From Balneolaceae bacterium (lineage in GTDB: Bacteria > Bacteroidota > Rhodothermia > Balneolales > Balneolaceae), in contig JAEPNO010000005.1 of NCBI GenBank assembly GCA_017643365.1, positions 1 to 64,000 of the forward strand: a stretch of 64,000 bases of DNA, written 5' to 3'. The notes below the pieces were generated by a model. It saw nothing but the letters and a program-made list of their open reading frames with translations, did no database searches and was not told where the DNA came from. Made by a program: the position numbers and the translations under genes. Shown one piece after another: positions 1 through 64,000 of this stretch; position 1 is the first letter of the stretch, and each line of letters opens with the position of its first letter.

Positions 1-353
1 AATAGAAAATAATATACCCTGCGGACTTAGAAATGCTATATTTAAAAGAAACTCAAAACGTTTAGGACACTATTGATCCTTAATAATTAAAATTTGTTTG
101 GAATTTGAATAATTGAAGATTGGAATTTCCATTGCTTCGCAAAGACCAAGGGTGAAAATAAACCGAGCAAATGTACAACGGCCAAACCCAAGATTAGCGA
201 AATAAAAACGGAGACATGCGCAATTATACTCATAAGGAACTATATAGAGATTGCCGGAATGACGAAAGTGTAAGAAAGTAGAACTCAAATTACCAATCGC
301 TTTCGAATGTGACATTTAATTGCTGAAAACGAGACTTCTTTAAAATTAGATCC
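1..353. other. Left-edge stretch without a supported gene
   Basis: No convincing coding region. An 81-codon frame on the minus strand (70-315) has no recognisable domain, an unusual amino-acid mix rich in Phe, Cys and Arg, and runs through AT-rich text with the repeated phrase 'ggaattt', as in degenerate intergenic repeats of this group. The stretch lies just downstream of the kelch lipoprotein, but I see no clear terminator hairpin. Confidence 0.5.
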
Positions 354-1316
354 TCATTCAACTTTAGTCCATGTAGAGTTGGTGAATATCCAGCTTTCGT
401 TAGTTTTAACTCGCTCGGAAGTAGCCATATCCTGGCCAATAATGCCGCCAAAGCTAAAAAATCCAACATCCGGAAGGTAAACTCCTTCATGCTCGGCCCG
501 AACTTCAGGTCCTGGCGCCGATTGATCAACCCACTGGTTTCCGTCGTAAATCCAAACATCCTGTTCGCGTTGCTCTGCACTAAAACCACCGAAAATCATT
601 AAAGCATTTAGTTCTGAATTAAATGCGAGTGAGCCATGAAGTCGGGGAGGAGTTGATTTATCATCGATAAGAATCCAATTTGAGCCATCCCATTCCCAAT
701 GATCACTTTCCATAATGTTGGAATACCCACCAATTAAGGCAACGCGTCCCGAATTATTATTGAATGCCATTAGATGTGCACCACGGGCTGAAGGAATGCT
801 GTCTGGTTTCATTTCAGTCCAAGTTGTTCCATCCCATAACCAGGTGTCGTTTAAACGTGCTCTGCCCTGACCGCTTCCCCCAAATAAGACCACATTATTT
901 GTTGATTTATCGAATGCCATTGCTCCGAGCTGCCGTTCTAACGGACCGGTAGTATCTGCTAATGCCCAAGAATTGCCATCCCAGACCCAGGTTTCTTTGG
1001 TTCTGCCATCGGAAGTTCGACCGCCAAATATTACGACTTCATCCCGAATAGAATCATAAGAGAATTGCGCATCCGCTCGAGGGGATGGTCCTTTGACTTC
1101 AATTTGAGTCCAACCGGATTTGATGTCCCATTTCCAGGTATCACCGAGAAGTGTATTTGTGCTGTCCGATCCTCCAAACAGTAGCACCGATTTGTCCATT
1201 TCATTATAAACCAAAGCGAAACCACTACGAGGTGAAGGAATGGCCTTTTCGGCTGATGGTTGACAGGCTATGAAAAGCAAAACTATACATGGAATGACGA
1301 TTCGAAAAAGTGCCAT
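354..1316 (-). CDS. Kelch-repeat lipoprotein
   Basis: Predicted 320-aa lipoprotein. The N-terminus is a lipoprotein signal (hydrophobic stretch ending in LLFIAC, Cys18 as the lipidated residue), so the mature protein should be anchored in the cell envelope. Six kelch-type repeats of about 45 residues follow, each with a pattern like 'hhhFGG...TWxWDG', which should close into a six-bladed beta-propeller. No catalytic residues stand out. Kelch propellers usually bind proteins or carbohydrates, so a binding role is likely but the ligand is unknown. The gene stands alone, divergent from the S9 peptidase with about 190 bp between the starts. Lipoprotein and propeller calls are strong; the function is not known. 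Confidence 0.85.
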   Translation of the reverse strand: MALFRIVIPCIVLLFIACQPSAEKAIPSPRSGFALVYNEMDKSVLLFGGSDSTNTLLGDTWKWDIKSGWTQIEVKGPSPRADAQFSYDSIRDEVVIFGGRTSDGRTKETWVWDGNSWALADTTGPLERQLGAMAFDKSTNNVVLFGGSGQGRARLNDTWLWDGTTWTEMKPDSIPSARGAHLMAFNNNSGRVALIGGYSNIMESDHWEWDGSNWILIDDKSTPPRLHGSLAFNSELNALMIFGGFSAEQREQDVWIYDGNQWVDQSAPGPEVRAEHEGVYLPDVGFFSFGGIIGQDMATSERVKTNESWIFTNSTWTKVE

Positions 1317-1508
1317 GGGCTTGTAGGATTTTAGGTTATCAAATGATGATCAATTCACGGAAGTTTAAACAGAAAGGTTACAGATAGAAAAAATTGAAAT
1401 ATAAGATTGCTCGAAAGCCACTCACTTTTATTCTGATTTACAAATATCGACTTTTATAGCAGTCCAATTTTGATTTACTTCTTTCGAATTAAAAATCCAC
1501 CTATCAAG

Positions 1509-4244
1509 ATGAATATTAAAAACACACTGTTAATCACGTTCTTTGTTTGTTTGCCAACATTTGTTGCAGCGCAAGGGGTGCTCACCTTCGAAGATGTGAT
1601 GAAATTTGAAAACATCACTTCGTCTAGTATTTCTGATAATGGCAATTGGCTAATCTATGGGGTTTGGCCCGATCGTGGGGATGGCCATGTAGTTGTTCAA
1701 TCGGTGAATGGAACTGAAAAATTTGAAATAGAGCTTGGGGATAATCCTAAAATAGCATCCAACGAACAGTGGGTGGCAGCTACTCGAAAAGTGCCGTTGG
1801 CGGTTCAGATCAAAGAAAAAAAAGACGCGCCAAAAGCCGGAATGAGTTTACTTTCTCTTGCTGATGGTAGCATTGCTCAATTCGATAGTGTAACGAGTTT
1901 TGAATTTTCGAACAATGGTGAGTGGTTGGCATACAAACGTTTACAGAGTAAATCTGTGGAAGATTTGAAGTCGAAAAATAAACGATTGGGAACCGAACTA
2001 GTACTTCGTGAACTGAACACGGAAGAGGAGATTTCTTTCGATTTTGTCACCCATTTTGCGTTTGACAGCCTTTCAAATTATCTCGCTTATTCGATAGTAG
2101 ATACTTCCAATGCGATGAATGGGGTTTACGTATTCGATTTGAATAGCAAAGAATCACGCACTTTACAACAAACTGAATCGGGTCTATTCAGCAATTTAAC
2201 TTGGGAGCCGAAATCGTCAAATCTGGCCTTTACTGCGGCTAGCTATGATTCTGCTTTTATTGATAGCGATGCTTCGTTGATGATGTGGACATCACGCAAT
2301 AATAAACTAGAAACGCTTATTTCAGCGGAAGAAATAAATGGTGAATATGCACTTCGATCCCGCAATCGGTTAACCTTTACTCACGATGGGAATCGACTGT
2401 TTTTTGGGTTGATGGATCGTGAAATGGTTGAACTTGATCAACAAAAAGAAAACGAAACCGATGAAGTGGATATATACGACATCGACACGATCATCGGCGA
2501 CCGTGGATTAGATATCTGGCATGGTGAAGATCCTCTCATCAAAACCCATGAAATTCAAACTTGGAACAGCCGTAAAAATCATCTGTTTACAGCTGTGTAT
2601 CATTTTGGGAGACGTGCAAAATGGGTGCAACTGGCTGATAAATCCATGCCGGATGTGCAAATAGCTCATAATGCTAATACCGTGCTAGGTTCAAGTAACT
2701 TGCCATACCGCAAAGAAATGACTTGGGATGGATTTTACAACGATTGGTTTGTTGTAGATCTAAATTCCGGAAAAAAGACAAAAATTGCAGAACGACTAGG
2801 TTCAAATGTTCAGCAATCGCCAAAGGGTAACTTCGCTGTATTTTATCATAATAAAAACTGGCATTTATATGATGTAAAAGATGGTTCTACCCAAAATTTA
2901 ACCGAAGGGATGGAGACTCCGTTTTATAACGAAGACCACGATTACCCAAGTGCAGTTCCCGGATATGGCGTTGGTGGCTGGACTACCAAAGATGCACATG
3001 TAATCATTTACGATAAATTCGATATCTGGAAATTTGATACGAAAACCAGGAATGCCACAAATATTACCGGTGGAGCAGGAAGAACTGAAAATCGCATTTT
3101 TAGAATCCGAAGACTCGAAAATAACAGAGACGCTTTTGCTACCAATGCAGAACTCTTACTTACTTCTTATCACGATTTGAAGAAGAATTTCGGCTTTTAT
3201 TCCACCCGAATTAATGATACTTCGGTAAAGCCATTACTCGAAGAAGACAAAAAGTTCACTTTTGTTGGAAAGGCTAAAAACTCAGATGCAATTCTATACA
3301 AAAGAGAAGCCTACGATGAATTTCCGAATCTTTGGGTAGCTGATAATTGGGAATTTAAGAATGTCAAAAAGCACACAAACCTGTACGAGGATTTATCCGA
3401 ACGATGGAATTGGGGTAAAGCTGAGTTAGTAGATTGGTTAAGCACGGATGGAACCTACATGCAAGGCATCGTGATCAAACCGGATAATTATGATCCAAAT
3501 AAGCGCTATCCGATTATGACTTACTACTACCGGTTTTTTACTAATCGGCTACATGATTTCAACGAGCCAAGAACTAATCACCGTCCCGTTTTCGCTCAAT
3601 ATGTGAGCGACGATTACGTGGTATTTTTGCCGGATGTTCGATTTGAAATTGGTCGACCCGGATTTGCTGCTACAAAAAGTGTAGTGCCGGGAATGCATAA
3701 ATTAGTAGAACTTGGCATCGCCGATCCCGATAAACTTGGTCTGCACGGTCATTCGTGGAGTGGCTATCAAACGGCGTTTATTGTAACCCAAACCGATATT
3801 TTTGATGCGGCTGTATCTGGAGCTCCGGTAAGTAACATGACCAGCGCTTATGGCGGAATTCGGTGGGCTTCGGGATTAGCTCGAAGTTTTCAGTACGAAA
3901 AAACCCAAAGTCGAATAGGAGAGACGTTGGTTGAAGCACCTCTCAAATACGTAGAAAATTCACCGGTATTTTATGCTGATCAAATCACGACCCCAATGCT
4001 CATCCAACATGGCGATGAAGACGGCGCGGTGCCTTGGTATCAAAGTATCGAGATGTATTTGGCGATGCGACGCTACAACAAAGACGTGATATTTCTGCAA
4101 TACCATGGCGAACCGCATCACTTGCAACGCTTCGAAAACAAGCTCGATTACGCCATTCGGATGAAAGAGTATTTCGATTACTACCTGAAAGACGAAGGCG
4201 AACCTGAGTGGATTATTTCTGGTGAAAGCTTTCAGGGGCGGTGA
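1509..4244 (+). CDS. S9-family (prolyl oligopeptidase-type) serine peptidase, secreted
   Basis: About 911 aa. I chose the ATG at 1509 over the upstream in-frame start at 1470 because it begins a clean signal peptide (KK-type n-region absent but short, hydrophobic core, cleavage near AAAQG/VAAQ). The N-terminal two thirds are beta-propeller-like. The C-terminal third is an alpha/beta-hydrolase with the nucleophile in GHSWSG (Ser near residue 749), the Asp in HGDEDGAVPW and the His in YHGEPHHLQ, giving a complete Ser-Asp-His triad. Family members cleave peptides in the periplasm, often after proline or as dipeptidyl/oligopeptidases; the exact specificity cannot be read here. It is monocistronic and followed by a repeat-rich gap. 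Confidence 0.9.
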   Translation: MNIKNTLLITFFVCLPTFVAAQGVLTFEDVMKFENITSSSISDNGNWLIYGVWPDRGDGHVVVQSVNGTEKFEIELGDNPKIASNEQWVAATRKVPLAVQIKEKKDAPKAGMSLLSLADGSIAQFDSVTSFEFSNNGEWLAYKRLQSKSVEDLKSKNKRLGTELVLRELNTEEEISFDFVTHFAFDSLSNYLAYSIVDTSNAMNGVYVFDLNSKESRTLQQTESGLFSNLTWEPKSSNLAFTAASYDSAFIDSDASLMMWTSRNNKLETLISAEEINGEYALRSRNRLTFTHDGNRLFFGLMDREMVELDQQKENETDEVDIYDIDTIIGDRGLDIWHGEDPLIKTHEIQTWNSRKNHLFTAVYHFGRRAKWVQLADKSMPDVQIAHNANTVLGSSNLPYRKEMTWDGFYNDWFVVDLNSGKKTKIAERLGSNVQQSPKGNFAVFYHNKNWHLYDVKDGSTQNLTEGMETPFYNEDHDYPSAVPGYGVGGWTTKDAHVIIYDKFDIWKFDTKTRNATNITGGAGRTENRIFRIRRLENNRDAFATNAELLLTSYHDLKKNFGFYSTRINDTSVKPLLEEDKKFTFVGKAKNSDAILYKREAYDEFPNLWVADNWEFKNVKKHTNLYEDLSERWNWGKAELVDWLSTDGTYMQGIVIKPDNYDPNKRYPIMTYYYRFFTNRLHDFNEPRTNHRPVFAQYVSDDYVVFLPDVRFEIGRPGFAATKSVVPGMHKLVELGIADPDKLGLHGHSWSGYQTAFIVTQTDIFDAAVSGAPVSNMTSAYGGIRWASGLARSFQYEKTQSRIGETLVEAPLKYVENSPVFYADQITTPMLIQHGDEDGAVPWYQSIEMYLAMRRYNKDVIFLQYHGEPHHLQRFENKLDYAIRMKEYFDYYLKDEGEPEWIISGESFQGR

Positions 4245-4788
4245 TCATTATTCAATATCCAATATTCAATAATCTACATTCATTAATCAATTAGTCAGTG
4301 GCTAGTATTGGAGCGAGAGCTGAATACTCGATCTACCAACCCATCTGTCGGGCGGATGCACGGCTGATGGAATCATCGAAGAACAACAATTCTAGCCGTT
4401 TAGAAGATTCCATCACCTCACTTCTAGCGAAATGATGGGGAGAATGAATCGAAAGCCTATTTAGACCTCCTCTGCCTGCGGACCGAACTGCTCTTTAGCA
4501 GGTAGGTCTGTCTCCTCCTACATCAGGAGGAGGACTCGTTGTTATAACAATGAGCTATCCAAGAATTGGAAAAGTCATTCCCATGAAGGTGGGAATCTAA
4601 AACATAAACAATGGTGAAAACACGCAGGGTTGAAACCCTTGCTTGATTATTACCGAGGTAATGCATCGAATATAATCAAGCCAACCTGCGTTTAAAACTT
4701 CGGTAGGCAGGAAGGGACTTTAGTCCCGCACTTACCAACTGTTGAGGTCATTAAGTAGCAAAAATAAATTAGAAGGAAGGAAATTAAT
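4245..4788. repeat. Intergenic island of palindromic repeats
   Basis: A 544-bp gap with no gene but many inverted repeats. From left to right: the AT-rich phrase 'caatatccaatattcaat'; a long-range inverted pair (gatggaatc / gattccatc, around 4367-4422); a hairpin at 4513-4531 (tcctcct / aggagga); a hairpin at 4577-4596 (attccca / tgggaat); and the palindromic element at 4624-4727, described separately. None has a T-tract placed for a classical terminator of the upstream peptidase. This reads as an accumulation site for short non-coding mobile or repetitive elements. Confidence 0.75.
4624..4727 (-). repeat. Palindromic repeat element, copy A (inverted orientation)
   Basis: Read on the minus strand it starts with the perfect palindrome gggactaaagtccc, continues to an inverted pair cttgattat / ataatcaag, and ends in a gggtttcaaccc palindrome followed by tgc. 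The same ordered parts occur at 8577-8650 and, slightly decayed, at 8290-8363 in the other orientation. Copy A carries roughly 30 bp of extra sequence between its first palindrome and the central inverted pair. Such compact multi-hairpin elements resemble REP/BIME-type repeats moved by REP-associated tyrosine transposases; that comparison is inference, and no such transposase lies in this window. Confidence 0.7.
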
Positions 4789-5133
4789 CTAAAGTTCTAA
4801 ATACTCTGATCCCCGATCGCCATGTTTAGTCATCCATATAACTGAAATACCGGTTGTTTCATCGTCATAGTATGAAACTTTCTCAATGTCGATGAAGCAT
4901 ATCTTACCTGGTTCGAAATATGGCATCCGAGAAATATCATAATTGGTATAAATACTTGCTAAGACAGACGCATCGCCCGCATGGTAATACACATTTGTGT
5001 TTGTTAAATTTTCAATTCGAATTTGATCATCAATCAACTCAGCAGTTATTTCTCCTTCAAATTCAAAGGTTGAGCAACCAAACAGAAGACAGGTAAAGAT
5101 TATAAGCGAAATAATATTGACTACTTTTTTCAT
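4789..5133 (-). CDS. Small hypothetical lipoprotein
   Basis: 114 aa starting at the ATG at 5133. The longer frame to 5184 would put 17 polar residues before the signal and is unlikely. The signal is MKKVVNII...LLFGC, with Cys20 as the lipid site. The mature part (about 95 aa) has no family I recognise; its alternating hydrophobic pattern and aromatic residues suggest a small beta-rich domain. It lies just downstream of the PIN toxin gene on the same strand (85 bp from its stop), but nothing in the protein ties it to that module. Confidence 0.7.
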   Translation of the reverse strand: MKKVVNIISLIIFTCLLFGCSTFEFEGEITAELIDDQIRIENLTNTNVYYHAGDASVLASIYTNYDISRMPYFEPGKICFIDIEKVSYYDDETTGISVIWMTKHGDRGSEYLEL

Positions 5134-5218
5134 GTAATTAAATTTTAATTTCACCCAACAATTATAACCTCTTACCATTAACAATCAACTACTTAATACT
5201 CTAATACCATTAATGATT

Positions 5219-5647
5219 TCAATGTAAATTTTCCGGGTATAGTACTTTATTAAAGTCGTCTACTTTAATCACATTAATATCAGGGAATTCAATGTTTTCC
5301 AATACATCAAAATCATGGTCGTGACTTACAATGAAATCAGCATTACTTGCAAATGCACAATCAACAAATTTATTATCATCCGGATCGTTCTTAATTAAGT
5401 TTAATCGATAATAAATTTCAGTTTTGTAGACATTATTTAGTTCAATCAAAGTTCTAATTAAATACTTAGAAGTCTGATAGTTCCACTTCTTAGCGATCAC
5501 TTCTTCATATTCAGTAAGTATTTCATTTGTGATAAAGAGATTGTATTCACCGCTTAGGAGAGCTTGAAATATCCAATGATATTTCGAATTCGATGAGATA
5601 GAAACTAGCAAGACATTAGTATCAAGTACTATGTTAAGTTTGGTCAT
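5219..5647 (-). CDS. PIN-domain toxin-like ribonuclease (COG1569-type)
   Basis: 142 aa with the PIN-domain layout: first acidic residue in VLDTNVLL (Asp9), a conserved Glu in LTEYEEVI, and the C-terminal acidic pair in DPDDNKFVDCA and the following SHDHDF. PIN domains are Mg-dependent RNases, and in toxin-antitoxin pairs they cleave tRNA or other RNA. The start overlaps the end of the small upstream gene by 14 nt, the classical antitoxin-then-toxin arrangement. The domain call is strong. The toxin role rests on gene order and on the COG1569 family being described as a putative toxin component. Confidence 0.85.
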   Translation of the reverse strand: MTKLNIVLDTNVLLVSISSNSKYHWIFQALLSGEYNLFITNEILTEYEEVIAKKWNYQTSKYLIRTLIELNNVYKTEIYYRLNLIKNDPDDNKFVDCAFASNADFIVSHDHDFDVLENIEFPDINVIKVDDFNKVLYPENLH

Positions 5648-5846
5648 CGTTTAACCATTCTTCCATAACTACATTGCTCAGATTTTTAGCATCCCATTCT
5701 TGATCAGCATGTCTTATTGCCTTTTGCGCATAGAAACGACTAAGCAATTCTTTTAACTCACTTAAATCATCATCGGATAAATCAGTAGAATATAATTTAA
5801 GGAGTTCAATTTGAACGTTACTAAGAGGTGTTTTGAGCTTATCCAT
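5634..5846 (-). CDS. Probable antitoxin partner of the PIN protein
   Basis: 70 aa from the ATG at 5846; the in-frame extension to 5909 would overlap the E1 gene end and adds an unlikely hydrophobic leader. The protein is acidic and helical (a DLSDDDLSELKELLSRF stretch, then an acidic tail ending in WLNDDQT), as expected of a small antitoxin that wraps its toxin. I see no clear DNA-binding fold. Its 3' end overlaps the PIN gene start by 14 nt, so the two are translationally coupled. The function is inferred from size, charge and position. Confidence 0.7.
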   Translation of the reverse strand: MDKLKTPLSNVQIELLKLYSTDLSDDDLSELKELLSRFYAQKAIRHADQEWDAKNLSNVVMEEWLNDDQT

Positions 5847-5886
5847 GTAACAAATAACGAAAATTAGGCGGTCATTTACAACGAAT

Positions 5887-7875
5887 TTAATACCCCAATA
5901 GCTTCTCAACTTTTTCCTTCATCTCATCCAAATTCAAATACCCCACTTCCAGTTTTTTGTTGAAGGGGATGGGCGTATCAATCGGTGCAGCACGTAAAAC
6001 TGGAGCATCTAAATATTCGAAGCAATGCTCGTTTATTAGGGCAGACACTTCGCTCATAGGTCCCATAGTTATAGAAGGCTCTTGCAACAGCAAAACACGA
6101 CCTGTTTTCTGCACACTTTGGTAAATGGCTTCTTTATCCAACGGAGCTAAACATCGTAGATCAAGAATTTCGAGTGAAACACCTTGTTTTTTATATTCAT
6201 CGGCAAGCTCAAATGCCCATTGCACACCGTAGCCATAGGTGATGATGGTTGCATCGGTTCCGGCTCGTTGGATTTTCGCTTTGCCCAGCGGTTCGTATAC
6301 AGCATGATCGGGAGTTGTTGCCCGCAAGCTTCGATATAGCTTTTTATGCTCGAAAAAGAGTACCGGGTTTGGGTCAAATAACGAGGAATACATCAAATTC
6401 TGGGCATCTTCCACCGTTCCGGGAACCACGATTTTAAGTCCTGCATGCGGCATAAACCAGCCTTCCGGTGATTGGGAATGAAACGGCCCTGCACCCACTC
6501 CGGCACCGTGTGGCATCCGAATGGTAATGTTCAGCGGGGGCGACCAACGATATCTTGATTTGGCAATATTTTGAATGATCTGATTCATCCCGCAACTCAC
6601 AAAATCGGAAAACTGCATTTCCACTACGGGTTTAAATCCTTCGAGTGCGAGTCCTACCGCAGCGCCCAGCACTCCCGATTCAATGATCGGAGTATTTCGA
6701 ATACGATCAGCGCCAAAGCGATCGAGAAAACCTTCTGTGATTTTAAACACACCACCATAACCGGCAATGTCCTGACCCATAATCATGAGCTTATCGTCTT
6801 CGGCGAATGCTTGTCGAAGGGAGGATTGGATCACATCCACAAAACGCTTTTCAGAACTACTGCCTTTGTGATCGGAAGCTTTAGGGACAACCGGTTCTTC
6901 CTCAGCATAAACGGCTTTCATTTCTGTTTCCAGATCGAATTCCGGTTCAGCGGCATTTAATGCACGTTCCAGATCAGGCATGAACATTGCATCAACTTCG
7001 TTCTGAATCTCTGCAAATTCTTCTTTGGTGTGCATATGATGCGTTTCCATGTACTTTTCGAAACGCATTATAGGATCCTTTTTCGACCACTCCTCGAACA
7101 TGTCATCCGGCACATAGGCCGTTCCCGAAGCTTCTTCATGTCCGCGCATACGAAAAGTTTTGGCTTCGATAAGCACTGGGCCTTCTTTTAAAGCACGTTT
7201 CCGTGCATCTTTCATGGTGTCGATTACTTCCAACACGTTGTTTCCATCGATGTGATAACCGTGTATTCCGTAGCCTTTGGCTCGATCTGAAAGGTGCTCA
7301 CACGCATACTGCTCGTTGGATGGGGTGGAGAGTCCGTACCCGTTATTTTCGATAATGAAAACTACCGGTAGCTTCCAAACAGCGGCCAGATTTATGGCTT
7401 CGTGGAAATCGCCCTCGCTGGTAGCACCATCCCCACAAAAAGAGAATGCAACCGCTTGTTCGCCTTTGAGTTTTTTGGCTAGCGCAAGTCCGTCGGCAAC
7501 AGGCATCATCGCTGCAAGATGGGAGATCATCCCCACAATGTTATAGTCCATTACACCGAAGTGAAACGAGCGTTCTCGTCCTTTCGAGAAGCCGTCGGCT
7601 TTGCCAAAAAGCTGGCAAAATAATTCATAAAAAGGGACTTCCCGAGTGGTAAAAACTCCCAAGTTACGATGCATCGGAAGGATATAATCATTTTTTTCGC
7701 TGGCGAGCGTAACACCAACGGCTACAGCTTCTTGTCCTATCCCCGAAAACCATTTCGAGATGCGGTTTTGACGCAATAATTTGAGCATGCGCTCTTCAAT
7801 ACGTCGTGGCAGTAATAGTGCTTTGTAGATGTCGAGCGCCTTGGAGCGCTTCAATTTTTTCTTCGGTTCGATCAC
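5887..7875 (-). CDS. Fused 2-oxoacid dehydrogenase E1 (alpha + beta) component
   Basis: 662 aa. Residues 1 to about 325 are the E1-alpha part, with the thiamine-diphosphate motif starting at GDG (148-150) and ending at the Asn pair near 177-178. Residues about 340-662 are the E1-beta part (transketolase-like pyrimidine-binding and C-terminal domains, e.g. GQDIAGYGG and IIESGVLGAAVG). It decarboxylates a 2-oxoacid and passes the acyl group to the lipoyl domain of an E2. The sequence looks closest to branched-chain (2-oxoisovalerate) E1, but pyruvate cannot be excluded. The single-chain fusion is common in Bacteroidota-type genomes, where other groups have two genes. No E2 or E3 gene is nearby. 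Confidence 0.92.
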   Translation of the reverse strand: MIEPKKKLKRSKALDIYKALLLPRRIEERMLKLLRQNRISKWFSGIGQEAVAVGVTLASEKNDYILPMHRNLGVFTTREVPFYELFCQLFGKADGFSKGRERSFHFGVMDYNIVGMISHLAAMMPVADGLALAKKLKGEQAVAFSFCGDGATSEGDFHEAINLAAVWKLPVVFIIENNGYGLSTPSNEQYACEHLSDRAKGYGIHGYHIDGNNVLEVIDTMKDARKRALKEGPVLIEAKTFRMRGHEEASGTAYVPDDMFEEWSKKDPIMRFEKYMETHHMHTKEEFAEIQNEVDAMFMPDLERALNAAEPEFDLETEMKAVYAEEEPVVPKASDHKGSSSEKRFVDVIQSSLRQAFAEDDKLMIMGQDIAGYGGVFKITEGFLDRFGADRIRNTPIIESGVLGAAVGLALEGFKPVVEMQFSDFVSCGMNQIIQNIAKSRYRWSPPLNITIRMPHGAGVGAGPFHSQSPEGWFMPHAGLKIVVPGTVEDAQNLMYSSLFDPNPVLFFEHKKLYRSLRATTPDHAVYEPLGKAKIQRAGTDATIITYGYGVQWAFELADEYKKQGVSLEILDLRCLAPLDKEAIYQSVQKTGRVLLLQEPSITMGPMSEVSALINEHCFEYLDAPVLRAAPIDTPIPFNKKLEVGYLNLDEMKEKVEKLLGY

Positions 7876-8143
7876 GTGTTAAATCAGACTCCATTTAGTT
7901 TAACCGCAGGTAGATAGCCAAATTTAAATCCATCGACAATCGTCATTTTTCAATTTTACAATTATCCTTTTGAATTAGGAATTAGGAATAGGACAATTAG
8001 GAATAATATTCAAAATTGACTCTTGAACGCTTTTATCTGTTGAAAAAATTATTTCGGCAATTCCCCTCCGATGGAGGGGTGTCCAACGAATGTTGGATGG
8101 GGTGGTTCGTAAATCGAGGCTACGAAATTGGTGGGGTTCGACA
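7876..8143. other. Intergenic region with two back-to-back hairpins
   Basis: No gene. It contains an AT-rich phrase at about 7972-8010 ('gaattaggaattaggaata' and variants) that recurs after metH at 18890-18930. Two adjacent hairpins follow: 8063-8079 (cccctcc / ggagggg, loop gat) and 8082-8097 (tccaac / gttgga, loop gaat). The block resembles a short intergenic repeat I associate with this bacterial group. It leads directly into the tandem duplication. Confidence 0.6.
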
Positions 8144-8430
8144 GGCTCACCCACCGAATTGATTTATAGTGGTTTAGAGCTTTTGAGTTGAAAACAATTT
8201 CTACACTCACTAATCGGGAATATGGTGAAAGAAATCAGGACTTGCCATCTACAAACGATAAACTAAAGTTAGATAGAGTCCTGTAAAGCGGGACTAAAGT
8301 CCCTTTCTTGATTATGAACGTGCCACAATTTCGAATATGACCAAGCATGGGTTTCAACGCTGCTAGCTCATGTCTTTTTTCAATATTCAATACGCACCAA
8401 ACATTTTTCAATGTGCAATGGCGTCTAACA
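8144..8430. repeat. 287-bp tandem duplication, unit 1
   Basis: Starts at ggctcacccaccg and is followed without a gap by a second unit of exactly the same length. By eye most positions match, with scattered substitutions. It carries palindromic element copy B at 8290-8363, whose second palindrome is mutated (gggtttcaacgc instead of gggtttcaaccc). A 68-codon minus-strand frame runs through it; I do not treat this as a gene because the same frame in unit 2 differs at many residues. Confidence 0.85.
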
Positions 8431-8717
8431 GGCTCACCCACCGTAAATATTTTTAGTGGTTTAGTGGTTTTGAGATGAAAACAATTTCAACACTCACTAA
8501 CCAGGAATCAGGAGAAAGGAATCAGGACTTGCCATCCGCAAACGATAAACTAAAGTTAGATATAGCCCTGTAAAGCGGGACTAAAGTCCCTTTTTTGATT
8601 ATGAACGTGCCACAAATTCTAACATGATCAAGCAAGGGTTTCAACCCTGCGAGTTCATGTCTTTTTTCAATATTCAATACGCACCAAACAATTTTCAATG
8701 TGCAATGGTGTCTAACA
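8431..8717. repeat. 287-bp tandem duplication, unit 2 (plus start of a third)
   Basis: Second unit, same length as the first, carrying palindromic element copy C at 8577-8650 with both palindromes intact (gggactaaagtccc and gggtttcaaccc). At 8718 the unit start reappears (gtctcacccaccg...agtggttta) for roughly 45 bp before sequence identity is lost near the end of the downstream minus-strand gene, so a third partial unit is present. Equal unit length despite many substitutions points to an old duplication diverging by point mutation rather than by indels. Confidence 0.85.
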
Positions 8718-8783
8718 GTCTCACCCACCGTTAATATTTTGAGTGGTTTAGTGCTTTTGTGGCGAAATCTATTCCTAATTGCA

Positions 8784-9752
8784 TCACCACCCAAGGAGGT
8801 AGGCAAAAATAAGTGGAGCCACGATGGTGGCATCCGATTCGATGATAAACTTAGGAGTTTCGATGCCTAGCTTTCCCCAAGTGATTTTTTCATTAGGAAC
8901 CGCGCCGGAGTAGGAACCGTAGCTGGTTGTAGAGTCGGAAATTTGGCAGAAATAGCTCCAAAGAGGTGCATCAATGCCTAAGTCCTGATCCAACATCGGA
9001 ACCACACAGATTGGGAAATCGCCAGCGATACCGCCACCTATCTGGAAGAAGCCAATTCCGTTTTTTGAGTTATTTTGATACCAATCCGCTAAAAACATCA
9101 TGTATTCGATACCCGATTTCATTGCGTTTGGGGTGGTTCGACCTTCGATACAATGCGAAGCAAAGAAATTCCCACAGGTGGAATCTTCCCATCCGGGGAC
9201 GATAATTGGCAGATTCTTTTCCGCAGCAGCCAACAACCACGAGTTTTTAGGGTCGATTTGATACTCAGATTCTAAATCACCGGAAAGGAGTATATCATAG
9301 AAATATTCGTGTGGTAAATAGCGCTTGCCAGATTCCGAAGCATCAACCCATCGCTTCACCAAATGCTCTTCGATAGCTCTCATGGCTTCTTCTTCGGGGA
9401 TGCACGTATCAGTAACTCGATTGAAGTGGTTGTCGAGCAATTCCTGCTCGTCTTGCGGACTCAAATCCCGGTAATTTGGGATGCGTTTATAATGATTATG
9501 TGCCACGAGATTGAATACATCTTCTTCGAGATTCGCTCCGGTACATGTAATGATTTGCACCTTATCTTGACGAATCATTTCGGCCAATGAAATACCGAGT
9601 TCAGCAGTACTCATTGCACCGGCTAGCGTGATCATCATCTTTGAATTATTATTCAGTTGATCTTCGTAAGCCTTTGCTGCATCAACTAATGAGGCTGCGT
9701 TAAAATGTCTATAATGATGTTGAATAAATTCTGAAACGGGGCCTTTTTTCAT
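8784..9752 (-). CDS. Deoxyhypusine-synthase-family protein (polyamine metabolism)
   Basis: 322 aa, close in length to the family. The hallmark active-site lysine is present in the EKITWGK segment (Lys294), with the conserved NAD/polyamine-site features GAMSTAELG, TGANLEED and IGGGIAGDFPI. Archaeal and eukaryotic members transfer an aminobutyl group from spermidine to a lysine of eIF5A. Bacteria lack canonical eIF5A, and several bacterial homologues act on small polyamines (for example making homospermidine). It is the last gene of an operon beginning with arginine decarboxylase, so a polyamine substrate is the best guess. Start at 9752, 3 bp after the DUF2442 stop codon. Confidence 0.88.
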   Translation of the reverse strand: MKKGPVSEFIQHHYRHFNAASLVDAAKAYEDQLNNNSKMMITLAGAMSTAELGISLAEMIRQDKVQIITCTGANLEEDVFNLVAHNHYKRIPNYRDLSPQDEQELLDNHFNRVTDTCIPEEEAMRAIEEHLVKRWVDASESGKRYLPHEYFYDILLSGDLESEYQIDPKNSWLLAAAEKNLPIIVPGWEDSTCGNFFASHCIEGRTTPNAMKSGIEYMMFLADWYQNNSKNGIGFFQIGGGIAGDFPICVVPMLDQDLGIDAPLWSYFCQISDSTTSYGSYSGAVPNEKITWGKLGIETPKFIIESDATIVAPLIFAYLLGW

Positions 9753-9755
9753 TAA

Positions 9756-10010
9756 CTAAGATAATATGGTTTGGTTTTTTACAGCAATATCGTGTAGGAA
9801 TTCCGGTGAAAAATCTGCACCGTTTTCCCAGTAGATTGTCCAATCATTTAATTTAAAATCCGAGAATAAAGTTTTCTCTTTTAAAGGTTCAAACATTGTT
9901 CCTTTTAGGTAATCAGTAAAATCAACGTAACCGGATTCACCGGTGCTAAAAGTGAGTCTGATTTTATACTCACCAATATATTCTGCATGTGTAACTCTGA
10001 TCGTTGTCAT
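9756..10010 (-). CDS. DUF2442 protein
   Basis: 84 aa with the DUF2442 pattern: an N-terminal strand pair, then GYVDFTDYLKGTMFEPLKE and a WENGADFSPEFLHD segment near the C-terminus. DUF2442 proteins are often encoded beside DUF4160 proteins, as here, and the pair has toxin-antitoxin-like gene organisation, but no activity is established to my knowledge. It lies 5 bp after the DUF4160 gene and 3 bp before the deoxyhypusine-synthase homologue, so it must be co-transcribed with the polyamine genes. Confidence 0.82.
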   Translation of the reverse strand: MTTIRVTHAEYIGEYKIRLTFSTGESGYVDFTDYLKGTMFEPLKEKTLFSDFKLNDWTIYWENGADFSPEFLHDIAVKNQTILS

Positions 10011-10015
10011 ACTGA

Positions 10016-10273
10016 TTAAGCTAAAGGTTCAATTTTCTTTAAAGGTTCGCCGTCTTGGGCTAAATTCCAATCTTCCAATAATTCGTCGCGGTGTAAATCC
10101 ATCCATTCAAATATAAGATTTAATGCGCGTTTTGGCATAGTGCCGTGAACGAGCTGATCTTTAATCGAAATTACAACGCGGTATTCACCATAAGTAGCAT
10201 GAATATGAGGTGGATTGTGATCGAAATAGAATATCTGCACCACAATCCCATAAAAGGTCGATATAACAGGCAT
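10016..10273 (-). CDS. DUF4160 protein
   Basis: 85 aa with the DUF4160 signature: a short N-terminal strand, then FDHNPPHIHATYGEY, whose two His residues in PPHIH are the hallmark, and a helical C-terminus (RALNLIFEWMDLHRDELLEDW). Role unknown; it is commonly paired with DUF2442. It starts 9 bp after the stop of speA. The small spacers on both sides show it is part of the speA operon and not a separate unit. Confidence 0.85.
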   Translation of the reverse strand: MPVISTFYGIVVQIFYFDHNPPHIHATYGEYRVVISIKDQLVHGTMPKRALNLIFEWMDLHRDELLEDWNLAQDGEPLKKIEPLA

Positions 10274-10282
10274 ATCAGTAGT

Positions 10283-11689
10283 TTAATCGTTATAGCCTAA
10301 AATGTCTAACATGGTTTGAACGGATTGTTCATCGCGGTAGAGATACTCAATTTGATTGCCATTGTCGTCAACATCCACCACAATTTGTTTTGGGGATGGA
10401 ATCAGGCAATGTTTAATTCCGCCGTAGCCACTGATGGCATCCTGATAGGCGCCGGTATGGAAAAAACCAATGTACAACGGCTCAGGATCATCGTTTGGAT
10501 AGGTGGGAAGTACTACGTGTTGATCAAGTTGCTCGGAATTATAATAATCGTGTTGATCGCAGCTGATGCCGCCTATGTTTATCCTTTTTGATGGATTTCC
10601 CCATTTGTTAACCGGCAATAAAATGAACTTCTCATTAATCGACCAAGCATCGGGGATGGTATTCATCAGACTGTTATTGATGATGTACCACAGTTCGGCA
10701 TCGTTTTGCTGCTTTTTCGCAATTACTTCGAATATTACGGCTCCACTTTCGCCAACGGTATATTTGCCAAACTCGGTATAAATATCCGGGTGGGGAATAT
10801 TGTCAACCTCACAATGATCCACAATTCCTTCGATGATGTAATTGACAACTTCTTTGTAATCGTACTCAAAGCCTAAAGAATTGCTGATTGGAAATCCACC
10901 ACCAATGTTTAACGCGCTAATTTCCGGTGTAAGATTTTTAAGATCAGAATATAAATTCAGCGCCTTCTTAAACTCTCCCCAATAATACATCGAATCGGTG
11001 ATACCTGAGTCCACAAAGAAATGAAGCATACGCAAGTCAAACTTCGGATTGTCTTTAATTTTTGACTCAACTAATTCGATGATCTTACTGTGGCTCAATC
11101 CCATACGGGAAGTATAATATGCTGCCGAAGGCTCCTGTTCTACCGATAATCTAATCCCAATCTTGATCGGGCCACGAATATCTAACTGCTCTAAACGTTC
11201 AAGTTCATCCTCCGAATCAATAATGGTAATGGAATTGTGAAAACCGAGTTTATGCAATCGCTCGATCTTTTGTAAATAGTTCTCCGTTTTATACCCATTG
11301 TGGATGATGTATCGCTCTTCGTCGATGCGATGATTATCAAACAGCCGGTCTATCAAATCAATATCGAAGCTCGAAGATGTTTCGAGGCTTACGTTTTCTT
11401 TCATGGCTGAGCGCACTACATGACTGAAATGGCAGCATTTGGTGCAATAACAAAATTCATACGCTCCTTGATAGGCATGCGTTTGCATCACATCTTGAAA
11501 TATCGAACGTGCTTTTTGGATCTGAGATCTGATTTTTGGCAGATAGGTTAGACGAAAAGGAGTTCCGTATTTTTTTATAAGTTCAGCGAGATTTACACCA
11601 TTAAATTGTAAGCTTCCATCAACCAACTCAAAACCCTCTTGCGGGAATTCAAAGCTTTGCTCGATCAGCTCTTGATACGTATGATTCAT
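10283..11689 (-). CDS. speA: Biosynthetic arginine decarboxylase, short form
   Basis: 468 aa, alanine-racemase-fold PLP enzyme. The PLP lysine is Lys84 in FCYCTKCCHF. A glycine-rich phosphate-binding loop, LNIGGGFPIS, lies near residue 270, and the C-terminal half holds the FFHTGAYQDAISGYGG segment that completes the dimer active site. It should convert arginine to agmatine for putrescine/spermidine synthesis. It is much shorter than the roughly 630-aa SpeA of E. coli, which fits the compact form seen in Bacteroidota-type genomes, often near a deoxyhypusine-synthase homologue. The exact substrate (arginine or another diamino acid) is inferred. First gene of the four-gene polyamine operon; its start lies 18 bp from the divergent outer-membrane-protein start. 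Confidence 0.85.
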   Translation of the reverse strand: MNHTYQELIEQSFEFPQEGFELVDGSLQFNGVNLAELIKKYGTPFRLTYLPKIRSQIQKARSIFQDVMQTHAYQGAYEFCYCTKCCHFSHVVRSAMKENVSLETSSSFDIDLIDRLFDNHRIDEERYIIHNGYKTENYLQKIERLHKLGFHNSITIIDSEDELERLEQLDIRGPIKIGIRLSVEQEPSAAYYTSRMGLSHSKIIELVESKIKDNPKFDLRMLHFFVDSGITDSMYYWGEFKKALNLYSDLKNLTPEISALNIGGGFPISNSLGFEYDYKEVVNYIIEGIVDHCEVDNIPHPDIYTEFGKYTVGESGAVIFEVIAKKQQNDAELWYIINNSLMNTIPDAWSINEKFILLPVNKWGNPSKRINIGGISCDQHDYYNSEQLDQHVVLPTYPNDDPEPLYIGFFHTGAYQDAISGYGGIKHCLIPSPKQIVVDVDDNGNQIEYLYRDEQSVQTMLDILGYND

Positions 11690-11707
11690 TTATTATTTCG
11701 ATTTAAA

Positions 11708-13408
11708 ATGAGGGTAGCAAAGGTACTTAGAATACTTCAGATATGTAATAAGTCCGATTTTTTTAGTCTGATACAGATTCGTGTGCTCGTTTTTGGTTTT
11801 GCATTGTTGATCGGATTTTCATCCCAATCGGAAGCTCAACAATTTCAATTTCTTTCCGTGGATGGAACTGAGTTCACCTTTCCAGATGAGATAGAGAATC
11901 AAGTTCGTAACAAACCCGATTCAGGGGTTGAAGTTCTAACAACCTTTCTAGCCGACCAAGGATTTTTGAGCGTAAAAGTGAGTCGGCAAGGCAATAAATT
12001 TTTGATTATCCCGGGAATGGCCTTTTCGATGACGTTGATCATTTCATCAGGTAACACAACCATTGACTCAGTTACTGCAATCCCATATAAAAAGCAAAAG
12101 GTGGAAGAGTTGATCGGGGATGCGCTTGATTCGTTTATCGAAGTCGGATTTTACTTTGCAGAAGCTGAAATCACCCGTTTTGAGGTGGATACCACGGTTT
12201 TGTTGGTTGAAATCCAATCTGAAATAGTAAAAGGAGAACGTGTGTTTATAAGTGGGTTAATTACGGAAGGCAATCGTCTGAATTCCGATGCGTACATCAA
12301 CCGAATTTCGGGATTAGGTGATTCATTGGTTGCAAATCCAGCATCCATCACACAAATACAAGAAAGTCTTCGCCGAAGCGAGTTATTTGAAACGGTAACT
12401 AAGCCTGAGCTTCGCTTAGTAGACGAGGAGGCTTATCTCTTGGTTGAAGTAGAGGAGCGGCGTTTAAATCAATTTGACGGAGTTTTAGGCTATGTTCCGG
12501 ATGCAAACGGGAATGGACAGGTGGTTGGGGATGTCTCGCTGAATTTATGGTCGGTGTTTGCTGAAGGTAACGGCATTGATTTTTCGTATCAACGGATAGA
12601 GCCGGAGGTAAGTCGTTTACAGGCGCAAATCAAACAATATTGGATTGGTACACTTCCGATTGGCTTAGACGCAGGAATTCGTTTTTTCCAAAACGATACC
12701 ACTTATCAACATCGTGAGTTTTCGTTAGGTGGGTTTTATCGGGCATCATCACAACTTAAACTCACTTCCGGTCTATCTTTCGAAGGAACCACAGGCTCAA
12801 AGGCTAATCTCATTGAACCCGGAGGAAATCGAAGGACAGTTTCATTGGGTTTCGATATCTCAACTTTAGATCAATTTGAAGTGCCAACCCGTGGATTTAG
12901 AGCTGTACTTAGTGTGGGATTTTCGGATAAATCCATCGAGATAGATTCACTCAATAACAGCTCTCAACAACATTTGCGATCTTATTTAGCGGGATTTACT
13001 TCATTATCCGATCAAAGTGTGTTGGCTGCAAGATTACATTCATTTTTTCTTAATGGCGATGGAATCACCGATAGCGATTTATTTCGATTTGGAGGTGCAA
13101 AGTCGTTACGCGGGTTTGCTGAAGAACAGTTTGCAGCTTCAACAATGGTTTGGGGCGACTTGGAATATCGATTTCTGACCAACCGAGATTCCTACTTGTT
13201 CACCTTTGTTGCCGTCGGAAGATATCATCGGCCAAAATTGGTAACCGAACAAACCAATCAGTTTGTACAAACCGACTGGTTACATGCGTTCGGGTTTGGC
13301 TTGAATTACCGCGTTAGGGTGGGGCGTTTGAGTTTTTCTTACGCCATTTCGCCCATAAGTGGTTTTGGCAACGGCAAAGTGCATGTTGCGTTAAGTACCA
13401 GGCTGTAA
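11708..13408 (+). CDS. Omp85/BamA-type outer-membrane protein
   Basis: About 566 aa from the ATG at 11708. The frame is open further upstream but would then overlap the divergent speA gene, and a GTG at 11783 would give a shorter signal peptide, so the start is uncertain. The signal core VLVFGFALLIGF is followed by SSQSEAQQ. Residues about 30-250 look like POTRA-type domains and the rest like a surface-antigen (D15) 16-strand barrel. The FGGAKSLRGF segment near residue 468 contains the conserved (V/L)RGF motif of the Omp85 family. Such proteins insert or translocate other proteins across the outer membrane. At this size it is not the main BamA, so it is more likely an accessory member. Confidence 0.85.
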   Translation: MRVAKVLRILQICNKSDFFSLIQIRVLVFGFALLIGFSSQSEAQQFQFLSVDGTEFTFPDEIENQVRNKPDSGVEVLTTFLADQGFLSVKVSRQGNKFLIIPGMAFSMTLIISSGNTTIDSVTAIPYKKQKVEELIGDALDSFIEVGFYFAEAEITRFEVDTTVLLVEIQSEIVKGERVFISGLITEGNRLNSDAYINRISGLGDSLVANPASITQIQESLRRSELFETVTKPELRLVDEEAYLLVEVEERRLNQFDGVLGYVPDANGNGQVVGDVSLNLWSVFAEGNGIDFSYQRIEPEVSRLQAQIKQYWIGTLPIGLDAGIRFFQNDTTYQHREFSLGGFYRASSQLKLTSGLSFEGTTGSKANLIEPGGNRRTVSLGFDISTLDQFEVPTRGFRAVLSVGFSDKSIEIDSLNNSSQQHLRSYLAGFTSLSDQSVLAARLHSFFLNGDGITDSDLFRFGGAKSLRGFAEEQFAASTMVWGDLEYRFLTNRDSYLFTFVAVGRYHRPKLVTEQTNQFVQTDWLHAFGFGLNYRVRVGRLSFSYAISPISGFGNGKVHVALSTRL

Positions 13409-13413
13409 ATGTG

Positions 13414-14946
13414 TTAGTCGGCGCAGTGAGTAGCAATTAACTCGTCGGCATCTTCATTGCCCAATTGCTGTGCCAATACAAAATCGGTACAAGCCTTTTG
13501 TGAATTTTCAATTTCCAGATAAATTTCACCTCGTTCGAGATAAATTTCACTGTCTTGAGGATATAATTGAATGGAATTTGTGTAGTCGGAAATTGCTGCA
13601 TCGAAGTTGCCTAATTTCGCGTTCGAACGAGCACGGTAGTCGTAAGCTTCTGCCGACTCTTTATAAACATTTATTACTTCTGTTAGATCCGTTAACGCAT
13701 ATTCGTAATTCTCGGCATAGTATTCGTTCAATCCACGGCGGTAATAATACTCCAAGTTATCATCCGGATAGGCTTCGATTAATTCGGTATAAATCTCAAT
13801 AGCTTGGTCGTATTTTTCCTGATTTTCGTACATAATACCAATGTTCGAATAGTTTACAACTTGAGTACTATCTAAGCTAAATGCCTTTCGGAAATCCTCT
13901 ATTGCAAGATCATATTCCTCCAAATTACCGTAACTCAAGCCTCTCCGGTTAAAATTCCATTGCTCTGTATTATCCATCGAAATTGCTATTGTGTAATATT
14001 CGATGGCTTTTTCGTAAAGCTCAATTTGCTCGTAGGAGAAGCCGATATTTTGAAAGGTAATTACACTGGTACTGTCGATTTCAAGCACATCCGAATAGTA
14101 TTTTATGGCCATTTCATAATTGCCTTGTTGCAAATGGTTATACCCAATATTTTGAATGGCAGTCGGGTAATTTGGGGCTAGTTCAATAGCGCGTTCAAGA
14201 TGCACCAGGCTTTCATCAAATTCCTGCAAATAGATATAATTCAACCCAAAATTGTTATGGGTGACATGATTGGTTGAATCGAATTTTATGGCATTTTGAT
14301 AATCAGAAATTGCATCCTCATAAGCGCCGTTCATCATTTTTAAGTATCCCAGATTCTGATGTGCACTCGAAAAAGTAGAATCTAACTCAATGGCGCTATT
14401 AAAATCGGAGATTGCTCCGTAATAATCGCCAGATTTCATTTTACTTAACCCTCTAAAATTAAAAGCATCTTTATCATTTACTAATTTTAAAGCACTCGTT
14501 AATTCAGCAATGGCAAGTTGATAGTTACCGTTCTCATAATTGCTAACTCCATCTTCATAATGTTGAGTAGCCGTATCTAAATTGTTTTTTTCTTCCTCTT
14601 GTGCGGCTTCCATCATGAAAGTGAGTAGATCGGGGCATTGAGTGATTATCGAGTTAATAAATACGGGCATTAACTCATTCTCGAAATAGAGATCATTTTC
14701 GGCTTCGGTTTTCGTGCTATCCTCAAACAAAGTGGCAAAATCCAATGAATCGATGCCGGTCTTCTCCTTATAACATTCTTCCATTTTGTCTTCATCAAAA
14801 TTCTCGAACGTTTCGCCTTCATCTGTAATGCATTCACACAAAACACCAACAGCATCAGATATTAATTCTGCATCCGTTTGTTGGCTGAAAGTATGGATTG
14901 ATAAACTTGTCCAGAGTAAGAGTAAGGGAAATAGTTTTTTAATCAT
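13414..14946 (-). CDS. Secreted TPR-repeat protein
   Basis: 510 aa with a signal peptide (MIKKLFPLLLLWTSLSIHTFSQQ). An acidic Cys-containing N-terminal domain of about 110 residues (CECITDEGE, MEECYKE) precedes about eleven tetratricopeptide repeats from residue 125 to the end (patterns such as NIGYNHLQQGNYEMAIKYY). It is probably a periplasmic protein-protein interaction scaffold. It ends 5 bp from the stop of the convergent Omp85 gene, with no room for a terminator. No enzymatic domain is seen; the partner is unknown. Confidence 0.85.
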   Translation of the reverse strand: MIKKLFPLLLLWTSLSIHTFSQQTDAELISDAVGVLCECITDEGETFENFDEDKMEECYKEKTGIDSLDFATLFEDSTKTEAENDLYFENELMPVFINSIITQCPDLLTFMMEAAQEEEKNNLDTATQHYEDGVSNYENGNYQLAIAELTSALKLVNDKDAFNFRGLSKMKSGDYYGAISDFNSAIELDSTFSSAHQNLGYLKMMNGAYEDAISDYQNAIKFDSTNHVTHNNFGLNYIYLQEFDESLVHLERAIELAPNYPTAIQNIGYNHLQQGNYEMAIKYYSDVLEIDSTSVITFQNIGFSYEQIELYEKAIEYYTIAISMDNTEQWNFNRRGLSYGNLEEYDLAIEDFRKAFSLDSTQVVNYSNIGIMYENQEKYDQAIEIYTELIEAYPDDNLEYYYRRGLNEYYAENYEYALTDLTEVINVYKESAEAYDYRARSNAKLGNFDAAISDYTNSIQLYPQDSEIYLERGEIYLEIENSQKACTDFVLAQQLGNEDADELIATHCAD

Positions 14947-15049
14947 ACATAGTTACTTCTAAGAGAAAGCTGATAATAAGAGAAATGTAAGCTAGAAACA
15001 CTTTTGTAGGCTCAAATTTTTATCCTATTTTCTCAAATCATATTTAATG

Positions 15050-15163
15050 CTTATTAAGAAAGACTGAGGGAATGGGCCCGTAGAAGTCTTGGCAACCGTC
15101 TGAACTAACAAACTTAGAAAAGGTGCCAAATCCCACTTCGCTATTATTGCGAAGACAAATAAG
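15050..15163 (+). promoter_or_regulatory. SAM-I (S-box) riboswitch
   Basis: The conserved S-box core is readable in order: P1 5' strand cttatt (15050-15055), the aagaaag segment, gagggaatgggcccg, gaagtcttggcaacc, a variable hairpin, then ggtgccaaatccc, a short hairpin (ttcgctattattgcgaa) and the P1 3' strand aataag (15158-15163). It sits directly upstream of the split metH and metF genes, exactly where S-adenosylmethionine control is expected. After P1 there is only a weak hairpin (agtga / tcact, 15162-15181) with a poor T-run. A second aataag at 15189-15194 could compete for P1. Whether control is transcriptional or translational is open. Confidence 0.92.
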
Positions 15164-15209
15164 TGAGTTTTTTCCTTCACTCTTTGTTAATAAGCCAATT
15201 CCGAACAGA

Positions 15210-16217
15210 GTGAATATCAAAGAAATTTTACAACAGCGCATATTGGTACTTGATGGAGCGATGGGCACTATGATCCAGCGATTCGATCTCGCCGAAGTGG
15301 ATTTTCGTGGCGATCATTTTCAAGATTCTACCATAGATCTAAAAGGAAACAACGATCTGCTTTCTATAACACGTCCTGATGTGATTCAAAACATCCACGA
15401 ACAGTATTTAGAAGCAGGAGCCGATATTGTGGAAACAAATACCTTTAGCGGCACGAGCATTGCGCAAGCTGATTACGGGCTTGAATCCATTGTGTATGAG
15501 CTGAATTTTGAATCGGCTCGCATCGCCAAAGTTGCCTGCGATAATTACTCTGAAAAGAATCCTGCAAAACCTCGATTAGTTGCGGGAGCGATGGGACCAA
15601 CCAATAAAACGGCATCTCTTTCCCCGGATGTTGGACGACCGGAATACCGAGCTATTAGCTTCGATCAACTTGCATCAGCTTACAAAGAACAGGCACGTGG
15701 GTTAATAGATGGAGGTTCAGATTTGCTGCTCATCGAAACCATTTTTGACACCTTGAACGCAAAAGCGGCTATTTTTGGAATACTTGATCTCTTTGAAGAA
15801 ACTGGAACTGAGCTTCCAATCATGATTTCTGGTACCATCACCGATGCAAGTGGACGAACTCTTTCTGGTCAAACTGTTGAGGCATTTCTAATTTCACTTT
15901 CACATGCGCCCATTTTGTCGATTGGTTTAAACTGCGCACTTGGAGCTTCTCAACTAAAGCCATACGTAAAATCGCTGGCTCAAAATGCGGGTTATTTCAT
16001 AAGTGCGTATCCGAATGCTGGACTCCCAAACGAATTTGGGGAATACGATCAAGGTCCTGAAGCAATGGGTAAAGAAGTTCAATCATATCTCGAAGATGGA
16101 TTGGTGAATATTTTGGGCGGATGTTGTGGTACAACGCCCGATCACATAAAAGTAATGGCAGAGTTGGCTTCCGGTTATCAGCCGAGAACCATTGGCGAAG
16201 GAGTGCTTGCAGGATGA
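15210..16217 (+). CDS. Methionine synthase, homocysteine S-methyltransferase module
   Basis: 335 aa from the GTG at 15210. Upstream in-frame starts (for example at 15123) fall inside the riboswitch, so this start is strongly preferred and gives the usual N-terminus [20 protein letters not shown]. It is a TIM barrel binding homocysteine via zinc; the ligand cysteines are visible in GLNCALGA and in the double-Cys GGCCGTT. It corresponds to the first domain of cobalamin-dependent MetH, encoded here as a separate gene. The stop overlaps the start of the second metH gene (ATGA), so the two products are translationally coupled and must act as a complex. Confidence 0.92.
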
Positions 16218-18892
16218 AACCAAATCCAATAATTCTAAGCGGACTCGAACCTCTCATCATCACTCCAGATTCCAATTTCGTGAATGTGGGAGAACGAACG
16301 AATGTCACCGGTTCGAAACGATTTTTGAATTTGATAAAAGCCGGAGATTACGAAACCGCTTTGGAAGTAGCCTTAGATCAAGTTCAAGGTGGCGCCCAAA
16401 TTCTTGATGTGAATATGGACGAAGGAATGCTGGATTCGGCTCAGGAAATGACCACTTTCCTCAATTTGATAGCTTCAGAGCCCGATATCTCCCGAATTCC
16501 AATTATGATTGATTCTTCGAAGTGGGAAGTGATAGAAGCCGGTTTGAAAGTGATTCAAGGGAAAGGCGTTGTGAATTCGATCAGCCTAAAAGATGGGGAA
16601 GATGAATTTCTACGACGAGCAAATCTGGTTAGAAAATATGGCGCCGCAGTAATTACCATGGCTTTTGATGAAGACGGACAGGCAGATACCTTGGATCGAA
16701 GAATCGAAATTTGTGAACGATCGTATCACTTGTTGGTTGATCGAGTTGGGTTCAATCCTTCGGATGTGATTCTTGATCCAAACATCTTTCCGGTAGCCAC
16801 AGGCATGGAGGAACACCGACGTAATGCCCTCGATTACTTCGAAACTGCAAAATGGATTCGTGAAAATCTTACCGGAGCACATGTAATTGGTGGTGTAAGC
16901 AACGTTTCATTTTCGTTTCGTGGGAATAATCCGGTTCGTGAAGCGATGCATTCTGCATTTCTGTATCACGCCATCAAGCATGGAATGGATATGGGAATCG
17001 TGAATCCGACCCAATTGGAAGTCTACGATGAAATTCCAAAAGAGCTGCTCGAAAGGGTAGAGGATGTCTTGCTCGATCGGAGAGAGGATGCCACCGAACG
17101 CCTGCTCGAAGTCGCCGAAAAGTATCGAGGAACCGGCGAAGTCAAACAAAAAGAAACGCAGGAGTGGAGAACGAAGTCGGTTGAGGAAAGGCTGAGTTAC
17201 TCGCTGGTAAAAGGAATCACAGAATTCATCGAAGCCGATACTGAAGAAGCACGACAAAAGATTGGAAGTCCGCTTCAGGTGATTGAAGGTCCTCTGATGG
17301 ACGGGATGAATATTGTGGGAGATTTATTTGGCGATGGGAAGATGTTTCTGCCTCAGGTTGTGAAAAGCGCGAGAGTAATGAAGCAAGCTGTGGCTTATTT
17401 AACTCCGTTTTTGGAAGAGGAAAAAGCCAAAAATAAAGACACATCGCAGCGGGCTAAAGTTCTACTTGCAACCGTGAAAGGCGACGTGCACGACATCGGA
17501 AAAAACATTGTAGGCGTGGTTCTGGCGTGTAATAATTTCGATATCATCGATTTGGGTGTGATGGCGCCGACGGATAGAATTTTAGATGAAGCCCAAAAAT
17601 CAGGCGCAGATGTAATCGGCTTGAGTGGTTTGATAACCCCTTCGCTGGATGAAATGGTGGGCGTTGCCAAAGAGATGGAAAAACGTGGAATGAAAACGCC
17701 TTTATTGATTGGCGGAGCCACAACATCACGCATCCATACCGCAGTAAAAATTGATCCGAATTATTCATCGCCCGTGGTACATGTGAACGATGCTTCGCGT
17801 TCGGTATCCATATGCAGCGATTTGTTGAATCATCAAAATCGGGAGGCGCTAACACAGCATTATAAAAAGGAATATGCTGATTTACGGGATGCGCACGAGC
17901 GAAAGTCGCAATCGCGAAAATTGCTCAGTTTTGAAAAGGCCCGAGCCAACCGCTTTAAGATTGACTGGAAACAAAGCGACATCAAAAAACCAGCAAAAAC
18001 CGGTGTTCATATACTCGAAAACGTTGATTTAAGTACACTCCGCAAGTTTATTGATTGGTCGCCTTTCTTTAGAACTTGGATGCTTACCGGGAAATATCCG
18101 TCCATTTTATCGGATAAAACTGTTGGCGAACAGGCTACGAATTTGTTTGAAGATGCCAATCGAATGCTGGATGAAATCATCGAAAATAAATCACTCACAG
18201 CGAAATCGGTTTATGGGTTATTTCCTGCGAATTCAGTGGATGAAGAGGTGGTTGTATTTGCAGATGAAGATCGCTCGGAAGAGTTGACTCGATTTCACTT
18301 TCTTCGCCAACAAGCTGAAAAAAGAACGGGACAGCCGAATCATTGTCTTGCCGATTTTGTGGCTCCCTTGGAATCAGGACTAAGCGATTATCTTGGGATG
18401 TTTGCTGTAACAGCAGGCATCGGTATCGAGAAAATGCTTGAAAAGTTTAAAATCCAACACGATGACTATAATTCCATTTTGGTGAAGGCGCTGGCAGATC
18501 GACTAGCCGAGGCTCACGCTGAATATCTGCACTTCAAAATCCGGACTGAGTTTTGGGGTTATTCATCAGAAGAGTTCGATAACGAGCGTTTTATCGCGGA
18601 AAAGTATCAGGGAATTCGTCCTGCTCCGGGTTATCCTGCATGTCCCGATCATACCGAAAAACGGACCCTATTCGATACACTTCAGGTTGAGAAAAATACG
18701 GGCATTTCGTTAACCGAATCGTTTGCTATGTATCCGGCAAGCTCGGTAAGTGGATTCTATTTTGCGCATCCACAATCACGATATTTCAATGTGGGCAAGT
18801 TTGGGAAAGATCAAATTGAAACATACGCCGCCAGAATAGGGCAAAGCATCGAAGAAACAGAAAAGTGGCTTTCGCCGAATTTGGGGTATTAA
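16214..18892 (+). CDS. metH: Methionine synthase, folate/cobalamin/reactivation modules
   Basis: 892 aa from the ATG at 16214, which overlaps the preceding stop. Domains in order: pterin-binding TIM barrel ([14 protein letters not shown] near residue 20, DVNMDEGML near 70), cobalamin cap and B12-binding Rossmann domain ([11 protein letters not shown] with the cobalt-ligand His at about residue 426, [15 protein letters not shown]), and the C-terminal AdoMet-dependent activation domain ([18 protein letters not shown]). It moves a methyl group from 5-methyltetrahydrofolate via B12 to homocysteine held by the separate N-terminal subunit. Lacking its own homocysteine module is normal for split MetH of this group. 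metF follows after 77 bp. Confidence 0.95.
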
Positions 18893-18930
18893 TTAGGAAT
18901 TAGGAATATGGCAATTAAGAATATTTTTGT
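18893..18930. repeat. AT-rich short repeat after metH
   Basis: The text 'aattaggaattaggaata' followed by 'tggcaattaagaata' closely matches 7972-8010 downstream of the E1 gene. Both copies lie right behind or between genes. No hairpin and no coding potential. It looks like a dispersed short intergenic repeat. Confidence 0.5.
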
Positions 18931-18969
18931 GGTTTTGTGTTTTAGTGTCAAGAATAAAGAAGATCAAGT

Positions 18970-19926
18970 ATGAAAGTAACCGACTATTTTAAAGAGGCGA
19001 AGGGTAAGACCTTGTTTACCTTTGAAGTGCTACCACCGTTAAAGGGACAAAATATCCGAACGTTGTTCGATCACATCGATCCTTTGATGGAATTCAATCC
19101 GCCATTTATTGATGTGACTTATCACCGGGAAGAATACTCGTATAAAATGCGCGAAAATGGTTTGCTAGAGCGCAAAACGGTTCGAAAACGTCCGGGAACG
19201 GTAGGGATGTGTGCCGCTATTCAAAATCATTATAAAGTGGATGCAGTTCCGCACATCATCTGTGGTGGGTTCACCAAAGAAGAAACTGAGAATGCACTAA
19301 TCGATCTCAATTTTTTGGGCATCGATAATGTTTTGGTGCTGCAAGGTGATGTTCGAAAGCCGGATCGGGATTTCATAGCTGAGCCCGGTGGACATACCTT
19401 TGCTTCGGAGTTACTTGGCCAAGTAGTGGATATGAATAACGGCATTTATTTGGATGACGATATTGAAAATGCTACTGCATCAGATTTTTGCATCGGGGTG
19501 GCCGGTTATCCGGAGAAACATGTAACCGCTCCAAACATGGAAACGGATTTACGATATCTGAAAAACAAAGTGGAAGGGGGCGCGGATTACATCGTAACCC
19601 AAATGTTTTTCGATAATCAAAAGTACTTCGATTTTGTAAAAAATTGCCGCGAAATAGGAATTGATGTACCCATTGTACCTGGTTTAAAACCAATCACTAC
19701 AAAAAAGCAGGTTACCTTGCTGCCTCAGCTTTTTCATATTGATATACCGGAGGCCTTAAGTGTTGAGCTTGAATACTGTAAGGATAATGATGCTGCCCGA
19801 CAAATTGGGATAGAATGGGCAATTCAGCAATCGAAAGAACTTATCGCTTTTGGAGTACCAACACTTCATTATTATTCTATGGGAAAGGCAACTTCGGTGT
19901 TTGAAGTTGCTAAAGAAGTTTTTTAA
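18970..19926 (+). CDS. metF: 5,10-methylenetetrahydrofolate reductase
   Basis: 318 aa, a TIM-barrel flavoprotein that makes 5-methyl-THF, the methyl donor for the upstream MetH. Family features include FTFEVLPPLKG at the N-terminus (catalytic Glu), DVTYH, VLQGD, the IGVAGYPEKH motif that binds FAD and folate, and TQMFFD. It is third in the SAM-riboswitch-led unit, so it is probably co-regulated with metH, although the 77-bp gap holds a repeat. Its last 4 bp overlap the end of the convergent membrane-protein gene. Confidence 0.95.
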   Translation: MKVTDYFKEAKGKTLFTFEVLPPLKGQNIRTLFDHIDPLMEFNPPFIDVTYHREEYSYKMRENGLLERKTVRKRPGTVGMCAAIQNHYKVDAVPHIICGGFTKEETENALIDLNFLGIDNVLVLQGDVRKPDRDFIAEPGGHTFASELLGQVVDMNNGIYLDDDIENATASDFCIGVAGYPEKHVTAPNMETDLRYLKNKVEGGADYIVTQMFFDNQKYFDFVKNCREIGIDVPIVPGLKPITTKKQVTLLPQLFHIDIPEALSVELEYCKDNDAARQIGIEWAIQQSKELIAFGVPTLHYYSMGKATSVFEVAKEVF

Positions 19927-20474
19927 AGCTTTTTTCGGTGCTTAACCAATTGGTCAATTTTCTTGTTTTCGTCTTGATCCAGAAAATTAAACTCTTCGGT
20001 TACGTCGAAGGTTGCGGTTACTTTATCTCCGATGTTGACGGCTTCGAATTGGGTGTGTGAGGCTACAATTTCTTTTTCGTGTCCTAATTCAATGATATGA
20101 GTTTCAGCGCCGGATTTATCACCGGTATTCCAATCAGATTTGATTCGTTTATCGGTAATTACTCCGGTTAGTGCTCTTTTTTCGCCATCTTGCTTTAACT
20201 CATTGTAAAAACTGATTTTTTGATAATTCTCGAAGTACGAGTATCCCATTATTAAAGCAATCACTAACAGAAAAGCTATTAATGAAACGGTAAATAATTG
20301 GCTCGAGAATGTGCCCGTTTTGAAAAGCAGAAAAATCATAACCGGTGCAAGGATGGAGAAGGTCAATCCCGTTAGTAGGGAAGTCTTTGATTCTTTCGCT
20401 TTATTTATTGTTCTCCTGATAAAATTTAGATCGCGCGTAGTCAATTCTGCGCTGTGTTCTTGATAAATACTCAT
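19923..20474 (-). CDS. Hypothetical two-TM membrane protein
   Basis: 183 aa with two adjacent transmembrane segments near residues 34-52 and 60-80 (LTGLTFSILAPVMIFLLF; FTVSLIAFLLVIALIMGY), a charged amphipathic N-terminus, and a C-terminal domain of about 100 residues with beta character (ALTGVITDKRI, GDKVTATFDV). No family recognised. It follows mscL on the same strand after 48 bp, with an AT-rich inverted repeat in between, and ends on metF tail to tail. Confidence 0.65.
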   Translation of the reverse strand: MSIYQEHSAELTTRDLNFIRRTINKAKESKTSLLTGLTFSILAPVMIFLLFKTGTFSSQLFTVSLIAFLLVIALIMGYSYFENYQKISFYNELKQDGEKRALTGVITDKRIKSDWNTGDKSGAETHIIELGHEKEIVASHTQFEAVNIGDKVTATFDVTEEFNFLDQDENKKIDQLVKHRKKL

Positions 20475-20488
20475 TGCTATTTGTTCTA

Positions 20489-20516
20489 AGTAATTAATAT
20501 TTCACTATTAATTACT
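20489..20516. repeat. Perfect 11-bp inverted repeat between minus-strand genes
   Basis: agtaattaata, a 6-nt loop, then tattaattact: a perfect 11-bp AT-only stem except for one G/C pair. It lies 7 bp beyond the mscL stop codon. Neither side has a strong T-tract in the sense needed for mscL, so a terminator role is only possible. It could also be a regulator site upstream of the next minus-strand gene. Confidence 0.5.
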
Positions 20517-20522
20517 AGTTTT

Positions 20523-20948
20523 TCACCCTTTTTGTTCCCTAAGCAAGTCTCTGATCTCACTCAGTAACTCAATGTCTTTGCGGGTAGGAACGGTTTTCTC
20601 TTTGGGTTCCAGCGATTTAGATCGAAGCTTATTGAAGGTTTTTATCACCAAAAAAATGGTGAAAGCAATAATGAGAAAGTCGAGTGTGCTCTCAAGAAAT
20701 ACTCCATAATTGATGGAAACTGCTTGTTGAGTGACAGCGCCGGCATCGTTAATTATTTCAGGTTTAAGAGTGATTTTTAAGTCTTGGAAAGGGGCATCAC
20801 CAATCCAAAAACCAAACAAAGGGGTGATGATATCTTTAACCAATGAGGATACAATGTTGTTGAAAGCCGTACCAATAATGATACCTACGGCCATGTCGAA
20901 CATATTGCCTTTGATGGCAAATTCTTTAAACTCTTTGATGATTCCCAT
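20523..20948 (-). CDS. mscL: Large-conductance mechanosensitive channel
   Basis: 141 aa from the ATG at 20948; the longer frame to 20996 adds 16 polar residues before the conserved N-terminal helix and is rejected. Classic MscL: MGIIKEFKEFAIKGNMFDMAVGIIIGTAF (N-terminal amphipathic helix and TM1 with the Gly-rich pore lining), a periplasmic loop, TM2 (LDFLIIAFTIFLVIK), and a C-terminal helix ending in EIRDLLREQ. It forms a homopentamer that opens under membrane tension to release solutes in osmotic downshock. Confidence 0.95.
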   Translation of the reverse strand: MGIIKEFKEFAIKGNMFDMAVGIIIGTAFNNIVSSLVKDIITPLFGFWIGDAPFQDLKITLKPEIINDAGAVTQQAVSINYGVFLESTLDFLIIAFTIFLVIKTFNKLRSKSLEPKEKTVPTRKDIELLSEIRDLLREQKG

Positions 20949-21027
20949 ACGTTGCGATATTGTTTTTTGATTAATCTTCGCCGACAGTTTCGGCAACCTC
21001 CTGGAAGGTAATCTAATTTACTGTTGA

Positions 21028-21561
21028 TTAAACTGCTTCAATCTCTTCACCGAAACATTCTTCCATAAAGCGGTGAATTCGAGTCATTTGTTTGTGACCA
21101 AAACGTTGCCCAAAATAAGCAACCAGATATAAACTGAAAAAGAGTAGAATTAGCCCAGGAACTGCCCATAGTATATTTGCAGGCTGCCCAATGGTTCGAA
21201 AGGAGAGGCCTATCATTGCCACGATTATGGTGGCAAAGCCGATAATCGAATAAAAGAAAACAAACATTGTCCAAACAGCTGGACGTGGACCATATAATCC
21301 ACGAACTAAAGTGCCGGAGTCGTCTTCTTCAAGGGTTATTGTTAACTGAGGTGACCAGTAATGTTGCTCTTCAACCGGTGGATAAATAGTGGCAAAGTTA
21401 CTTGTAACCTGACCTTGGCAATTACATTCGCCCGAACGTATTCTGGATTTAATTTCGCTGGTTATTTCATCGGAAGTTTTAGTAGAATAAAAGCGAATTC
21501 TAGGGCGAACTCTTCTAAAATGTATGTGATCTTCCTGAATGGTTTCTACTTTTAAATCCAT
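21028..21561 (-). CDS. Hypothetical membrane protein
   Basis: 177 aa. Residues 1-95 form a soluble domain with beta strands and a CNCQG pair of cysteines; two TM segments follow near 98-122 and 128-150 (VFFYSIIGFATIIVAMIGL; LWAVPGLILLFFSLYLVAYF), then a short cytosolic tail (GHKQMTRIHRFMEECFGEE). I do not recognise the family. Its start overlaps the end of the cupin gene by 10 nt, and it is the last gene of the run 23001 to 21028. Confidence 0.65.
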   Translation of the reverse strand: MDLKVETIQEDHIHFRRVRPRIRFYSTKTSDEITSEIKSRIRSGECNCQGQVTSNFATIYPPVEEQHYWSPQLTITLEEDDSGTLVRGLYGPRPAVWTMFVFFYSIIGFATIIVAMIGLSFRTIGQPANILWAVPGLILLFFSLYLVAYFGQRFGHKQMTRIHRFMEECFGEEIEAV

Positions 21562-21917
21562 TCCTGCTGATCTTCATTTTTTGTTCTTTCCGTTACAACA
21601 TCTCCGGTATGCGCGGTTCCAACGGGCTCGATTAACATCACCCAACATTCTTTTTCAGCAACCGGAAAGTGTTCGGCAGCCTTGGGCACGATATGCATGT
21701 CTCCGGCTTTCAATGTCACACTGTTATCTCGATAGCGCATCTCAAGTTCTCCCTTAACGATATAGAATAATTCATCTTCATTCTCGTGAGCATGCCAAAC
21801 AAACTCGCCTTTCAACTTCGCAATTTTGATGAGTTGACCGTTGAATTCTCCCAGAATTTTGGGTGACCAATATTCATCAAACAGTTCAAATTTTTCTTTT
21901 AGGTTGATGGGGAGCAT
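21552..21917 (-). CDS. Small cupin-domain protein
   Basis: 121 aa from the ATG at 21917; the in-frame extension to 22010 would overlap the RDD gene. Single cupin barrel with metal ligands in WHAHENEDELFYIVKGE (His42, His44, Glu49) and the second-motif histidine in VPKAAEHFPVAEKE. Small cupins of this type are often described as putative mannose-6-phosphate-isomerase-like or cytosolic sugar-binding proteins; the substrate is unknown. Its start is 1 bp after the RDD stop and its end overlaps the next gene. Confidence 0.85.
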   Translation of the reverse strand: MLPINLKEKFELFDEYWSPKILGEFNGQLIKIAKLKGEFVWHAHENEDELFYIVKGELEMRYRDNSVTLKAGDMHIVPKAAEHFPVAEKECWVMLIEPVGTAHTGDVVTERTKNEDQQEWI

Positions 21918-21918
21918 G

Positions 21919-23001
21919 TTAAAACTGACTGAGTAAATTTTCGTTTTCCAGTACTTCTTTTCGAAGGTGCTCGGTTTTCTCTTTTTTCGATTCCCGAAGA
22001 TCGATAACAACCGTTCCGGCTATTTTATCGTGAATGGCTTGCCGATTTGCATCCCAATAAACTTGAAAGAACCCGATGAATCCGGTGGCTAAACCAGCAG
22101 CGTAACCACCAAATCGTTCGAAGGCGAAAAACAAGCCAATGGGTTTATTGTTCAAGCGAACAACACGAATTTTGAGAAGCTTTTTGCCAAGTGTTTGTCC
22201 TTTAAAAAAGGCAATAGTGGTGATAAAATATAGTCCAACCCAGCCCAACGAAAGCCCCATCATTTTAAGCGTCCGTTTGGTAGCAATGTACATGCTTGGA
22301 TTCTCGATTTGTTCCGAGAGATCTACGTTTTTCTCTCGTAAGTCGTCGACTCGGTCATCAAGTTTATCGATTTCAGTTTCTAGTTCATGTAATTCGGGTT
22401 TTGCAAGAATTTGAGCTAAATCAACACGAAGGAAAGCTAATTGCGAGGAATCATTTTCTGAATATGCAGTTTCAAACTCATTTAATTGTGCAATAAAATC
22501 CTCTGGATATTCGACCTGAACAGTTTCGCTCTCTTTTTCATCAAACCCCATAGCTTTCTCAAGGTCATCAAACTGTTTTTCAATTTTCTCGGGATCAGAA
22601 TAATCCATGGACATCATTTGATTGCCGAATTCATTCCAATCAACATCCTGCACCGTTTTTATATCGGAATTCAGTTCGGTTTCTGATTCAGTGGGATCAA
22701 AAGCTTCTAAAAATCCCAAAGCCAAAGCGAATATAAAAATGCTTGAAATAGCTGCGCCTGTAAATCGTAACAAATTTTTGATTGTACTTTTACTACGAAT
22801 TCTAATCACAGCCCAAAAAATGAGAAATGTTGCTGCACTTGCTAGTACAATATTTCCCAAATCAGCTAATAAGTACGCGATAAACAGGTCGAGGAGTATT
22901 GCTAAGATCCTTCTTTTTGGGGTTGCCAATGGTTGACCCAACAAATCGGGATGTACCGAAAATGCAAATGGGGTAACGATTTGTTTTGGGTCTTTGATCA
23001 T
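21919..23001 (-). CDS. RDD-family membrane protein with a coiled-coil insertion
   Basis: 360 aa. The RDD hallmark is present early (TPKRRILAILLDLFIAYLLAD, Arg and Asp in TM1), followed by two more TM helices to about residue 110. A soluble acidic insertion of about 130 residues comes next, ending in a heptad-like coiled coil (ELETEIDKLDDRVDDLREK). RDD-type helices then resume (GLSLGWVGLYFITTIAFFKGQTLGKKLLKIRVV, FGGYAAGLATGF). RDD proteins are small membrane proteins of varied or unknown function, some linked to ion or solute transport. The insertion makes this one about twice the usual size. Confidence 0.8.
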   Translation of the reverse strand: MIKDPKQIVTPFAFSVHPDLLGQPLATPKRRILAILLDLFIAYLLADLGNIVLASAATFLIFWAVIRIRSKSTIKNLLRFTGAAISSIFIFALALGFLEAFDPTESETELNSDIKTVQDVDWNEFGNQMMSMDYSDPEKIEKQFDDLEKAMGFDEKESETVQVEYPEDFIAQLNEFETAYSENDSSQLAFLRVDLAQILAKPELHELETEIDKLDDRVDDLREKNVDLSEQIENPSMYIATKRTLKMMGLSLGWVGLYFITTIAFFKGQTLGKKLLKIRVVRLNNKPIGLFFAFERFGGYAAGLATGFIGFFQVYWDANRQAIHDKIAGTVVIDLRESKKEKTEHLRKEVLENENLLSQF

Positions 23002-23003
23002 GA

Positions 23004-24155
23004 TTATTCGAAATCGCTACAAAAGTAATGGATACTTGCTCGTTCTCCGGATTTAATATCAATCATAGGCTTCAACGTAAATACGAAATAATCGGCATAT
23101 TCTGAATATTGCTTGCACAATTGCTGGTACAGAAGCAGGTGGGCAGTTTTTGATGGATAGAGAGGTACTTTAAGTTCGTTTAAGCTCCATGCATTTGGTA
23201 CTAAAACAAATTCCAATCCATTTGAAGGAACAGGTGTTATAAGTTTGAGTTGTTCAGCTAGTTCATCAGGGATAAGAATTTCAGAACGGATTTTATTACC
23301 TGAATATAAGGCAGCAGAAAAATGCTTAGGCCATAAGTTCCAAAAACTCAGCATTGGAAGAATCAGGAAAGCTAAAAATACCATTGAAGTATGCCTAACA
23401 TTTTTTGAATCAATAATAAAACCGAGCAAGTCAGGTTTAAATTTCACAAAAATCAAATATAGGATAAGGATAAAGGCAATATTCCAGGGCCAAACTACTA
23501 CATTTGTGTTTCTACCTAGCGGACCTATCATCAGCAATATAAAAACATGCATTGCTATCAATATTAATGCACAAATACGAGAAGTTTTTTTAAATATAAG
23601 TCCTATACCTGCTATAAATTCAATGGCCGGACCTATCCAGAATAATGAATTTAAAATGTCTTTTGTTTCCGAATCAACTAAGTTAGTAATCGGGGCAAGC
23701 AACCATGGATGAGTTGTATATGCAAATCCGCCATTTGCTTTTTGCAGGCCGCTCATTACATACAAAAAGCATAGAATCAGAGCAATTGAATGGATGCTTT
23801 TCTGAGAGTCGCTTCTATTCACAATAATTCCAACAAATACCAGATAATAGAATAACCAAGGCTGTAAGCGATTGTAATCACCCAAAGCAAATAATGCTAT
23901 ATAAACAACTGCTATATTTGTCTCTAGTTTAGATTTATTGAGCACTAGCAGTATAATCGAAATCACAAAACACGTTGAAAACAATATCTGAATACTATAC
24001 GGGGGATCGGCATACAGTATAGGAAGGGCAGGAAAATTAGATTCTACCGGGAGCCAAACTCGAAATGATATGATGATGCAACTTACTAATGCTATCAAGC
24101 TAATAGTTAGTATTTGTTCATTGACTACTTTGTAGGAAAGTTGACCCCATTTCAT
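23004..24155 (-). CDS. Hypothetical polytopic membrane protein
   Basis: 383 aa with roughly nine predicted TM helices from residue 15 to about 275 (for example LTISLIALVSCIIISF, ICALILIAMHVFILLMIGPLG, WNIAFILILYLIFVKF) and a C-terminal soluble domain of about 100 residues. The TM organisation resembles DoxX/HTTM-like proteins, but I cannot assign a family. It lies 2 bp upstream of the RDD gene and is therefore the first gene of the operon 24155 to 21028. Its start follows a rho-independent terminator that belongs to the upstream lipoprotein gene. Confidence 0.65.
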   Translation of the reverse strand: MKWGQLSYKVVNEQILTISLIALVSCIIISFRVWLPVESNFPALPILYADPPYSIQILFSTCFVISIILLVLNKSKLETNIAVVYIALFALGDYNRLQPWLFYYLVFVGIIVNRSDSQKSIHSIALILCFLYVMSGLQKANGGFAYTTHPWLLAPITNLVDSETKDILNSLFWIGPAIEFIAGIGLIFKKTSRICALILIAMHVFILLMIGPLGRNTNVVVWPWNIAFILILYLIFVKFKPDLLGFIIDSKNVRHTSMVFLAFLILPMLSFWNLWPKHFSAALYSGNKIRSEILIPDELAEQLKLITPVPSNGLEFVLVPNAWSLNELKVPLYPSKTAHLLLYQQLCKQYSEYADYFVFTLKPMIDIKSGERASIHYFCSDFE

Positions 24156-24160
24156 TTCAG

Positions 24161-24195
24161 AAAATAAAAAAAGCCAATAGAAATTCTATTGGCTT
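24161..24195 (-). terminator. Rho-independent terminator
   Basis: Minus-strand reading: a 10-bp stem (aagccaatag / ctattggctt, 5-nt loop, 24171-24195) followed by a T-rich tail (tttttatttt). It lies 18 bp past the stop of the collagen-like lipoprotein gene and ends transcription just before the start of the 24155 membrane-protein gene. Confidence 0.9.
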
Positions 24196-24213
24196 AGCTA
24201 TTAAATTTTAAAA

Positions 24214-24735
24214 TCAGAAATCCAGATTGTAGAGTTGCTTTACCTGTTCAATATCTGCGTAATCAATGTTTTTTCCTTTAAATAATTGTCCCGGTGGAAT
24301 AGCAATTACCCGAATAATATCACCATCGAAAATACTCTCATTGATTTGATTATTATCAGGGCTTTCACCTTCTAGTATCAAGTCAAAGTTATCGATGTCA
24401 AATCCATATCGCAGTACCACAACATCGTTTTCGAAAGGAGTTGACAGTGGAAGTGATTGCCAGGCGGTTGAACCATCAAATTGTATATAGGCTAACACTA
24501 AGCCTTCATCTACAGTACTCACATCTAAAACTCCCCAGGCATAAGAAGCTACAGATATGTATTCATCTACTACTCCAAAGTCGTTATTGGAATCAATAAC
24601 AAAAGTGCCGTTATTGATTTCAACTTCTCCATCTCTGCCGTCGCGTCCACTTGGACCTTCAGGGCCGATGGCTGCTATACATGATGAAAAAATAACTCCC
24701 GCTGTAATAAGTATAGTTGTAACTGTTGCTCTCAT
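24214..24735 (-). CDS. Lipoprotein with a short collagen-like segment
   Basis: 173 aa from the ATG at 24735 (a second ATG at 24747 would add four residues). The lipoprotein signal is MRATVTTILITAGVIFSSC. Immediately after the lipid cysteine comes a Gly-X-Y stretch of four triplets, GPEGPSGRDGRD, a common linker in short surface lipoproteins of this group. The rest (about 130 aa) has alternating hydrophobic residues and several acidic loops, probably a beta-sandwich; no enzymatic motif. It is monocistronic, with its own terminator. Confidence 0.8.
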   Translation of the reverse strand: MRATVTTILITAGVIFSSCIAAIGPEGPSGRDGRDGEVEINNGTFVIDSNNDFGVVDEYISVASYAWGVLDVSTVDEGLVLAYIQFDGSTAWQSLPLSTPFENDVVVLRYGFDIDNFDLILEGESPDNNQINESIFDGDIIRVIAIPPGQLFKGKNIDYADIEQVKQLYNLDF

Positions 24736-24926
24736 AGTTGTCTCCATAAAATTAATGCTTAGCTGAATCTAATTCCGACAACACACTCACAATATCACAT
24801 GAAGGGGTTAGGCAATCCATGCGATATAAACGATTTGGTAGTTAGAAGAGTTAGCCTTGAAGTTTAAGACTATAATTATTTTCCCTAACTTCACTACATA
24901 GTTTAAATGCAAAACAGGATAGGATA

Positions 24927-25508
24927 TTGAGTAAAGTACTGATGGACATTTTGGGGCTATCTACCAGTCCTAGCAGTGGTGGGGCGTATGCCTTGATATT
25001 AACGGAGGTGAACGGAATGCGTAGACTGCCCATTATCATTGGTTCGTTCGAAGCTCAAGCAATTGCATTAGAACTCGAGAATATTAAGCCACCTCGACCA
25101 ATGACTCATGATTTACTGAAAAATATGATTCAAGGCTTCGAGGCAAAAGTAAAGCACGTAGTGGTTAGTGATTTATCAGAAGGTACTTTTTATTCGAAAA
25201 TTATTGTTGAGAGAGGCGATGAATTATTTGAAGTGGATGCGCGCCCAAGTGATGCCATAGCACTATCCGTTCGATTTGGATGCGAAATTTATGTAAGCGA
25301 ACGGATATTAAAAGAAGCCGGAATCTCAGCTGATCAGGAAGCGGAAGACAAAACGCCAAAAAGTGAAGCAAAAAAAGATATGGAGTCAATTAATGATAAC
25401 ATTTCGAAGCTAGACCAGCTGAAAATAGATTTGCATACCGCAATAGAAACTGAGAACTATGAAAAAGCGGCTAAAATCAGAGATCAAATTTCAAAAATGA
25501 AAGGATAA
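24927..25508 (+). CDS. Bifunctional nuclease family protein (DUF151) with UVR motif
   Basis: 193 aa. The TTG start at 24927 gives MSKVLMDILGLSTSPSSGG, aligned with the usual N-terminus of this family; an ATG at 24942 is a shorter option. The DUF151 core runs to about residue 135 (LPIIIGSFEAQAIALELE, RPMTHDLL, RPSDAIALSVRFG). The C-terminus carries a UvrB/UvrC-like coiled-coil motif (IETENYEKAAKIRDQI). Plant and archaeal relatives have DNase/RNase activity; the bacterial role is not settled. Starts the run bfn-bshC-fau, with 3 bp to the next gene. Confidence 0.88.
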   Translation: MSKVLMDILGLSTSPSSGGAYALILTEVNGMRRLPIIIGSFEAQAIALELENIKPPRPMTHDLLKNMIQGFEAKVKHVVVSDLSEGTFYSKIIVERGDELFEVDARPSDAIALSVRFGCEIYVSERILKEAGISADQEAEDKTPKSEAKKDMESINDNISKLDQLKIDLHTAIETENYEKAAKIRDQISKMKG

Positions 25509-25511
25509 TTA

Positions 25512-27119
25512 GTGGAAAAAAGTCAGTGTTCGTTTAAACAACTCCCATTTTCATCTCTATTTTCTACTTATATATACGACTACCCAAAACTAAGTCGGTT
25601 TTTTTCGACCAATCCTTTAAACGAAGAAGACATTAAGGAACGCATTTCACGTATTCCTTCATCTAAAAACAGAGCTGCTGTGGCTTCGGCCTTCGCCAAA
25701 TACCATAATGAATTAGGAATATCAGCGGATCAAAAAAAAGCGCTCGATAAATTTTCTGATCCTTCGACACTCGCCGTTGTTACCGGACAACAACTTGGTG
25801 TAGCGGGTGGACCGTTGTATACCGTGTTCAAAACTATGACCACCATTATTCTGGCTAAAGAATGGGAAGAAAAACTGAACAGACCGGTAGTTCCTGTTTT
25901 CTGGTTGGCAGATGAAGACCACGACTTCGAAGAAATTGCTCATCTGGGAATTCCTGGAAACGATGAATTTACTTCACTGAAATTAGATCAAAAGGGAAAT
26001 GGAAATCCTGTTTCTGAGGTAGTGATTGATAATTCGATGTCGGACTTGCTTGAGCAACTTCGAGGTGAATTCCCAGAAACTGATTTTACAGATTCTTTAT
26101 TCGATCAGCTTTCTAGCTGCTACACGGCCAACAAAACTCACGCTCAAGCTTTTGCACAATTGATGAGTGCATGGTTCAGTAAACATGGATTATTAATTGT
26201 AGGTAGTAATTTTTCCGCTATTAAAGGATTATGTACGACGGCCTTTTCGAATTCTGTGGCAAACGCCGATGCAATTCATGAAGCACTGGAATCTCAAAGT
26301 TCTGAACTAGAGAAAGACTTTCACAGGCAGGTAGTTATTGGTTCCACAAATCTCTTTTATTTTGATGAAAACGGAAGAACTAAAATTGATCGGGAAGGAG
26401 ATACTTGGTCAATAAATGATCAGACTTTGACTACTGCCGAACTATTAACGAAGATCGAAGCAGAACCACAAAATTTTTCGCCTAACGTTTTTCTTCGTCC
26501 GGTTTTACAGGATATACTTTTACCTACCATCGGGTATGTAGCAGGACCCGGCGAAATCGCCTATTATGCTCAAATGAGATCGTATTACCAGCAATTTGAT
26601 ATGGAAATGCCTGTGATCTTTCCAAGAATCAGTGCAACGTTATTGGAGTCGGGAATTGATCGCATCATGCAAAAATTGCCCTTCGAAATGTGCAGCTACA
26701 ATCAACGAATCGAAGATTTGGAATCACAGTACATCGAAATGAATAGCCCTGCCGATCTCGATAAATTATTTAGTAATTGGGTTTCTGAAATCAAAGAATC
26801 TGCAAAGCAACCCATTCAAAGAATTGCCTCCATCGACCCAACGTTGGAAGGTACTGCGGGGAAAACTGTGAGTGGTTTCGAAAATGAGCTAAACAAGCTG
26901 AAAGGCCGTGTTTTTCGATCGTTAAAGCAACAAGAAGAGACACAACTCAAACGTATCAGAAAGATCAAGGCTCAACTCTTCCCAGATGGTTTACAGGAGA
27001 GAGCGGTAAATCCAACCTATTTTATGAACAAGTATGGAATGGATGTTTGGGATCAGATGCTAGTCGATTTTGCTGTCAATGATTTAGATTTACAAACTCA
27101 TCATATCGTAAAATTGTAG
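25512..27119 (+). CDS. bshC: Bacillithiol biosynthesis cysteine-adding enzyme
   Basis: 535 aa from the GTG at 25512, 3 bp behind the previous stop. Matches BshC throughout: a Rossmann-like core with the TGQQLGVAGGPLYTVFK motif, WLADEDHDFEE, the FSPNVFLRPVLQD segment, and a C-terminal coiled coil. It joins cysteine to glucosaminyl-malate in the last step of bacillithiol synthesis, so the cell probably uses bacillithiol as its low-molecular-weight thiol. bshA and bshB are not in the window, as is usual. Confidence 0.92.
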   Translation: MEKSQCSFKQLPFSSLFSTYIYDYPKLSRFFSTNPLNEEDIKERISRIPSSKNRAAVASAFAKYHNELGISADQKKALDKFSDPSTLAVVTGQQLGVAGGPLYTVFKTMTTIILAKEWEEKLNRPVVPVFWLADEDHDFEEIAHLGIPGNDEFTSLKLDQKGNGNPVSEVVIDNSMSDLLEQLRGEFPETDFTDSLFDQLSSCYTANKTHAQAFAQLMSAWFSKHGLLIVGSNFSAIKGLCTTAFSNSVANADAIHEALESQSSELEKDFHRQVVIGSTNLFYFDENGRTKIDREGDTWSINDQTLTTAELLTKIEAEPQNFSPNVFLRPVLQDILLPTIGYVAGPGEIAYYAQMRSYYQQFDMEMPVIFPRISATLLESGIDRIMQKLPFEMCSYNQRIEDLESQYIEMNSPADLDKLFSNWVSEIKESAKQPIQRIASIDPTLEGTAGKTVSGFENELNKLKGRVFRSLKQQEETQLKRIRKIKAQLFPDGLQERAVNPTYFMNKYGMDVWDQMLVDFAVNDLDLQTHHIVKL

Positions 27120-27125
27120 CAACAA

Positions 27126-27692
27126 ATGGCGCTCGATAAGAACGAATTACGGGCAAAAATCAAAAAGCAACGATCGGTGTTGGATCAACAGTTGTGGCAA
27201 GAGTGGTCGACTCAGATTAACAAAAGAGTTATTGAATCGAAATTTTACTCTCAGGCTCAAAGCCTTCACTGTTATGTTTCGATGAATGAGAGAAAAGAAG
27301 TAGATACGCACTCGATTATAAATCATAGTTTAGATACGGGTAAAACTGTTTTTATTCCGGTGATGGATACCGCTTCCAATAAACTATTCCATACTGAGAT
27401 TACCGATTTTAATGATTTGCGGGCTAATGATTGGGGAGTGTTGGAGCCAATAAATGCCGTACTGAAAGATCAATTTTTTGGTGATGTGATTATTATTCCA
27501 CTATTGGCTGCTGATACAAAAGGGAATCGCTTAGGCTATGGAAAAGGATACTATGATCGGTTTTTAGCTACTTCAGAAGCACTTAAAGTTGGAATAGTTT
27601 TCGATCAATTTTTGGTTGATCGTGTACCGGTTGAAGATCATGATATTCCGCTAGATATTATTATTACAGAAACGCAGACAATTAATGTGTAA
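27126..27692 (+). CDS. 5-formyltetrahydrofolate cyclo-ligase
   Basis: 188 aa. The family signature is GNRLGYGKGYYDRFL (ATP/folate loop) near residue 140, with IPLLAADTKGNR before it and an N-terminal basic helix (LRAKIKKQRSVLD). It converts 5-formyl-THF to 5,10-methenyl-THF with ATP, returning a stored folate to the one-carbon pool. Starts 6 bp after bshC, so it is in the same operon. Often named fau/ygfA. Confidence 0.93.
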   Translation: MALDKNELRAKIKKQRSVLDQQLWQEWSTQINKRVIESKFYSQAQSLHCYVSMNERKEVDTHSIINHSLDTGKTVFIPVMDTASNKLFHTEITDFNDLRANDWGVLEPINAVLKDQFFGDVIIIPLLAADTKGNRLGYGKGYYDRFLATSEALKVGIVFDQFLVDRVPVEDHDIPLDIIITETQTINV

Positions 27693-27721
27693 CCTGTATA
27701 TTTTTAGCTCGTAGCATCATC

Positions 27722-27728
27722 GAGGAGG
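27722..27728 (+). promoter_or_regulatory. Strong Shine-Dalgarno sequence of the PspC gene
   Basis: gaggagg, 9 nt before the ATG at 27738. Most genes in this window lack such a motif, so this is one of the few starts that is obvious from the sequence and suggests strong translation of the PspC protein. Confidence 0.8.
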
Positions 27729-27737
27729 ATTTTTTAA

Positions 27738-28550
27738 ATGTCACAACGAACAAGAACAAAAACAACATCCAAAACGGGTACAGCGTCGTTAGAATTCGAC
27801 GATTTTGATTTGCATGCAACCATGCAGAATTTTTTGGATGAAGATCAGCAAAAAGAAACTGAAAAGGGTATTTGGAATTTTGCCACCATTTCGGGTATAG
27901 CCATGTTATTCACCGGTATGATGTTTGTGCTTCAATGGATTGGTTTACCGGTAGGGATGGGATTTTCAGAATTTGCGCAAGGTGCAATTTCAGCATTACC
28001 ATTTCTTGGTGGAGCACTGGTTACATTAGTAGGTTTTGGTTATTTCGTAGGCGATCGCCGAAGAGTGAAAGCAGCCGAGCGTAAAGTAAAAAGAGAAATG
28101 AAAGCTCGACAAAGATCAGCCAGTAAAAAGAATATGGATGATGTGCATGGATCTACCAGTCGTTTTGGACACAGATCTAAGACAAAAAGCAAAAGTACTG
28201 TTAAAGATGATGATGTATTTGGTTCCGGCTTTAGCACGCTTCGAAACGATTTAGACTCAGATAGTAAATCACAAAGTTCGTCAGCCTTTAGCTCCGAATT
28301 TGATTCATTTAGTTCCTCTTCATATGGGTTAAAGCAATCCAAAAAACTCATGAAATCCCGTTCTGATAAAAAATGGGCAGGCGTTTGTGGAGGATTAGCC
28401 AAATACTTCGGGATATCTTCAACAGTAGTACGAATATTATTTGTGATCGCTTTTTTCATGACATCAGGCGCCAGTATCCCAATTTATATAGGTTTAGCAT
28501 TAGCAATGCCTAAAGAACCTGTTGAAATGATGGACGATTTCGATTTTTAA
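27738..28550 (+). CDS. PspC-domain envelope stress protein
   Basis: 270 aa. An acidic N-terminus is followed by a pair of TM helices (about 50-100: FATISGIAMLFTGMMFVLQWI; ISALPFLGGALVTLVGFGYF), a basic and then Ser-rich linker (SSAFSSEFDSFSSSS), and a C-terminal PspC domain (KKWAGVCGGLAKYFGIS...RILFVIAFFMTSGASIPIYIGLALAMP). PspC domains sense or respond to membrane stress with PspA/B, but no other psp gene is nearby. Separated by 45 bp from the folate gene and with its own strong ribosome-binding site. Confidence 0.88.
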   Translation: MSQRTRTKTTSKTGTASLEFDDFDLHATMQNFLDEDQQKETEKGIWNFATISGIAMLFTGMMFVLQWIGLPVGMGFSEFAQGAISALPFLGGALVTLVGFGYFVGDRRRVKAAERKVKREMKARQRSASKKNMDDVHGSTSRFGHRSKTKSKSTVKDDDVFGSGFSTLRNDLDSDSKSQSSSAFSSEFDSFSSSSYGLKQSKKLMKSRSDKKWAGVCGGLAKYFGISSTVVRILFVIAFFMTSGASIPIYIGLALAMPKEPVEMMDDFDF

Positions 28551-28565
28551 ATTTCATCACTATTT

Positions 28566-29165
28566 ATGCTGATAAGCTTCGAGGGCATCGATGGATGCGG
28601 TAAATCTACCCAGATACAGTTATTAAAGGACTACTTCGATAAAAAGGGCAAACAAGTAGTAGTATTTAGAGAACCGGGCGGATCGGCTATTTCTGAGCAA
28701 ATACGTTCCATTCTATTAAGTTCAGACGCTGACATCCATCCTGTTTCAGAACTGTTACTTTTTTCTGCAGCACGTGCACAATTAATCTCAGAAAAAGTAG
28801 AACCTGCATTAAAAGAAAGCAAGATTGTAATACTGGATCGTTTTTATGATTCAACTACCGCTTATCAGGGATTTGGAAGGGAAAGTGTACCAACTGAAAA
28901 AATTCAAGCTATAAATGCGATTGCCTCGCTCGGGAATACACCTGACCTGACATTTTATTTGAAAATCAGTTGGGAAGAGTCAAAAAAGAGAACGGCCCAT
29001 TTAGAAGAGGATAGAATGGAAAAAGCCGGAAAAGATTTTTTTGAACGAGTGATAAGTGGTTACGATTTCTTATCAAAAAGTGAAGAGCGATTCATTGAAA
29101 TAGATGCTTCACAGTCGATTAATGCAATTCATGAAACAATTTTAATGAATTTGCCGCAGGGATAA
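28566..29165 (+). CDS. tmk: Thymidylate kinase
   Basis: 199 aa. P-loop EGIDGCGKST at residues 6-15, the DR motif ILDRFYDST near residue 90, and FREPGG after the P-loop. It phosphorylates dTMP to dTDP for DNA synthesis. Starts 15 bp after the PspC gene. Length is normal for the family. Confidence 0.95.
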   Translation: MLISFEGIDGCGKSTQIQLLKDYFDKKGKQVVVFREPGGSAISEQIRSILLSSDADIHPVSELLLFSAARAQLISEKVEPALKESKIVILDRFYDSTTAYQGFGRESVPTEKIQAINAIASLGNTPDLTFYLKISWEESKKRTAHLEEDRMEKAGKDFFERVISGYDFLSKSEERFIEIDASQSINAIHETILMNLPQG

Positions 29166-29376
29166 GATGAAGGCTAAATTAGCTAATTACGAAGTTTTAT
29201 TGATTTTAATTACCTGATTTCTTACAAATTTGGCGGTGAATATTTGTTGTATAGATAATTGAGGCTTAATCATATTATCCGTATTTTTAGAACAATATGG
29301 ATGAATCCTACCTTTTTCATCGAAATCTGGTTCATCGCAGAAAAACCCAACGATTAATATATCCAAGATATCTATT

Positions 29377-29841
29377 ATGGCGCACGAAAGAATCGAAATT
29401 GATTTGCCACTAGCTAAAGTTTATGAATTACTAAGCAACCCTGTTGATTTCCCTAAATTCATGGATAGAGTAGACGCAGTTGAGAGAATTAATTCTCAAA
29501 CCTTCGAATACCACACCAAAATTGGCAACGAAGATTTCGTTTGGACTACAAATTTAATTGACAACCTTCGAAATACTCGTTTCGCTTGGATTACAATTAA
29601 TGGTAACCTCAATCAAACAGGTACCATTCGTTTTACTCCACTTGATAACGGTACTCGTACTCGCGTTGAGTTTTCTTTAGACTATCGTACTTTTTTTGGA
29701 GACCCAACCGATGATTTGGCAACCTTCATCGAAGAATCTCCAGCACAATTAGTTAAAGATCTTGAAAAGTTCAAAGAACTTGCAGAGTCAGATACTTTCA
29801 AAGAAACTCAGCTTGAGCCAAAAGAGGAAGTAACTGCTTAA
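29377..29841 (+). CDS. SRPBCC/START-like domain protein
   Basis: 154 aa with the SRPBCC pattern: an N-terminal strand, the helix ...AKVYELLSNPVDFPKFMDRVDAVE, then alternating strands (FEYHTKIGNEDFVWTTNL; GTIRFTPLDNGTRTRVEFSLDY) and a long C-terminal helix. These proteins bind hydrophobic ligands or act as cyclases/dehydrases; the ligand is unknown. It has its own 210-bp leader, in which I see no feature, and a strong terminator at 29866-29896. Confidence 0.8.
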   Translation: MAHERIEIDLPLAKVYELLSNPVDFPKFMDRVDAVERINSQTFEYHTKIGNEDFVWTTNLIDNLRNTRFAWITINGNLNQTGTIRFTPLDNGTRTRVEFSLDYRTFFGDPTDDLATFIEESPAQLVKDLEKFKELAESDTFKETQLEPKEEVTA

Positions 29842-29865
29842 AAAAAGCTTTCATATAATATTTAT

Positions 29866-29896
29866 AATGCGCATCTAACCAATGCGCATTTTTTTT
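29866..29896 (+). terminator. Rho-independent terminator
   Basis: Stem aatgcgcat / atgcgcatt (9 bp, 7-nt loop) followed by a run of eight T. It ends the SRPBCC transcript and lies just upstream of aroE, whose start must therefore be at or after 29916. Confidence 0.92.
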
Positions 29897-29915
29897 GTCT
29901 ATACTTTATCAAAAT

Positions 29916-30770
29916 ATGACGTTCTCAAAGTTTTTAGAGTCAGAAGCATCTGAAAAACCACATTTCCTGTTAATCGGAAATCCGGTAAGCCATAGTGTTT
30001 CTCCATTGATGCACAATACAGCGCTAAAGCATCATCAAATGGAGGCAATTTACACAGCAGTTCAAGTTGACATGAGTGAGATTCCATCTTTAAGTGCTCA
30101 CTTTAATAGTCCATTATTTTTAGGAGCAAACATCACTATTCCATTCAAAGTGGAATTACTTCAAGTTGTGGATGAACTCACATCGGAAGCTGAAGCGATA
30201 GGAGCAATTAATACAATCATAAAAGGTAATGGAAAATTAATAGGTCATAACACTGATGCTTATGGTTTTGTACAACCTTTACATGATATTAATCTTGAAG
30301 TTTTTGACACTGATCGAGCACTTATTTTTGGTACAGGTGGTGCAACAAAAGCAATTATCTATGCACTGAATGATTTAGGATTCGAAGAGGTTTGTTTGGT
30401 ATCGAGGGAGCCGAAGCGAATGGACCATCAACAAGATACTCTGTATTGTTCTTACGATACATGGTTCGATTATGCCGATGAAGCGTCCTTGATAGTTAAT
30501 GCAACACCTTTGGGGATGTATCCAAATATTGATAGTTCGCCGGTTAAAGACGATCAAATTGAATTTCTAGCGGAAAAGATTTGCTACGATATAGTTTACA
30601 ACCCATTGGAAACTAAATTTATCAGACAGGCTAAACGAGCAAACGGATTACCTATTGGTGGACTTGATATGTTGATTCACCAGGGTGCCGAATCGTTCTA
30701 CAAATGGACAGGAAAACGTTTTCCTGTCGGATTGATTAAAATGAAATTGGATGAACACTTTTCCATTTAA
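29916..30770 (+). CDS. aroE: Shikimate dehydrogenase
   Basis: 284 aa from the ATG at 29916; an earlier TTG at 29895 sits in the T-tract of the upstream terminator and is rejected. Shikimate-binding SHSVSPLMHN, the NITIPFK catalytic lysine, HNTDAYG, and the NADP-binding FGTGGATKA loop. It reduces 3-dehydroshikimate to shikimate in aromatic amino-acid synthesis, linking this block to the trp operon further on. Its end overlaps the start of the next gene by 20 nt. Confidence 0.93.
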   Translation: MTFSKFLESEASEKPHFLLIGNPVSHSVSPLMHNTALKHHQMEAIYTAVQVDMSEIPSLSAHFNSPLFLGANITIPFKVELLQVVDELTSEAEAIGAINTIIKGNGKLIGHNTDAYGFVQPLHDINLEVFDTDRALIFGTGGATKAIIYALNDLGFEEVCLVSREPKRMDHQQDTLYCSYDTWFDYADEASLIVNATPLGMYPNIDSSPVKDDQIEFLAEKICYDIVYNPLETKFIRQAKRANGLPIGGLDMLIHQGAESFYKWTGKRFPVGLIKMKLDEHFSI

Positions 30771-31509
30771 ATTTATTAGACCATCTCAGCTGAATAATTC
30801 ACGCATTATGGCGTGGTTTAGCTATAAAAATCCAGAGTTTCATAGCGAAGGCGCCCACATAGATGGACTCAATGTTGGATTCAGTTCAGAAGAAGATCAA
30901 CATGTTGTATTGAGGCATATCCACACATTGTGCGAATCAATTGGCATCAAACATCGAGATCTGGCATTAGCAAATCAAATCCACAGTAATAATGTGTTGG
31001 TTGTTGAAAGAGGAGGGGTTTATCCCAATGTTGATGCATTTGTTTCAAAGACTCCTGGTGTTGCACTAGGTATTCAAGTAGCGGATTGTGGAGCTCTTTT
31101 ATTAGGTGATTTCGAGAATAAAGTGATTGCTGCAGTTCATGCTGGATGGCGTGGAACAGTAGGTGAAATTGTACCGCATACTATTTCAAAAATGCAGGAA
31201 TTAGGTGCGGATAAGCAAAATATAACTGCGTTTATAAGTCCATGTTTAGGGGCTCATAATTTCGAAGTTGGAGAAGAAGTTGCTTCGAAATTTCCAGGTC
31301 ACTTAGTAAACGACGACGAATATGAAAAACCCCATGTTAATATGGTTGGGTTGCTAAAAGAGCAACTACTCGATGCAGGAGTATTATCAGCGAATATCGA
31401 GGCAGATGGAAGGTGCACCATCGATGAGGAATCGCTTTTTTATTCCTATCGAAGAGAAAAAGAGAAAAGTGGCAGAATGCTTGCAATCATAAAATTGAAC
31501 AAATTATAG
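30751..31509 (+). CDS. pgeF: Multicopper-oxidase/laccase-domain protein (YlmD/PgeF type)
   Basis: 252 aa from the ATG at 30751 (an internal start at 30808 is possible). The YfiH/YlmD family core is present: ANQIHSNNV, QVADCGALLLG (active-site Cys), and AVHAGWRGTVGE (active-site His). Members act on purine nucleosides with Zn; PgeF in E. coli edits a mis-incorporated residue in peptidoglycan. Both activities are known for the family, and the substrate here is unproven. Overlaps aroE. Confidence 0.88.
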   Translation: MNTFPFKFIRPSQLNNSRIMAWFSYKNPEFHSEGAHIDGLNVGFSSEEDQHVVLRHIHTLCESIGIKHRDLALANQIHSNNVLVVERGGVYPNVDAFVSKTPGVALGIQVADCGALLLGDFENKVIAAVHAGWRGTVGEIVPHTISKMQELGADKQNITAFISPCLGAHNFEVGEEVASKFPGHLVNDDEYEKPHVNMVGLLKEQLLDAGVLSANIEADGRCTIDEESLFYSYRREKEKSGRMLAIIKLNKL

Positions 31510-31582
31510 CCGCAAAAAATTGAATTATTTTCATGCACTTTGGGGTTAGTGTTCTTATACTCAATAAGATAAAAAATGGCTT

Positions 31583-32731
31583 TTGGATAGAAAGAGACTC
31601 GCAATACTTGGATCAACCGGATCAATCGGTACACAGACACTAGAAATTGTTCGGCAGCACCCCGAAACTTTCGAAATAGTTGCTCTCACTGCAAATTCGA
31701 ATGTAGAATTATTGATCGAGCAGATCAAAGAATTTAGTCCTGAATATGCGCTCATCTGCAACGAGGAAAAGTTTCCAGCATTAAAGAATCATTCAGCCTC
31801 ATCTACTAAAGTATTAAGTGGGAGCGATGCTCTTAAAGACTTAGCCGAGTTGGATCAAGTTGATATTGTACTCAACAGTTTAGTCGGTTTTGCCGGCTTT
31901 GAACCAACAATTGCTGCACTTAAAGCCGGAAAAAAAGTGGCACTCGCCAATAAAGAATCATTGGTAGTGGGTGGAAAGCTTATTAATGAGCTTTTGAAAA
32001 ATTCAAGTGCCGAGTTATTGCCGGTAGATTCAGAACACTCTGCCATGCTGCAAAGTATTGTTGGCGAGCCTCGAGATTCCATCGAAAAAATTATTATTAC
32101 CGCAAGTGGTGGACCGTTTCGGGATTATTCCATCGAGCAAATGCAAACCATTATAGTGGAGCAAGCCCTAAAGCATCCGAATTGGGAAATGGGAGCTAAG
32201 ATCACCATAGATTCGTCAACCATGATGAACAAAGGCTTAGAAATTATCGAAGCGCATTGGCTATTTAATCTTCCTGTTGAGAAAATAGAGCCGGTGATTC
32301 ATCCGCAAAGCATTATTCATTCTATGGTTACCTTTGTGGATGGAAGTAGTAAAGCACAACTTGGTCCGCCCGATATGAAAGTGCCTATAATTTATGCTCT
32401 TACTTATCCGGAACGTTTGCAACTGGATACTCCCCGAATGGATTGGACAAAGGCACATGAGTTAACCTTTTATCCTGTTGATTATGCTAAATTTCCATGC
32501 GTAAAACTAGCTATGGATGCTATCAACGATTCCGACATTGCCCCAGCAATTTTGAATGCTGCAAATGAGATTGCAGTACAGCGCTTTTTGGACAAAGAAA
32601 TTGATTATATTTCCATCCCAAAAATCGTTGAAAAAAGTTTAGAGACGTTATCTGACAGTACAGAAATAAATCTCCAAAATCTGATAGAAATAGATAAAAG
32701 AACAAGGGAATTTGCATCCCGAATTAATTGA
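31583..32731 (+). CDS. dxr: 1-deoxy-D-xylulose-5-phosphate reductoisomerase
   Basis: 382 aa. The TTG at 31583 is the only start that preserves the N-terminal NADPH motif: RLAILGSTGSIGTQTLE. Further motifs are ALANKESLVVGG, PVDSEHSAM (metal/substrate), TASGGPF and STMMNKGLE. It makes 2-C-methyl-erythritol-4-phosphate in the non-mevalonate isoprenoid pathway. First gene of the tight run dxr-rseP-psd-pssA. Confidence 0.95.
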   Translation: MDRKRLAILGSTGSIGTQTLEIVRQHPETFEIVALTANSNVELLIEQIKEFSPEYALICNEEKFPALKNHSASSTKVLSGSDALKDLAELDQVDIVLNSLVGFAGFEPTIAALKAGKKVALANKESLVVGGKLINELLKNSSAELLPVDSEHSAMLQSIVGEPRDSIEKIIITASGGPFRDYSIEQMQTIIVEQALKHPNWEMGAKITIDSSTMMNKGLEIIEAHWLFNLPVEKIEPVIHPQSIIHSMVTFVDGSSKAQLGPPDMKVPIIYALTYPERLQLDTPRMDWTKAHELTFYPVDYAKFPCVKLAMDAINDSDIAPAILNAANEIAVQRFLDKEIDYISIPKIVEKSLETLSDSTEINLQNLIEIDKRTREFASRIN

Positions 32732-32735
32732 TTAC

Positions 32736-34061
32736 ATGGAAGTTATAGAGATATTAAAGACAATTGGAATTTTTGTAGGTGCCCTGATGATTCTCGTGTT
32801 TATTCACGAATTGGGTCATTTTTTGGCGGCCAAATTATTTGGGATGCGAGTTGAACGCTTCTCTGTTGGGTTTCCACCCAGAATTTGGGGCATCAAAGTT
32901 GGTGATACTGACTACTGCCTTGGCGCAACACCACTTGGAGGCTATGTGAAAATTTCGGGAATGGTTGACGAAAGTATGGATACCGAACATCTCGAAGAAG
33001 AACCACAGCCGTGGGAATATCGCAGTAAACCCGTTTGGCAACGAATGATTGTTATCACCGCTGGGGTGATTTTTAATATGATTTTGGCCTTTCTGATTTT
33101 TACCGGAATGACCTTAAACAGTGGAAAACTTACGCTTCCACTAGAAAACGTTTCGGGTTTATACATTCCCGAAAGTAGTTTATTACACGAAATTGGTTTT
33201 GAAACCGATGACCGAATTGTTGGTGTGAATGGTGAACCGGTTGAGGCTTTCGAAGATCTTGTTGCACCATCTGTGCTTACTTCAAGTAATCTTAATTATC
33301 AGGTGATGCGTGACGGTCAGGAGTTCGATATTAATGTACCGCCAAGCTTTTTAGACAGTTTGCAAACACGTGACTTTATCAGTCCGATTTTTGCGTTTCC
33401 CAGTTCTATCTCAAGTGTTTCACTTGGCACACCGGCTTATGAAGCAGGGCTGAAAGCGGGAGATAGATTTATTTCTGCTGATAGTGTTGAAATTAAATAC
33501 TGGATACAGCTTACCGAGATAATTCGAGCTGCCGAAGGTGCGATTAATTTCACTATTCAAAGAGGCGATTCAATTTTTACAGCTTCGATCATTCCGGAAA
33601 ATCAAGCTATCGGAATTGCGTCTCCAACACTTGCAATGGCAGGTGGTGAACGCGTGGAATTAGGCTTTTTTGCTTCTATTGGAGATGGTTGGGATCAAAC
33701 TATCGATCAAACTGAAGGTATCATTGGTGGTTTTTCGAGAATGATTTCCGGTGATATCTCGGTTCGTCAAAATTTAGGTGGACCAATTGCCATCGCAAAT
33801 ATCACACGTCAGGCTACCGATCAATCGGGTTGGGATGGATTTTGGATGATTACCGCACTTCTTAGTATCACGCTTGCAATCATGAATATCTTGCCAATCC
33901 CGGCTTTAGATGGTGGACATCTGGTATTTCTTATTTACGAAGGAATTGCACGAAGGGAACCATCAGAAAAAGTGAAAATTGTAGCCCAAAATATTGGCTT
34001 CGTAATTTTGCTTACCTTGATGGTGTTTGTAATCTTTAACGACGTTCTAAAGTACTTCTAA
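32736..34061 (+). CDS. rseP: Site-2 zinc metalloprotease
   Basis: 441 aa from the ATG at 32736 (another start at 32712 would overlap dxr). Zinc motif HELGH at residues 24-28 in TM1, a PDZ domain in the middle (PESSLLHEIGFETDDRIVGVNG, a second GLKAGDRFISAD), and the C-terminal NILPIPALDGGH motif with the third zinc ligand. It cleaves membrane-embedded anti-sigma factors or signal-peptide remnants. dxr-rseP adjacency is a conserved arrangement in many bacteria. Confidence 0.93.
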   Translation: MEVIEILKTIGIFVGALMILVFIHELGHFLAAKLFGMRVERFSVGFPPRIWGIKVGDTDYCLGATPLGGYVKISGMVDESMDTEHLEEEPQPWEYRSKPVWQRMIVITAGVIFNMILAFLIFTGMTLNSGKLTLPLENVSGLYIPESSLLHEIGFETDDRIVGVNGEPVEAFEDLVAPSVLTSSNLNYQVMRDGQEFDINVPPSFLDSLQTRDFISPIFAFPSSISSVSLGTPAYEAGLKAGDRFISADSVEIKYWIQLTEIIRAAEGAINFTIQRGDSIFTASIIPENQAIGIASPTLAMAGGERVELGFFASIGDGWDQTIDQTEGIIGGFSRMISGDISVRQNLGGPIAIANITRQATDQSGWDGFWMITALLSITLAIMNILPIPALDGGHLVFLIYEGIARREPSEKVKIVAQNIGFVILLTLMVFVIFNDVLKYF

Positions 34062-34712
34062 ATGTTCGCAAAAGACGGCTACGCGAGTATGGCCTTGGCT
34101 ACAGCAATAGCGGCTCTCGTTTTTTATTTAACTTACACTTTCATTCAGCATTGGATTGCGTATCCCATTTATTTCACTTTTTTTGTGATGTGGGCCATCG
34201 TGATTTACTTTTTTCGTGATCCTGAACGTACACCTCCTGAAGGTGAAAATCTGGTTATTTCACCGGCAGATGGAAAAGTGGTATTGATCAAGAAAATTCA
34301 GGAGGATGTGTACCTCAAATCGGAAGCGACTCAGGTTAGTATTTTCCTTTCTCCCTTAGATGTTCATGTAAATCGAAATCCGATTTCCGGTGTGCTGGAA
34401 TATCTGAAATACCATCCCGGCAAATATCTCATGGCTTGGGATGAAAACGCTTCGGATCTAAATGAACGTGCGGATTTTGGTGTGTTGCATCCAAGTGGAA
34501 CCAAGCTCTTTTTTAAGCAAATCACCGGGTTTTTAGCTCGCAGAATTGTTTATCACATAAAGGAAGGAGATGAGCTTAAAGCGGGAGAGCGTTTTGGGAT
34601 GATGAAATTTGGCAGTAGAATGGATATCATTGTACCTGCTAATGTTGAAATTAAGGTAAAAGAAGGAGATCGCACCTGGGCAGGACAATCTGTGTTGGCT
34701 GTGATCAACTAA
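34062..34712 (+). CDS. psd: Phosphatidylserine decarboxylase (short form)
   Basis: 216 aa, starting right after the rseP stop. Short PSD type with an N-terminal TM segment (10-50), SPADGKVV near 67 and LSPLDVHVNR near 97. The self-cleavage site KFGSRMDI has the cut between Gly184 and Ser185, forming the pyruvoyl group on Ser185. It converts phosphatidylserine to phosphatidylethanolamine, taking the product of the next gene. Confidence 0.92.
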   Translation: MFAKDGYASMALATAIAALVFYLTYTFIQHWIAYPIYFTFFVMWAIVIYFFRDPERTPPEGENLVISPADGKVVLIKKIQEDVYLKSEATQVSIFLSPLDVHVNRNPISGVLEYLKYHPGKYLMAWDENASDLNERADFGVLHPSGTKLFFKQITGFLARRIVYHIKEGDELKAGERFGMMKFGSRMDIIVPANVEIKVKEGDRTWAGQSVLAVIN

Positions 34713-34713
34713 C

Positions 34714-35538
34714 ATGAAATACCCCATCCAAAAACAATATCAAACATTTAAGAAACGCAGAGAAATCATTCGTGGCTCAAGGCCGCCTGTAAACAAGCGA
34801 ATTGCAGTTCCCAGTTTCTTTACGTTGATGAACCTTTTTTCAGGGTTTCTGGCCATTATTTCGATTGCCGACGGGGATTTAACCCGTGGTGCTTGGTTGA
34901 TTATGGCCGCAGGAATGTTCGATGTTTTTGATGGAATGATGGCTCGCTTAGCAAATGCGTATTCTGATTTTGGAATCGAACTGGATTCCCTGAGCGATAT
35001 GGTTTCCTTTGGTGTGGCTCCCGGATTTTTGATCTATACCTTTGCACTTTCAGATCTGGGGATGCTTGGTATTTTAGTCTCTGCTTTACCTCCACTATGC
35101 GGTGCGGTGCGTTTAGCACGATTTAATGTAAATGCGCGACTTCAACCAAGATCGGATGTGTTTATTGGACTTCCCATTCCATCGGTTGCTATCACAATAA
35201 TTGCATTTTTTCTAACCTTCCGAGATGATCTCAGCCTGTTCGAATACTTCAACAATGGGGTTTATAGTGTGGTAATTCCACTTGTAGCACTGGTTAGTTT
35301 TTTGATGGTTAGCTCCATTCAGTTCGAGAAAATACCGCGATTTGATCGAGAATCCATCCGTTCAAAAAAGCTCTCGTTTGTGCTTTTTATCATGTATCTG
35401 TTGTTAATTGCGACACTCCATGAATACGGACTTATGGTTGCCATCGTCGTTTACATCTCAAAATCAATCATTGACAGCGCTATTAAATTCTTCAATGATG
35501 ATTACGCCGAAGAAGATACCTTTCAGGACTTTAGTTAA
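34714..35538 (+). CDS. pssA: CDP-diacylglycerol-serine O-phosphatidyltransferase
   Basis: 274 aa with several TM helices. The CDP-alcohol phosphotransferase motif DGMMAR...G...D...D is intact (DGMMARLANAYSDFG then D and D at the right spacing). It makes phosphatidylserine, the substrate of Psd one gene upstream. One bp separates it from psd. Its last 8 bp overlap the end of a convergent glycosyltransferase gene. Confidence 0.93.
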   Translation: MKYPIQKQYQTFKKRREIIRGSRPPVNKRIAVPSFFTLMNLFSGFLAIISIADGDLTRGAWLIMAAGMFDVFDGMMARLANAYSDFGIELDSLSDMVSFGVAPGFLIYTFALSDLGMLGILVSALPPLCGAVRLARFNVNARLQPRSDVFIGLPIPSVAITIIAFFLTFRDDLSLFEYFNNGVYSVVIPLVALVSFLMVSSIQFEKIPRFDRESIRSKKLSFVLFIMYLLLIATLHEYGLMVAIVVYISKSIIDSAIKFFNDDYAEEDTFQDFS

Positions 35539-36556
35539 GGCAATCTTTATAAACAGCCGCGGTTTTCTCGGCTACTTTATTCCAGGTATAGTTGCTCAAA
35601 ATTCTATTCTTAAGAGCATCACTTTTTGGTGCTTCCAAAGCTGATTGAAATCCGATTTTCAGTGATTCATCTGAATGGGGATTGGAATAAAAAGCATGCT
35701 CTCCAAAATATTCTTTTGTTCCACCTTCTTTTGTGATCACAATCTTTGCACCGGCCAATGCTGCTTCCATTGCTGCGATCCCGGGTGTTTCAAACAACGA
35801 GGGCAAACAAAACACTTCACAAGCTGCATAGGCACTTTCCAGCAGGGGATCATCGTGGTCGAGGGTCGGGATCAGATGGACATTCTGAGCTTGTTCAGCT
35901 AAGGAAACGCATTCTTGGCTGTAGGTATCATTATAGAAGTCTCCGATAATGACTATGTCTCTTTCGATTGACGGTGCAACCCGAATCAATTGAATTACAT
36001 TTTTTCGTGCAGCACCGGCTTGTCCGGCAAATAGAATGAAATTCTGAATGGCATATTTTTTGGAGAATAGATCTGGAGAAGCATGTTGAAAACGAGACTC
36101 CACTCCATTAGGAATCACAGTGATTTTTGATTCGTTTATTCCAAAAGCATGCTGAACTAACTCTTTCTCTTTATCGGTGTTTGGAAGAATCCGGTCAGCG
36201 TAGTTGCAAATTTCCGCTTTAATACCATACTCCGAACGAATTCCCGATCCGATTTTAGAAATGAATCGTTCTACTATTAGCACGTTTGCGATACTTTTTC
36301 CACTTCGATTCGAATAAAAAACAGGGGATATCACCAAAGGAATACCTTTATTTTTTACCTGTTTGGCAATACCAATGGTTTCGGTAGAAGCAGAGAAAAT
36401 GTGAACTAAATCGAAGTCAAAATGGGAGGTGTCGGAGTGTATGATTTCGACGTTGATCCCTAGTGCTTCTAAATGTCGCACTGTTTCTGTTACTTGGGTA
36501 CGAACTCCACCATTAACGGCCGCAAGACTAAGAGGTGCAGCAATTCCTATTTTCAT
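35531..36556 (-). CDS. GT4-family glycosyltransferase
   Basis: 341 aa, GT-B fold. The N-terminal acceptor domain starts MKIGIAAPLSLAAVNGGVRTQ (GGV loop). The donor-site region has FAGQAGAARKNVIQL and the ESAYAACEVFCLPSLFETPGIAAMEAALAG segment, with the conserved E-x7-E-like element. It transfers a sugar from a nucleotide-sugar to a glycan acceptor. Last gene of the eight-gene minus-strand operon; its start overlaps the deacetylase gene by 4 nt. Confidence 0.85.
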   Translation of the reverse strand: MKIGIAAPLSLAAVNGGVRTQVTETVRHLEALGINVEIIHSDTSHFDFDLVHIFSASTETIGIAKQVKNKGIPLVISPVFYSNRSGKSIANVLIVERFISKIGSGIRSEYGIKAEICNYADRILPNTDKEKELVQHAFGINESKITVIPNGVESRFQHASPDLFSKKYAIQNFILFAGQAGAARKNVIQLIRVAPSIERDIVIIGDFYNDTYSQECVSLAEQAQNVHLIPTLDHDDPLLESAYAACEVFCLPSLFETPGIAAMEAALAGAKIVITKEGGTKEYFGEHAFYSNPHSDESLKIGFQSALEAPKSDALKNRILSNYTWNKVAEKTAAVYKDCLN

Positions 36557-38022
36557 AAGCTTTTCCGGTTACGCCAATCGAAGAGCGAAGTTTTTATTAA
36601 ATTTAAGCGACCTTTCTGCAGTTCTTGTTGCTCATCATTGGAAGGAAAATCAGGGTTAATCCAATCAAATTCTGAAACTGAATGTAATGGTTTATTGGTT
36701 TTGGATGCAGGCATTAATCGATATTTTTCGCTATTGAATGCGATTTGAATGAACAGCGAATTATTTGAACTATCCATGGTTAACACTCTGTTTTCTGCAT
36801 CATAATTTGCTTCGATTAAAGCGTCATTTCGTTTTCTCCAGAACTGTGCATACTCAATAAAAGTGATTGGTTGTAATTCTGATTCCCGAACTTTTGCGAA
36901 AACTTTTTCCCACATCGATATGCCCCGTTGCATAGGGTGATGATAAAAGAAAACCGGCTGTCGAGACTTCATTTTATCGTTCAAAACCATTTCAAAATAT
37001 TCGATCATTTCTGATTCATCTGCCGATCTTCGATTTAAACTACCGGTACAGATAGGGTGAATGGGAATCTGTAAGGTAGGATGAAGCTCGTTTTTATGAA
37101 TCGGTTGAAAAGGTAAAGCATCGTACCCAAGCGTGAATTCCGAACTATATTCGAATTTGAATTTCAGTAACACATCGCCGAGCGCCTCATTCCAAATTCC
37201 ATAAGGCACACAAAAGCCTTTAGGATCAATTCCGGCATCAACCATTTTTTGGTAGCCACGCTCTATGTTATTGTAGATATGCTCGTAACTATCGGAAGTA
37301 CCATGTTCATACCCATGCAGGGCTAATTCCTGATCTTCAAACTCTCTGAATACAGAAAGCCATTCTTCGTGCGCTTTCACATGAAGAAACCACGTAAAAG
37401 GAATCTCGAATTTCCGAGACACTTCGTACAAACTTTGAATCGAATGCTGAGTACCGAAATCTGAATCTATTCGAAATCCGAAGACCGGTTTTTCGCTAGG
37501 GGAATGCCACTTTTTGATGTATGGCAATGATCGGTGGAAATGTAGCTTAGATAGAATTCGATCTAATGTAAGCATCAAAGCATTTTTATCAACCGTGTTT
37601 ACGATTTCGTCCGGGTGCATCATCGGGCGAAAATAGAATCGTTTTCGAGCATAATCACTGTTCGCAAACTCTTGATCAGGATTGGAATCCCATCGAATGA
37701 TTAATCCGGTACCATTTGTAAAAGCTGCTACTTTATTGGAATAAACCGGCGGAATAGTTGAAGAGATACCATTATTTATTTTTGTCCCTTGAAAATGGGA
37801 AACAGCAACGTTTTTAGTTATCAATATCGATCCGGAATGGGTTAAATATTGATTGATGGAATGTATCTGATCTGGGTTTGGGGTTTGGTTTACTATCAAA
37901 CACGAATAACAGGAGGAAAGAGGTTGATCAAAATTGATTGATTCATAGCGTACACCAATGGTATCGAGCAACGATGCCCAGTGCGGTGTTAGATTCAATA
38001 TGCCGATGCAAATCCTGTTCAT
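36553..38022 (-). CDS. Polysaccharide-deacetylase (NodB-like) family protein
   Basis: 489 aa. Residues 1-140 are a Rossmann-like or amidotransferase-like N-terminal domain with no assigned role. From about 170 the NodB homology region shows FGFRIDSDFG (metal-binding Asp), ELALHGYEHG (HxxxH pair) and PKGFCVPYGIWNEA (arginine/proline loop). A C-terminal domain of about 110 residues is unassigned. It probably removes N-acetyl groups from an extracellular or lipid-linked glycan. Lies between flippase and glycosyltransferase, with 4-nt overlaps on both sides. Confidence 0.85.
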   Translation of the reverse strand: MNRICIGILNLTPHWASLLDTIGVRYESINFDQPLSSCYSCLIVNQTPNPDQIHSINQYLTHSGSILITKNVAVSHFQGTKINNGISSTIPPVYSNKVAAFTNGTGLIIRWDSNPDQEFANSDYARKRFYFRPMMHPDEIVNTVDKNALMLTLDRILSKLHFHRSLPYIKKWHSPSEKPVFGFRIDSDFGTQHSIQSLYEVSRKFEIPFTWFLHVKAHEEWLSVFREFEDQELALHGYEHGTSDSYEHIYNNIERGYQKMVDAGIDPKGFCVPYGIWNEALGDVLLKFKFEYSSEFTLGYDALPFQPIHKNELHPTLQIPIHPICTGSLNRRSADESEMIEYFEMVLNDKMKSRQPVFFYHHPMQRGISMWEKVFAKVRESELQPITFIEYAQFWRKRNDALIEANYDAENRVLTMDSSNNSLFIQIAFNSEKYRLMPASKTNKPLHSVSEFDWINPDFPSNDEQQELQKGRLNLIKTSLFDWRNRKSL

Positions 38023-39422
38023 ATTCCCAATTTAGTACGAAACATGGCGATGTCTTTTTTTCGAATAACTCTGCCAAATAACAACATCATCAGCACTAAT
38101 AATGCACCAATTATAGCTTCTAACCAATAATAAAGCTGAACAATATCCATCAATTTATAGGCAACAAATGAAGCAAGAATTGTAAGTACAAAAGGTATTA
38201 GGTATCGGAGAGACATGTGTCTTGAAAACCAAAAATAGGATAATGCGCCAATCAAAAATTCGCTTAAAACCACAGCTCCGGCAACTGCCCGAACACCAAA
38301 CTGAGATGCAGCAACGGCAATGATAATAAGTGCAATTCCACCACCAATTGCGGTTGCTTTGAGGTAATCAATGTCTTTCCCAATGGCTATTAAACCATGA
38401 GAAAACAGACTGTTTTGAAAGGTGAAAAACAAGAAAAAACTGAGTATGTAAAGTATAGGGATGGAGTTTACATATTCGCTTCCGAACACCCAGATCATAA
38501 AATCCGGTGCTCCTAAGAAAAGTCCGATGCTTACCATAGAACCTAACACCAACATTAATCGCATAGTGTGATCCATATTAATGGTAGCAACTTCACTATT
38601 GTCGCTCCATTGTTTGGATAGATTAGGGATCAATAATTGAACAAATATTCGATCTATCAGCATCCCAATTATGATAATTCGATAAGCAGCACTGTACTCG
38701 CCGGCATCGGAATTCGTTAAAAAATATCCGATGGCAATTGGTGGGAAAAGTTGGATCACTTGCGCAAAGAAAGTGCCGCTTCCAACAGTTAGTGCGGCTT
38801 TTAGCCCATCCCATAAAATATGAAATCCGCGAACAGCTAATTGAAAAGGTCGATTTTTCAGAAAAAGAATGAAAAGGATTATAGTTGACACAATCAGCCC
38901 GGAGATGTAATAAACCGGTAATTGATTGACATCATCCAGTGAATCAACAAACAAATAGATTAGGATTAAATAGACGCCGTTTTTTAAAACATGAGAAAGT
39001 GCATTCACCTGATATTTTTGCGAGCCAATGAAATACCATTCCACTAAAAACGCATGTGGAATTAACGCAAGGATAAAGCCTCGGGTTAACGATAGAAGTT
39101 GGGAATCGTCGATGATAAACGGAATTGCAAACCACCCGATAACTAACACAATAGTTGCCATTAAGATGCGCAAGGCAAGCAATTCGCTAATTCGATAACT
39201 TCGTTTTTCTTCATCGCGAGCGACTTCACGTCCGGCAATATTCGACAATCCAAAATCCGCAAAGAAAACTAAATAGCCCAAATAAGCCATGGCAATACTC
39301 AGCAAGCCAAAGCCTTCGGTTCCCAATACACGTGCCAAGTAAACGGTGATCAAAAATGATATCGCTCGTGAGAGGATATCTCCGGTGAAAATATGCGCTA
39401 TTTTTCGAGTTAAACTAGCCAA
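38019..39422 (-). CDS. Oligosaccharide flippase (Wzx/MATE-like)
   Basis: 467 aa with about 14 TM helices; the N-terminus KIAHIFTGDILSRAISFLITVYLARVLGTEGFGLLS is the typical start of polysaccharide flippases. It should move lipid-linked glycan units from the cytoplasmic to the outer face. It overlaps its upstream glycosyltransferase by 8 nt and the deacetylase by 4 nt. No polymerase (Wzy) gene is in the cluster. Confidence 0.9.
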   Translation of the reverse strand: MASLTRKIAHIFTGDILSRAISFLITVYLARVLGTEGFGLLSIAMAYLGYLVFFADFGLSNIAGREVARDEEKRSYRISELLALRILMATIVLVIGWFAIPFIIDDSQLLSLTRGFILALIPHAFLVEWYFIGSQKYQVNALSHVLKNGVYLILIYLFVDSLDDVNQLPVYYISGLIVSTIILFILFLKNRPFQLAVRGFHILWDGLKAALTVGSGTFFAQVIQLFPPIAIGYFLTNSDAGEYSAAYRIIIIGMLIDRIFVQLLIPNLSKQWSDNSEVATINMDHTMRLMLVLGSMVSIGLFLGAPDFMIWVFGSEYVNSIPILYILSFFLFFTFQNSLFSHGLIAIGKDIDYLKATAIGGGIALIIIAVAASQFGVRAVAGAVVLSEFLIGALSYFWFSRHMSLRYLIPFVLTILASFVAYKLMDIVQLYYWLEAIIGALLVLMMLLFGRVIRKKDIAMFRTKLGI

Positions 39423-40428
39423 TTGCAGAACCGATTAATTGCGTAAGAATGGTTTTAAATTCTTCATCAGATGAAAATAAGTGAACCCGTTCATTTTCTT
39501 CATACTCAAGTAGAGCGGGGAGACGAGGGGCAAGGATCAATTTGTTGTAAGACAAAGCCATTTCGATACCGCCGGAAGTAAGAATATCACCAAAGTTAAA
39601 CACGCACAAATCCAATGCATTCATTATTTCAGCTAGGTTTTTTTCGCTGATAAAACCCGATTGGTATTCCAACCAAGCAAATTTATCAGAATAACCATGA
39701 ATTTGCTGATCCACATTCTGCATCCCTTTTTTCACATAGCCGGCTATCAACAATTGTTTTGGAGAGGAAACCTGAGAAATCATTTCGATAAGCCTTGGAA
39801 TTCCTTTGTAGTCACTTATAGCCCCGATACAGCCGATAAGTGGAATACCAGACTTTAATTGAATGCCGAAATCACTATTTAAGTTACTAATAGCTTGGGT
39901 CTTGTTGATTTCCTTAGTTGGAAACTTGGGATGGGGTAGAACTGCGATTTTACCACTGTCGATTCCATATTCATCCGATACAATTTTCATTGCAGATGAA
40001 GAATGTACAATTAGGCGATCAGCTTTCCTTGCCATCCAGCGATAAATCTTCTTATGCAACGAAATCCACTTTTTATTATGTGGATATAGATTGTGAACTG
40101 TCCAAATGACTTTTCCACCAAAGGCAGTAAAAATTCCGATACATAGTAATTTATAAATGATTCCTAGCGCAGATTTCCAATCTTGAAATTCGAGCCAATG
40201 ATAATGCAGAATGGCGTTTCTATCTTTGATTGGAGCAATCATTAATCGAAAATGGGCACCTGCACTAAGGCTTTGAATGTTGATTGAATCGTTCTCTGAT
40301 ATCTCTTTGTAAAACAAATGAAGATAATCCGTGGTCGGATACTCATGTCGGATTAGAGGCACCACGTACACGTTTGATACCTCTTCGGCAACTTCGTTAT
40401 AAATGTGCAACAGTGATTTATCCGACAT
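39415..40428 (-). CDS. Glycosyltransferase (GT-B, GT4-like)
   Basis: 337 aa. GT-B features: an N-terminal FRLMIAPIKDRNAILHYHW segment, the inter-domain HSSSAMKIVSDEYG stretch, a donor-domain strand IPLIGCIGAISDYKG, and the C-terminal ALDLCVFNFGDILTSGGIEMALSYNK where a Glu binds the sugar nucleotide. Probably adds a sugar to the lipid-linked glycan exported by the flippase. 17 bp behind the PorV-like gene. Confidence 0.82.
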   Translation of the reverse strand: MSDKSLLHIYNEVAEEVSNVYVVPLIRHEYPTTDYLHLFYKEISENDSINIQSLSAGAHFRLMIAPIKDRNAILHYHWLEFQDWKSALGIIYKLLCIGIFTAFGGKVIWTVHNLYPHNKKWISLHKKIYRWMARKADRLIVHSSSAMKIVSDEYGIDSGKIAVLPHPKFPTKEINKTQAISNLNSDFGIQLKSGIPLIGCIGAISDYKGIPRLIEMISQVSSPKQLLIAGYVKKGMQNVDQQIHGYSDKFAWLEYQSGFISEKNLAEIMNALDLCVFNFGDILTSGGIEMALSYNKLILAPRLPALLEYEENERVHLFSSDEEFKTILTQLIGSAIG

Positions 40429-40445
40429 TCAATACAATAGGTTCT

Positions 40446-41381
40446 CTACAACTGATAGGTTAATCCGATTGAATGTACTGTTCCAAAGCCGGTATTAAAA
40501 GGAACAAGTGCATAATTAAATCGAACTTTATCAGCGATAAATCCTACTCCGAAAGAGATGGGGCGGACATTGTCGGATGTCTTAAAACCTGCTCTTACTT
40601 CCACAATTTCAGAGATCAGCAAGTTAAGCCCGAAGTTGAAATAATTATTTTCAGGATTAATCTCGTCAAGTTCATCGGTTTGTGGATGCATAGGAATTAC
40701 ATAATCGGCCATAACGGTAGCTAAAATAGGCAAATCCGGACTTTGCCAATGCACAAATTCAAGCACATCGATCGAAACACCGGTAGTAAATTTTGTAGGG
40801 AGTTCGGTTGCACGTTGGTCGAGTTTTTCCATTTCACCCGCATTTGTTAATGCCGCTCCAATCCGAATACGTTCGTCAATTGCTGAGCTTACAATGCCGG
40901 CGTTCACAGCAAAACCGTTTGCTCTAAATGGATATACATCTTCGTTTAAATACTGCCCGGTTACACCAATCGCAAATAGACCAAAATCGTAGGCATAGGC
41001 TCCGGCAATGGAAACATACTGAATACTAAAATCTCCGTTTGATTCACCCGGGCCGTTTCGTTGCTCAAAACCCGAAACTCCGGATGTATAAAATGCAAAA
41101 GCCATTGCTCGGTTTCCTCGAACTAGATTTATACCGCCGAATAAATTATTCGAATCATCAATCCAACTTGTATACCCCAAACTGATGGAAGGTCGGTCAG
41201 CTTTGGCAAGCAAAGCAGGATTCGAATAAATAGATGTAGCGCCAAAAGGAGTGGCCACGGTAGCCTCTGAAAGTGAAAGTTCGGCTGCGCTAGGCCCAAT
41301 ATTTAAGAGTTGAAAACCGGCAGTTTGTGCGTTTGAAATCGCCGGAATTAACAACAGTAACCAAATCAGATTTTTCTTCAT
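40446..41381 (-). CDS. PorV/PorQ-family outer-membrane protein (second)
   Basis: 311 aa with a signal peptide (MKKNLIWLLLLIPAISNAQ). Starts after the signal with GFQLLNIGPSAAELSLSEATVA and SIYSNPALL, the conserved opening of PorV/PorQ barrels (FadL-type), and ends in strand-rich sequence (IGLTYQL) with a terminal hydrophobic residue typical of barrels. Related PorV is an outer-membrane shuttle for type IX secretion cargo. Overlaps the neighbouring PorV-like gene by 4 nt. Confidence 0.85.
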   Translation of the reverse strand: MKKNLIWLLLLIPAISNAQTAGFQLLNIGPSAAELSLSEATVATPFGATSIYSNPALLAKADRPSISLGYTSWIDDSNNLFGGINLVRGNRAMAFAFYTSGVSGFEQRNGPGESNGDFSIQYVSIAGAYAYDFGLFAIGVTGQYLNEDVYPFRANGFAVNAGIVSSAIDERIRIGAALTNAGEMEKLDQRATELPTKFTTGVSIDVLEFVHWQSPDLPILATVMADYVIPMHPQTDELDEINPENNYFNFGLNLLISEIVEVRAGFKTSDNVRPISFGVGFIADKVRFNYALVPFNTGFGTVHSIGLTYQL

Positions 41382-42415
41382 AGATGTAAACGTAAAGCAA
41401 AAACATGAAAGTTAGAAACGCCGAATGGTTCGCGAATAAATGCGTAATCGATGGATGGCGAGAAACGATCGAAGGGGAGATGAACTGAGAATCCGGCACT
41501 TAGAGAATTGCTCCCATCAGTTTTAGTGTCTGCTAGTCTATAGCCCGCACGTAAAGTAAAACGCTCGTGTGCTAACCAAGAGCCCCCAATTTTAAAATTC
41601 CCGGAGCTGGTGTTTATGGTTTCGGTATTGGTTATCGAAACTGGAATTCCGGTACCATTGATGAAAATTTCGTTCGTACTAACTTCGCTCGAGTATATCT
41701 GAAGTTCATACTCGGTATTTAGATTAAACTTCTCTTTTTGATAAGAAACCGCCCATTTTAGTCGGGTTGGGAAGTTATTTACAACATTTCGAGACTGCGA
41801 CTGACCATACAAATCGCCTGAATTCCAAGTGTAATTGGCGAATAAGTCTTGAACGGTTATTCCAACATTTATCACATTGCTTAGCTGATAAAGCATGCCT
41901 AAATCCAGACCGACAGCAGTAGCAGGAGTAAGTTCCTCGTGGTAATTAGCATAATTCAGTTTGATGCCAACTCCACCGTAAAATTTTTCGCTGAAACGTA
42001 TCCCAAATGCAGTTGTAAGTTGATATTCAGCAATATCGAAAGTACCGTTTGGATAGCCACTAAGCGTACGCGCGTCAATATCTTTTACACCGGTACGAAT
42101 CAAACCAAAAGCAATGCCGGCATTCGGCGGTAACTGAAAATGAGCACCTAAGTTTTGATAAATACGGTCGAAGTCCATTGATGAAGCAGAAAAGTCGATT
42201 TGTTTCTCGTCTTGAAAAACCGCTGCAAGGGCAGGATTGTAAAAAGGATAAATTCCTTCGCTGGTTGAAGCGCCCATTGCATTACTCATGGCCATGCCTC
42301 GCGGACCAAAGCCCGACTGAAACGCAGCTCCGGCAAAGCCTCCATTTTGGGCAAATAATTCTGTGCCCATAGACATCAGAAAACAAATAGCGATGTATGT
42401 GAAAACTCGTTTCAT
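41378..42415 (-). CDS. PorV/PorQ-family outer-membrane protein (first)
   Basis: 345 aa with signal peptide MKRVFTYIAICFLMSMGTELFAQ. The mature start FAGAAFQSGFGPRGMAMSNAMGASTSEGIYPFYNPAL is the PorV/PorQ signature, and the rest alternates hydrophobic residues to a terminal LRLHL. Differs clearly in sequence from the next gene, so the two are an ancient pair rather than a recent duplication. Overlaps the propeller gene by 4 nt and its partner gene by 4 nt. Confidence 0.85.
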   Translation of the reverse strand: MKRVFTYIAICFLMSMGTELFAQNGGFAGAAFQSGFGPRGMAMSNAMGASTSEGIYPFYNPALAAVFQDEKQIDFSASSMDFDRIYQNLGAHFQLPPNAGIAFGLIRTGVKDIDARTLSGYPNGTFDIAEYQLTTAFGIRFSEKFYGGVGIKLNYANYHEELTPATAVGLDLGMLYQLSNVINVGITVQDLFANYTWNSGDLYGQSQSRNVVNNFPTRLKWAVSYQKEKFNLNTEYELQIYSSEVSTNEIFINGTGIPVSITNTETINTSSGNFKIGGSWLAHERFTLRAGYRLADTKTDGSNSLSAGFSVHLPFDRFSPSIDYAFIREPFGVSNFHVFALRLHL

Positions 42416-44076
42416 TCGATTAGTAAGAGTTTGCCTTTAATGGTTTCGTTTGCTGCTTCGATTACATAAAAGTAAGGCCCGTTAGCCACTTTCCGACCGT
42501 GTTGATCAATTCCGTTCCAAATGGCTTCATATTCACCTGAGGACGCTTCAAGTTGATCTAATTCACGTACCAGATTCATTCCAAAATCAAATATTCTCAC
42601 TTTGATTGTTCCTGCTGATGACGATTTAAATCGAATGCGAACAATTTCGTGCTGAATGGGTGAAAATGGGTTGGGGTAAGCATAGGAATCGACCGATGCC
42701 GCGTCTTCATCATACGTATTACCACCTGAAAGCGGGAAATTCACACGTGTAATTTCCCAGGTTTTTCCTAAGTCGCCGGTGGATATGATGCCATCGCTGG
42801 TACTTATCCAAACCCGATCGTTTGTGGCCGTAGCGGCTTGAAATTCAGCGGTAGTTTTGAGAAAAGTATTTGCACTTTTTATCTGTGGCGATTTAGTCCA
42901 GGTATCACCGCCATCTTTAGATATAAATAAACCGTTTTCACCGGCAGCGAATACATATCCATCTTTAAATGTGATGCCCAAAATCTTTTGTCCGATTAAT
43001 CGCTGTTTAAACGATTCGCCACCATCATCGGTATAAACAATCCCAAATTGATCGAGCCCTTGAAAAGCCGAACCGGTACTTTCGGCCAACCAGTTTGTCA
43101 TCCAAATTCTTCCATTCGATGGATCTTCTTGTATTTCGATAATCCAGCGAGCAAGAAGTCCATTTGATGAGTTGTCGAAATTGACATTTTTCCAACGGAT
43201 ACTATCAAGAGGAGCGGTTAATGCATTTTCAGAAACATTAATACCACCGGCACTTCCGAACCAAACACGATTCTGAGAATCAATGTGCAAAGCAAATCCT
43301 TTCAAGTTATCATCAGCAACCGGGTCGTATCGGTTAATAATCACCGATTCGCTGGAACCGGAATTATCCACATAAGAAAATGAAGATGCCCAACTATATT
43401 CCTGATCAGGATTTAACCCCGGCGAATTAAAAGGAGGGAGTATCACACGTTCCCAGGTTTCGCCAAGATCAGTGCTACGTAACAAACCCGAAGCCCAGTT
43501 AGCAGAGAATATTACATTCCCTTTAAAGGCTACATTATAAGGTGGTGATTGTTGCGGAACCGTAATTCGTATTCGATTGTAAGTTCGTCCGCCATAAGTA
43601 AACTGAATATCGCAATCAGGATCGTAATCGCCGGGACTTGTTGGATTTTCGTACTCGGATGAACTAGGATCGCATTTAGCTGGAGGGTCCTCATCTAACA
43701 GAAAATCACTAAATCGCCAAGTGTCACCACCATCGGTGCTTATATAATAGCCAAATCCGGCCGGTTGATTTCCAGCAAGTGTTTCTGAGGTAAATCCAAG
43801 TCCGGCAACAACGGTATCGCCTTTTAAATCAATCGAGAAAACCCGAGCTTTCCCTTCATCAATAAAATCTAAGCCATCCATACGATCCCATTCCGGTGCA
43901 TTCCCAATATTTCGGTTTAGTGAAGGGCTGATCCACACAGTGTCGCCGGAAGCAACGATGGTAGAAACACCATTTTGTCGAATGCTAAAGAATTCTGAAG
44001 TAATCGGTCCCGTAATCTGGGCGGTTACTAAAAAAGGGAGGAATAAATGTGAAACAAGAATCAGAAAATGCTTCAA
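42412..44076 (-). CDS. Secreted beta-propeller protein with FlgD/T9SS-like C-terminal domain
   Basis: 554 aa with signal peptide (MKHFLILVSHLFLPFLVTAQ). Residues about 25-460 contain BNR/Asp-box-like repeats ('SxDGGDTW' and 'TDDGGESF', several times), giving a propeller similar to photosystem-assembly-factor or sortilin-like families. The C-terminus (about 470-554) has PNPFSP, IKVRIFDFGMNLV, WNGIDQHGRKVANGPYFYVIEA and GKLLLIE, the FlgD-Ig/type-A sorting-domain pattern of type IX secretion cargo. It is probably exported to the cell surface. Encoded directly before the two PorV-like barrels, with a 4-nt overlap to the first. Confidence 0.87.
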   Translation of the reverse strand: MKHFLILVSHLFLPFLVTAQITGPITSEFFSIRQNGVSTIVASGDTVWISPSLNRNIGNAPEWDRMDGLDFIDEGKARVFSIDLKGDTVVAGLGFTSETLAGNQPAGFGYYISTDGGDTWRFSDFLLDEDPPAKCDPSSSEYENPTSPGDYDPDCDIQFTYGGRTYNRIRITVPQQSPPYNVAFKGNVIFSANWASGLLRSTDLGETWERVILPPFNSPGLNPDQEYSWASSFSYVDNSGSSESVIINRYDPVADDNLKGFALHIDSQNRVWFGSAGGINVSENALTAPLDSIRWKNVNFDNSSNGLLARWIIEIQEDPSNGRIWMTNWLAESTGSAFQGLDQFGIVYTDDGGESFKQRLIGQKILGITFKDGYVFAAGENGLFISKDGGDTWTKSPQIKSANTFLKTTAEFQAATATNDRVWISTSDGIISTGDLGKTWEITRVNFPLSGGNTYDEDAASVDSYAYPNPFSPIQHEIVRIRFKSSSAGTIKVRIFDFGMNLVRELDQLEASSGEYEAIWNGIDQHGRKVANGPYFYVIEAANETIKGKLLLIE

Positions 44077-44078
44077 AA

Positions 44079-44873
44079 CTAATTACTTGAAATTCTAAAG
44101 GTTGTTTTGGTGGTATCGCTTACTAATCCACCAATATCTTTGGCGTAGTAAAGTATGTTGTAGTTTTGCGGATCGTTATTTGCGTTAATGGTAAAACTGG
44201 CGGTAAAAATAGAATCAGCTGCAACTTCGTCTTCTTGAGTTCCATTATCTTGCAATGAGAAAGGAGAGCCCGATACTTCACCACTCGCTGTGCTTATCAA
44301 TCGCAAGAACACACCATCGATGGTATCCTGACCATCTAAATCTGTAACTTTTGCTTTAAATGATACTACTTTAGAACCCTGATCCGGCAAGGAAACAGTT
44401 TCAGGGTTTTCTGCATAAACAATAACAGGGGCTGCATTCTGGAATCCGTTTATTTCGATGTAGGATTGTGCAAACGTACTGTTACCCGAGGAATTGAACG
44501 CGTTAACCTCCACAATTAAATTCATTATCGAAGTTGTTTTCGTTTCGATGAAGAAATTGGTGGAGAAACTTTCTCCATTTGGTACAAGTGTACCCGATTG
44601 TACAAATGTGTTATTTACTTGATCGATAACAACAAAGTTAAAAGATACGGGCTCTGCAATATCTTCCGGGGTAACGTTAATCGAAAATGTTACGGTAGTA
44701 TCTTTATAGCCATCGGTTTCCTTATCGAACGAAACTAGCGATGGTGACACCTCGAAATTAGAAATTCCGGGTGCATTTGGGGTTGTTGATGGAGGTTCGC
44801 CGGTGGCGTCACAACCGATCATAACAACCAATAAAATGAGTAAAAAGGATGAATAGTGAGAGAGGTTTTTCAA
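44079..44873 (-). CDS. Hypothetical lipoprotein with Ig-like repeats
   Basis: 264 aa from the TTG at 44873, which gives MKNLSHYSSFLLILLVVMIGC (lipobox, Cys21). A second TTG at 44903 would add ten residues and cannot be excluded. After the Cys, two beta-sandwich-like domains (about 35-130 and 140-260) are rich in Thr, Val and Asp; the second (VTDLDGQDTIDGVFLRL) resembles cadherin-like or Big domains. First gene of the eight-gene operon, 2 bp before the propeller gene. It begins beside the divergent trp leader. Confidence 0.75.
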   Translation of the reverse strand: MKNLSHYSSFLLILLVVMIGCDATGEPPSTTPNAPGISNFEVSPSLVSFDKETDGYKDTTVTFSINVTPEDIAEPVSFNFVVIDQVNNTFVQSGTLVPNGESFSTNFFIETKTTSIMNLIVEVNAFNSSGNSTFAQSYIEINGFQNAAPVIVYAENPETVSLPDQGSKVVSFKAKVTDLDGQDTIDGVFLRLISTASGEVSGSPFSLQDNGTQEDEVAADSIFTASFTINANNDPQNYNILYYAKDIGGLVSDTTKTTFRISSN

Positions 44874-45007
44874 ACCAAAAGCTGATATAATTTTCTGCGT
44901 CAATGTTACGGATATGCCGTCCTTAAATCCACTACGATATTGATTGCTTTAAATTGTGGAAATTCTTCGTTGCATTTAGAAAAGTGCCCCTTTATCTTCA
45001 GCGCGTT

Positions 45008-45082
45008 ATGCAAATTATCGTTTTAAATGAAACTACTTGGTGGTGGCCTGTTGATAACTCAACAGCGGGCTTGCTGCATTAA
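45008..45082 (+). CDS. trpL: Tryptophan leader peptide
   Basis: 24 codons starting ATG CAA ATT, with three tandem Trp codons (TGG TGG TGG) at codons 11-13, then Pro-Val-Asp-Asn-Ser-Thr, ending LLH and TAA at 45080-45082. The sequence is too short for gene finders but is placed exactly where a ribosome would stall over the attenuator hairpins. The only other ATG in the area starts a frame with Gly codons instead of Trp. No strong Shine-Dalgarno motif is visible. Confidence 0.85.
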   Translation: MQIIVLNETTWWWPVDNSTAGLLH

Positions 45083-45119
45083 TTTGCTGCTAACAGAAAT
45101 TGAATAAATACCCGCTGTT
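45048..45119 (+). promoter_or_regulatory. trp attenuator: alternative 1:2 and 2:3 hairpins
   Basis: Pause hairpin 1:2: ctgttga (45048-45054) with tcaacag (45059-45065), perfect, 4-nt loop. Antiterminator 2:3: aacagcggg (45061-45069) with cccgctgtt (45111-45119), perfect 9 bp. They share residues 45061-45065, so only one can form. A ribosome stalled on the three Trp codons (45038-45046) would cover strand 1 and free strand 2 for the antiterminator. A ribosome that finishes at 45082 would mask strand 2 and let the terminator form. This is the classical ribosome-mediated design. Confidence 0.85.
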
Positions 45120-45144
45120 CCTTTGGAAGAGTGGGTTTTTTTTT
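45110..45144 (+). terminator. trp attenuator terminator (hairpin 3:4)
   Basis: Stem acccgct-g-ttcc (45110-45121) with ggaa-g-agtgggt (45125-45136): 11 pairs including one G-U, with one G-G mismatch and a ttt loop. It is followed by nine T (45136-45144). Its left arm is the same segment used in the antiterminator, so the structures exclude each other. Being upstream of trpE it fixes the trpE start downstream of 45144. Confidence 0.88.
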
Positions 45145-45162
45145 GAAATCCATTTTTCAGCA

Positions 45163-46647
45163 GTGGTTTTAAATAAACAATCGACTTTGGATAAAAAAGA
45201 ATTTCTTTCACTCGCACAATCTTATACGGCTATTCCGGTATACAAACGGCTACTCGCTGATGTACTCACTCCGGTTTCTCTATTCTTAAATATTCGGGAA
45301 AACGCTCGATCCCCTTTTCTATTGGAATCGGTTGAAGGGGGCGAGCAACTGGCGCGTTATTCCTTTTTGGGGCGTAATCCGTATCAAGTGTTAACCTTCG
45401 ATGGCGAACGAACTACGCTCGAAAAGCATGGAAAAACATCAACGTTGGATCAAGGTTATTTCGATGCACTTCGAAACCTCACCACAGCGTATTCTGAGCC
45501 CTTTATCCCGGATCTACCAAGATTGACAGGCGGTGCAGTTGGTTTTTCAGCCTACGATACATTTCGCCTAGTAGAACATCTGCCTAACACTCCACCCGAC
45601 GATCTGCATATTCCCGAGGCCATTTGGTCGTTTTACGATGAGATCTTTGCTTTCGATCACGTGAAGCATCAAGTGGTTTTGATTAAAACGGTCTTTGTGG
45701 ATGAACATGACGATCTGGAACAAGCTTACGATGACGCAATTGCTGCTTTAGATGAGATGGAAGCAGCCGCAACCGGTGGAAACTTTCAAAAGCGCTCGTT
45801 TAAAATTCACCCCGAATCACTTTCCAGCAACATGGAGAAATCCTATTTCGAGGAAATTGTGAATAAGGGGAAAGAATACATTTACGAGGGAGATATCTTT
45901 CAGGTGGTGCTTTCGCAGCGTTTTCAGGCGGATATGGAAGGTGACGCGTTTATGCTGTATCGGGCGCTACGAATGGTGAATCCTTCGCCATATTTGTTTT
46001 TCCTAGATTTTGATGGATTCCACATCGTAGGATCATCGCCCGAAGTATTGGTAAGCGTGCAAGATCGAAAAGTGAAAGTATTGCCGATCGCCGGAACTCG
46101 TCCCAGAGGTAAAAATCACGTCGAGGATGTTGCTTTAGAGCAGGATTTACTTGCCGATCCCAAAGAACTGGCAGAACATGTTATGTTGGTTGATTTAGGT
46201 CGAAATGATTTATCACGCGTATGCACCCCGGGAACGGTTAAGCTTGTTCGTGATCATGTGATAGAGCGATATTCGCATGTGATGCATATTGTGAGCGAAG
46301 TTGAAGGCCACTTGGCTGAAGAAAACACCTCGGTAGACGCATTGATGCAGTGTTTCCCGGCAGGAACGGTGAGTGGGGCACCTAAAATTAGAGCGATGGA
46401 AATAATCGACGAGTTTGAGCCCACCAAAAGAGGCATTTATGCAGGGGCAGTTGGTTATTTCGATTTTTCCGGAAATATGGACACCTGCATCGCTATCCGA
46501 ACCATGGTGGTAACGCCAAACAAAGTGTACATTCAAGCCGGAGCAGGAATTGTGGCCGATTCCGATCCGCACAAAGAATTCGAAGAAACTCAAAATAAAG
46601 CCGGAGCATTAGTTCAGGCACTAAGCATTGCACTAGACATACAATGA
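45163..46647 (+). CDS. trpE: Anthranilate synthase component I
   Basis: 494 aa from the GTG at 45163; an alternative TTG at 45187 gives the usual DKKEFLSLAQSY start and is nearly as likely. An in-frame start at 45100 lies within the attenuator and is rejected. The Trp feedback-binding element LLESVEGGE is present near residue 50, and the chorismate core shows SPYLFFLDFDGFHIVGSSPE, GTRPRG and CFPAGTVSGAPK, ending with the YIQAGAGIVADSDP motif. It makes anthranilate from chorismate using ammonia from TrpG. Overlaps trpS by 4 nt. Confidence 0.95.
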   Translation: MVLNKQSTLDKKEFLSLAQSYTAIPVYKRLLADVLTPVSLFLNIRENARSPFLLESVEGGEQLARYSFLGRNPYQVLTFDGERTTLEKHGKTSTLDQGYFDALRNLTTAYSEPFIPDLPRLTGGAVGFSAYDTFRLVEHLPNTPPDDLHIPEAIWSFYDEIFAFDHVKHQVVLIKTVFVDEHDDLEQAYDDAIAALDEMEAAATGGNFQKRSFKIHPESLSSNMEKSYFEEIVNKGKEYIYEGDIFQVVLSQRFQADMEGDAFMLYRALRMVNPSPYLFFLDFDGFHIVGSSPEVLVSVQDRKVKVLPIAGTRPRGKNHVEDVALEQDLLADPKELAEHVMLVDLGRNDLSRVCTPGTVKLVRDHVIERYSHVMHIVSEVEGHLAEENTSVDALMQCFPAGTVSGAPKIRAMEIIDEFEPTKRGIYAGAVGYFDFSGNMDTCIAIRTMVVTPNKVYIQAGAGIVADSDPHKEFEETQNKAGALVQALSIALDIQ

Positions 46648-47630
46648 GCAAAAAGAAAACTATTTTATCAGGAATTCAGCCTTCGGGTAAACTCCATATT
46701 GGTAACTACTTCGGGGCTATTCGTCAACACATTGCTATGCAGAACGAAGGCGATGCGTTCTACTTTATTGCCAATTACCATTCGCTTACAAGTGTTCGAG
46801 ATGGCAAACAATTGTATCAAAACACCATCGATGTAACGCTTGATTATCTCGCTCTTGGTTTAGATCCCGAAAAAGCGACTTTCTTCGCACAATCGGATGT
46901 GCCACAAGTAACTGAGTTGGCATGGATTCTTGGTACTCTCACTCCGGTAAGTTTGATGGAGAAAGGAGTGTCTTACAAAGATAAAATAGCGGCTGGATTA
47001 AGTCCGAACGTGGGTTTGTTTACCTATCCGATCCTTCAAGCCGCTGATATCTTGATTTATCATTCGGATGTAGTGCCTGTTGGAGAAGATCAAAAACAAA
47101 ACATTGAGATTTGCCGTGACTTAGCAGGGAAATTCAATCGAGAGTACGATGGCGAATTCTTAGTTATTCCCGAAGATCATATTGTGAAATCGGTGGCAGT
47201 GGTTCCCGGAACGGATGGACGTAAGATGAGCAAGAGTTATGGTAACACGATCTCCATTTTTGGGGAAGGAAAATCCTACAAAAAAACCATCATGTCGATT
47301 CAGACAGATTCAACACCGCTCGAAGATCCCAAAGATCCCGAAACCGACAATGTGTTTGCGTTGATCAAACTGTTTGCATCGAAAGAGGAGCAAGAGGAAA
47401 TCGCTGCCAAATATCGAGCCGGTGGCTATGGTTACGGACATGCAAAGAAAGAGCTACTGGGCTTCATCCAGAGCTATTTTGGGGATGCACTCGAAAAGCG
47501 GAAACAGCTTGAACAAGATATCGATTATGTGAAAGATGTTCTTGCCGAGGGCGGAAAGAAAGCCCGAATCAGAGCTGAGCAGGTGATGGAGCCAATCCGT
47601 GAAGTGACCGGAATTATAAGGAGCTTCTGA
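46644..47630 (+). CDS. trpS: Tryptophanyl-tRNA synthetase
   Basis: 328 aa, class I synthetase of normal length. HIGN (HIGH-like) at residues 18-21 and KMSKS at 194-198 are both present, with GIQPSGKLHIGNYFGA and DVVPVGEDQKQ. It charges tRNA-Trp. Its place between trpE and trpG, with ATGA-type overlaps on both sides, is unusual and puts charging capacity under the same attenuator as the biosynthetic genes. Confidence 0.95.
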   Translation: MSKKKTILSGIQPSGKLHIGNYFGAIRQHIAMQNEGDAFYFIANYHSLTSVRDGKQLYQNTIDVTLDYLALGLDPEKATFFAQSDVPQVTELAWILGTLTPVSLMEKGVSYKDKIAAGLSPNVGLFTYPILQAADILIYHSDVVPVGEDQKQNIEICRDLAGKFNREYDGEFLVIPEDHIVKSVAVVPGTDGRKMSKSYGNTISIFGEGKSYKKTIMSIQTDSTPLEDPKDPETDNVFALIKLFASKEEQEEIAAKYRAGGYGYGHAKKELLGFIQSYFGDALEKRKQLEQDIDYVKDVLAEGGKKARIRAEQVMEPIREVTGIIRSF

Positions 47631-48190
47631 TGGTACTCATTATCGACAACTACGATTCGTTTACCTACAATTTAGTGCACCTGATTGCCGTAGAAACTGA
47701 GGACTATAAAGTGATCAGAAACGATGCAATGAGCATCGAAGAAATCAAGGCGCTAAACCCAACAAAGATTCTAATTTCGCCCGGCCCGGGAAGACCGCAC
47801 GAAGCCGGCATCACCGAACAAGTGATTCAAGAACTTGGCGATGAGATTCCGATTTTAGGAGTGTGTTTAGGTCATCAAGCAATTGGCGAAGTGTTTGGGG
47901 TAAAAGTAGTTCATGCGCCCACCTTAATGCATGGTAAGGTGAGTGACGTGGCTCATGATGGGAAATCCATCTTCGAAAATGTAGAAAAAGATTTTACCGC
48001 AACACGCTATCATTCTTTAATTCTTGATCCCGAAACTATCCCAGATGAATTAGAAGTTACAGCACGAAGTGGCGATATTGTGATGGGTGTTCGTCATCGC
48101 TCGAAACCCATAGAAGGCATTCAATTTCATCCGGAGAGTATTCTTACCACAGAAGGACCTAAAATGATTTCAAACTGGTTAAAACAATAA
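47630..48190 (+). CDS. trpG: Anthranilate synthase glutamine amidotransferase component
   Basis: 186 aa, single-domain class I amidotransferase. Nucleophile Cys79 in ILGVCLGHQAIGE, catalytic His167 and Glu169 in IQFHPES, and the NYDSFTYNLVH start typical of TrpG/PabA. It supplies ammonia to TrpE. Start overlaps the trpS stop (TGATG) and its end overlaps trpD by 1 nt. It could also serve PabB, as in other bacteria. Confidence 0.94.
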   Translation: MVLIIDNYDSFTYNLVHLIAVETEDYKVIRNDAMSIEEIKALNPTKILISPGPGRPHEAGITEQVIQELGDEIPILGVCLGHQAIGEVFGVKVVHAPTLMHGKVSDVAHDGKSIFENVEKDFTATRYHSLILDPETIPDELEVTARSGDIVMGVRHRSKPIEGIQFHPESILTTEGPKMISNWLKQ

Positions 48191-49212
48191 TGGATTTTAA
48201 AGAAATATTAGAGCGTTTATCCTTCTCCGAAGATTTGATTCCAGAAGACGCAGACTTTGCTATTCGACAAATTATGTCGGGGAAAGTGAGCAACGAGCAA
48301 GTAGCCGGATTTCTCACGGCAATGCGACTTAAGGGAGAGACTCACCAAGAACTGACTGCTTTTGTAAAGGTGATGCGGGAGAAATCGGAAAAAGTAAACG
48401 TAAATGTAGATGGTGCCATCGATTTGGTGGGCACGGGTGGCGATAAATCAGGGACATTCAACATTTCCACCGTTTCCTCATTTATTGTTGCCGGAGCTGG
48501 AGTGCCGGTAATTAAACACAACAACCGTAGTGCATCGAGCAAATGCGGTAGTGCTGATGTGTTAGAAAAAATGGGCGCCGACATCGAGTTAAGAGCCAGT
48601 CAGGTTGAACGAGTGTTTAATGAAGTCGGAATTGCGTTCATGTTTGCACCAATGTTTCACCCGGCTATGAAATACGTAATGCCAGCCCGCCGTGCGCTTG
48701 GATTCCGAACTTTTTTCAATATTCTCGGCCCAATGTGTAATCCGGCAGGAGTTCGTCGCTATGTAATTGGCGCATTCAGCAAAGTAGTTGCCGAAAAGAT
48801 GGCGCACATCTTAGCAAATCTCGAAACTGAGTTCGCTTACACTATCAATTCGCACGATGGATTAGATGAATTGAGTTTAACTTCGCAAGTGGATGTATTC
48901 GAATTAAAGGACAGTATTTTATCGATGCCGATTTTATTCGACCCGGAAACATTGGGCTTTCAACGCTATTCTATGGCTGATATCACAGGTGGCGGTCCTG
49001 AAGAAAATGCCCAGATTTTTGAAAACATTTTGGATAACAACGCTACAAATGCTCAACGTGATATCGTGTTACTTAACGCGGCCTTTGGGATTCAGGCTTC
49101 GGGCAAAGTGGTTAGTTTAGGTGAAGCGAAAATCCTGGCAGAAGAAAGTCTGGAATCAGGCAAAGCGCGTGATATTTTTGATGCCTATGTGGAGGCGAGT
49201 AGAAACGTATAA
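48190..49212 (+). CDS. trpD: Anthranilate phosphoribosyltransferase
   Basis: 340 aa. Glycine-rich PRPP site DLVGTGGDKSGTFNIST, KHNNRSASSKCGSADVLE, and the HDGLDELSL segment near 235. It adds phosphoribose to anthranilate. Part of the tight trp run, 2 bp before trpC. Confidence 0.95.
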   Translation: MDFKEILERLSFSEDLIPEDADFAIRQIMSGKVSNEQVAGFLTAMRLKGETHQELTAFVKVMREKSEKVNVNVDGAIDLVGTGGDKSGTFNISTVSSFIVAGAGVPVIKHNNRSASSKCGSADVLEKMGADIELRASQVERVFNEVGIAFMFAPMFHPAMKYVMPARRALGFRTFFNILGPMCNPAGVRRYVIGAFSKVVAEKMAHILANLETEFAYTINSHDGLDELSLTSQVDVFELKDSILSMPILFDPETLGFQRYSMADITGGGPEENAQIFENILDNNATNAQRDIVLLNAAFGIQASGKVVSLGEAKILAEESLESGKARDIFDAYVEASRNV

Positions 49213-49214
49213 TT

Positions 49215-50030
49215 ATGCCAACCATTTTAGATAAGATTGTTACTCAAACAGCTGAAGACCTTAAAATGAGGAAGAGAAAGCTGCATTTTAACGACCTGCA
49301 TTCTCTTGAAGGCTTCGAGAAAGAAAGGAAATCGTTTAAAAAAGCACTTCAAGCTGAGGGTGTTTCGGTGATTGCCGAAGTAAAGAAAGCATCGCCATCA
49401 AAAGGAATAATTCGAGAAGATTTCAATCCGGTTGATATTGCGCTTCGGTATCAGGATGGAGGAGCATCGGCTATTTCCGTGCTCACCGACGAACCATTTT
49501 TTAAGGGTGATTTGGCCTACTTGTCGGATATTTCTAAACGAGTTGTACTGCCATTGTTAAGAAAGGATTTTATTATCGATCCTTATCAAATCAAAGAAGC
49601 ACGTGCTTTCGGTGCTGATGCCTTTTTAATCATCATGGCCATTGTTTCGGATGCACAATTGGATGAATTACTTGCAGCCGGAAAAGAGTTTGGACTAGAT
49701 GCTTTGGTAGAATGTTACGATCAGGAAGACTTTGATCGAGTTCCTTTTGATCGAGTAGATATTTTGGGTGTGAATAATCGCGATCTCAAGAATTTCGAAG
49801 TGGATGTGCATCGTGGAATTTCCATCCTACAACAAGCTCCCGAAGGTACCGTACTGGTTTCAGAAAGTGGGATTTCAACCGGAAACGATATGGCGATGCT
49901 TCAACACAATAAGATTGATACTGTGTTGATAGGAGAACACTTTATGCGTCAACCCGATCCCGGGAAGGCAGTATCTCTTTTGAAAGAACAAGGCGAAGAA
50001 ATGTACGATCGGAGTTTGCAAAATGGCTAA
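49215..50030 (+). CDS. trpC: Indole-3-glycerol phosphate synthase
   Basis: 271 aa, TIM barrel. Catalytic Lys in VIAEVKKASPSKG, LLRKDFIID, the Glu in ALVECYD, GVNNRDLKNFEVD and the phosphate site SESGISTGND. It closes the indole ring. Separate from TrpF here (not the fused form of E. coli); the two genes overlap by 8 nt. Confidence 0.95.
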   Translation: MPTILDKIVTQTAEDLKMRKRKLHFNDLHSLEGFEKERKSFKKALQAEGVSVIAEVKKASPSKGIIREDFNPVDIALRYQDGGASAISVLTDEPFFKGDLAYLSDISKRVVLPLLRKDFIIDPYQIKEARAFGADAFLIIMAIVSDAQLDELLAAGKEFGLDALVECYDQEDFDRVPFDRVDILGVNNRDLKNFEVDVHRGISILQQAPEGTVLVSESGISTGNDMAMLQHNKIDTVLIGEHFMRQPDPGKAVSLLKEQGEEMYDRSLQNG

Positions 50031-50664
50031 TCAAACCAAAGTGAAAATTTGTGGAATCACCAATTTGGAGGATGCCCGATTCGCATCCGGTGCCATGGTT
50101 GATTATCTGGGATTCATCTTCGTGGAATCGAGTCCGCGCTACATCGATCCTGAAAAAGCGGGAGCGATCGTAAACTGGGTGGAGGGACCGGAAAAAGTAG
50201 GTGTATTCATGGATCAACCGCTTGATGATGTAAATGTGCTTGCCAAATTTTCGGGAATTGATCTGGTGCAGTTGCACGGAAACGAAACACTCGAGTATTG
50301 CCAATTGATTGAAAAACCGATTATCAAGGTGATTCATGTTGGGGAAACATCCTCAAAAGAAGAAATTGAAACACAGGTAGCGTTGTACAGCGAAGTTGCT
50401 GAGTTTCTTTTGTTCGATACCAAAGCAAACGGCAAATTTGGTGGAACGGGAAAGACTTTTGATTGGTCGTTATTAAACGAGATCGCTGATGATATTCCAT
50501 TCTTTCTTGCCGGTGGATTGAATCCAGAGAATGTATCGGGAGCCATAGAAATGGTTCAGCCTTTTGCGGTGGATTTGAACAGTGGTGTAGAAGAAGAGCC
50601 TGGACTCAAAGATTTCGAAAAAATTGAACAACTGATGGAAAACCTGAAGTCGTATATAATATGA
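50023..50664 (+). CDS. trpF: Phosphoribosylanthranilate isomerase
   Basis: 213 aa. Catalytic Cys in VKICGITNLEDARFA, VGVFMDQPLDDV, VQLHGNET, the catalytic Asp in LLFDTKANGKFGGTGKTFDW, and the phosphate site AGGLNPENV. It converts PRA to CdRP, the TrpC substrate. Followed by a 112-bp gap with a palindromic hairpin before trpB. Confidence 0.95.
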   Translation: MANQTKVKICGITNLEDARFASGAMVDYLGFIFVESSPRYIDPEKAGAIVNWVEGPEKVGVFMDQPLDDVNVLAKFSGIDLVQLHGNETLEYCQLIEKPIIKVIHVGETSSKEEIETQVALYSEVAEFLLFDTKANGKFGGTGKTFDWSLLNEIADDIPFFLAGGLNPENVSGAIEMVQPFAVDLNSGVEEEPGLKDFEKIEQLMENLKSYII

Positions 50665-50684
50665 TTTCAATTTAACGTCACCCT

Positions 50685-50710
50685 GATCCGCCGACTGGCG
50701 GAGAAGGATC
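50685..50710. repeat. Palindromic hairpin between trpF and trpB
   Basis: Inner stem tccgcc / ggcgga (loop gact, 50687-50702) nested inside gatcc / ggatc. No T-run follows, so it is not an intrinsic terminator. The 'ccctga...aaggatc' frame resembles a known kind of short intergenic repeat of this group. It might still affect mRNA processing or stability between trpF and trpB. Confidence 0.6.
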
Positions 50711-50776
50711 AACAATATTAATAAATTGGCAGATTAAACACCGATAAACTCGGCTCGCTGAATCACAACGAACGAT

Positions 50777-51979
50777 ATGCAAACAACAGAAACCAAGACA
50801 ACCTACAATCAACCAAACGCCCGCGGTTACTTTGGCGATTATGGCGGAAAGTTTGTACCTGAAATTCTGATTCCGGCTATCACTGCCTTGGAACAAGAGT
50901 ATCAGAAAGCGCAAAATGATCCTGAGTTTTTACGCGAGTATCACGAACTATTGGAAGAGTATGTTGGTCGTCCAACTAAGTTAACATTCGCAGATAAACT
51001 CACTGCGCATTACGGCAAAGCCAAGATTTATTTAAAGCGGGAGGATTTGTGCCACACCGGTGCGCATAAAATCAATAATGCAATCGGGCAGATTCTACTG
51101 GCTCGACGCATGGGCAAAACCCGCATCATTGCCGAAACGGGTGCAGGTCAGCATGGTGTGGCAACGGCAACCGCTTGCGCAAAGTTTGGGATGGAATGCA
51201 TCGTTTACATGGGCGCAGAAGACACCGTTCGCCAAAAATTGAATGTAGATCGCATGCAGTTGATGGGCGCTGAGGTTCGGGAAGTTACCAGTGGTTCTCA
51301 AACATTGAAAGACGCCACTAACGAGGCCATTCGCGATTGGGTGACCAACGTTGAAGATACATTTTACATCATTGGTTCGGTGGTTGGTCCTCATCCTTAC
51401 CCTATGATGGTTCGCAATTTCCATCGTGTGATTGGAGATGAAGCCAAGCGACAGATTTTAGAGAAAGAAGGACGTTTGCCCGATTATTTGGTTGCTTGCG
51501 TTGGCGGTGGATCAAACGCTTTGGGACTGTTTTATCCTTTTATGGACGATGATGTACAGATTATTGGCGTTGAAGCAGCGGGCTATGGAGTGGATTCCGG
51601 CCAAACTGCGGCTACCATCACCAAAGGAACACCGGGTATTTTACATGGTTCGTTGAGTTATTTGCTCCACGATCAAAACGGACAAATTGAGCTGGCACAT
51701 TCTATATCAGCAGGGTTAGATTATCCGGGAATTGGTCCTGAGCATTCCTTTTTACACGATTCCGGCCGAGTACAATATCATGCAGTAACGGATGAAGAAG
51801 CCATGGAAGCCGTGAAGTTATTGTCACAAAAAGAAGGGATTATTCCGGCACTAGAGACAGCCCACGCGTTTGCATGGTTAGAAAACCTGATGCCAACCAC
51901 TTCCAAAGATGAAATTGTGATATTGAATCTCTCCGGTCGTGGTGATAAGGACATGAAAACAATCTCTGAAAACCTGTAA
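50777..51979 (+). CDS. trpB: Tryptophan synthase beta subunit
   Basis: 400 aa. PLP lysine Lys98 in [29 protein letters not shown], the phosphate loop [13 protein letters not shown], and [12 protein letters not shown] near the end. Joins indole and serine to tryptophan in an alpha2-beta2 complex with TrpA. First gene after the 112-bp gap, so it may have an extra promoter, which I cannot identify. Confidence 0.96.
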
Positions 51980-51999
51980 GGGCGGATTGCTATCCGCCC
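51980..51999 (+). other. Perfect 8-bp hairpin between trpB and trpA
   Basis: gggcggat, loop tgct, atccgccc, starting 1 bp after the trpB stop. Very GC-rich for this region. Without a T-run it is unlikely to be a full terminator, but it could stabilise the 3' end of processed trpB mRNA or reduce read-through into trpA. Confidence 0.65.
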
Positions 52000-52017
52000 C
52001 AATTATTGTCTGAATAG

Positions 52018-52815
52018 ATGAACCGAATTACAAAGAAATTTCAAGAAAAAGGCGCTGATGAAAAGCTAATGAGCTTGTTCATTACGGCCGGATACCCCGA
52101 TTTAGAATCCACCGTTGATTTGGTGCTGGGTTTCGAGAAAAACGGAGCCGATCTGATCGAATTAGGAATGCCGTTCAGTGATCCATTGGCTGATGGACCA
52201 ACCATTCAGTATTCAAGCGATGTGGCCATCGAAAAAGGTATTTCCATCGATAAAATCATGGATATGGTCGGAGAAATCCGAAAGCATTCCGAGATTCCGA
52301 TTATTTTGATGGGATATATGAATCCGGTGCTTCGCTACGGAGTTGCTAAGTTTTGCGAACGTGCAAAAGCCGTGGGCGTAGATGGCTTTATCTTGCCGGA
52401 CATCCCTGTTGAAGAAAGTGGCTTGATCGAACATGAAGCTGCAAAGGTGGATATTCCGATTATTTATTTAGTAGCTCCAAATACGAGTGATGATCGTATG
52501 CAGCTTGCGGATCAGAAATCAGGTGGGTTTGTGTATTGTGTTTCTGTAACCGGTGTGACCGGAGCCCGAAGTGGTGAAGAAGTATCGCAATCAGTAAATA
52601 CCTTCATCGAAAGAGTTGGTAAAAACGTAACCAAGAATCCGAAGATGGTCGGGTTTGGGATAAAATCATATCAAGATGCACAACAAATAGCTGAAAAAGC
52701 GGATGGTTTTATTGTGGGCAGTGCATTAATCAATACGATAAAAGATGTGTATCCACAACAAAACTGGAAAGAGCACGTCTTTGAATTCGTACATTCTTTA
52801 AAATTTGGAAAATAG
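52018..52815 (+). CDS. trpA: Tryptophan synthase alpha subunit
   Basis: 265 aa. Catalytic Glu in DLIELGMPFSDPLADGP, catalytic Asp in GFILPDIPVEE, YLVAPNTSDDR, and the phosphate loop VTGVTGAR with VGFGIKS. It cleaves indole-glycerol phosphate and passes indole to TrpB. Starts 38 bp after trpB. Followed after 11 bp by the DUF4837 gene. Confidence 0.95.
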   Translation: MNRITKKFQEKGADEKLMSLFITAGYPDLESTVDLVLGFEKNGADLIELGMPFSDPLADGPTIQYSSDVAIEKGISIDKIMDMVGEIRKHSEIPIILMGYMNPVLRYGVAKFCERAKAVGVDGFILPDIPVEESGLIEHEAAKVDIPIIYLVAPNTSDDRMQLADQKSGGFVYCVSVTGVTGARSGEEVSQSVNTFIERVGKNVTKNPKMVGFGIKSYQDAQQIAEKADGFIVGSALINTIKDVYPQQNWKEHVFEFVHSLKFGK

Positions 52816-52826
52816 TTAACACGTTT

Positions 52827-53897
52827 ATGAGGTATTTGAAAAGTATAGTTTTACTGGTAGCAGTTGTAAGTTTTATGGCTTGCGAAGGAGATTTCAGGGA
52901 AAGAGCAGATGGGAATCCACGAGAGTTTGTGGTTGTAATGGATTCCACTAAATGGGATAGCGAAACGGCACAAGCTATTCGCGAAACGTTTGGTAAACTA
53001 ATATTTACGCTTCCGAATCCAGAAGCGAACTATGATTTAAGCTTTATGCCCATTCGGTCTCGCCAGCAATTGGAGCGAATTAGAAAGGGTCGAAATGTAA
53101 TTTTCGCAGCACCTTTGAATGAAGACACCAATGTGGGAAGGCAGATTAAAGCGTTTTTGGATGATGGGGTAGAAGCGCGTGTTGAATCGGGTGAAAGCTT
53201 TGCCTTTCCAATCGAAGATCAATGGTATAAAGACCAATATGTGCTAATTCTTACATCCACTTCAGATTCTTTGCTTGCCGATAAGATTCGAAATTCCGAA
53301 CAAGCGCTGTTATCAAGTGCCTTAGAAAAAGAGCTGCAGCGTTGGAATTGGGATGTGTACGAGAAGAAAGAGCAAACTCAATACTCCGATTCACTTTGGA
53401 ACGATCATGGCTTTATGGTGCGATTTCAACACGATTATTACAAAGGCGTGGATACCTTGAATTTTCAAACCTATCGACGATTATTGCCGGATAATGAGCG
53501 CAGAATGTGGATTTGGTGGAAGGATAATGTAACCGACATCAGCTTTTTGGATGACGACTGGATTAATGCCACTCGTGATAGCCTATTGCAAACGTATTTC
53601 AAAGGCAGCCGGGATAATCAATACGTATCAACCGAATATCGTCGACCGGTAGAAACTACTTCCTTTCAAAAAGACCGATACATTGGCTACGAAACGCTAG
53701 GTACCTGGCAGTTGATTAATGGAGCTATGGGTGGGCCATTTGTGAACTTCACTTATTTTGATCCGACTACCAATCGCTTATTCATGATCGAATATCAGCA
53801 ATTTGCGCCACGAGTTCGCAAGAAGTTGACGTTCGTTCGTCAATTCAGAGCAATGGGACGTACATTCGAAAGCGATTCTACCTGGACATCAAACTAA
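52827..53897 (+). CDS. DUF4837 lipoprotein
   Basis: 356 aa with lipoprotein signal LLVAVVSFMAC (Cys19). The mature protein matches the DUF4837 pattern: a domain with EFVVVMDSTKWDSETAQAIRETFG and later a repeated, related unit, with conserved RRMWIWW and a GGPFVNFTYFD segment near the end. Function unknown; such proteins are found mainly in Bacteroidota and relatives. It lies between trpA (11 bp) and bioF (9 bp) in the same orientation. Confidence 0.88.
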   Translation: MRYLKSIVLLVAVVSFMACEGDFRERADGNPREFVVVMDSTKWDSETAQAIRETFGKLIFTLPNPEANYDLSFMPIRSRQQLERIRKGRNVIFAAPLNEDTNVGRQIKAFLDDGVEARVESGESFAFPIEDQWYKDQYVLILTSTSDSLLADKIRNSEQALLSSALEKELQRWNWDVYEKKEQTQYSDSLWNDHGFMVRFQHDYYKGVDTLNFQTYRRLLPDNERRMWIWWKDNVTDISFLDDDWINATRDSLLQTYFKGSRDNQYVSTEYRRPVETTSFQKDRYIGYETLGTWQLINGAMGGPFVNFTYFDPTTNRLFMIEYQQFAPRVRKKLTFVRQFRAMGRTFESDSTWTSN

Positions 53898-53906
53898 ATT
53901 GATATC

Positions 53907-55076
53907 GTGGATAATCAAGATAAGTATAAGTTTATCCACGACGCGCTCCATGAGCGTAAAAAGAACAATCAGTTACGATCGTTACATGCCTTAGTACCAT
54001 CGTTAAATTCTATGGATATTGAATGGGAAGGAAAGAGCTTGATAAACTTTTCTTCCAACGATTACCTGGGGCTTTCTAAACATCCCGAAGTGATTGAAAG
54101 GGCTCAGGAATATCTTCAGAAATATGGGGCCGGATCGGGTGCAAGTCGATTAGTTACGGGAACCTTGTCTATTCATGAGCAGCTCGAAGAAAAACTCGCT
54201 CGCACTTTTGGTACCGAAGCTGCCTTGCTATTCAATTCTGGCTTTCAAGCTAATACTTCCATTATTCCGGCTCTCGTTGATAGAAATTCATGCATTTTTA
54301 TTGATAAGAAATGCCACAATAGCCTGATTCAGGGTTCAATTTTAAGTCGGGCAACCATAAAGCGGTTTCGCCACAATGATATTAATCACTTAAAGAACCT
54401 GCTTGAACAATCAGAAAATGAAAACTTTAATCGAAAACTGATTGTGAGCGAAACAGTATTCAGCATGGACGGGGATCTAAGTCCGGTCCAATCATTAGCT
54501 GAATTAGCCAAACAAATCGGTGCACTTTTTTACTCGGATGATGCTCATGGCTTAGGAGTTTTAGGGGAACAAGGATTAGGATTAAACTACCAACAACCCG
54601 GAATTGATATCTCACTTGGAGCTTTTGGTAAAGCCTTTGGAAGCTTTGGCGCATTTGCCGGCTGCACTAACGAGATGAAAGAATACCTGATCAATCATTC
54701 CGGCGGATTTATTTACACCACCGCATTACCACCGGCCATCATTGGGGCTCTGGATGCTGCCCTGGATTTGATTTCTGGTATGGATGTAGATCGAAATGAA
54801 TTGCATCAAAAAATCTCGTCATTTAAAGAAGTTCTCAAAGTTGCCGGATTTAAAATTGGAGAGTCAGATTCTCAGATTATTCCCATAATTATTGGAGATG
54901 AAGAAGAAACCTTGAAGTTGTCCAATTACTTGATTGATAATGGATTATGGGTTTCAGCTATACGTCCGCCTACAGTAGAAAAAGGTGCTTCACGAATTCG
55001 AGTAACTTTTACAACCATGCATTCAAACAGCGATATTAAACAGCTTATCAATGCGTTAAAAAAGTGGAAGCAGTGA
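53907..55076 (+). CDS. bioF: 8-amino-7-oxononanoate synthase
   Basis: 389 aa from the GTG at 53907. Alpha-oxoamine synthase fold: FSSNDYLGLSKHPEV, YGAGSGASRLVTGT, SETVFSMDGD, DDAHGLGVLG and the PLP lysine in LGAFGKAFGSFG. It condenses pimeloyl-ACP with alanine, the first dedicated ring step of biotin synthesis. The related KBL/serine-palmitoyl families share the fold, but the biotin neighbours decide the call. Start codon of the next gene overlaps its stop. Confidence 0.92.
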   Translation: MDNQDKYKFIHDALHERKKNNQLRSLHALVPSLNSMDIEWEGKSLINFSSNDYLGLSKHPEVIERAQEYLQKYGAGSGASRLVTGTLSIHEQLEEKLARTFGTEAALLFNSGFQANTSIIPALVDRNSCIFIDKKCHNSLIQGSILSRATIKRFRHNDINHLKNLLEQSENENFNRKLIVSETVFSMDGDLSPVQSLAELAKQIGALFYSDDAHGLGVLGEQGLGLNYQQPGIDISLGAFGKAFGSFGAFAGCTNEMKEYLINHSGGFIYTTALPPAIIGALDAALDLISGMDVDRNELHQKISSFKEVLKVAGFKIGESDSQIIPIIIGDEEETLKLSNYLIDNGLWVSAIRPPTVEKGASRIRVTFTTMHSNSDIKQLINALKKWKQ

Positions 55077-55762
55077 TAGAAATTCATGCATATCACGGGT
55101 GGGGATTTGATTCCTCATTTTGGGATAATTTGAAATCAGAGCTTCCATCTGAAGTCCGATTTAAAGCTGCTGATAGGGGATATTTTGATCTGGAAATTAT
55201 TCCCGAGTTCGAAGCTGATTCTACAATCAAGCTGATTTTAGCGCATTCCTTCGGGCTGCATTGGGCGGGTGCATCAACATTAGCACAAGCCGATTATTTG
55301 GTGATATTTAACGGATTCGATCACTTTGTAGCAAAAGAAGGTATTGATCAGAAAAGAGAGCTAAAAGTGCTGAATCGAATGATTACTCAATGTGAAAGGC
55401 ACCCAAAAGAAGTGTTGAATGCCTTTTATGAGAACTGTTTTCATCCTCAAAAGCATGATAAGAAAACTCCTGAGTTCATAAATAAAGAACGATTATTGAT
55501 CGATTTAAAATCGCTAGCCGACTGTGAGCTGAATTTGAGTTTACACGATTTAAAAGTGATTGGCTTTAGCGGAAAAGAGGATCTAATTGTCCCAATCAAA
55601 CGAACCAAGGCAGTAATCGAGAAATTGGGGGGTAAGAATTTCATACTCATTGAAAATAGTGGACATGCTTTGCCTGTTGTAAATTCTTCAGAATGTTGGT
55701 CGTTTCTAAGTAGTGTAGTTCCTATTTTTGGGCAGCATGCAGAAAGAAAAGAATCTGAATAA
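55073..55762 (+). CDS. BioH/BioG-like alpha/beta-hydrolase (pimeloyl-ACP methyl ester esterase candidate)
   Basis: 229 aa from the GTG at 55073, which overlaps the bioF stop (GTGA); an upstream GTG at 55064 adds three residues. Alpha/beta-hydrolase features are HGWGFDSSFW near the start (BioH-like oxyanion element), the nucleophile in LILAHSFGLHWAG (A-H-S-F-G rather than GxSxG), the acid in GKEDLIVP and the His in NSGHALPV. Between bioF and bioC this should be the enzyme that frees pimeloyl-ACP from its methyl ester. The divergence from known BioH makes the assignment functional, not strictly homologous. Confidence 0.78.
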   Translation: MIEIHAYHGWGFDSSFWDNLKSELPSEVRFKAADRGYFDLEIIPEFEADSTIKLILAHSFGLHWAGASTLAQADYLVIFNGFDHFVAKEGIDQKRELKVLNRMITQCERHPKEVLNAFYENCFHPQKHDKKTPEFINKERLLIDLKSLADCELNLSLHDLKVIGFSGKEDLIVPIKRTKAVIEKLGGKNFILIENSGHALPVVNSSECWSFLSSVVPIFGQHAERKESE

Positions 55763-56525
55763 GAATATCGTCCGGAATTTCGGTCGATCCGCCCAAACCT
55801 ATCATCAACGAGCAGAAATCCAACGCAAAGTAGCAAATGGATTAGTGGCTTCTTTACGTCCTTGGAAGGATATTTTGCCGCCCGGACCTATTCTCGAAGT
55901 TGGGTGCGGAACAGGATTCCTAACCGGGAACATGATCAATGAATTTCCGGAGCGTGATTTTGTGATCACCGATGCATCACCCGAAATGGTGCAATTTGCA
56001 AAAGAACAACTTGGTGAAGAGAACAACCGATCATTTAAGGTTCTGAATGTAGATGATATTGAAAAGACTGAGCCCAAATATGCCTGCATCGTAAGTAATT
56101 TTGCTGCGCAATGGTTTGGTGATACGGCTGTTGGACTCGAGAAATTGGGGGAGATGCTTCTACCTGGCGGTTTATTGCTGGTTGCCTTTCCCGGGGATCA
56201 CAGCTTCGCAGAATGGTATGAAAACTGCTTAGAGCTCGGGCTCCCTTTTACTGCCAACCCAATGCCGAATGTGGAAGAAGTAGTAGTTAAACTTTCGGTG
56301 GGGCCATATCAAATCGATTACTATGAAAATGATTTGTACCAGGAATTTGGGAATGCTTTGAGTTTCTTTCGTCACATAAAAGAAATTGGTGCCGGTGAGT
56401 CATTAACAGGTAAATCATTATCAGCAAAACAATTACGGTTGTTATCTAAGCATTGGGATGAAAAGTGTAATCCGGTGAAAGTAAAATGGCATGTCGTGTA
56501 TCTTGCCGCTAAAAAGGATGGGTAA
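55737..56525 (+). CDS. bioC: Malonyl-ACP O-methyltransferase
   Basis: 262 aa from the ATG at 55737 (a TTG at 55728 is possible but the conserved N-terminus fits the ATG). SAM methyltransferase: the N-terminal NIVRNFGRSAQTYHQRAEIQ is typical of BioC, motif I is ILEVGCGTGFLTG, followed by VITDASPEMVQFA and NFAAQWF. It methylates malonyl-ACP so that fatty-acid enzymes can build the pimeloyl chain. Overlaps its upstream neighbour by 26 nt and bioD by 1 nt. Confidence 0.9.
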   Translation: MQKEKNLNKNIVRNFGRSAQTYHQRAEIQRKVANGLVASLRPWKDILPPGPILEVGCGTGFLTGNMINEFPERDFVITDASPEMVQFAKEQLGEENNRSFKVLNVDDIEKTEPKYACIVSNFAAQWFGDTAVGLEKLGEMLLPGGLLLVAFPGDHSFAEWYENCLELGLPFTANPMPNVEEVVVKLSVGPYQIDYYENDLYQEFGNALSFFRHIKEIGAGESLTGKSLSAKQLRLLSKHWDEKCNPVKVKWHVVYLAAKKDG

Positions 56526-57154
56526 TGATTGAGATTCCAAAACAATTTTTTGTAACAGGGACAGATACCGAAATTGGCAAAACCGTAGTATCGGCGATGT
56601 TTATGTCAGCCCTTGATGCATCCTATTGGAAACCGATTCAATCCGGATTAGAAGAAGAAACGGATTCGCAGTTCATAAAACGTGTATCTGAAGCAGATGA
56701 ATCGAGAATTATCCCCGAACGATGGGTGCTTAACGCACCTATGAGTCCACATGCCAGTGCAGATATTGATGGGGTACAAATCTCTATAGATGATTTTGAA
56801 CTTCCTAAATACGATAGCAGACATCTGATCGTAGAGGGAGCCGGTGGGCTGGTCGTTCCGATAAATTGGGAACACACCATGCTTGATCTCATCGAAAAAT
56901 TACAATTGCCCGTTTTACTGGTGGCACGATCCGGTTTGGGGACTTTAAATCACACCTTGTTATCACTAAAAGCGCTTCAGGATCGTGGCATTCGAGTGTT
57001 TGCGATCATGATGAGCGGTCCTTATCACGATAGCAATCGAGAAACATTGCGTCGTTTTAGTGGCATTCCGGTATACGAATTAGGACAATTACCCAAGATC
57101 GACAAAAAAGCCCTGCAGGTGGCATTTAGTCAACTTGTAAGTCTAGAAGCTTAA
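56525..57154 (+). CDS. bioD: Dethiobiotin synthetase
   Basis: 209 aa. P-loop FVTGTDTEIGKTVVSA at residues 9-23, substrate lysine in YWKPIQSG, and VEGAGGLVVPI near 108. It closes the ureido ring of dethiobiotin using CO2 and ATP. TAATG junction with bioC shows coupling. Confidence 0.93.
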   Translation: MIEIPKQFFVTGTDTEIGKTVVSAMFMSALDASYWKPIQSGLEEETDSQFIKRVSEADESRIIPERWVLNAPMSPHASADIDGVQISIDDFELPKYDSRHLIVEGAGGLVVPINWEHTMLDLIEKLQLPVLLVARSGLGTLNHTLLSLKALQDRGIRVFAIMMSGPYHDSNRETLRRFSGIPVYELGQLPKIDKKALQVAFSQLVSLEA

Positions 57155-57165
57155 ACCAAAAAATC

Positions 57166-58443
57166 ATGCATAAGAACATTTGGCAGCCATTTACCATTTT
57201 GAAGGGCACTCCGGATCCGCTTAAAGTGAAATCGGGAAAAGGCGCTTATCTCACGCTTGCTGATGATCGAAAAGTGTTGGATTGCATTTCAAGTTGGTGG
57301 GTGAACTTGCACGGGCATGCACATCCCGATATCGCAAAAGCAGTGTACGAGCAAGCGCAGAAGTTGGAGCATGTGATATTTGCGGGATTTACGCACGATC
57401 CGGCGGAGCAATTAGCCGAGAGGATCACTTCTAAGCTGCCCAAAAGTTTAAATCGGGTATTCTATTCAGATAATGGGTCAACGGCCGTTGAGGTGGCTCT
57501 AAAGGTGTCCTATCAATATTGGCAGAACGTTGGAGAGAACCGAACTACCTTCATTTGTTTTGATGGCGCCTATCACGGCGATACGTTGGGGGCGATGTCG
57601 GTTGGGGAGCGAGGCAATTTCTTTGCTGATACTTTCAACGATCTTCTATTTGATGTGGAAGTAATTCCGTTTCCTGAAACCTGGATCGGCGATCCTGACC
57701 GCGCAAAGAAAGAAGACGCAGTAATCGAACAACTTGAGAACTTGTTGGATGAGAATCCCGAGAAATACGCCGGAATAGTCATGGAGCCGTTGATTCAAGG
57801 CGCGGGAGGGATGCGGATGTGCAGCGAAGAGTTTATGCAAAAGCTACATTGGGTAAACCGACAGTTTGATGTGTTGCTTATTTTAGATGAAGTAATGACG
57901 GGTTTTGGACGAACCGGGGATTATTTCGCCTGCCTTAAATCTCAAGTTGAACCCGATATTATTTGTTTGAGCAAAGGAGTAACAGGAGGCTTTACTCCTT
58001 TGGCAGCAACCGTTTGCAGCGATCATATTTATGAAACGTTTAATACTGATGATCCCATAAAAACCTTCTGGCATGCGCATAGCTACACCGGTAATCCGAT
58101 TGGATGTGCCGCGGGAATTGCATCCTGGGATCTATTGCTTGAAGCAGAGCAACGTTTTAAAGGAATGGAGCAAATTCATTTTAAAAATGTAGAACGGATT
58201 AAAGATCATCCTAAACTTAAAAATGCCCGTGTGAAAGGGACTATCGCTGCGGTTGATATCATTAACGATGAAGCCGACGGGTACTATAATTCCATTGCGA
58301 ATAAGATTAAAAAAGAGTGCATCGATCTTGGGTATTTATTCAGACCGCTAGGTAATGCGTTCTACCTTATGCCGCCTTATTGCGTAACGGAATCAGAAAT
58401 TGATGGGATGTACGATGCGCTGTTGGAACTGGTTGATAATTAA
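57166..58443 (+). CDS. bioA: Adenosylmethionine-8-amino-7-oxononanoate aminotransferase
   Basis: 425 aa, class III aminotransferase. IWQPFTILKGTPDPLKVKSGKG N-terminus, SSWWVNLHGHAHP, SDNGSTAVEVALK, DGAYHGDTLGAMSVG, DEVMTGFGRTG and the PLP lysine in CLSKGVTGG. The WxNxHGH and S-S-W-W elements fit BioA, which uses SAM as amino donor. 11 bp after bioD. Last gene of the biotin set; bioB is absent from this window. Confidence 0.94.
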   Translation: MHKNIWQPFTILKGTPDPLKVKSGKGAYLTLADDRKVLDCISSWWVNLHGHAHPDIAKAVYEQAQKLEHVIFAGFTHDPAEQLAERITSKLPKSLNRVFYSDNGSTAVEVALKVSYQYWQNVGENRTTFICFDGAYHGDTLGAMSVGERGNFFADTFNDLLFDVEVIPFPETWIGDPDRAKKEDAVIEQLENLLDENPEKYAGIVMEPLIQGAGGMRMCSEEFMQKLHWVNRQFDVLLILDEVMTGFGRTGDYFACLKSQVEPDIICLSKGVTGGFTPLAATVCSDHIYETFNTDDPIKTFWHAHSYTGNPIGCAAGIASWDLLLEAEQRFKGMEQIHFKNVERIKDHPKLKNARVKGTIAAVDIINDEADGYYNSIANKIKKECIDLGYLFRPLGNAFYLMPPYCVTESEIDGMYDALLELVDN

Positions 58444-58463
58444 GCAGTAGTCATTTATTCACC

Positions 58464-58485
58464 GGGACAATTCGTGAATTGTCCC
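58464..58485. other. Perfect 10-bp palindrome after bioA
   Basis: gggacaattc, two-base gt loop, gaattgtccc, located between the convergent bioA and DUF4260 genes. No T-tract on either side, but as the only structure in the 76-bp gap it may work as a bidirectional, rho-assisted stop. Confidence 0.65.
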
Positions 58486-58519
58486 AACGAAACCAAAACA
58501 GTAATCTGTTTGAGGTTAT

Positions 58520-58885
58520 CTAATCCTCTGAGAATTCTCTACCAATTCGTCCTAGGTGGGTATGCTTGAAATCATCGATATATTTTAAACCGTAACCAAA
58601 GATTCGGTCTAAAGCTGCGTGACCGAATAAAACAGCTCCAAGCAATAATATTGGGTCATGTTGAGTATAAACTCCTAAGATGAAAACTATGACAGCCAAT
58701 GCTTTGTGGTGAAATAAATTGTAAACGTAAGCACCTACTTTTGGGCTGAAAACGTATCCAAACATTCCAATATCAGGACCAATAAACAAAATTAAATACC
58801 ACCACCAATCCGCTTCGATAAAAACCAAAAATATGATAGTTGCTATCAGTTGAGCGGCTTCTTCCAGTTTTAGTAGTTTTTCCAT
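58520..58885 (-). CDS. DUF4260 membrane protein
   Basis: 121 aa, about four TM helices. Matches the DUF4260 pattern: an N-terminal KLLKLEEAAQLIATI stretch, the ADWWWYLILFIGPDIGMFGY core, YNLFHHKA, and the C-terminal LFGHAALDRIFGYGLKY segment with conserved His and Asp. Function unknown. Its start abuts the end of the epimerase gene (shared base at 58885), so the two are coupled. Confidence 0.88.
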   Translation of the reverse strand: MEKLLKLEEAAQLIATIIFLVFIEADWWWYLILFIGPDIGMFGYVFSPKVGAYVYNLFHHKALAVIVFILGVYTQHDPILLLGAVLFGHAALDRIFGYGLKYIDDFKHTHLGRIGREFSED

Positions 58886-59874
58886 TATCCCAGTTCACCA
58901 TATGCTTCTAAAATTCGATCCATTATAGAATTGGTTTCCTCTCTGACAATCATTCGTTTAGGATCTGCTTCAAACCAAGCCAGCGTTTCTTTAATGCCTT
59001 CAGAAAATGGAATGGTTGCGCAATAATCAGGTACAAAATTCTTAATCTTAGAGTTGTCAAAGATCCCGCAATGTGCTTTATCGCCCCAAAGGCCATCTTT
59101 TTCGCCGGGAGCAATCTTATCGATGAAATCTGTGGCAATATGTACAGCGTTTAGCTCAACGCCGGCTGCATCTGCAACACTTTGATAGATTTGATTCCAC
59201 GTTAGCCATTCATCGCTGGTGATATGGAATGCATGTCCAATTGCACGATGATTACCCAGCAAGCCATTAAATCCTTTGGCGAAATCTCGGGAATGGGTAA
59301 GAGTCCATAAACTAGTTCCATCGCCTTGAATGATCACTTTTTGCCCCTTTTTCATGCGATCAACCACCGTGTATTCGGTCCATCCACCAATCGTAACCGG
59401 AAGTACAGTATCGTAAGTGTGGGAAGGGCGAACGATGGTTATCGGGAAGTCGAAGTCTCGATACGCCTTCATTAACGCATCTTCGCATGCGATTTTGTTT
59501 CCCGAATACTCCCAAAACGGATTGTACAAAGGTGTTGATTCGGTAATGACCGGATGTGTGGGCGGTTTTTGATAGGCCGATGCAGTACTGATAAAGATAT
59601 ACTGCTTTGTCTTACCTCTAAAAAGATCTAAATCGTTTTGAATATGCTCAGGGGTAAAGGCGATCCAGTTTACCACAACATCCCAGTTTTGTTCTTTCAA
59701 GAGTTGTGCAGTTTGCTCTTTATCGTAAATATCGCCGATTAATGTGGTTGCACCCGGAATTTCAGCTGATGAATTTCCGCGATTCAATAAATAAAGGTCA
59801 ATGCCTTGTTCAATTGCAGCTTTACTGCTCGCCGTACTAATGTTTCCTGTTCCGCCAATGTAGAGTACTTTCAT
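58885..59874 (-). CDS. NAD-dependent epimerase/dehydratase-family protein
   Basis: 329 aa, extended SDR fold. NAD-binding YIGGTGNISTA at residues 5-15, catalytic Ser and Tyr-x3-Lys in FISTASAYQK and EYSGNKIACE, and a substrate region with VRPSHTYD. It probably acts on a nucleotide sugar or a related carbonyl compound; the substrate cannot be named. 6 bp downstream of the RNase D gene. Confidence 0.85.
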   Translation of the reverse strand: MKVLYIGGTGNISTASSKAAIEQGIDLYLLNRGNSSAEIPGATTLIGDIYDKEQTAQLLKEQNWDVVVNWIAFTPEHIQNDLDLFRGKTKQYIFISTASAYQKPPTHPVITESTPLYNPFWEYSGNKIACEDALMKAYRDFDFPITIVRPSHTYDTVLPVTIGGWTEYTVVDRMKKGQKVIIQGDGTSLWTLTHSRDFAKGFNGLLGNHRAIGHAFHITSDEWLTWNQIYQSVADAAGVELNAVHIATDFIDKIAPGEKDGLWGDKAHCGIFDNSKIKNFVPDYCATIPFSEGIKETLAWFEADPKRMIVREETNSIMDRILEAYGELG

Positions 59875-59880
59875 GTCGAT

Positions 59881-61062
59881 TTAGTTTAATGCTGGAACAT
59901 ACTCATCGATCGATAAGTCTAGTTTTTGAGAGTATTTTAGAATCAGTTCTTTCTTGTAAGGCAATAATTTATACGTTTTACCTTCAACTAGTTCTTTGAT
60001 CAATCGATTGTTAATAATGAAGGTTTTTGTGTGATCACCATAATCTTCTTTTATCGCTTTTTGTATAGGCTTGAAGAAGGCTTGCTTCACAGATTTAACT
60101 TTTCGCTCAAGATCGCGCCACTGTTCGTATTCTTCTTTCGATGGCTTTTTATAGGCTTTTCTCTTTCTCGATAATTCTAAAGCCTGAGCTTCTTCTAAAG
60201 CTTCATTAATTTCTGATTGTAAATGGTTTACAAAATCATCGTTCTTGGTGGTGCGATGATTTGATTTTACTGATTTCCAATCGCTGGCCGACTCCGGGTT
60301 CTTGGCGATATTTGTAAGTGTTTTTCGCTCAGAAATATGATAGGGTGGACGATTCACTGATTCAGCATGGCGATCGCGTAAATACATCAATCGGGAGAAA
60401 AGATGCCATTCAACTTCGGTTAAATCCTCTTTATACTTTTCCTTCAGAATTTCATTTTGATTCGCATCCTCGTGATTTTCATTTTCAAAATGATGCATTT
60501 CCTGTTCAATCCAGTCGCTTACAGAACGCTCGTTGGCTTGATCCTTGAATACATCAAACAAAGACGGCAGATGAACCACATCAAGCACGGCATACTTAAT
60601 CTGAGCATCGGAAAGCGGCCTGGAATACCAATTACTTTGCTGAGAGGTTTTAGAAAGTTGAATATTCAGCACTTCGTCGAGTAAAGTTGCTAGTGACGAT
60701 GGCGGATAATTTAACAATGCGCTTGCAATCTGCAGATCGTATAAACCTTTAGGGAAACATCCCAAAGAGTGCAGCAATCGAAGATCTTCGCCAAACGAGA
60801 AAACAATTTTTGGTAATTCAGGGTTTTCGAAGAGGGTGAAGATCGCCGATAAATCCATTTCATTTTGAATGGGATCGATCAGAAAAGTCTCAGTTCCATC
60901 AAAAATCTGAATCAGACAAAGATTAAAACCATATCGAAAACGATTTTTATCAAATTCGAGATCAACGGAAAGCTGGGTTGCAGTTGATAGTTTGTTGGCG
61001 GCTTCATCCAGCAATGATTGCTCGTGAACGTAGTTATAGGGGAAATCGGGTTGTTTACTCAT
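59881..61062 (-). CDS. rnd: Ribonuclease D (DEDDy exonuclease with HRDC-type domain)
   Basis: 393 aa. DEDDy catalytic residues are visible: Asp34 and Glu36 in VDLEFD, Asp93 in FGEDLRLL, and Tyr157/Asp161 in YAVLDVVHL. A following HRDC-like helical region (about 210-290, WHLFSRLMYLRDRHAESVNRPP) and a C-terminal HRDC-like repeat complete the RNase D architecture. It trims 3' ends of tRNA and other stable RNA. First gene of the three-gene minus-strand unit. Confidence 0.9.
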   Translation of the reverse strand: MSKQPDFPYNYVHEQSLLDEAANKLSTATQLSVDLEFDKNRFRYGFNLCLIQIFDGTETFLIDPIQNEMDLSAIFTLFENPELPKIVFSFGEDLRLLHSLGCFPKGLYDLQIASALLNYPPSSLATLLDEVLNIQLSKTSQQSNWYSRPLSDAQIKYAVLDVVHLPSLFDVFKDQANERSVSDWIEQEMHHFENENHEDANQNEILKEKYKEDLTEVEWHLFSRLMYLRDRHAESVNRPPYHISERKTLTNIAKNPESASDWKSVKSNHRTTKNDDFVNHLQSEINEALEEAQALELSRKRKAYKKPSKEEYEQWRDLERKVKSVKQAFFKPIQKAIKEDYGDHTKTFIINNRLIKELVEGKTYKLLPYKKELILKYSQKLDLSIDEYVPALN

Positions 61063-61175
61063 GCGCGATGAGTATAACGAATGATGCGAATAGTTTGAAG
61101 GGGTGGGGCGATTCTTTTGGTTTTTCCTCTTCGAAGCTGGGATAACCCGCTAATCAAATAACTGAAAATGTTCTA

Positions 61176-62057
61176 CTATCGATGTTTATCGTACTTATTT
61201 TGTGGGAGAATCTTTTTGAGTTGATCAATTATTTGAAGATCGGTCTTGGCATCAAAAGCAGTAAGGTTTAATTCCAGTTGTTCTTTGGTTCTCATCCCCA
61301 AAACCGCACTGGCAACGGCAGGATGTTGCAAAACAAAATCAATAGCATACGACAGGGGGTGACCGGTTTCTTGTAAGTTAGATTGAAGCAGTTCAACTTT
61401 TTTTGCTGTATAATTGAGATAGTCTTTAGGCGGTTTATCCACCAATAATCCTTTGGCCAAGCTTCCGCGAGTGATCACCGAAATTCCGTTTTGATGCAGC
61501 AATTCCAGGGCTTCTTCTTCGGGTCGACGATCCAAAAAGCTGTATTGCATCATTACGGTAGCCATTTTCGATTTTTCTACCCATTCTCGAATCACATTTG
61601 GTCGGATGGAAGAAATTCCATATTCCCGAATTTTCCCTTGTTTCTTCAGGATTTCGAATGCTTCAATAGTCTCATCAATTGGATCTTCGATAGTTCCGCC
61701 ATGCAATTGATACAAATCGATGTAATCAGTATTTAATTGTCGCAAAGAGTTTTCTACCGCACTAAGAATGTATTCTTTCGTTGGATTCCAATCCCAGCCC
61801 GAGCCATCTTTTCTTAATTTATTCCCAACTTTAGTGGCAATAATAATTTGGTCTCTAACATCGTTTAATGCTTTGCCGACCAGGAGTTCATTTTCTCCTT
61901 TATCATACAAATCGGCAGTATCAAAGAAGTTGATACCTGCATCAAAAGCTGATTGTAGTAGTTTGATAGATTCGGGGGCGTGAACATCCAGCGACATACA
62001 ACCAAAACTGATTTCAGAAACGGATAAGCTTGATTGACCTAGTTTTCTATACTTCAT
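61176..62057 (-). CDS. Aldo/keto reductase
   Basis: 293 aa, (beta/alpha)8 barrel. Catalytic tetrad: Asp and Tyr in FFDTADLYDKGENE, Lys in IIATKVG, His in LYQLHGG. NADPH-site segment AVLGMRTKEQL near the C-terminus. The substrate is not readable from sequence. It stands alone, 113 bp from the RNase D gene. Confidence 0.9.
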   Translation of the reverse strand: MKYRKLGQSSLSVSEISFGCMSLDVHAPESIKLLQSAFDAGINFFDTADLYDKGENELLVGKALNDVRDQIIIATKVGNKLRKDGSGWDWNPTKEYILSAVENSLRQLNTDYIDLYQLHGGTIEDPIDETIEAFEILKKQGKIREYGISSIRPNVIREWVEKSKMATVMMQYSFLDRRPEEEALELLHQNGISVITRGSLAKGLLVDKPPKDYLNYTAKKVELLQSNLQETGHPLSYAIDFVLQHPAVASAVLGMRTKEQLELNLTAFDAKTDLQIIDQLKKILPQNKYDKHR

Positions 62058-62106
62058 GTAATAACTGAAATTTGGAAATAATTAATGATATAATGTGACT
62101 TCGTTT

Positions 62107-62619
62107 ATGTGTAAAAGAAATAGATTCTTACTTCTTGGAATTTTAACGCTTTTAGCATGCTCTCCATCCAAAATAATAGTCGATCACTCGGCAGAAAGCT
62201 CAGTTTTGGATTTGAATCGCGAGATGCAAGTAAAGAAAACGATAGTTTATTTAAAAGACGGCAGGATTTTAAGGAAGGGTGATTTTGAGCTTGAGTCGGA
62301 TTCCCTTTTCCAAACATTTGAAGGGGATACCATTGCTTATTCGATTACAGAAATTAATTCCATCAAAACAGTTGGTAATCACTCTTCAACTACAATCATT
62401 TCATTAATGGCAATTGGAGCAGGAGCAGCTATACTCGCTACAACTCCAATAGATTATTCCGATCAATATCCTACTCCACATTCTGTGGATGAATCGAGAA
62501 GTGAATCATTGTCTGACACCTTTAAGGGAAAATTTCTTGGGTCATTATTGACAATTTCAGGGATTATAATGCTGATTGGAGGTATTCGTCAGGTTACAAG
62601 CTTGTACGAAATAAATTAG
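62107..62619 (+). CDS. Hypothetical lipoprotein
   Basis: 170 aa from the ATG at 62107 (a GTG at 62095 adds four residues). Lipoprotein signal MCKRNRFLLLGILTLLAC. The mature part begins with a short SM-like beta region (KKTIVYLKDGRILRKGDFELESD, pattern of a repeated beta-hairpin) and ends with two possible TM helices (TIISLMAIGAGAAILA, LLTISGIIMLIGGI). No family recognised. Ends 1 bp before the convergent YqaE gene. Confidence 0.7.
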   Translation: MCKRNRFLLLGILTLLACSPSKIIVDHSAESSVLDLNREMQVKKTIVYLKDGRILRKGDFELESDSLFQTFEGDTIAYSITEINSIKTVGNHSSTTIISLMAIGAGAAILATTPIDYSDQYPTPHSVDESRSESLSDTFKGKFLGSLLTISGIIMLIGGIRQVTSLYEIN

Positions 62620-62787
62620 TTATTTATCAGCTTTGGCAATGATCCAGACCGCGTGGATTAATCCAAGAATATAAAAACCAAAAATGGTGAGTAATATATT
62701 GATCCAGAATGCGCCTTTGATGCCAACTGTAAAGAAAACACCGAGTGGTGGAAGTAAAATGGTAAGGATGATTCTTAGTATGCTCAT
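62620..62787 (-). CDS. Pmp3/YqaE-family small membrane protein
   Basis: 55 aa, two TM helices. The family hallmark LPPLGVF occurs at residues 12-18, after ILRIILTI; the second helix (WINILLTIFGFYILGLIHAVWII) ends in AKADK. Yeast Pmp3 and bacterial relatives affect membrane potential and salt tolerance. Overlooked by size-limited gene calling, but the start (ATG at 62787), stop (TAA) and motif are clear. Confidence 0.93.
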   Translation of the reverse strand: MSILRIILTILLPPLGVFFTVGIKGAFWINILLTIFGFYILGLIHAVWIIAKADK

Positions 62788-62851
62788 AATCGAATATTAA
62801 TTGAATTTCCGGTTTGGGTACGAGAAGATTCTTTTAATGATTCGTTTTTAC

Positions 62852-62949
62852 GTGAGGTATGAGGTATGAGGTGTGAGATGTGAGATGTGAGATGTGAGAT
62901 GTGAGATGTGAGATGTGAGATGTGAGATGTGAGATGTGAGATGTGAGAC
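62852..62949. repeat. 7-bp tandem repeat, 14 units
   Basis: Units in order: gtgaggt, two atgaggt, ten gtgagat and one gtgagac, without interruption. It lies in the gap between the YqaE and DUF1801 genes, 17 bp past the DUF1801 stop codon. The run of ten identical units suggests recent expansion by slippage. It is outside coding sequence, so a change in copy number would not alter a reading frame. Confidence 0.95.
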
Positions 62950-62966
62950 TTGATAAGGATAAATTT

Positions 62967-63353
62967 TTATGCTTGCTCTAGCGCTTCAAAAATGTAGAAT
63001 CGTAGCATTTCCACATCAATGGCTTCATCAACAGTTAGTGGAATAATACGCACGAATTTACGGGAACCGGATTCCAATACATTATAAGGATCGGGCAGAA
63101 GATGACCTTGAGTAAATCCTAAATGAACCGTGTTTTGCGGAACATTTCCCCACGGAATACTTGCCGGCCAAATGAAAAAAAGGTTTTTGCTGAGTGCATA
63201 AAAAGGCACGTTATAAGCTAATTTCTCCTTAAACAGTGGATTGCATTCTATAATCAACGTACGTAACTGTTCTACGATTAGGAGCTCTTCATCCGGAAGA
63301 TTATCCAGAAATTCATCCACTGAATGGAAAGAGATTTTTTGAATCTTATTCAC
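62967..63353 (-). CDS. DUF1801 protein
   Basis: 128 aa from the GTG at 63353, which overlaps the upstream gene by 8 nt; the longer frame to 63410 would overlap it much more. DUF1801 features: FHSVDEFLDNLPDEELLIVEQLRTLIIECNPLFKEKLAYNVPFYAL and a GFTQGHLLPDPYNVLE segment (YdhG/YjbR-like fold). Function not established. Coupled to the serine hydrolase gene. Confidence 0.85.
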   Translation of the reverse strand: MNKIQKISFHSVDEFLDNLPDEELLIVEQLRTLIIECNPLFKEKLAYNVPFYALSKNLFFIWPASIPWGNVPQNTVHLGFTQGHLLPDPYNVLESGSRKFVRIIPLTVDEAIDVEMLRFYIFEALEQA

Positions 63354-64000
63354 TGTTTTGTGAAGATGATTGTTGATACAACGAATCTTGATGAGCAATC
63401 GCAAAATCATGAATGCGATTGAATTCTTCGAAAAACTCTGGAATCACTTCCAACGCATAACTACTGTTCGAGTTCAATAGAATACTTATTCCGATTTTAC
63501 GCTCACGATCGAAAGCTATTTCACTGCGATATCCATTTACGTATCCACCATGGTACACGATCGTTTGATCTGCATTTTCAAGCACACGCCAACCCATGCC
63601 GTAATACGATTCATTTACTCCGTCATAATGGCGACTGAAGCGTTTATTCGGAATTCTGGAAACAGGCGTGAAAATTTCGTCTAAAGTAGATTCCGAAATC
63701 AGATCCGGGCGATTGCCGGTAAGCAGTAACAACCAATTTCCCATATCAGCGACCGAAGCATTTATCCCTCCGGCTGAAATAGCATTGAAGTAATTATTTT
63801 TGATGGAAATAGAAACGCGTTTTTTTTGTCTATAACTATATAAATGGGGCTGTGCCACATTGGTGTTAGTTTCGAAAACTGAAAAATGAGCCGATGCCTG
63901 CGACATCCCCAACGGTTCAAATAATTCTTCTTCCAGCAAGGTTTTGAAATCGGTGTTAGTTCGCTTTTCCAGAACTTTTTCAATGACACTGTATGCAGCG
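63346..64000 (-). CDS. Serine hydrolase, beta-lactamase class C-like (5' end outside window)
   Basis: 218 codons visible; the reading frame stays open to the window end, so the true start lies beyond 64000. The visible part starts AAYSVIEKVLEK and continues LLEEELFEPLGMSQAS, the family's segment containing the Tyr of the YxN-like motif, followed by the HGGYVNGYRSEIAFDRERKIGISILLNS motif (the KTG-equivalent HGG). The SxxK motif is outside the window. Members include penicillin-binding proteins, esterases and beta-lactamases; which one applies is unclear. Confidence 0.88.
   Translation of the reverse strand, partial: AAYSVIEKVLEKRTNTDFKTLLEEELFEPLGMSQASAHFSVFETNTNVAQPHLYSYRQKKRVSISIKNNYFNAISAGGINASVADMGNWLLLLTGNRPDLISESTLDEIFTPVSRIPNKRFSRHYDGVNESYYGMGWRVLENADQTIVYHGGYVNGYRSEIAFDRERKIGISILLNSNSSYALEVIPEFFEEFNRIHDFAIAHQDSLYQQSSSQNSE

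Follow-up and report, generated by a model that had tools for sequence, protein, structure and literature searches.

The DNA at 45008–45144 of the window, by which we mean the whole 64,000-nucleotide stretch analyzed, very probably encodes a ribosome-mediated attenuator that governs transcription of the trp operon, with Trp-dependent read-through predicted from the sequence. The region combines a short ORF rich in Trp codons with alternative stems that are conserved in relatives, covary, and are spaced to fit a stalled or a terminating ribosome; known alternative regulators of trp operons are absent.

Anatomy of the trp leader and its operon

The leader peptide ORF, designated trpL, occupies 45008–45082 of the + strand and specifies, in 24 codons, the peptide MQIIVLNETTWWWPVDNSTAGLLH followed by a stop codon. 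Its start and its three tandem Trp codons (WWW; 45038–45046), which would act as the sensor, are kept in Balneolales, and the Trp codons are nearly invariant in alignment A1. These tandem codons for the end product of the pathway thus lie in a short ORF ahead of the operon. Three stems on the + strand were read directly from the sequence. In stem 1:2, CTGTTGA (45048–45054; segment 1, the protector) pairs with TCAACAG (45059–45065) over 7 bp within the leader ORF. In stem 2:3, the antiterminator, segment 2 (AACAGCGGG, 45061–45069) pairs with CCCGCTGTT (45111–45119) over 9 bp. The terminator stem, 3:4, joins segment 3 (45110–45121) to segment 4 (45125–45136, the 3' arm) through 11 pairs and one G·G mismatch, and leads into a T9 tract (45136–45144) that is also seen in alignment A1. 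Stems 2:3 and 3:4 are mutually exclusive through their common segment 3, and the intrinsic terminator with its U-tract stands before the first structural gene, trpE, which begins at 45187. The preliminary description had given the 24-codon leader with three Trp codons, stems of 7, 9, and 11 pairs, and the T9 tract directly ahead of trpE; all of these proved exact when the sequence was reread. It had also proposed folding of the leader. The fold predicted for 45008–45144 (−40.6 kcal/mol; z = −3.75) contains the terminator, together with an extended version of 1:2 (45040–45053 with 45063–45077) that takes in Trp codons 2 and 3.

The trpE gene (45187–46647, + strand; PF04715 and PF00425) most likely starts at the TTG codon at 45187, because this codon aligns with the ATG of relatives and is also TTG in the closest relative. 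Among named proteins, the closest relative of TrpE is that of a Balneolaceae metagenome-assembled genome (L001; 88%), in agreement with the "Balneolota-like" placement in the preliminary description. Downstream on the same strand lie trpS, encoding tryptophanyl-tRNA synthetase (46644–47630; PF00579, the family of W and Y synthetases), and trpG, trpD, trpC, trpF, trpB, and trpA (47630–52815). The operon therefore reads trpE-trpS-trpG-trpD-trpC-trpF-trpB-trpA. The position of trpS between trpE and trpG recurs in every Balneolales locus with enough flanking sequence (L001 and L201–L223), and trpE and trpS are adjacent in locus L002. Placement of trpS under the same switch means that poor charging of tRNA-Trp could raise the supply of the amino acid and its synthetase together.

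We propose a model in which transcription would begin ~3 nt upstream of the leader ATG, with a ribosome following RNA polymerase without the aid of a Shine-Dalgarno signal. When charged tRNA-Trp is ample, the ribosome would pass WWW, end at the stop codon at 45080, and cover segment 2; segment 3 would then pair with segment 4, and transcription would stop in the T9 tract. When charged tRNA-Trp is scarce, the ribosome would stall at 45038–45046, covering segment 1 and leaving segment 2 free. Segment 2, which begins ~24 nt downstream of the first Trp codon, would then pair with segment 3, blocking the terminator and permitting transcription of trpESGDCFBA. If no ribosome were present, stems 1:2 and 3:4 would form and transcription would stop.

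Conservation and covariation in Balneolales

TrpE is present in 108 of 113 Balneolales genomes; upstream DNA from 100 genomes together with the window provided 101 sequences. A short ORF containing WWW and followed 78–125 nt on by a T6 run was found in 82 of these 101 trpE upstreams, compared with none of 10,100 dinucleotide shuffles. Leaders with WW occur in 88 of the 101 upstreams and in 25 of the 10,100 shuffles (0.25%). Additions made by eye, which comprised WW or WxW leaders (WCW, WRW) and leaders with weak or interrupted T-runs (including those of G009, G034, G086, and G058), brought the total to about 93 of 101. The association of a Trp leader with a T-run in Balneolales is not due to chance. 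The preliminary description had made its reading depend on relatives keeping the tandem Trp codons, and alignment of their trpE upstreams reveals that these codons are conserved across the order.

Exceptions were few. Upstreams of trpE in genus g17 (six genomes; L124, L127, L132, L135, L136, and L143) have a promoter-like box and a terminator and are without tandem Trp codons; these are small genomes, in which the sensor appears to have been lost or replaced. In genome G092 (locus L148), the short ORF before trpE reads MDKSYYPLTEATN and is without Trp codons; it has Tyr-Tyr-Pro where many relatives have Trp-Trp-Pro. The leaders of G036 and G079 are doubtful. A model search of eight genomes for further Trp attenuators returned one strong match per genome in seven, always at trpE, and a match of E = 5e-4 at trpE in the eighth (G082). 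No second strong match was found in the eight genomes, and the weaker matches that were inspected were mostly ordinary terminators.

Residues that flank WWW vary while the Trp codons persist, which indicates that the codons, rather than the peptide, are what is kept. This variation bears on two readings in which the leader product itself would act. Termination in the leader would yield a small mRNA that is nearly leaderless, as is rnTrpL of Sinorhizobium meliloti, and this RNA or the leader peptide could act in trans like rnTrpL/peTrpL, in addition to attenuation in cis and not as a substitute for it. However, peptide sequence is conserved only in the Trp run and no target is known; we consider such an additional function unlikely. 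A leader peptide that contains Trp could also be imagined to sense free tryptophan through nascent-peptide arrest, as does TnaC. TnaC of E. coli depends on particular residues and controls a catabolic operon, whereas the operon here is biosynthetic and the later part of the peptide varies in both length and sequence. Arrest of this type is highly improbable because nothing but the Trp run is constant.

Covariation of the stems was evaluated on alignment A1, which contains 62 aligned leaders, against 500 shuffles and controls in which the pairing was slid. For 2:3, 83.5% of cells are paired and covariation reaches 0.212, compared with 0.131 in shuffles (0 of 500 reach the observed value) and 0.03–0.10 in slid controls (best 0.100). 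For 3:4, the corresponding values are 94.4% of cells paired and 0.461, compared with 0.180 in shuffles (0 of 500) and 0.02–0.13 in slid controls (best 0.128). Six pairs of 3:4 are changed on both sides, although in alignment A1 the count of such pairs is by itself not beyond that of shuffles for either 2:3 or 3:4. We give more weight to the slid controls because the double-change count does not exceed that of shuffles and because shuffles ignore the relatedness of the sequences. Columns 45066, 45114, and 45132 vary in step across the three segments, and the longest uninterrupted 2:3 helix averages 7.8 pairs, compared with 5.0 in shuffles. The covarying stems on which the preliminary description had also rested its case are thus seen in both the antiterminator and the terminator.

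The 7-bp stem 1:2 is not conserved by column, with only 48.5% of cells paired. For this reason it was evaluated in each sequence separately, by folding the stretch from the Trp codons through segment 2 in 90 genomes. Segment 2 was paired with an upstream partner in 81 of the 90 sequences (median −11.9 kcal/mol). The spacing of the leaders is also informative. Measured from the first Trp codon, segment 2 starts at a median of 24 nt and the T-run lies at ~100 nt. A stalled ribosome has a footprint that extends roughly 12–15 nt past the A site, which leaves the start of segment 2 out of reach of a ribosome that stalls on the Trp codons. In most leaders, the ORF ends 12–51 nt past the first Trp codon, so that a ribosome terminating there would extend across segment 2.

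The 3:4 hairpin with its T9 tract is a strong intrinsic terminator by itself, and could in principle be a plain one, either constitutive or serving upstream transcription, that is preceded by a coincidental short ORF. Against this reading, the order retains both the Trp codons and a stretch able to pair with the terminator arm; moreover, the neighboring gene on the other side of the leader is divergent (minus strand) and a promoter box lies just before the leader. We regard it as very unlikely. Control by another Trp sensor, with the leader ORF secondary, has precedents in the trp operons of other phyla (TRAP, TrpR, T-box, or riboswitch), but is scarcely probable here: neither mtrB (TrpBP, TRAP) nor trpR was found in the genome, in searches whose controls behaved as expected, and Rfam searches detected no T-box or riboswitch at the trpE site. 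Elsewhere in the window, the sole Rfam match at cut-off was a SAM riboswitch at 15048–15165 (RF00162; 84.1 bits).

Promoter position and the predicted 5' end

The attenuator is preceded by elements in the TTG-N20-TAnnTT arrangement of a Bacteroidota-type promoter (consensus in PMC6847099): a −33 element, TTG, at 44970–44972 and a −7 element, TATCTTCA, at 44993–45000, both on the + strand, the latter close before the leader start. A TAnnTT box that ends 3–8 nt (mostly 5–7) ahead of the leader start is found in 87 of 90 genomes; the shuffle expectation for such a box is 11%, and the same measure finds a box at 7 of the 53 long ORFs of the window. Among the 87 boxed Balneolales upstreams, 78 have TTG 20 nt upstream of the box. 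In Flavobacterium, the box is located at −12 to −5 (PMC6847099). On the assumption that spacing in Balneolota is alike, the Balneolales leaders would probably have a 5'UTR of 0–4 nt and thus be near-leaderless; in the window, the transcription start is predicted at ~45005, ~3 nt before the leader ATG.

Leaderless mRNAs account for 5.5% in F. psychrophilum, and 87% of predicted transcripts in F. johnsoniae have leaders of more than 10 nt. The near-leaderless arrangement of trpL appears to be kept throughout the order, even though most mRNAs of these two Flavobacterium species carry longer leaders. Close spacing between box and start is likewise shared by numerous leaders from the class and phylum; exceptions are L250 and L262, in which the box ends 18–20 nt before the ATG. 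We lean toward the view that Balneolota and related Bacteroidota place a classical trp attenuator on a leaderless or near-leaderless RNA, where the ribosome would load at the 5' end without a Shine-Dalgarno signal and where loading and polymerase movement would be coupled from the first bases. This layout raises a question accessible to experiment: how attenuation is synchronized in bacteria that make no use of Shine-Dalgarno signals.

Known relatives, distribution and other leader peptides

This kind of switch is already known, and Balneolales are a further case. The E. coli-type Trp_leader (RF00513) likewise has a tandem-Trp leader, stems 1:2, 2:3, and 3:4, and a U-tract before trpE, and its model aligns end to end over the Balneolales leaders. 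Scores remained below its cut-off of 41 bits, at 17.8 bits for the window and 34.3 bits for the best of 12 Balneolales loci. In contrast to RF00513, the leader in the window has a predicted near-leaderless start without a Shine-Dalgarno signal and no TrpR partner in the genome, and the operon holds trpS. The E. coli leader stops between segments 1 and 2, whereas the ORF in the window runs through segment 2 and stops beyond it (45080–45082); the predicted outcome is the same.

Bacteroid-trp (RF01692) is a Trp leader peptide RNA described in Bacteroidetes (PMC2864571), which in GTDB terms are relatives at the level of phylum. It scored above cut-off at L250 and L262, two loci of one family, where the box lies 18–20 nt before the ATG rather than 3–8 nt as in Balneolales. 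Its cut-off of 49 bits was not reached in the Balneolales loci searched, with one locus at 30.1 bits and no match to the window up to E = 10. The trpL/rnTrpL attenuator of S. meliloti resembles the arrangement predicted for the window in that the leader ATG marks the 5' end of its RNA; it is not subject to transcription repression (PMC7298713). It differs in its 14-codon leader, its phylum, and its documented functions in trans (PMC7298713), and the likeness drawn here is one of layout. Leader-peptide attenuation is also suspected upstream of amino-acid operons in F. psychrophilum, a member of Flavobacteria, with no trp example named in the main text (PMC9723704).

A paper from 2010 stated that no such attenuators had been shown outside Proteobacteria and Actinobacteria (PMC2965389), and PMC1262725 records leader-peptide attenuators for Actinobacteria. 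The preliminary description had considered trp attenuators established for Proteobacteria, a view outdated by RF01692 in Bacteroidetes and by the actinobacterial cases. Its other statement, that none was known from Balneolota-like bacteria, still holds for the papers we found, although the 2010 survey by Lopatovskaya et al., represented here by its citation in PMC4833913, may list some. A textbook switch, with support from covariation, is hereby extended to a group for which we found no description.

Beyond the order, 20 other genomes of the class and 28 from elsewhere in the phylum were scanned for a tandem-Trp leader with a T-run at about 90–120 nt; 18 of each set have one, by a looser criterion than the Balneolales count, to which alone the shuffle control applies. 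Family f27 (two genomes) and several other members of the phylum are without a tandem-Trp leader. Of 80 named TrpE loci scanned for the pattern, almost all of them from outside the order, most are without the motif; it was present in Marinimicrobia, Ignavibacteriae, and Melioribacteraceae. This distribution suggests that the switch is old or was repeatedly gained in Bacteroidota.

Leader-peptide attenuation looks like a common mode of control in the group because his, ilv, and Cys/Met leaders occur in it together with that for trp. A weak match to the trp model led to Cys/Met-rich short ORFs (for example, MNCCCMCMCMMCNTPTVVDVMC and MNQKKPTTNILAPAHRNMCCMMCCMMMPRKVVERIC) that precede, in six Balneolaceae genomes, a gene with a rhodanese domain. 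These ORFs, located ~200–300 bases upstream of the match (L279–L284; also L272 and L278), are followed by a hairpin and T-run, and a GGTAGTGG-type segment is complementary to the terminator arm. They are candidates for a Cys/Met-responsive attenuator; the rhodanese gene was not found in the genome of the window. In the PheA region of that genome, no Phe-rich leader passed our filter. A His-rich leader, MNSTLHHIPSIHHDRHHGHHHVH, precedes hisG on contig 22 of the same genome (L252:2387–2458), with a GTG start a few nucleotides after a TATCTTCT box and no obvious intrinsic terminator after it; relatives L255, L257, and L259 have it as well. Also on contig 22, an Ile/Val-rich leader, MKNSVIPVVIINVIGYKHRSGNAIC, precedes ilvD (L251:3672–3749) and is followed by a hairpin (GAGCCTTCC...GGAAGGC) with a T9 tract; this leader recurs in relatives L254 and L256.
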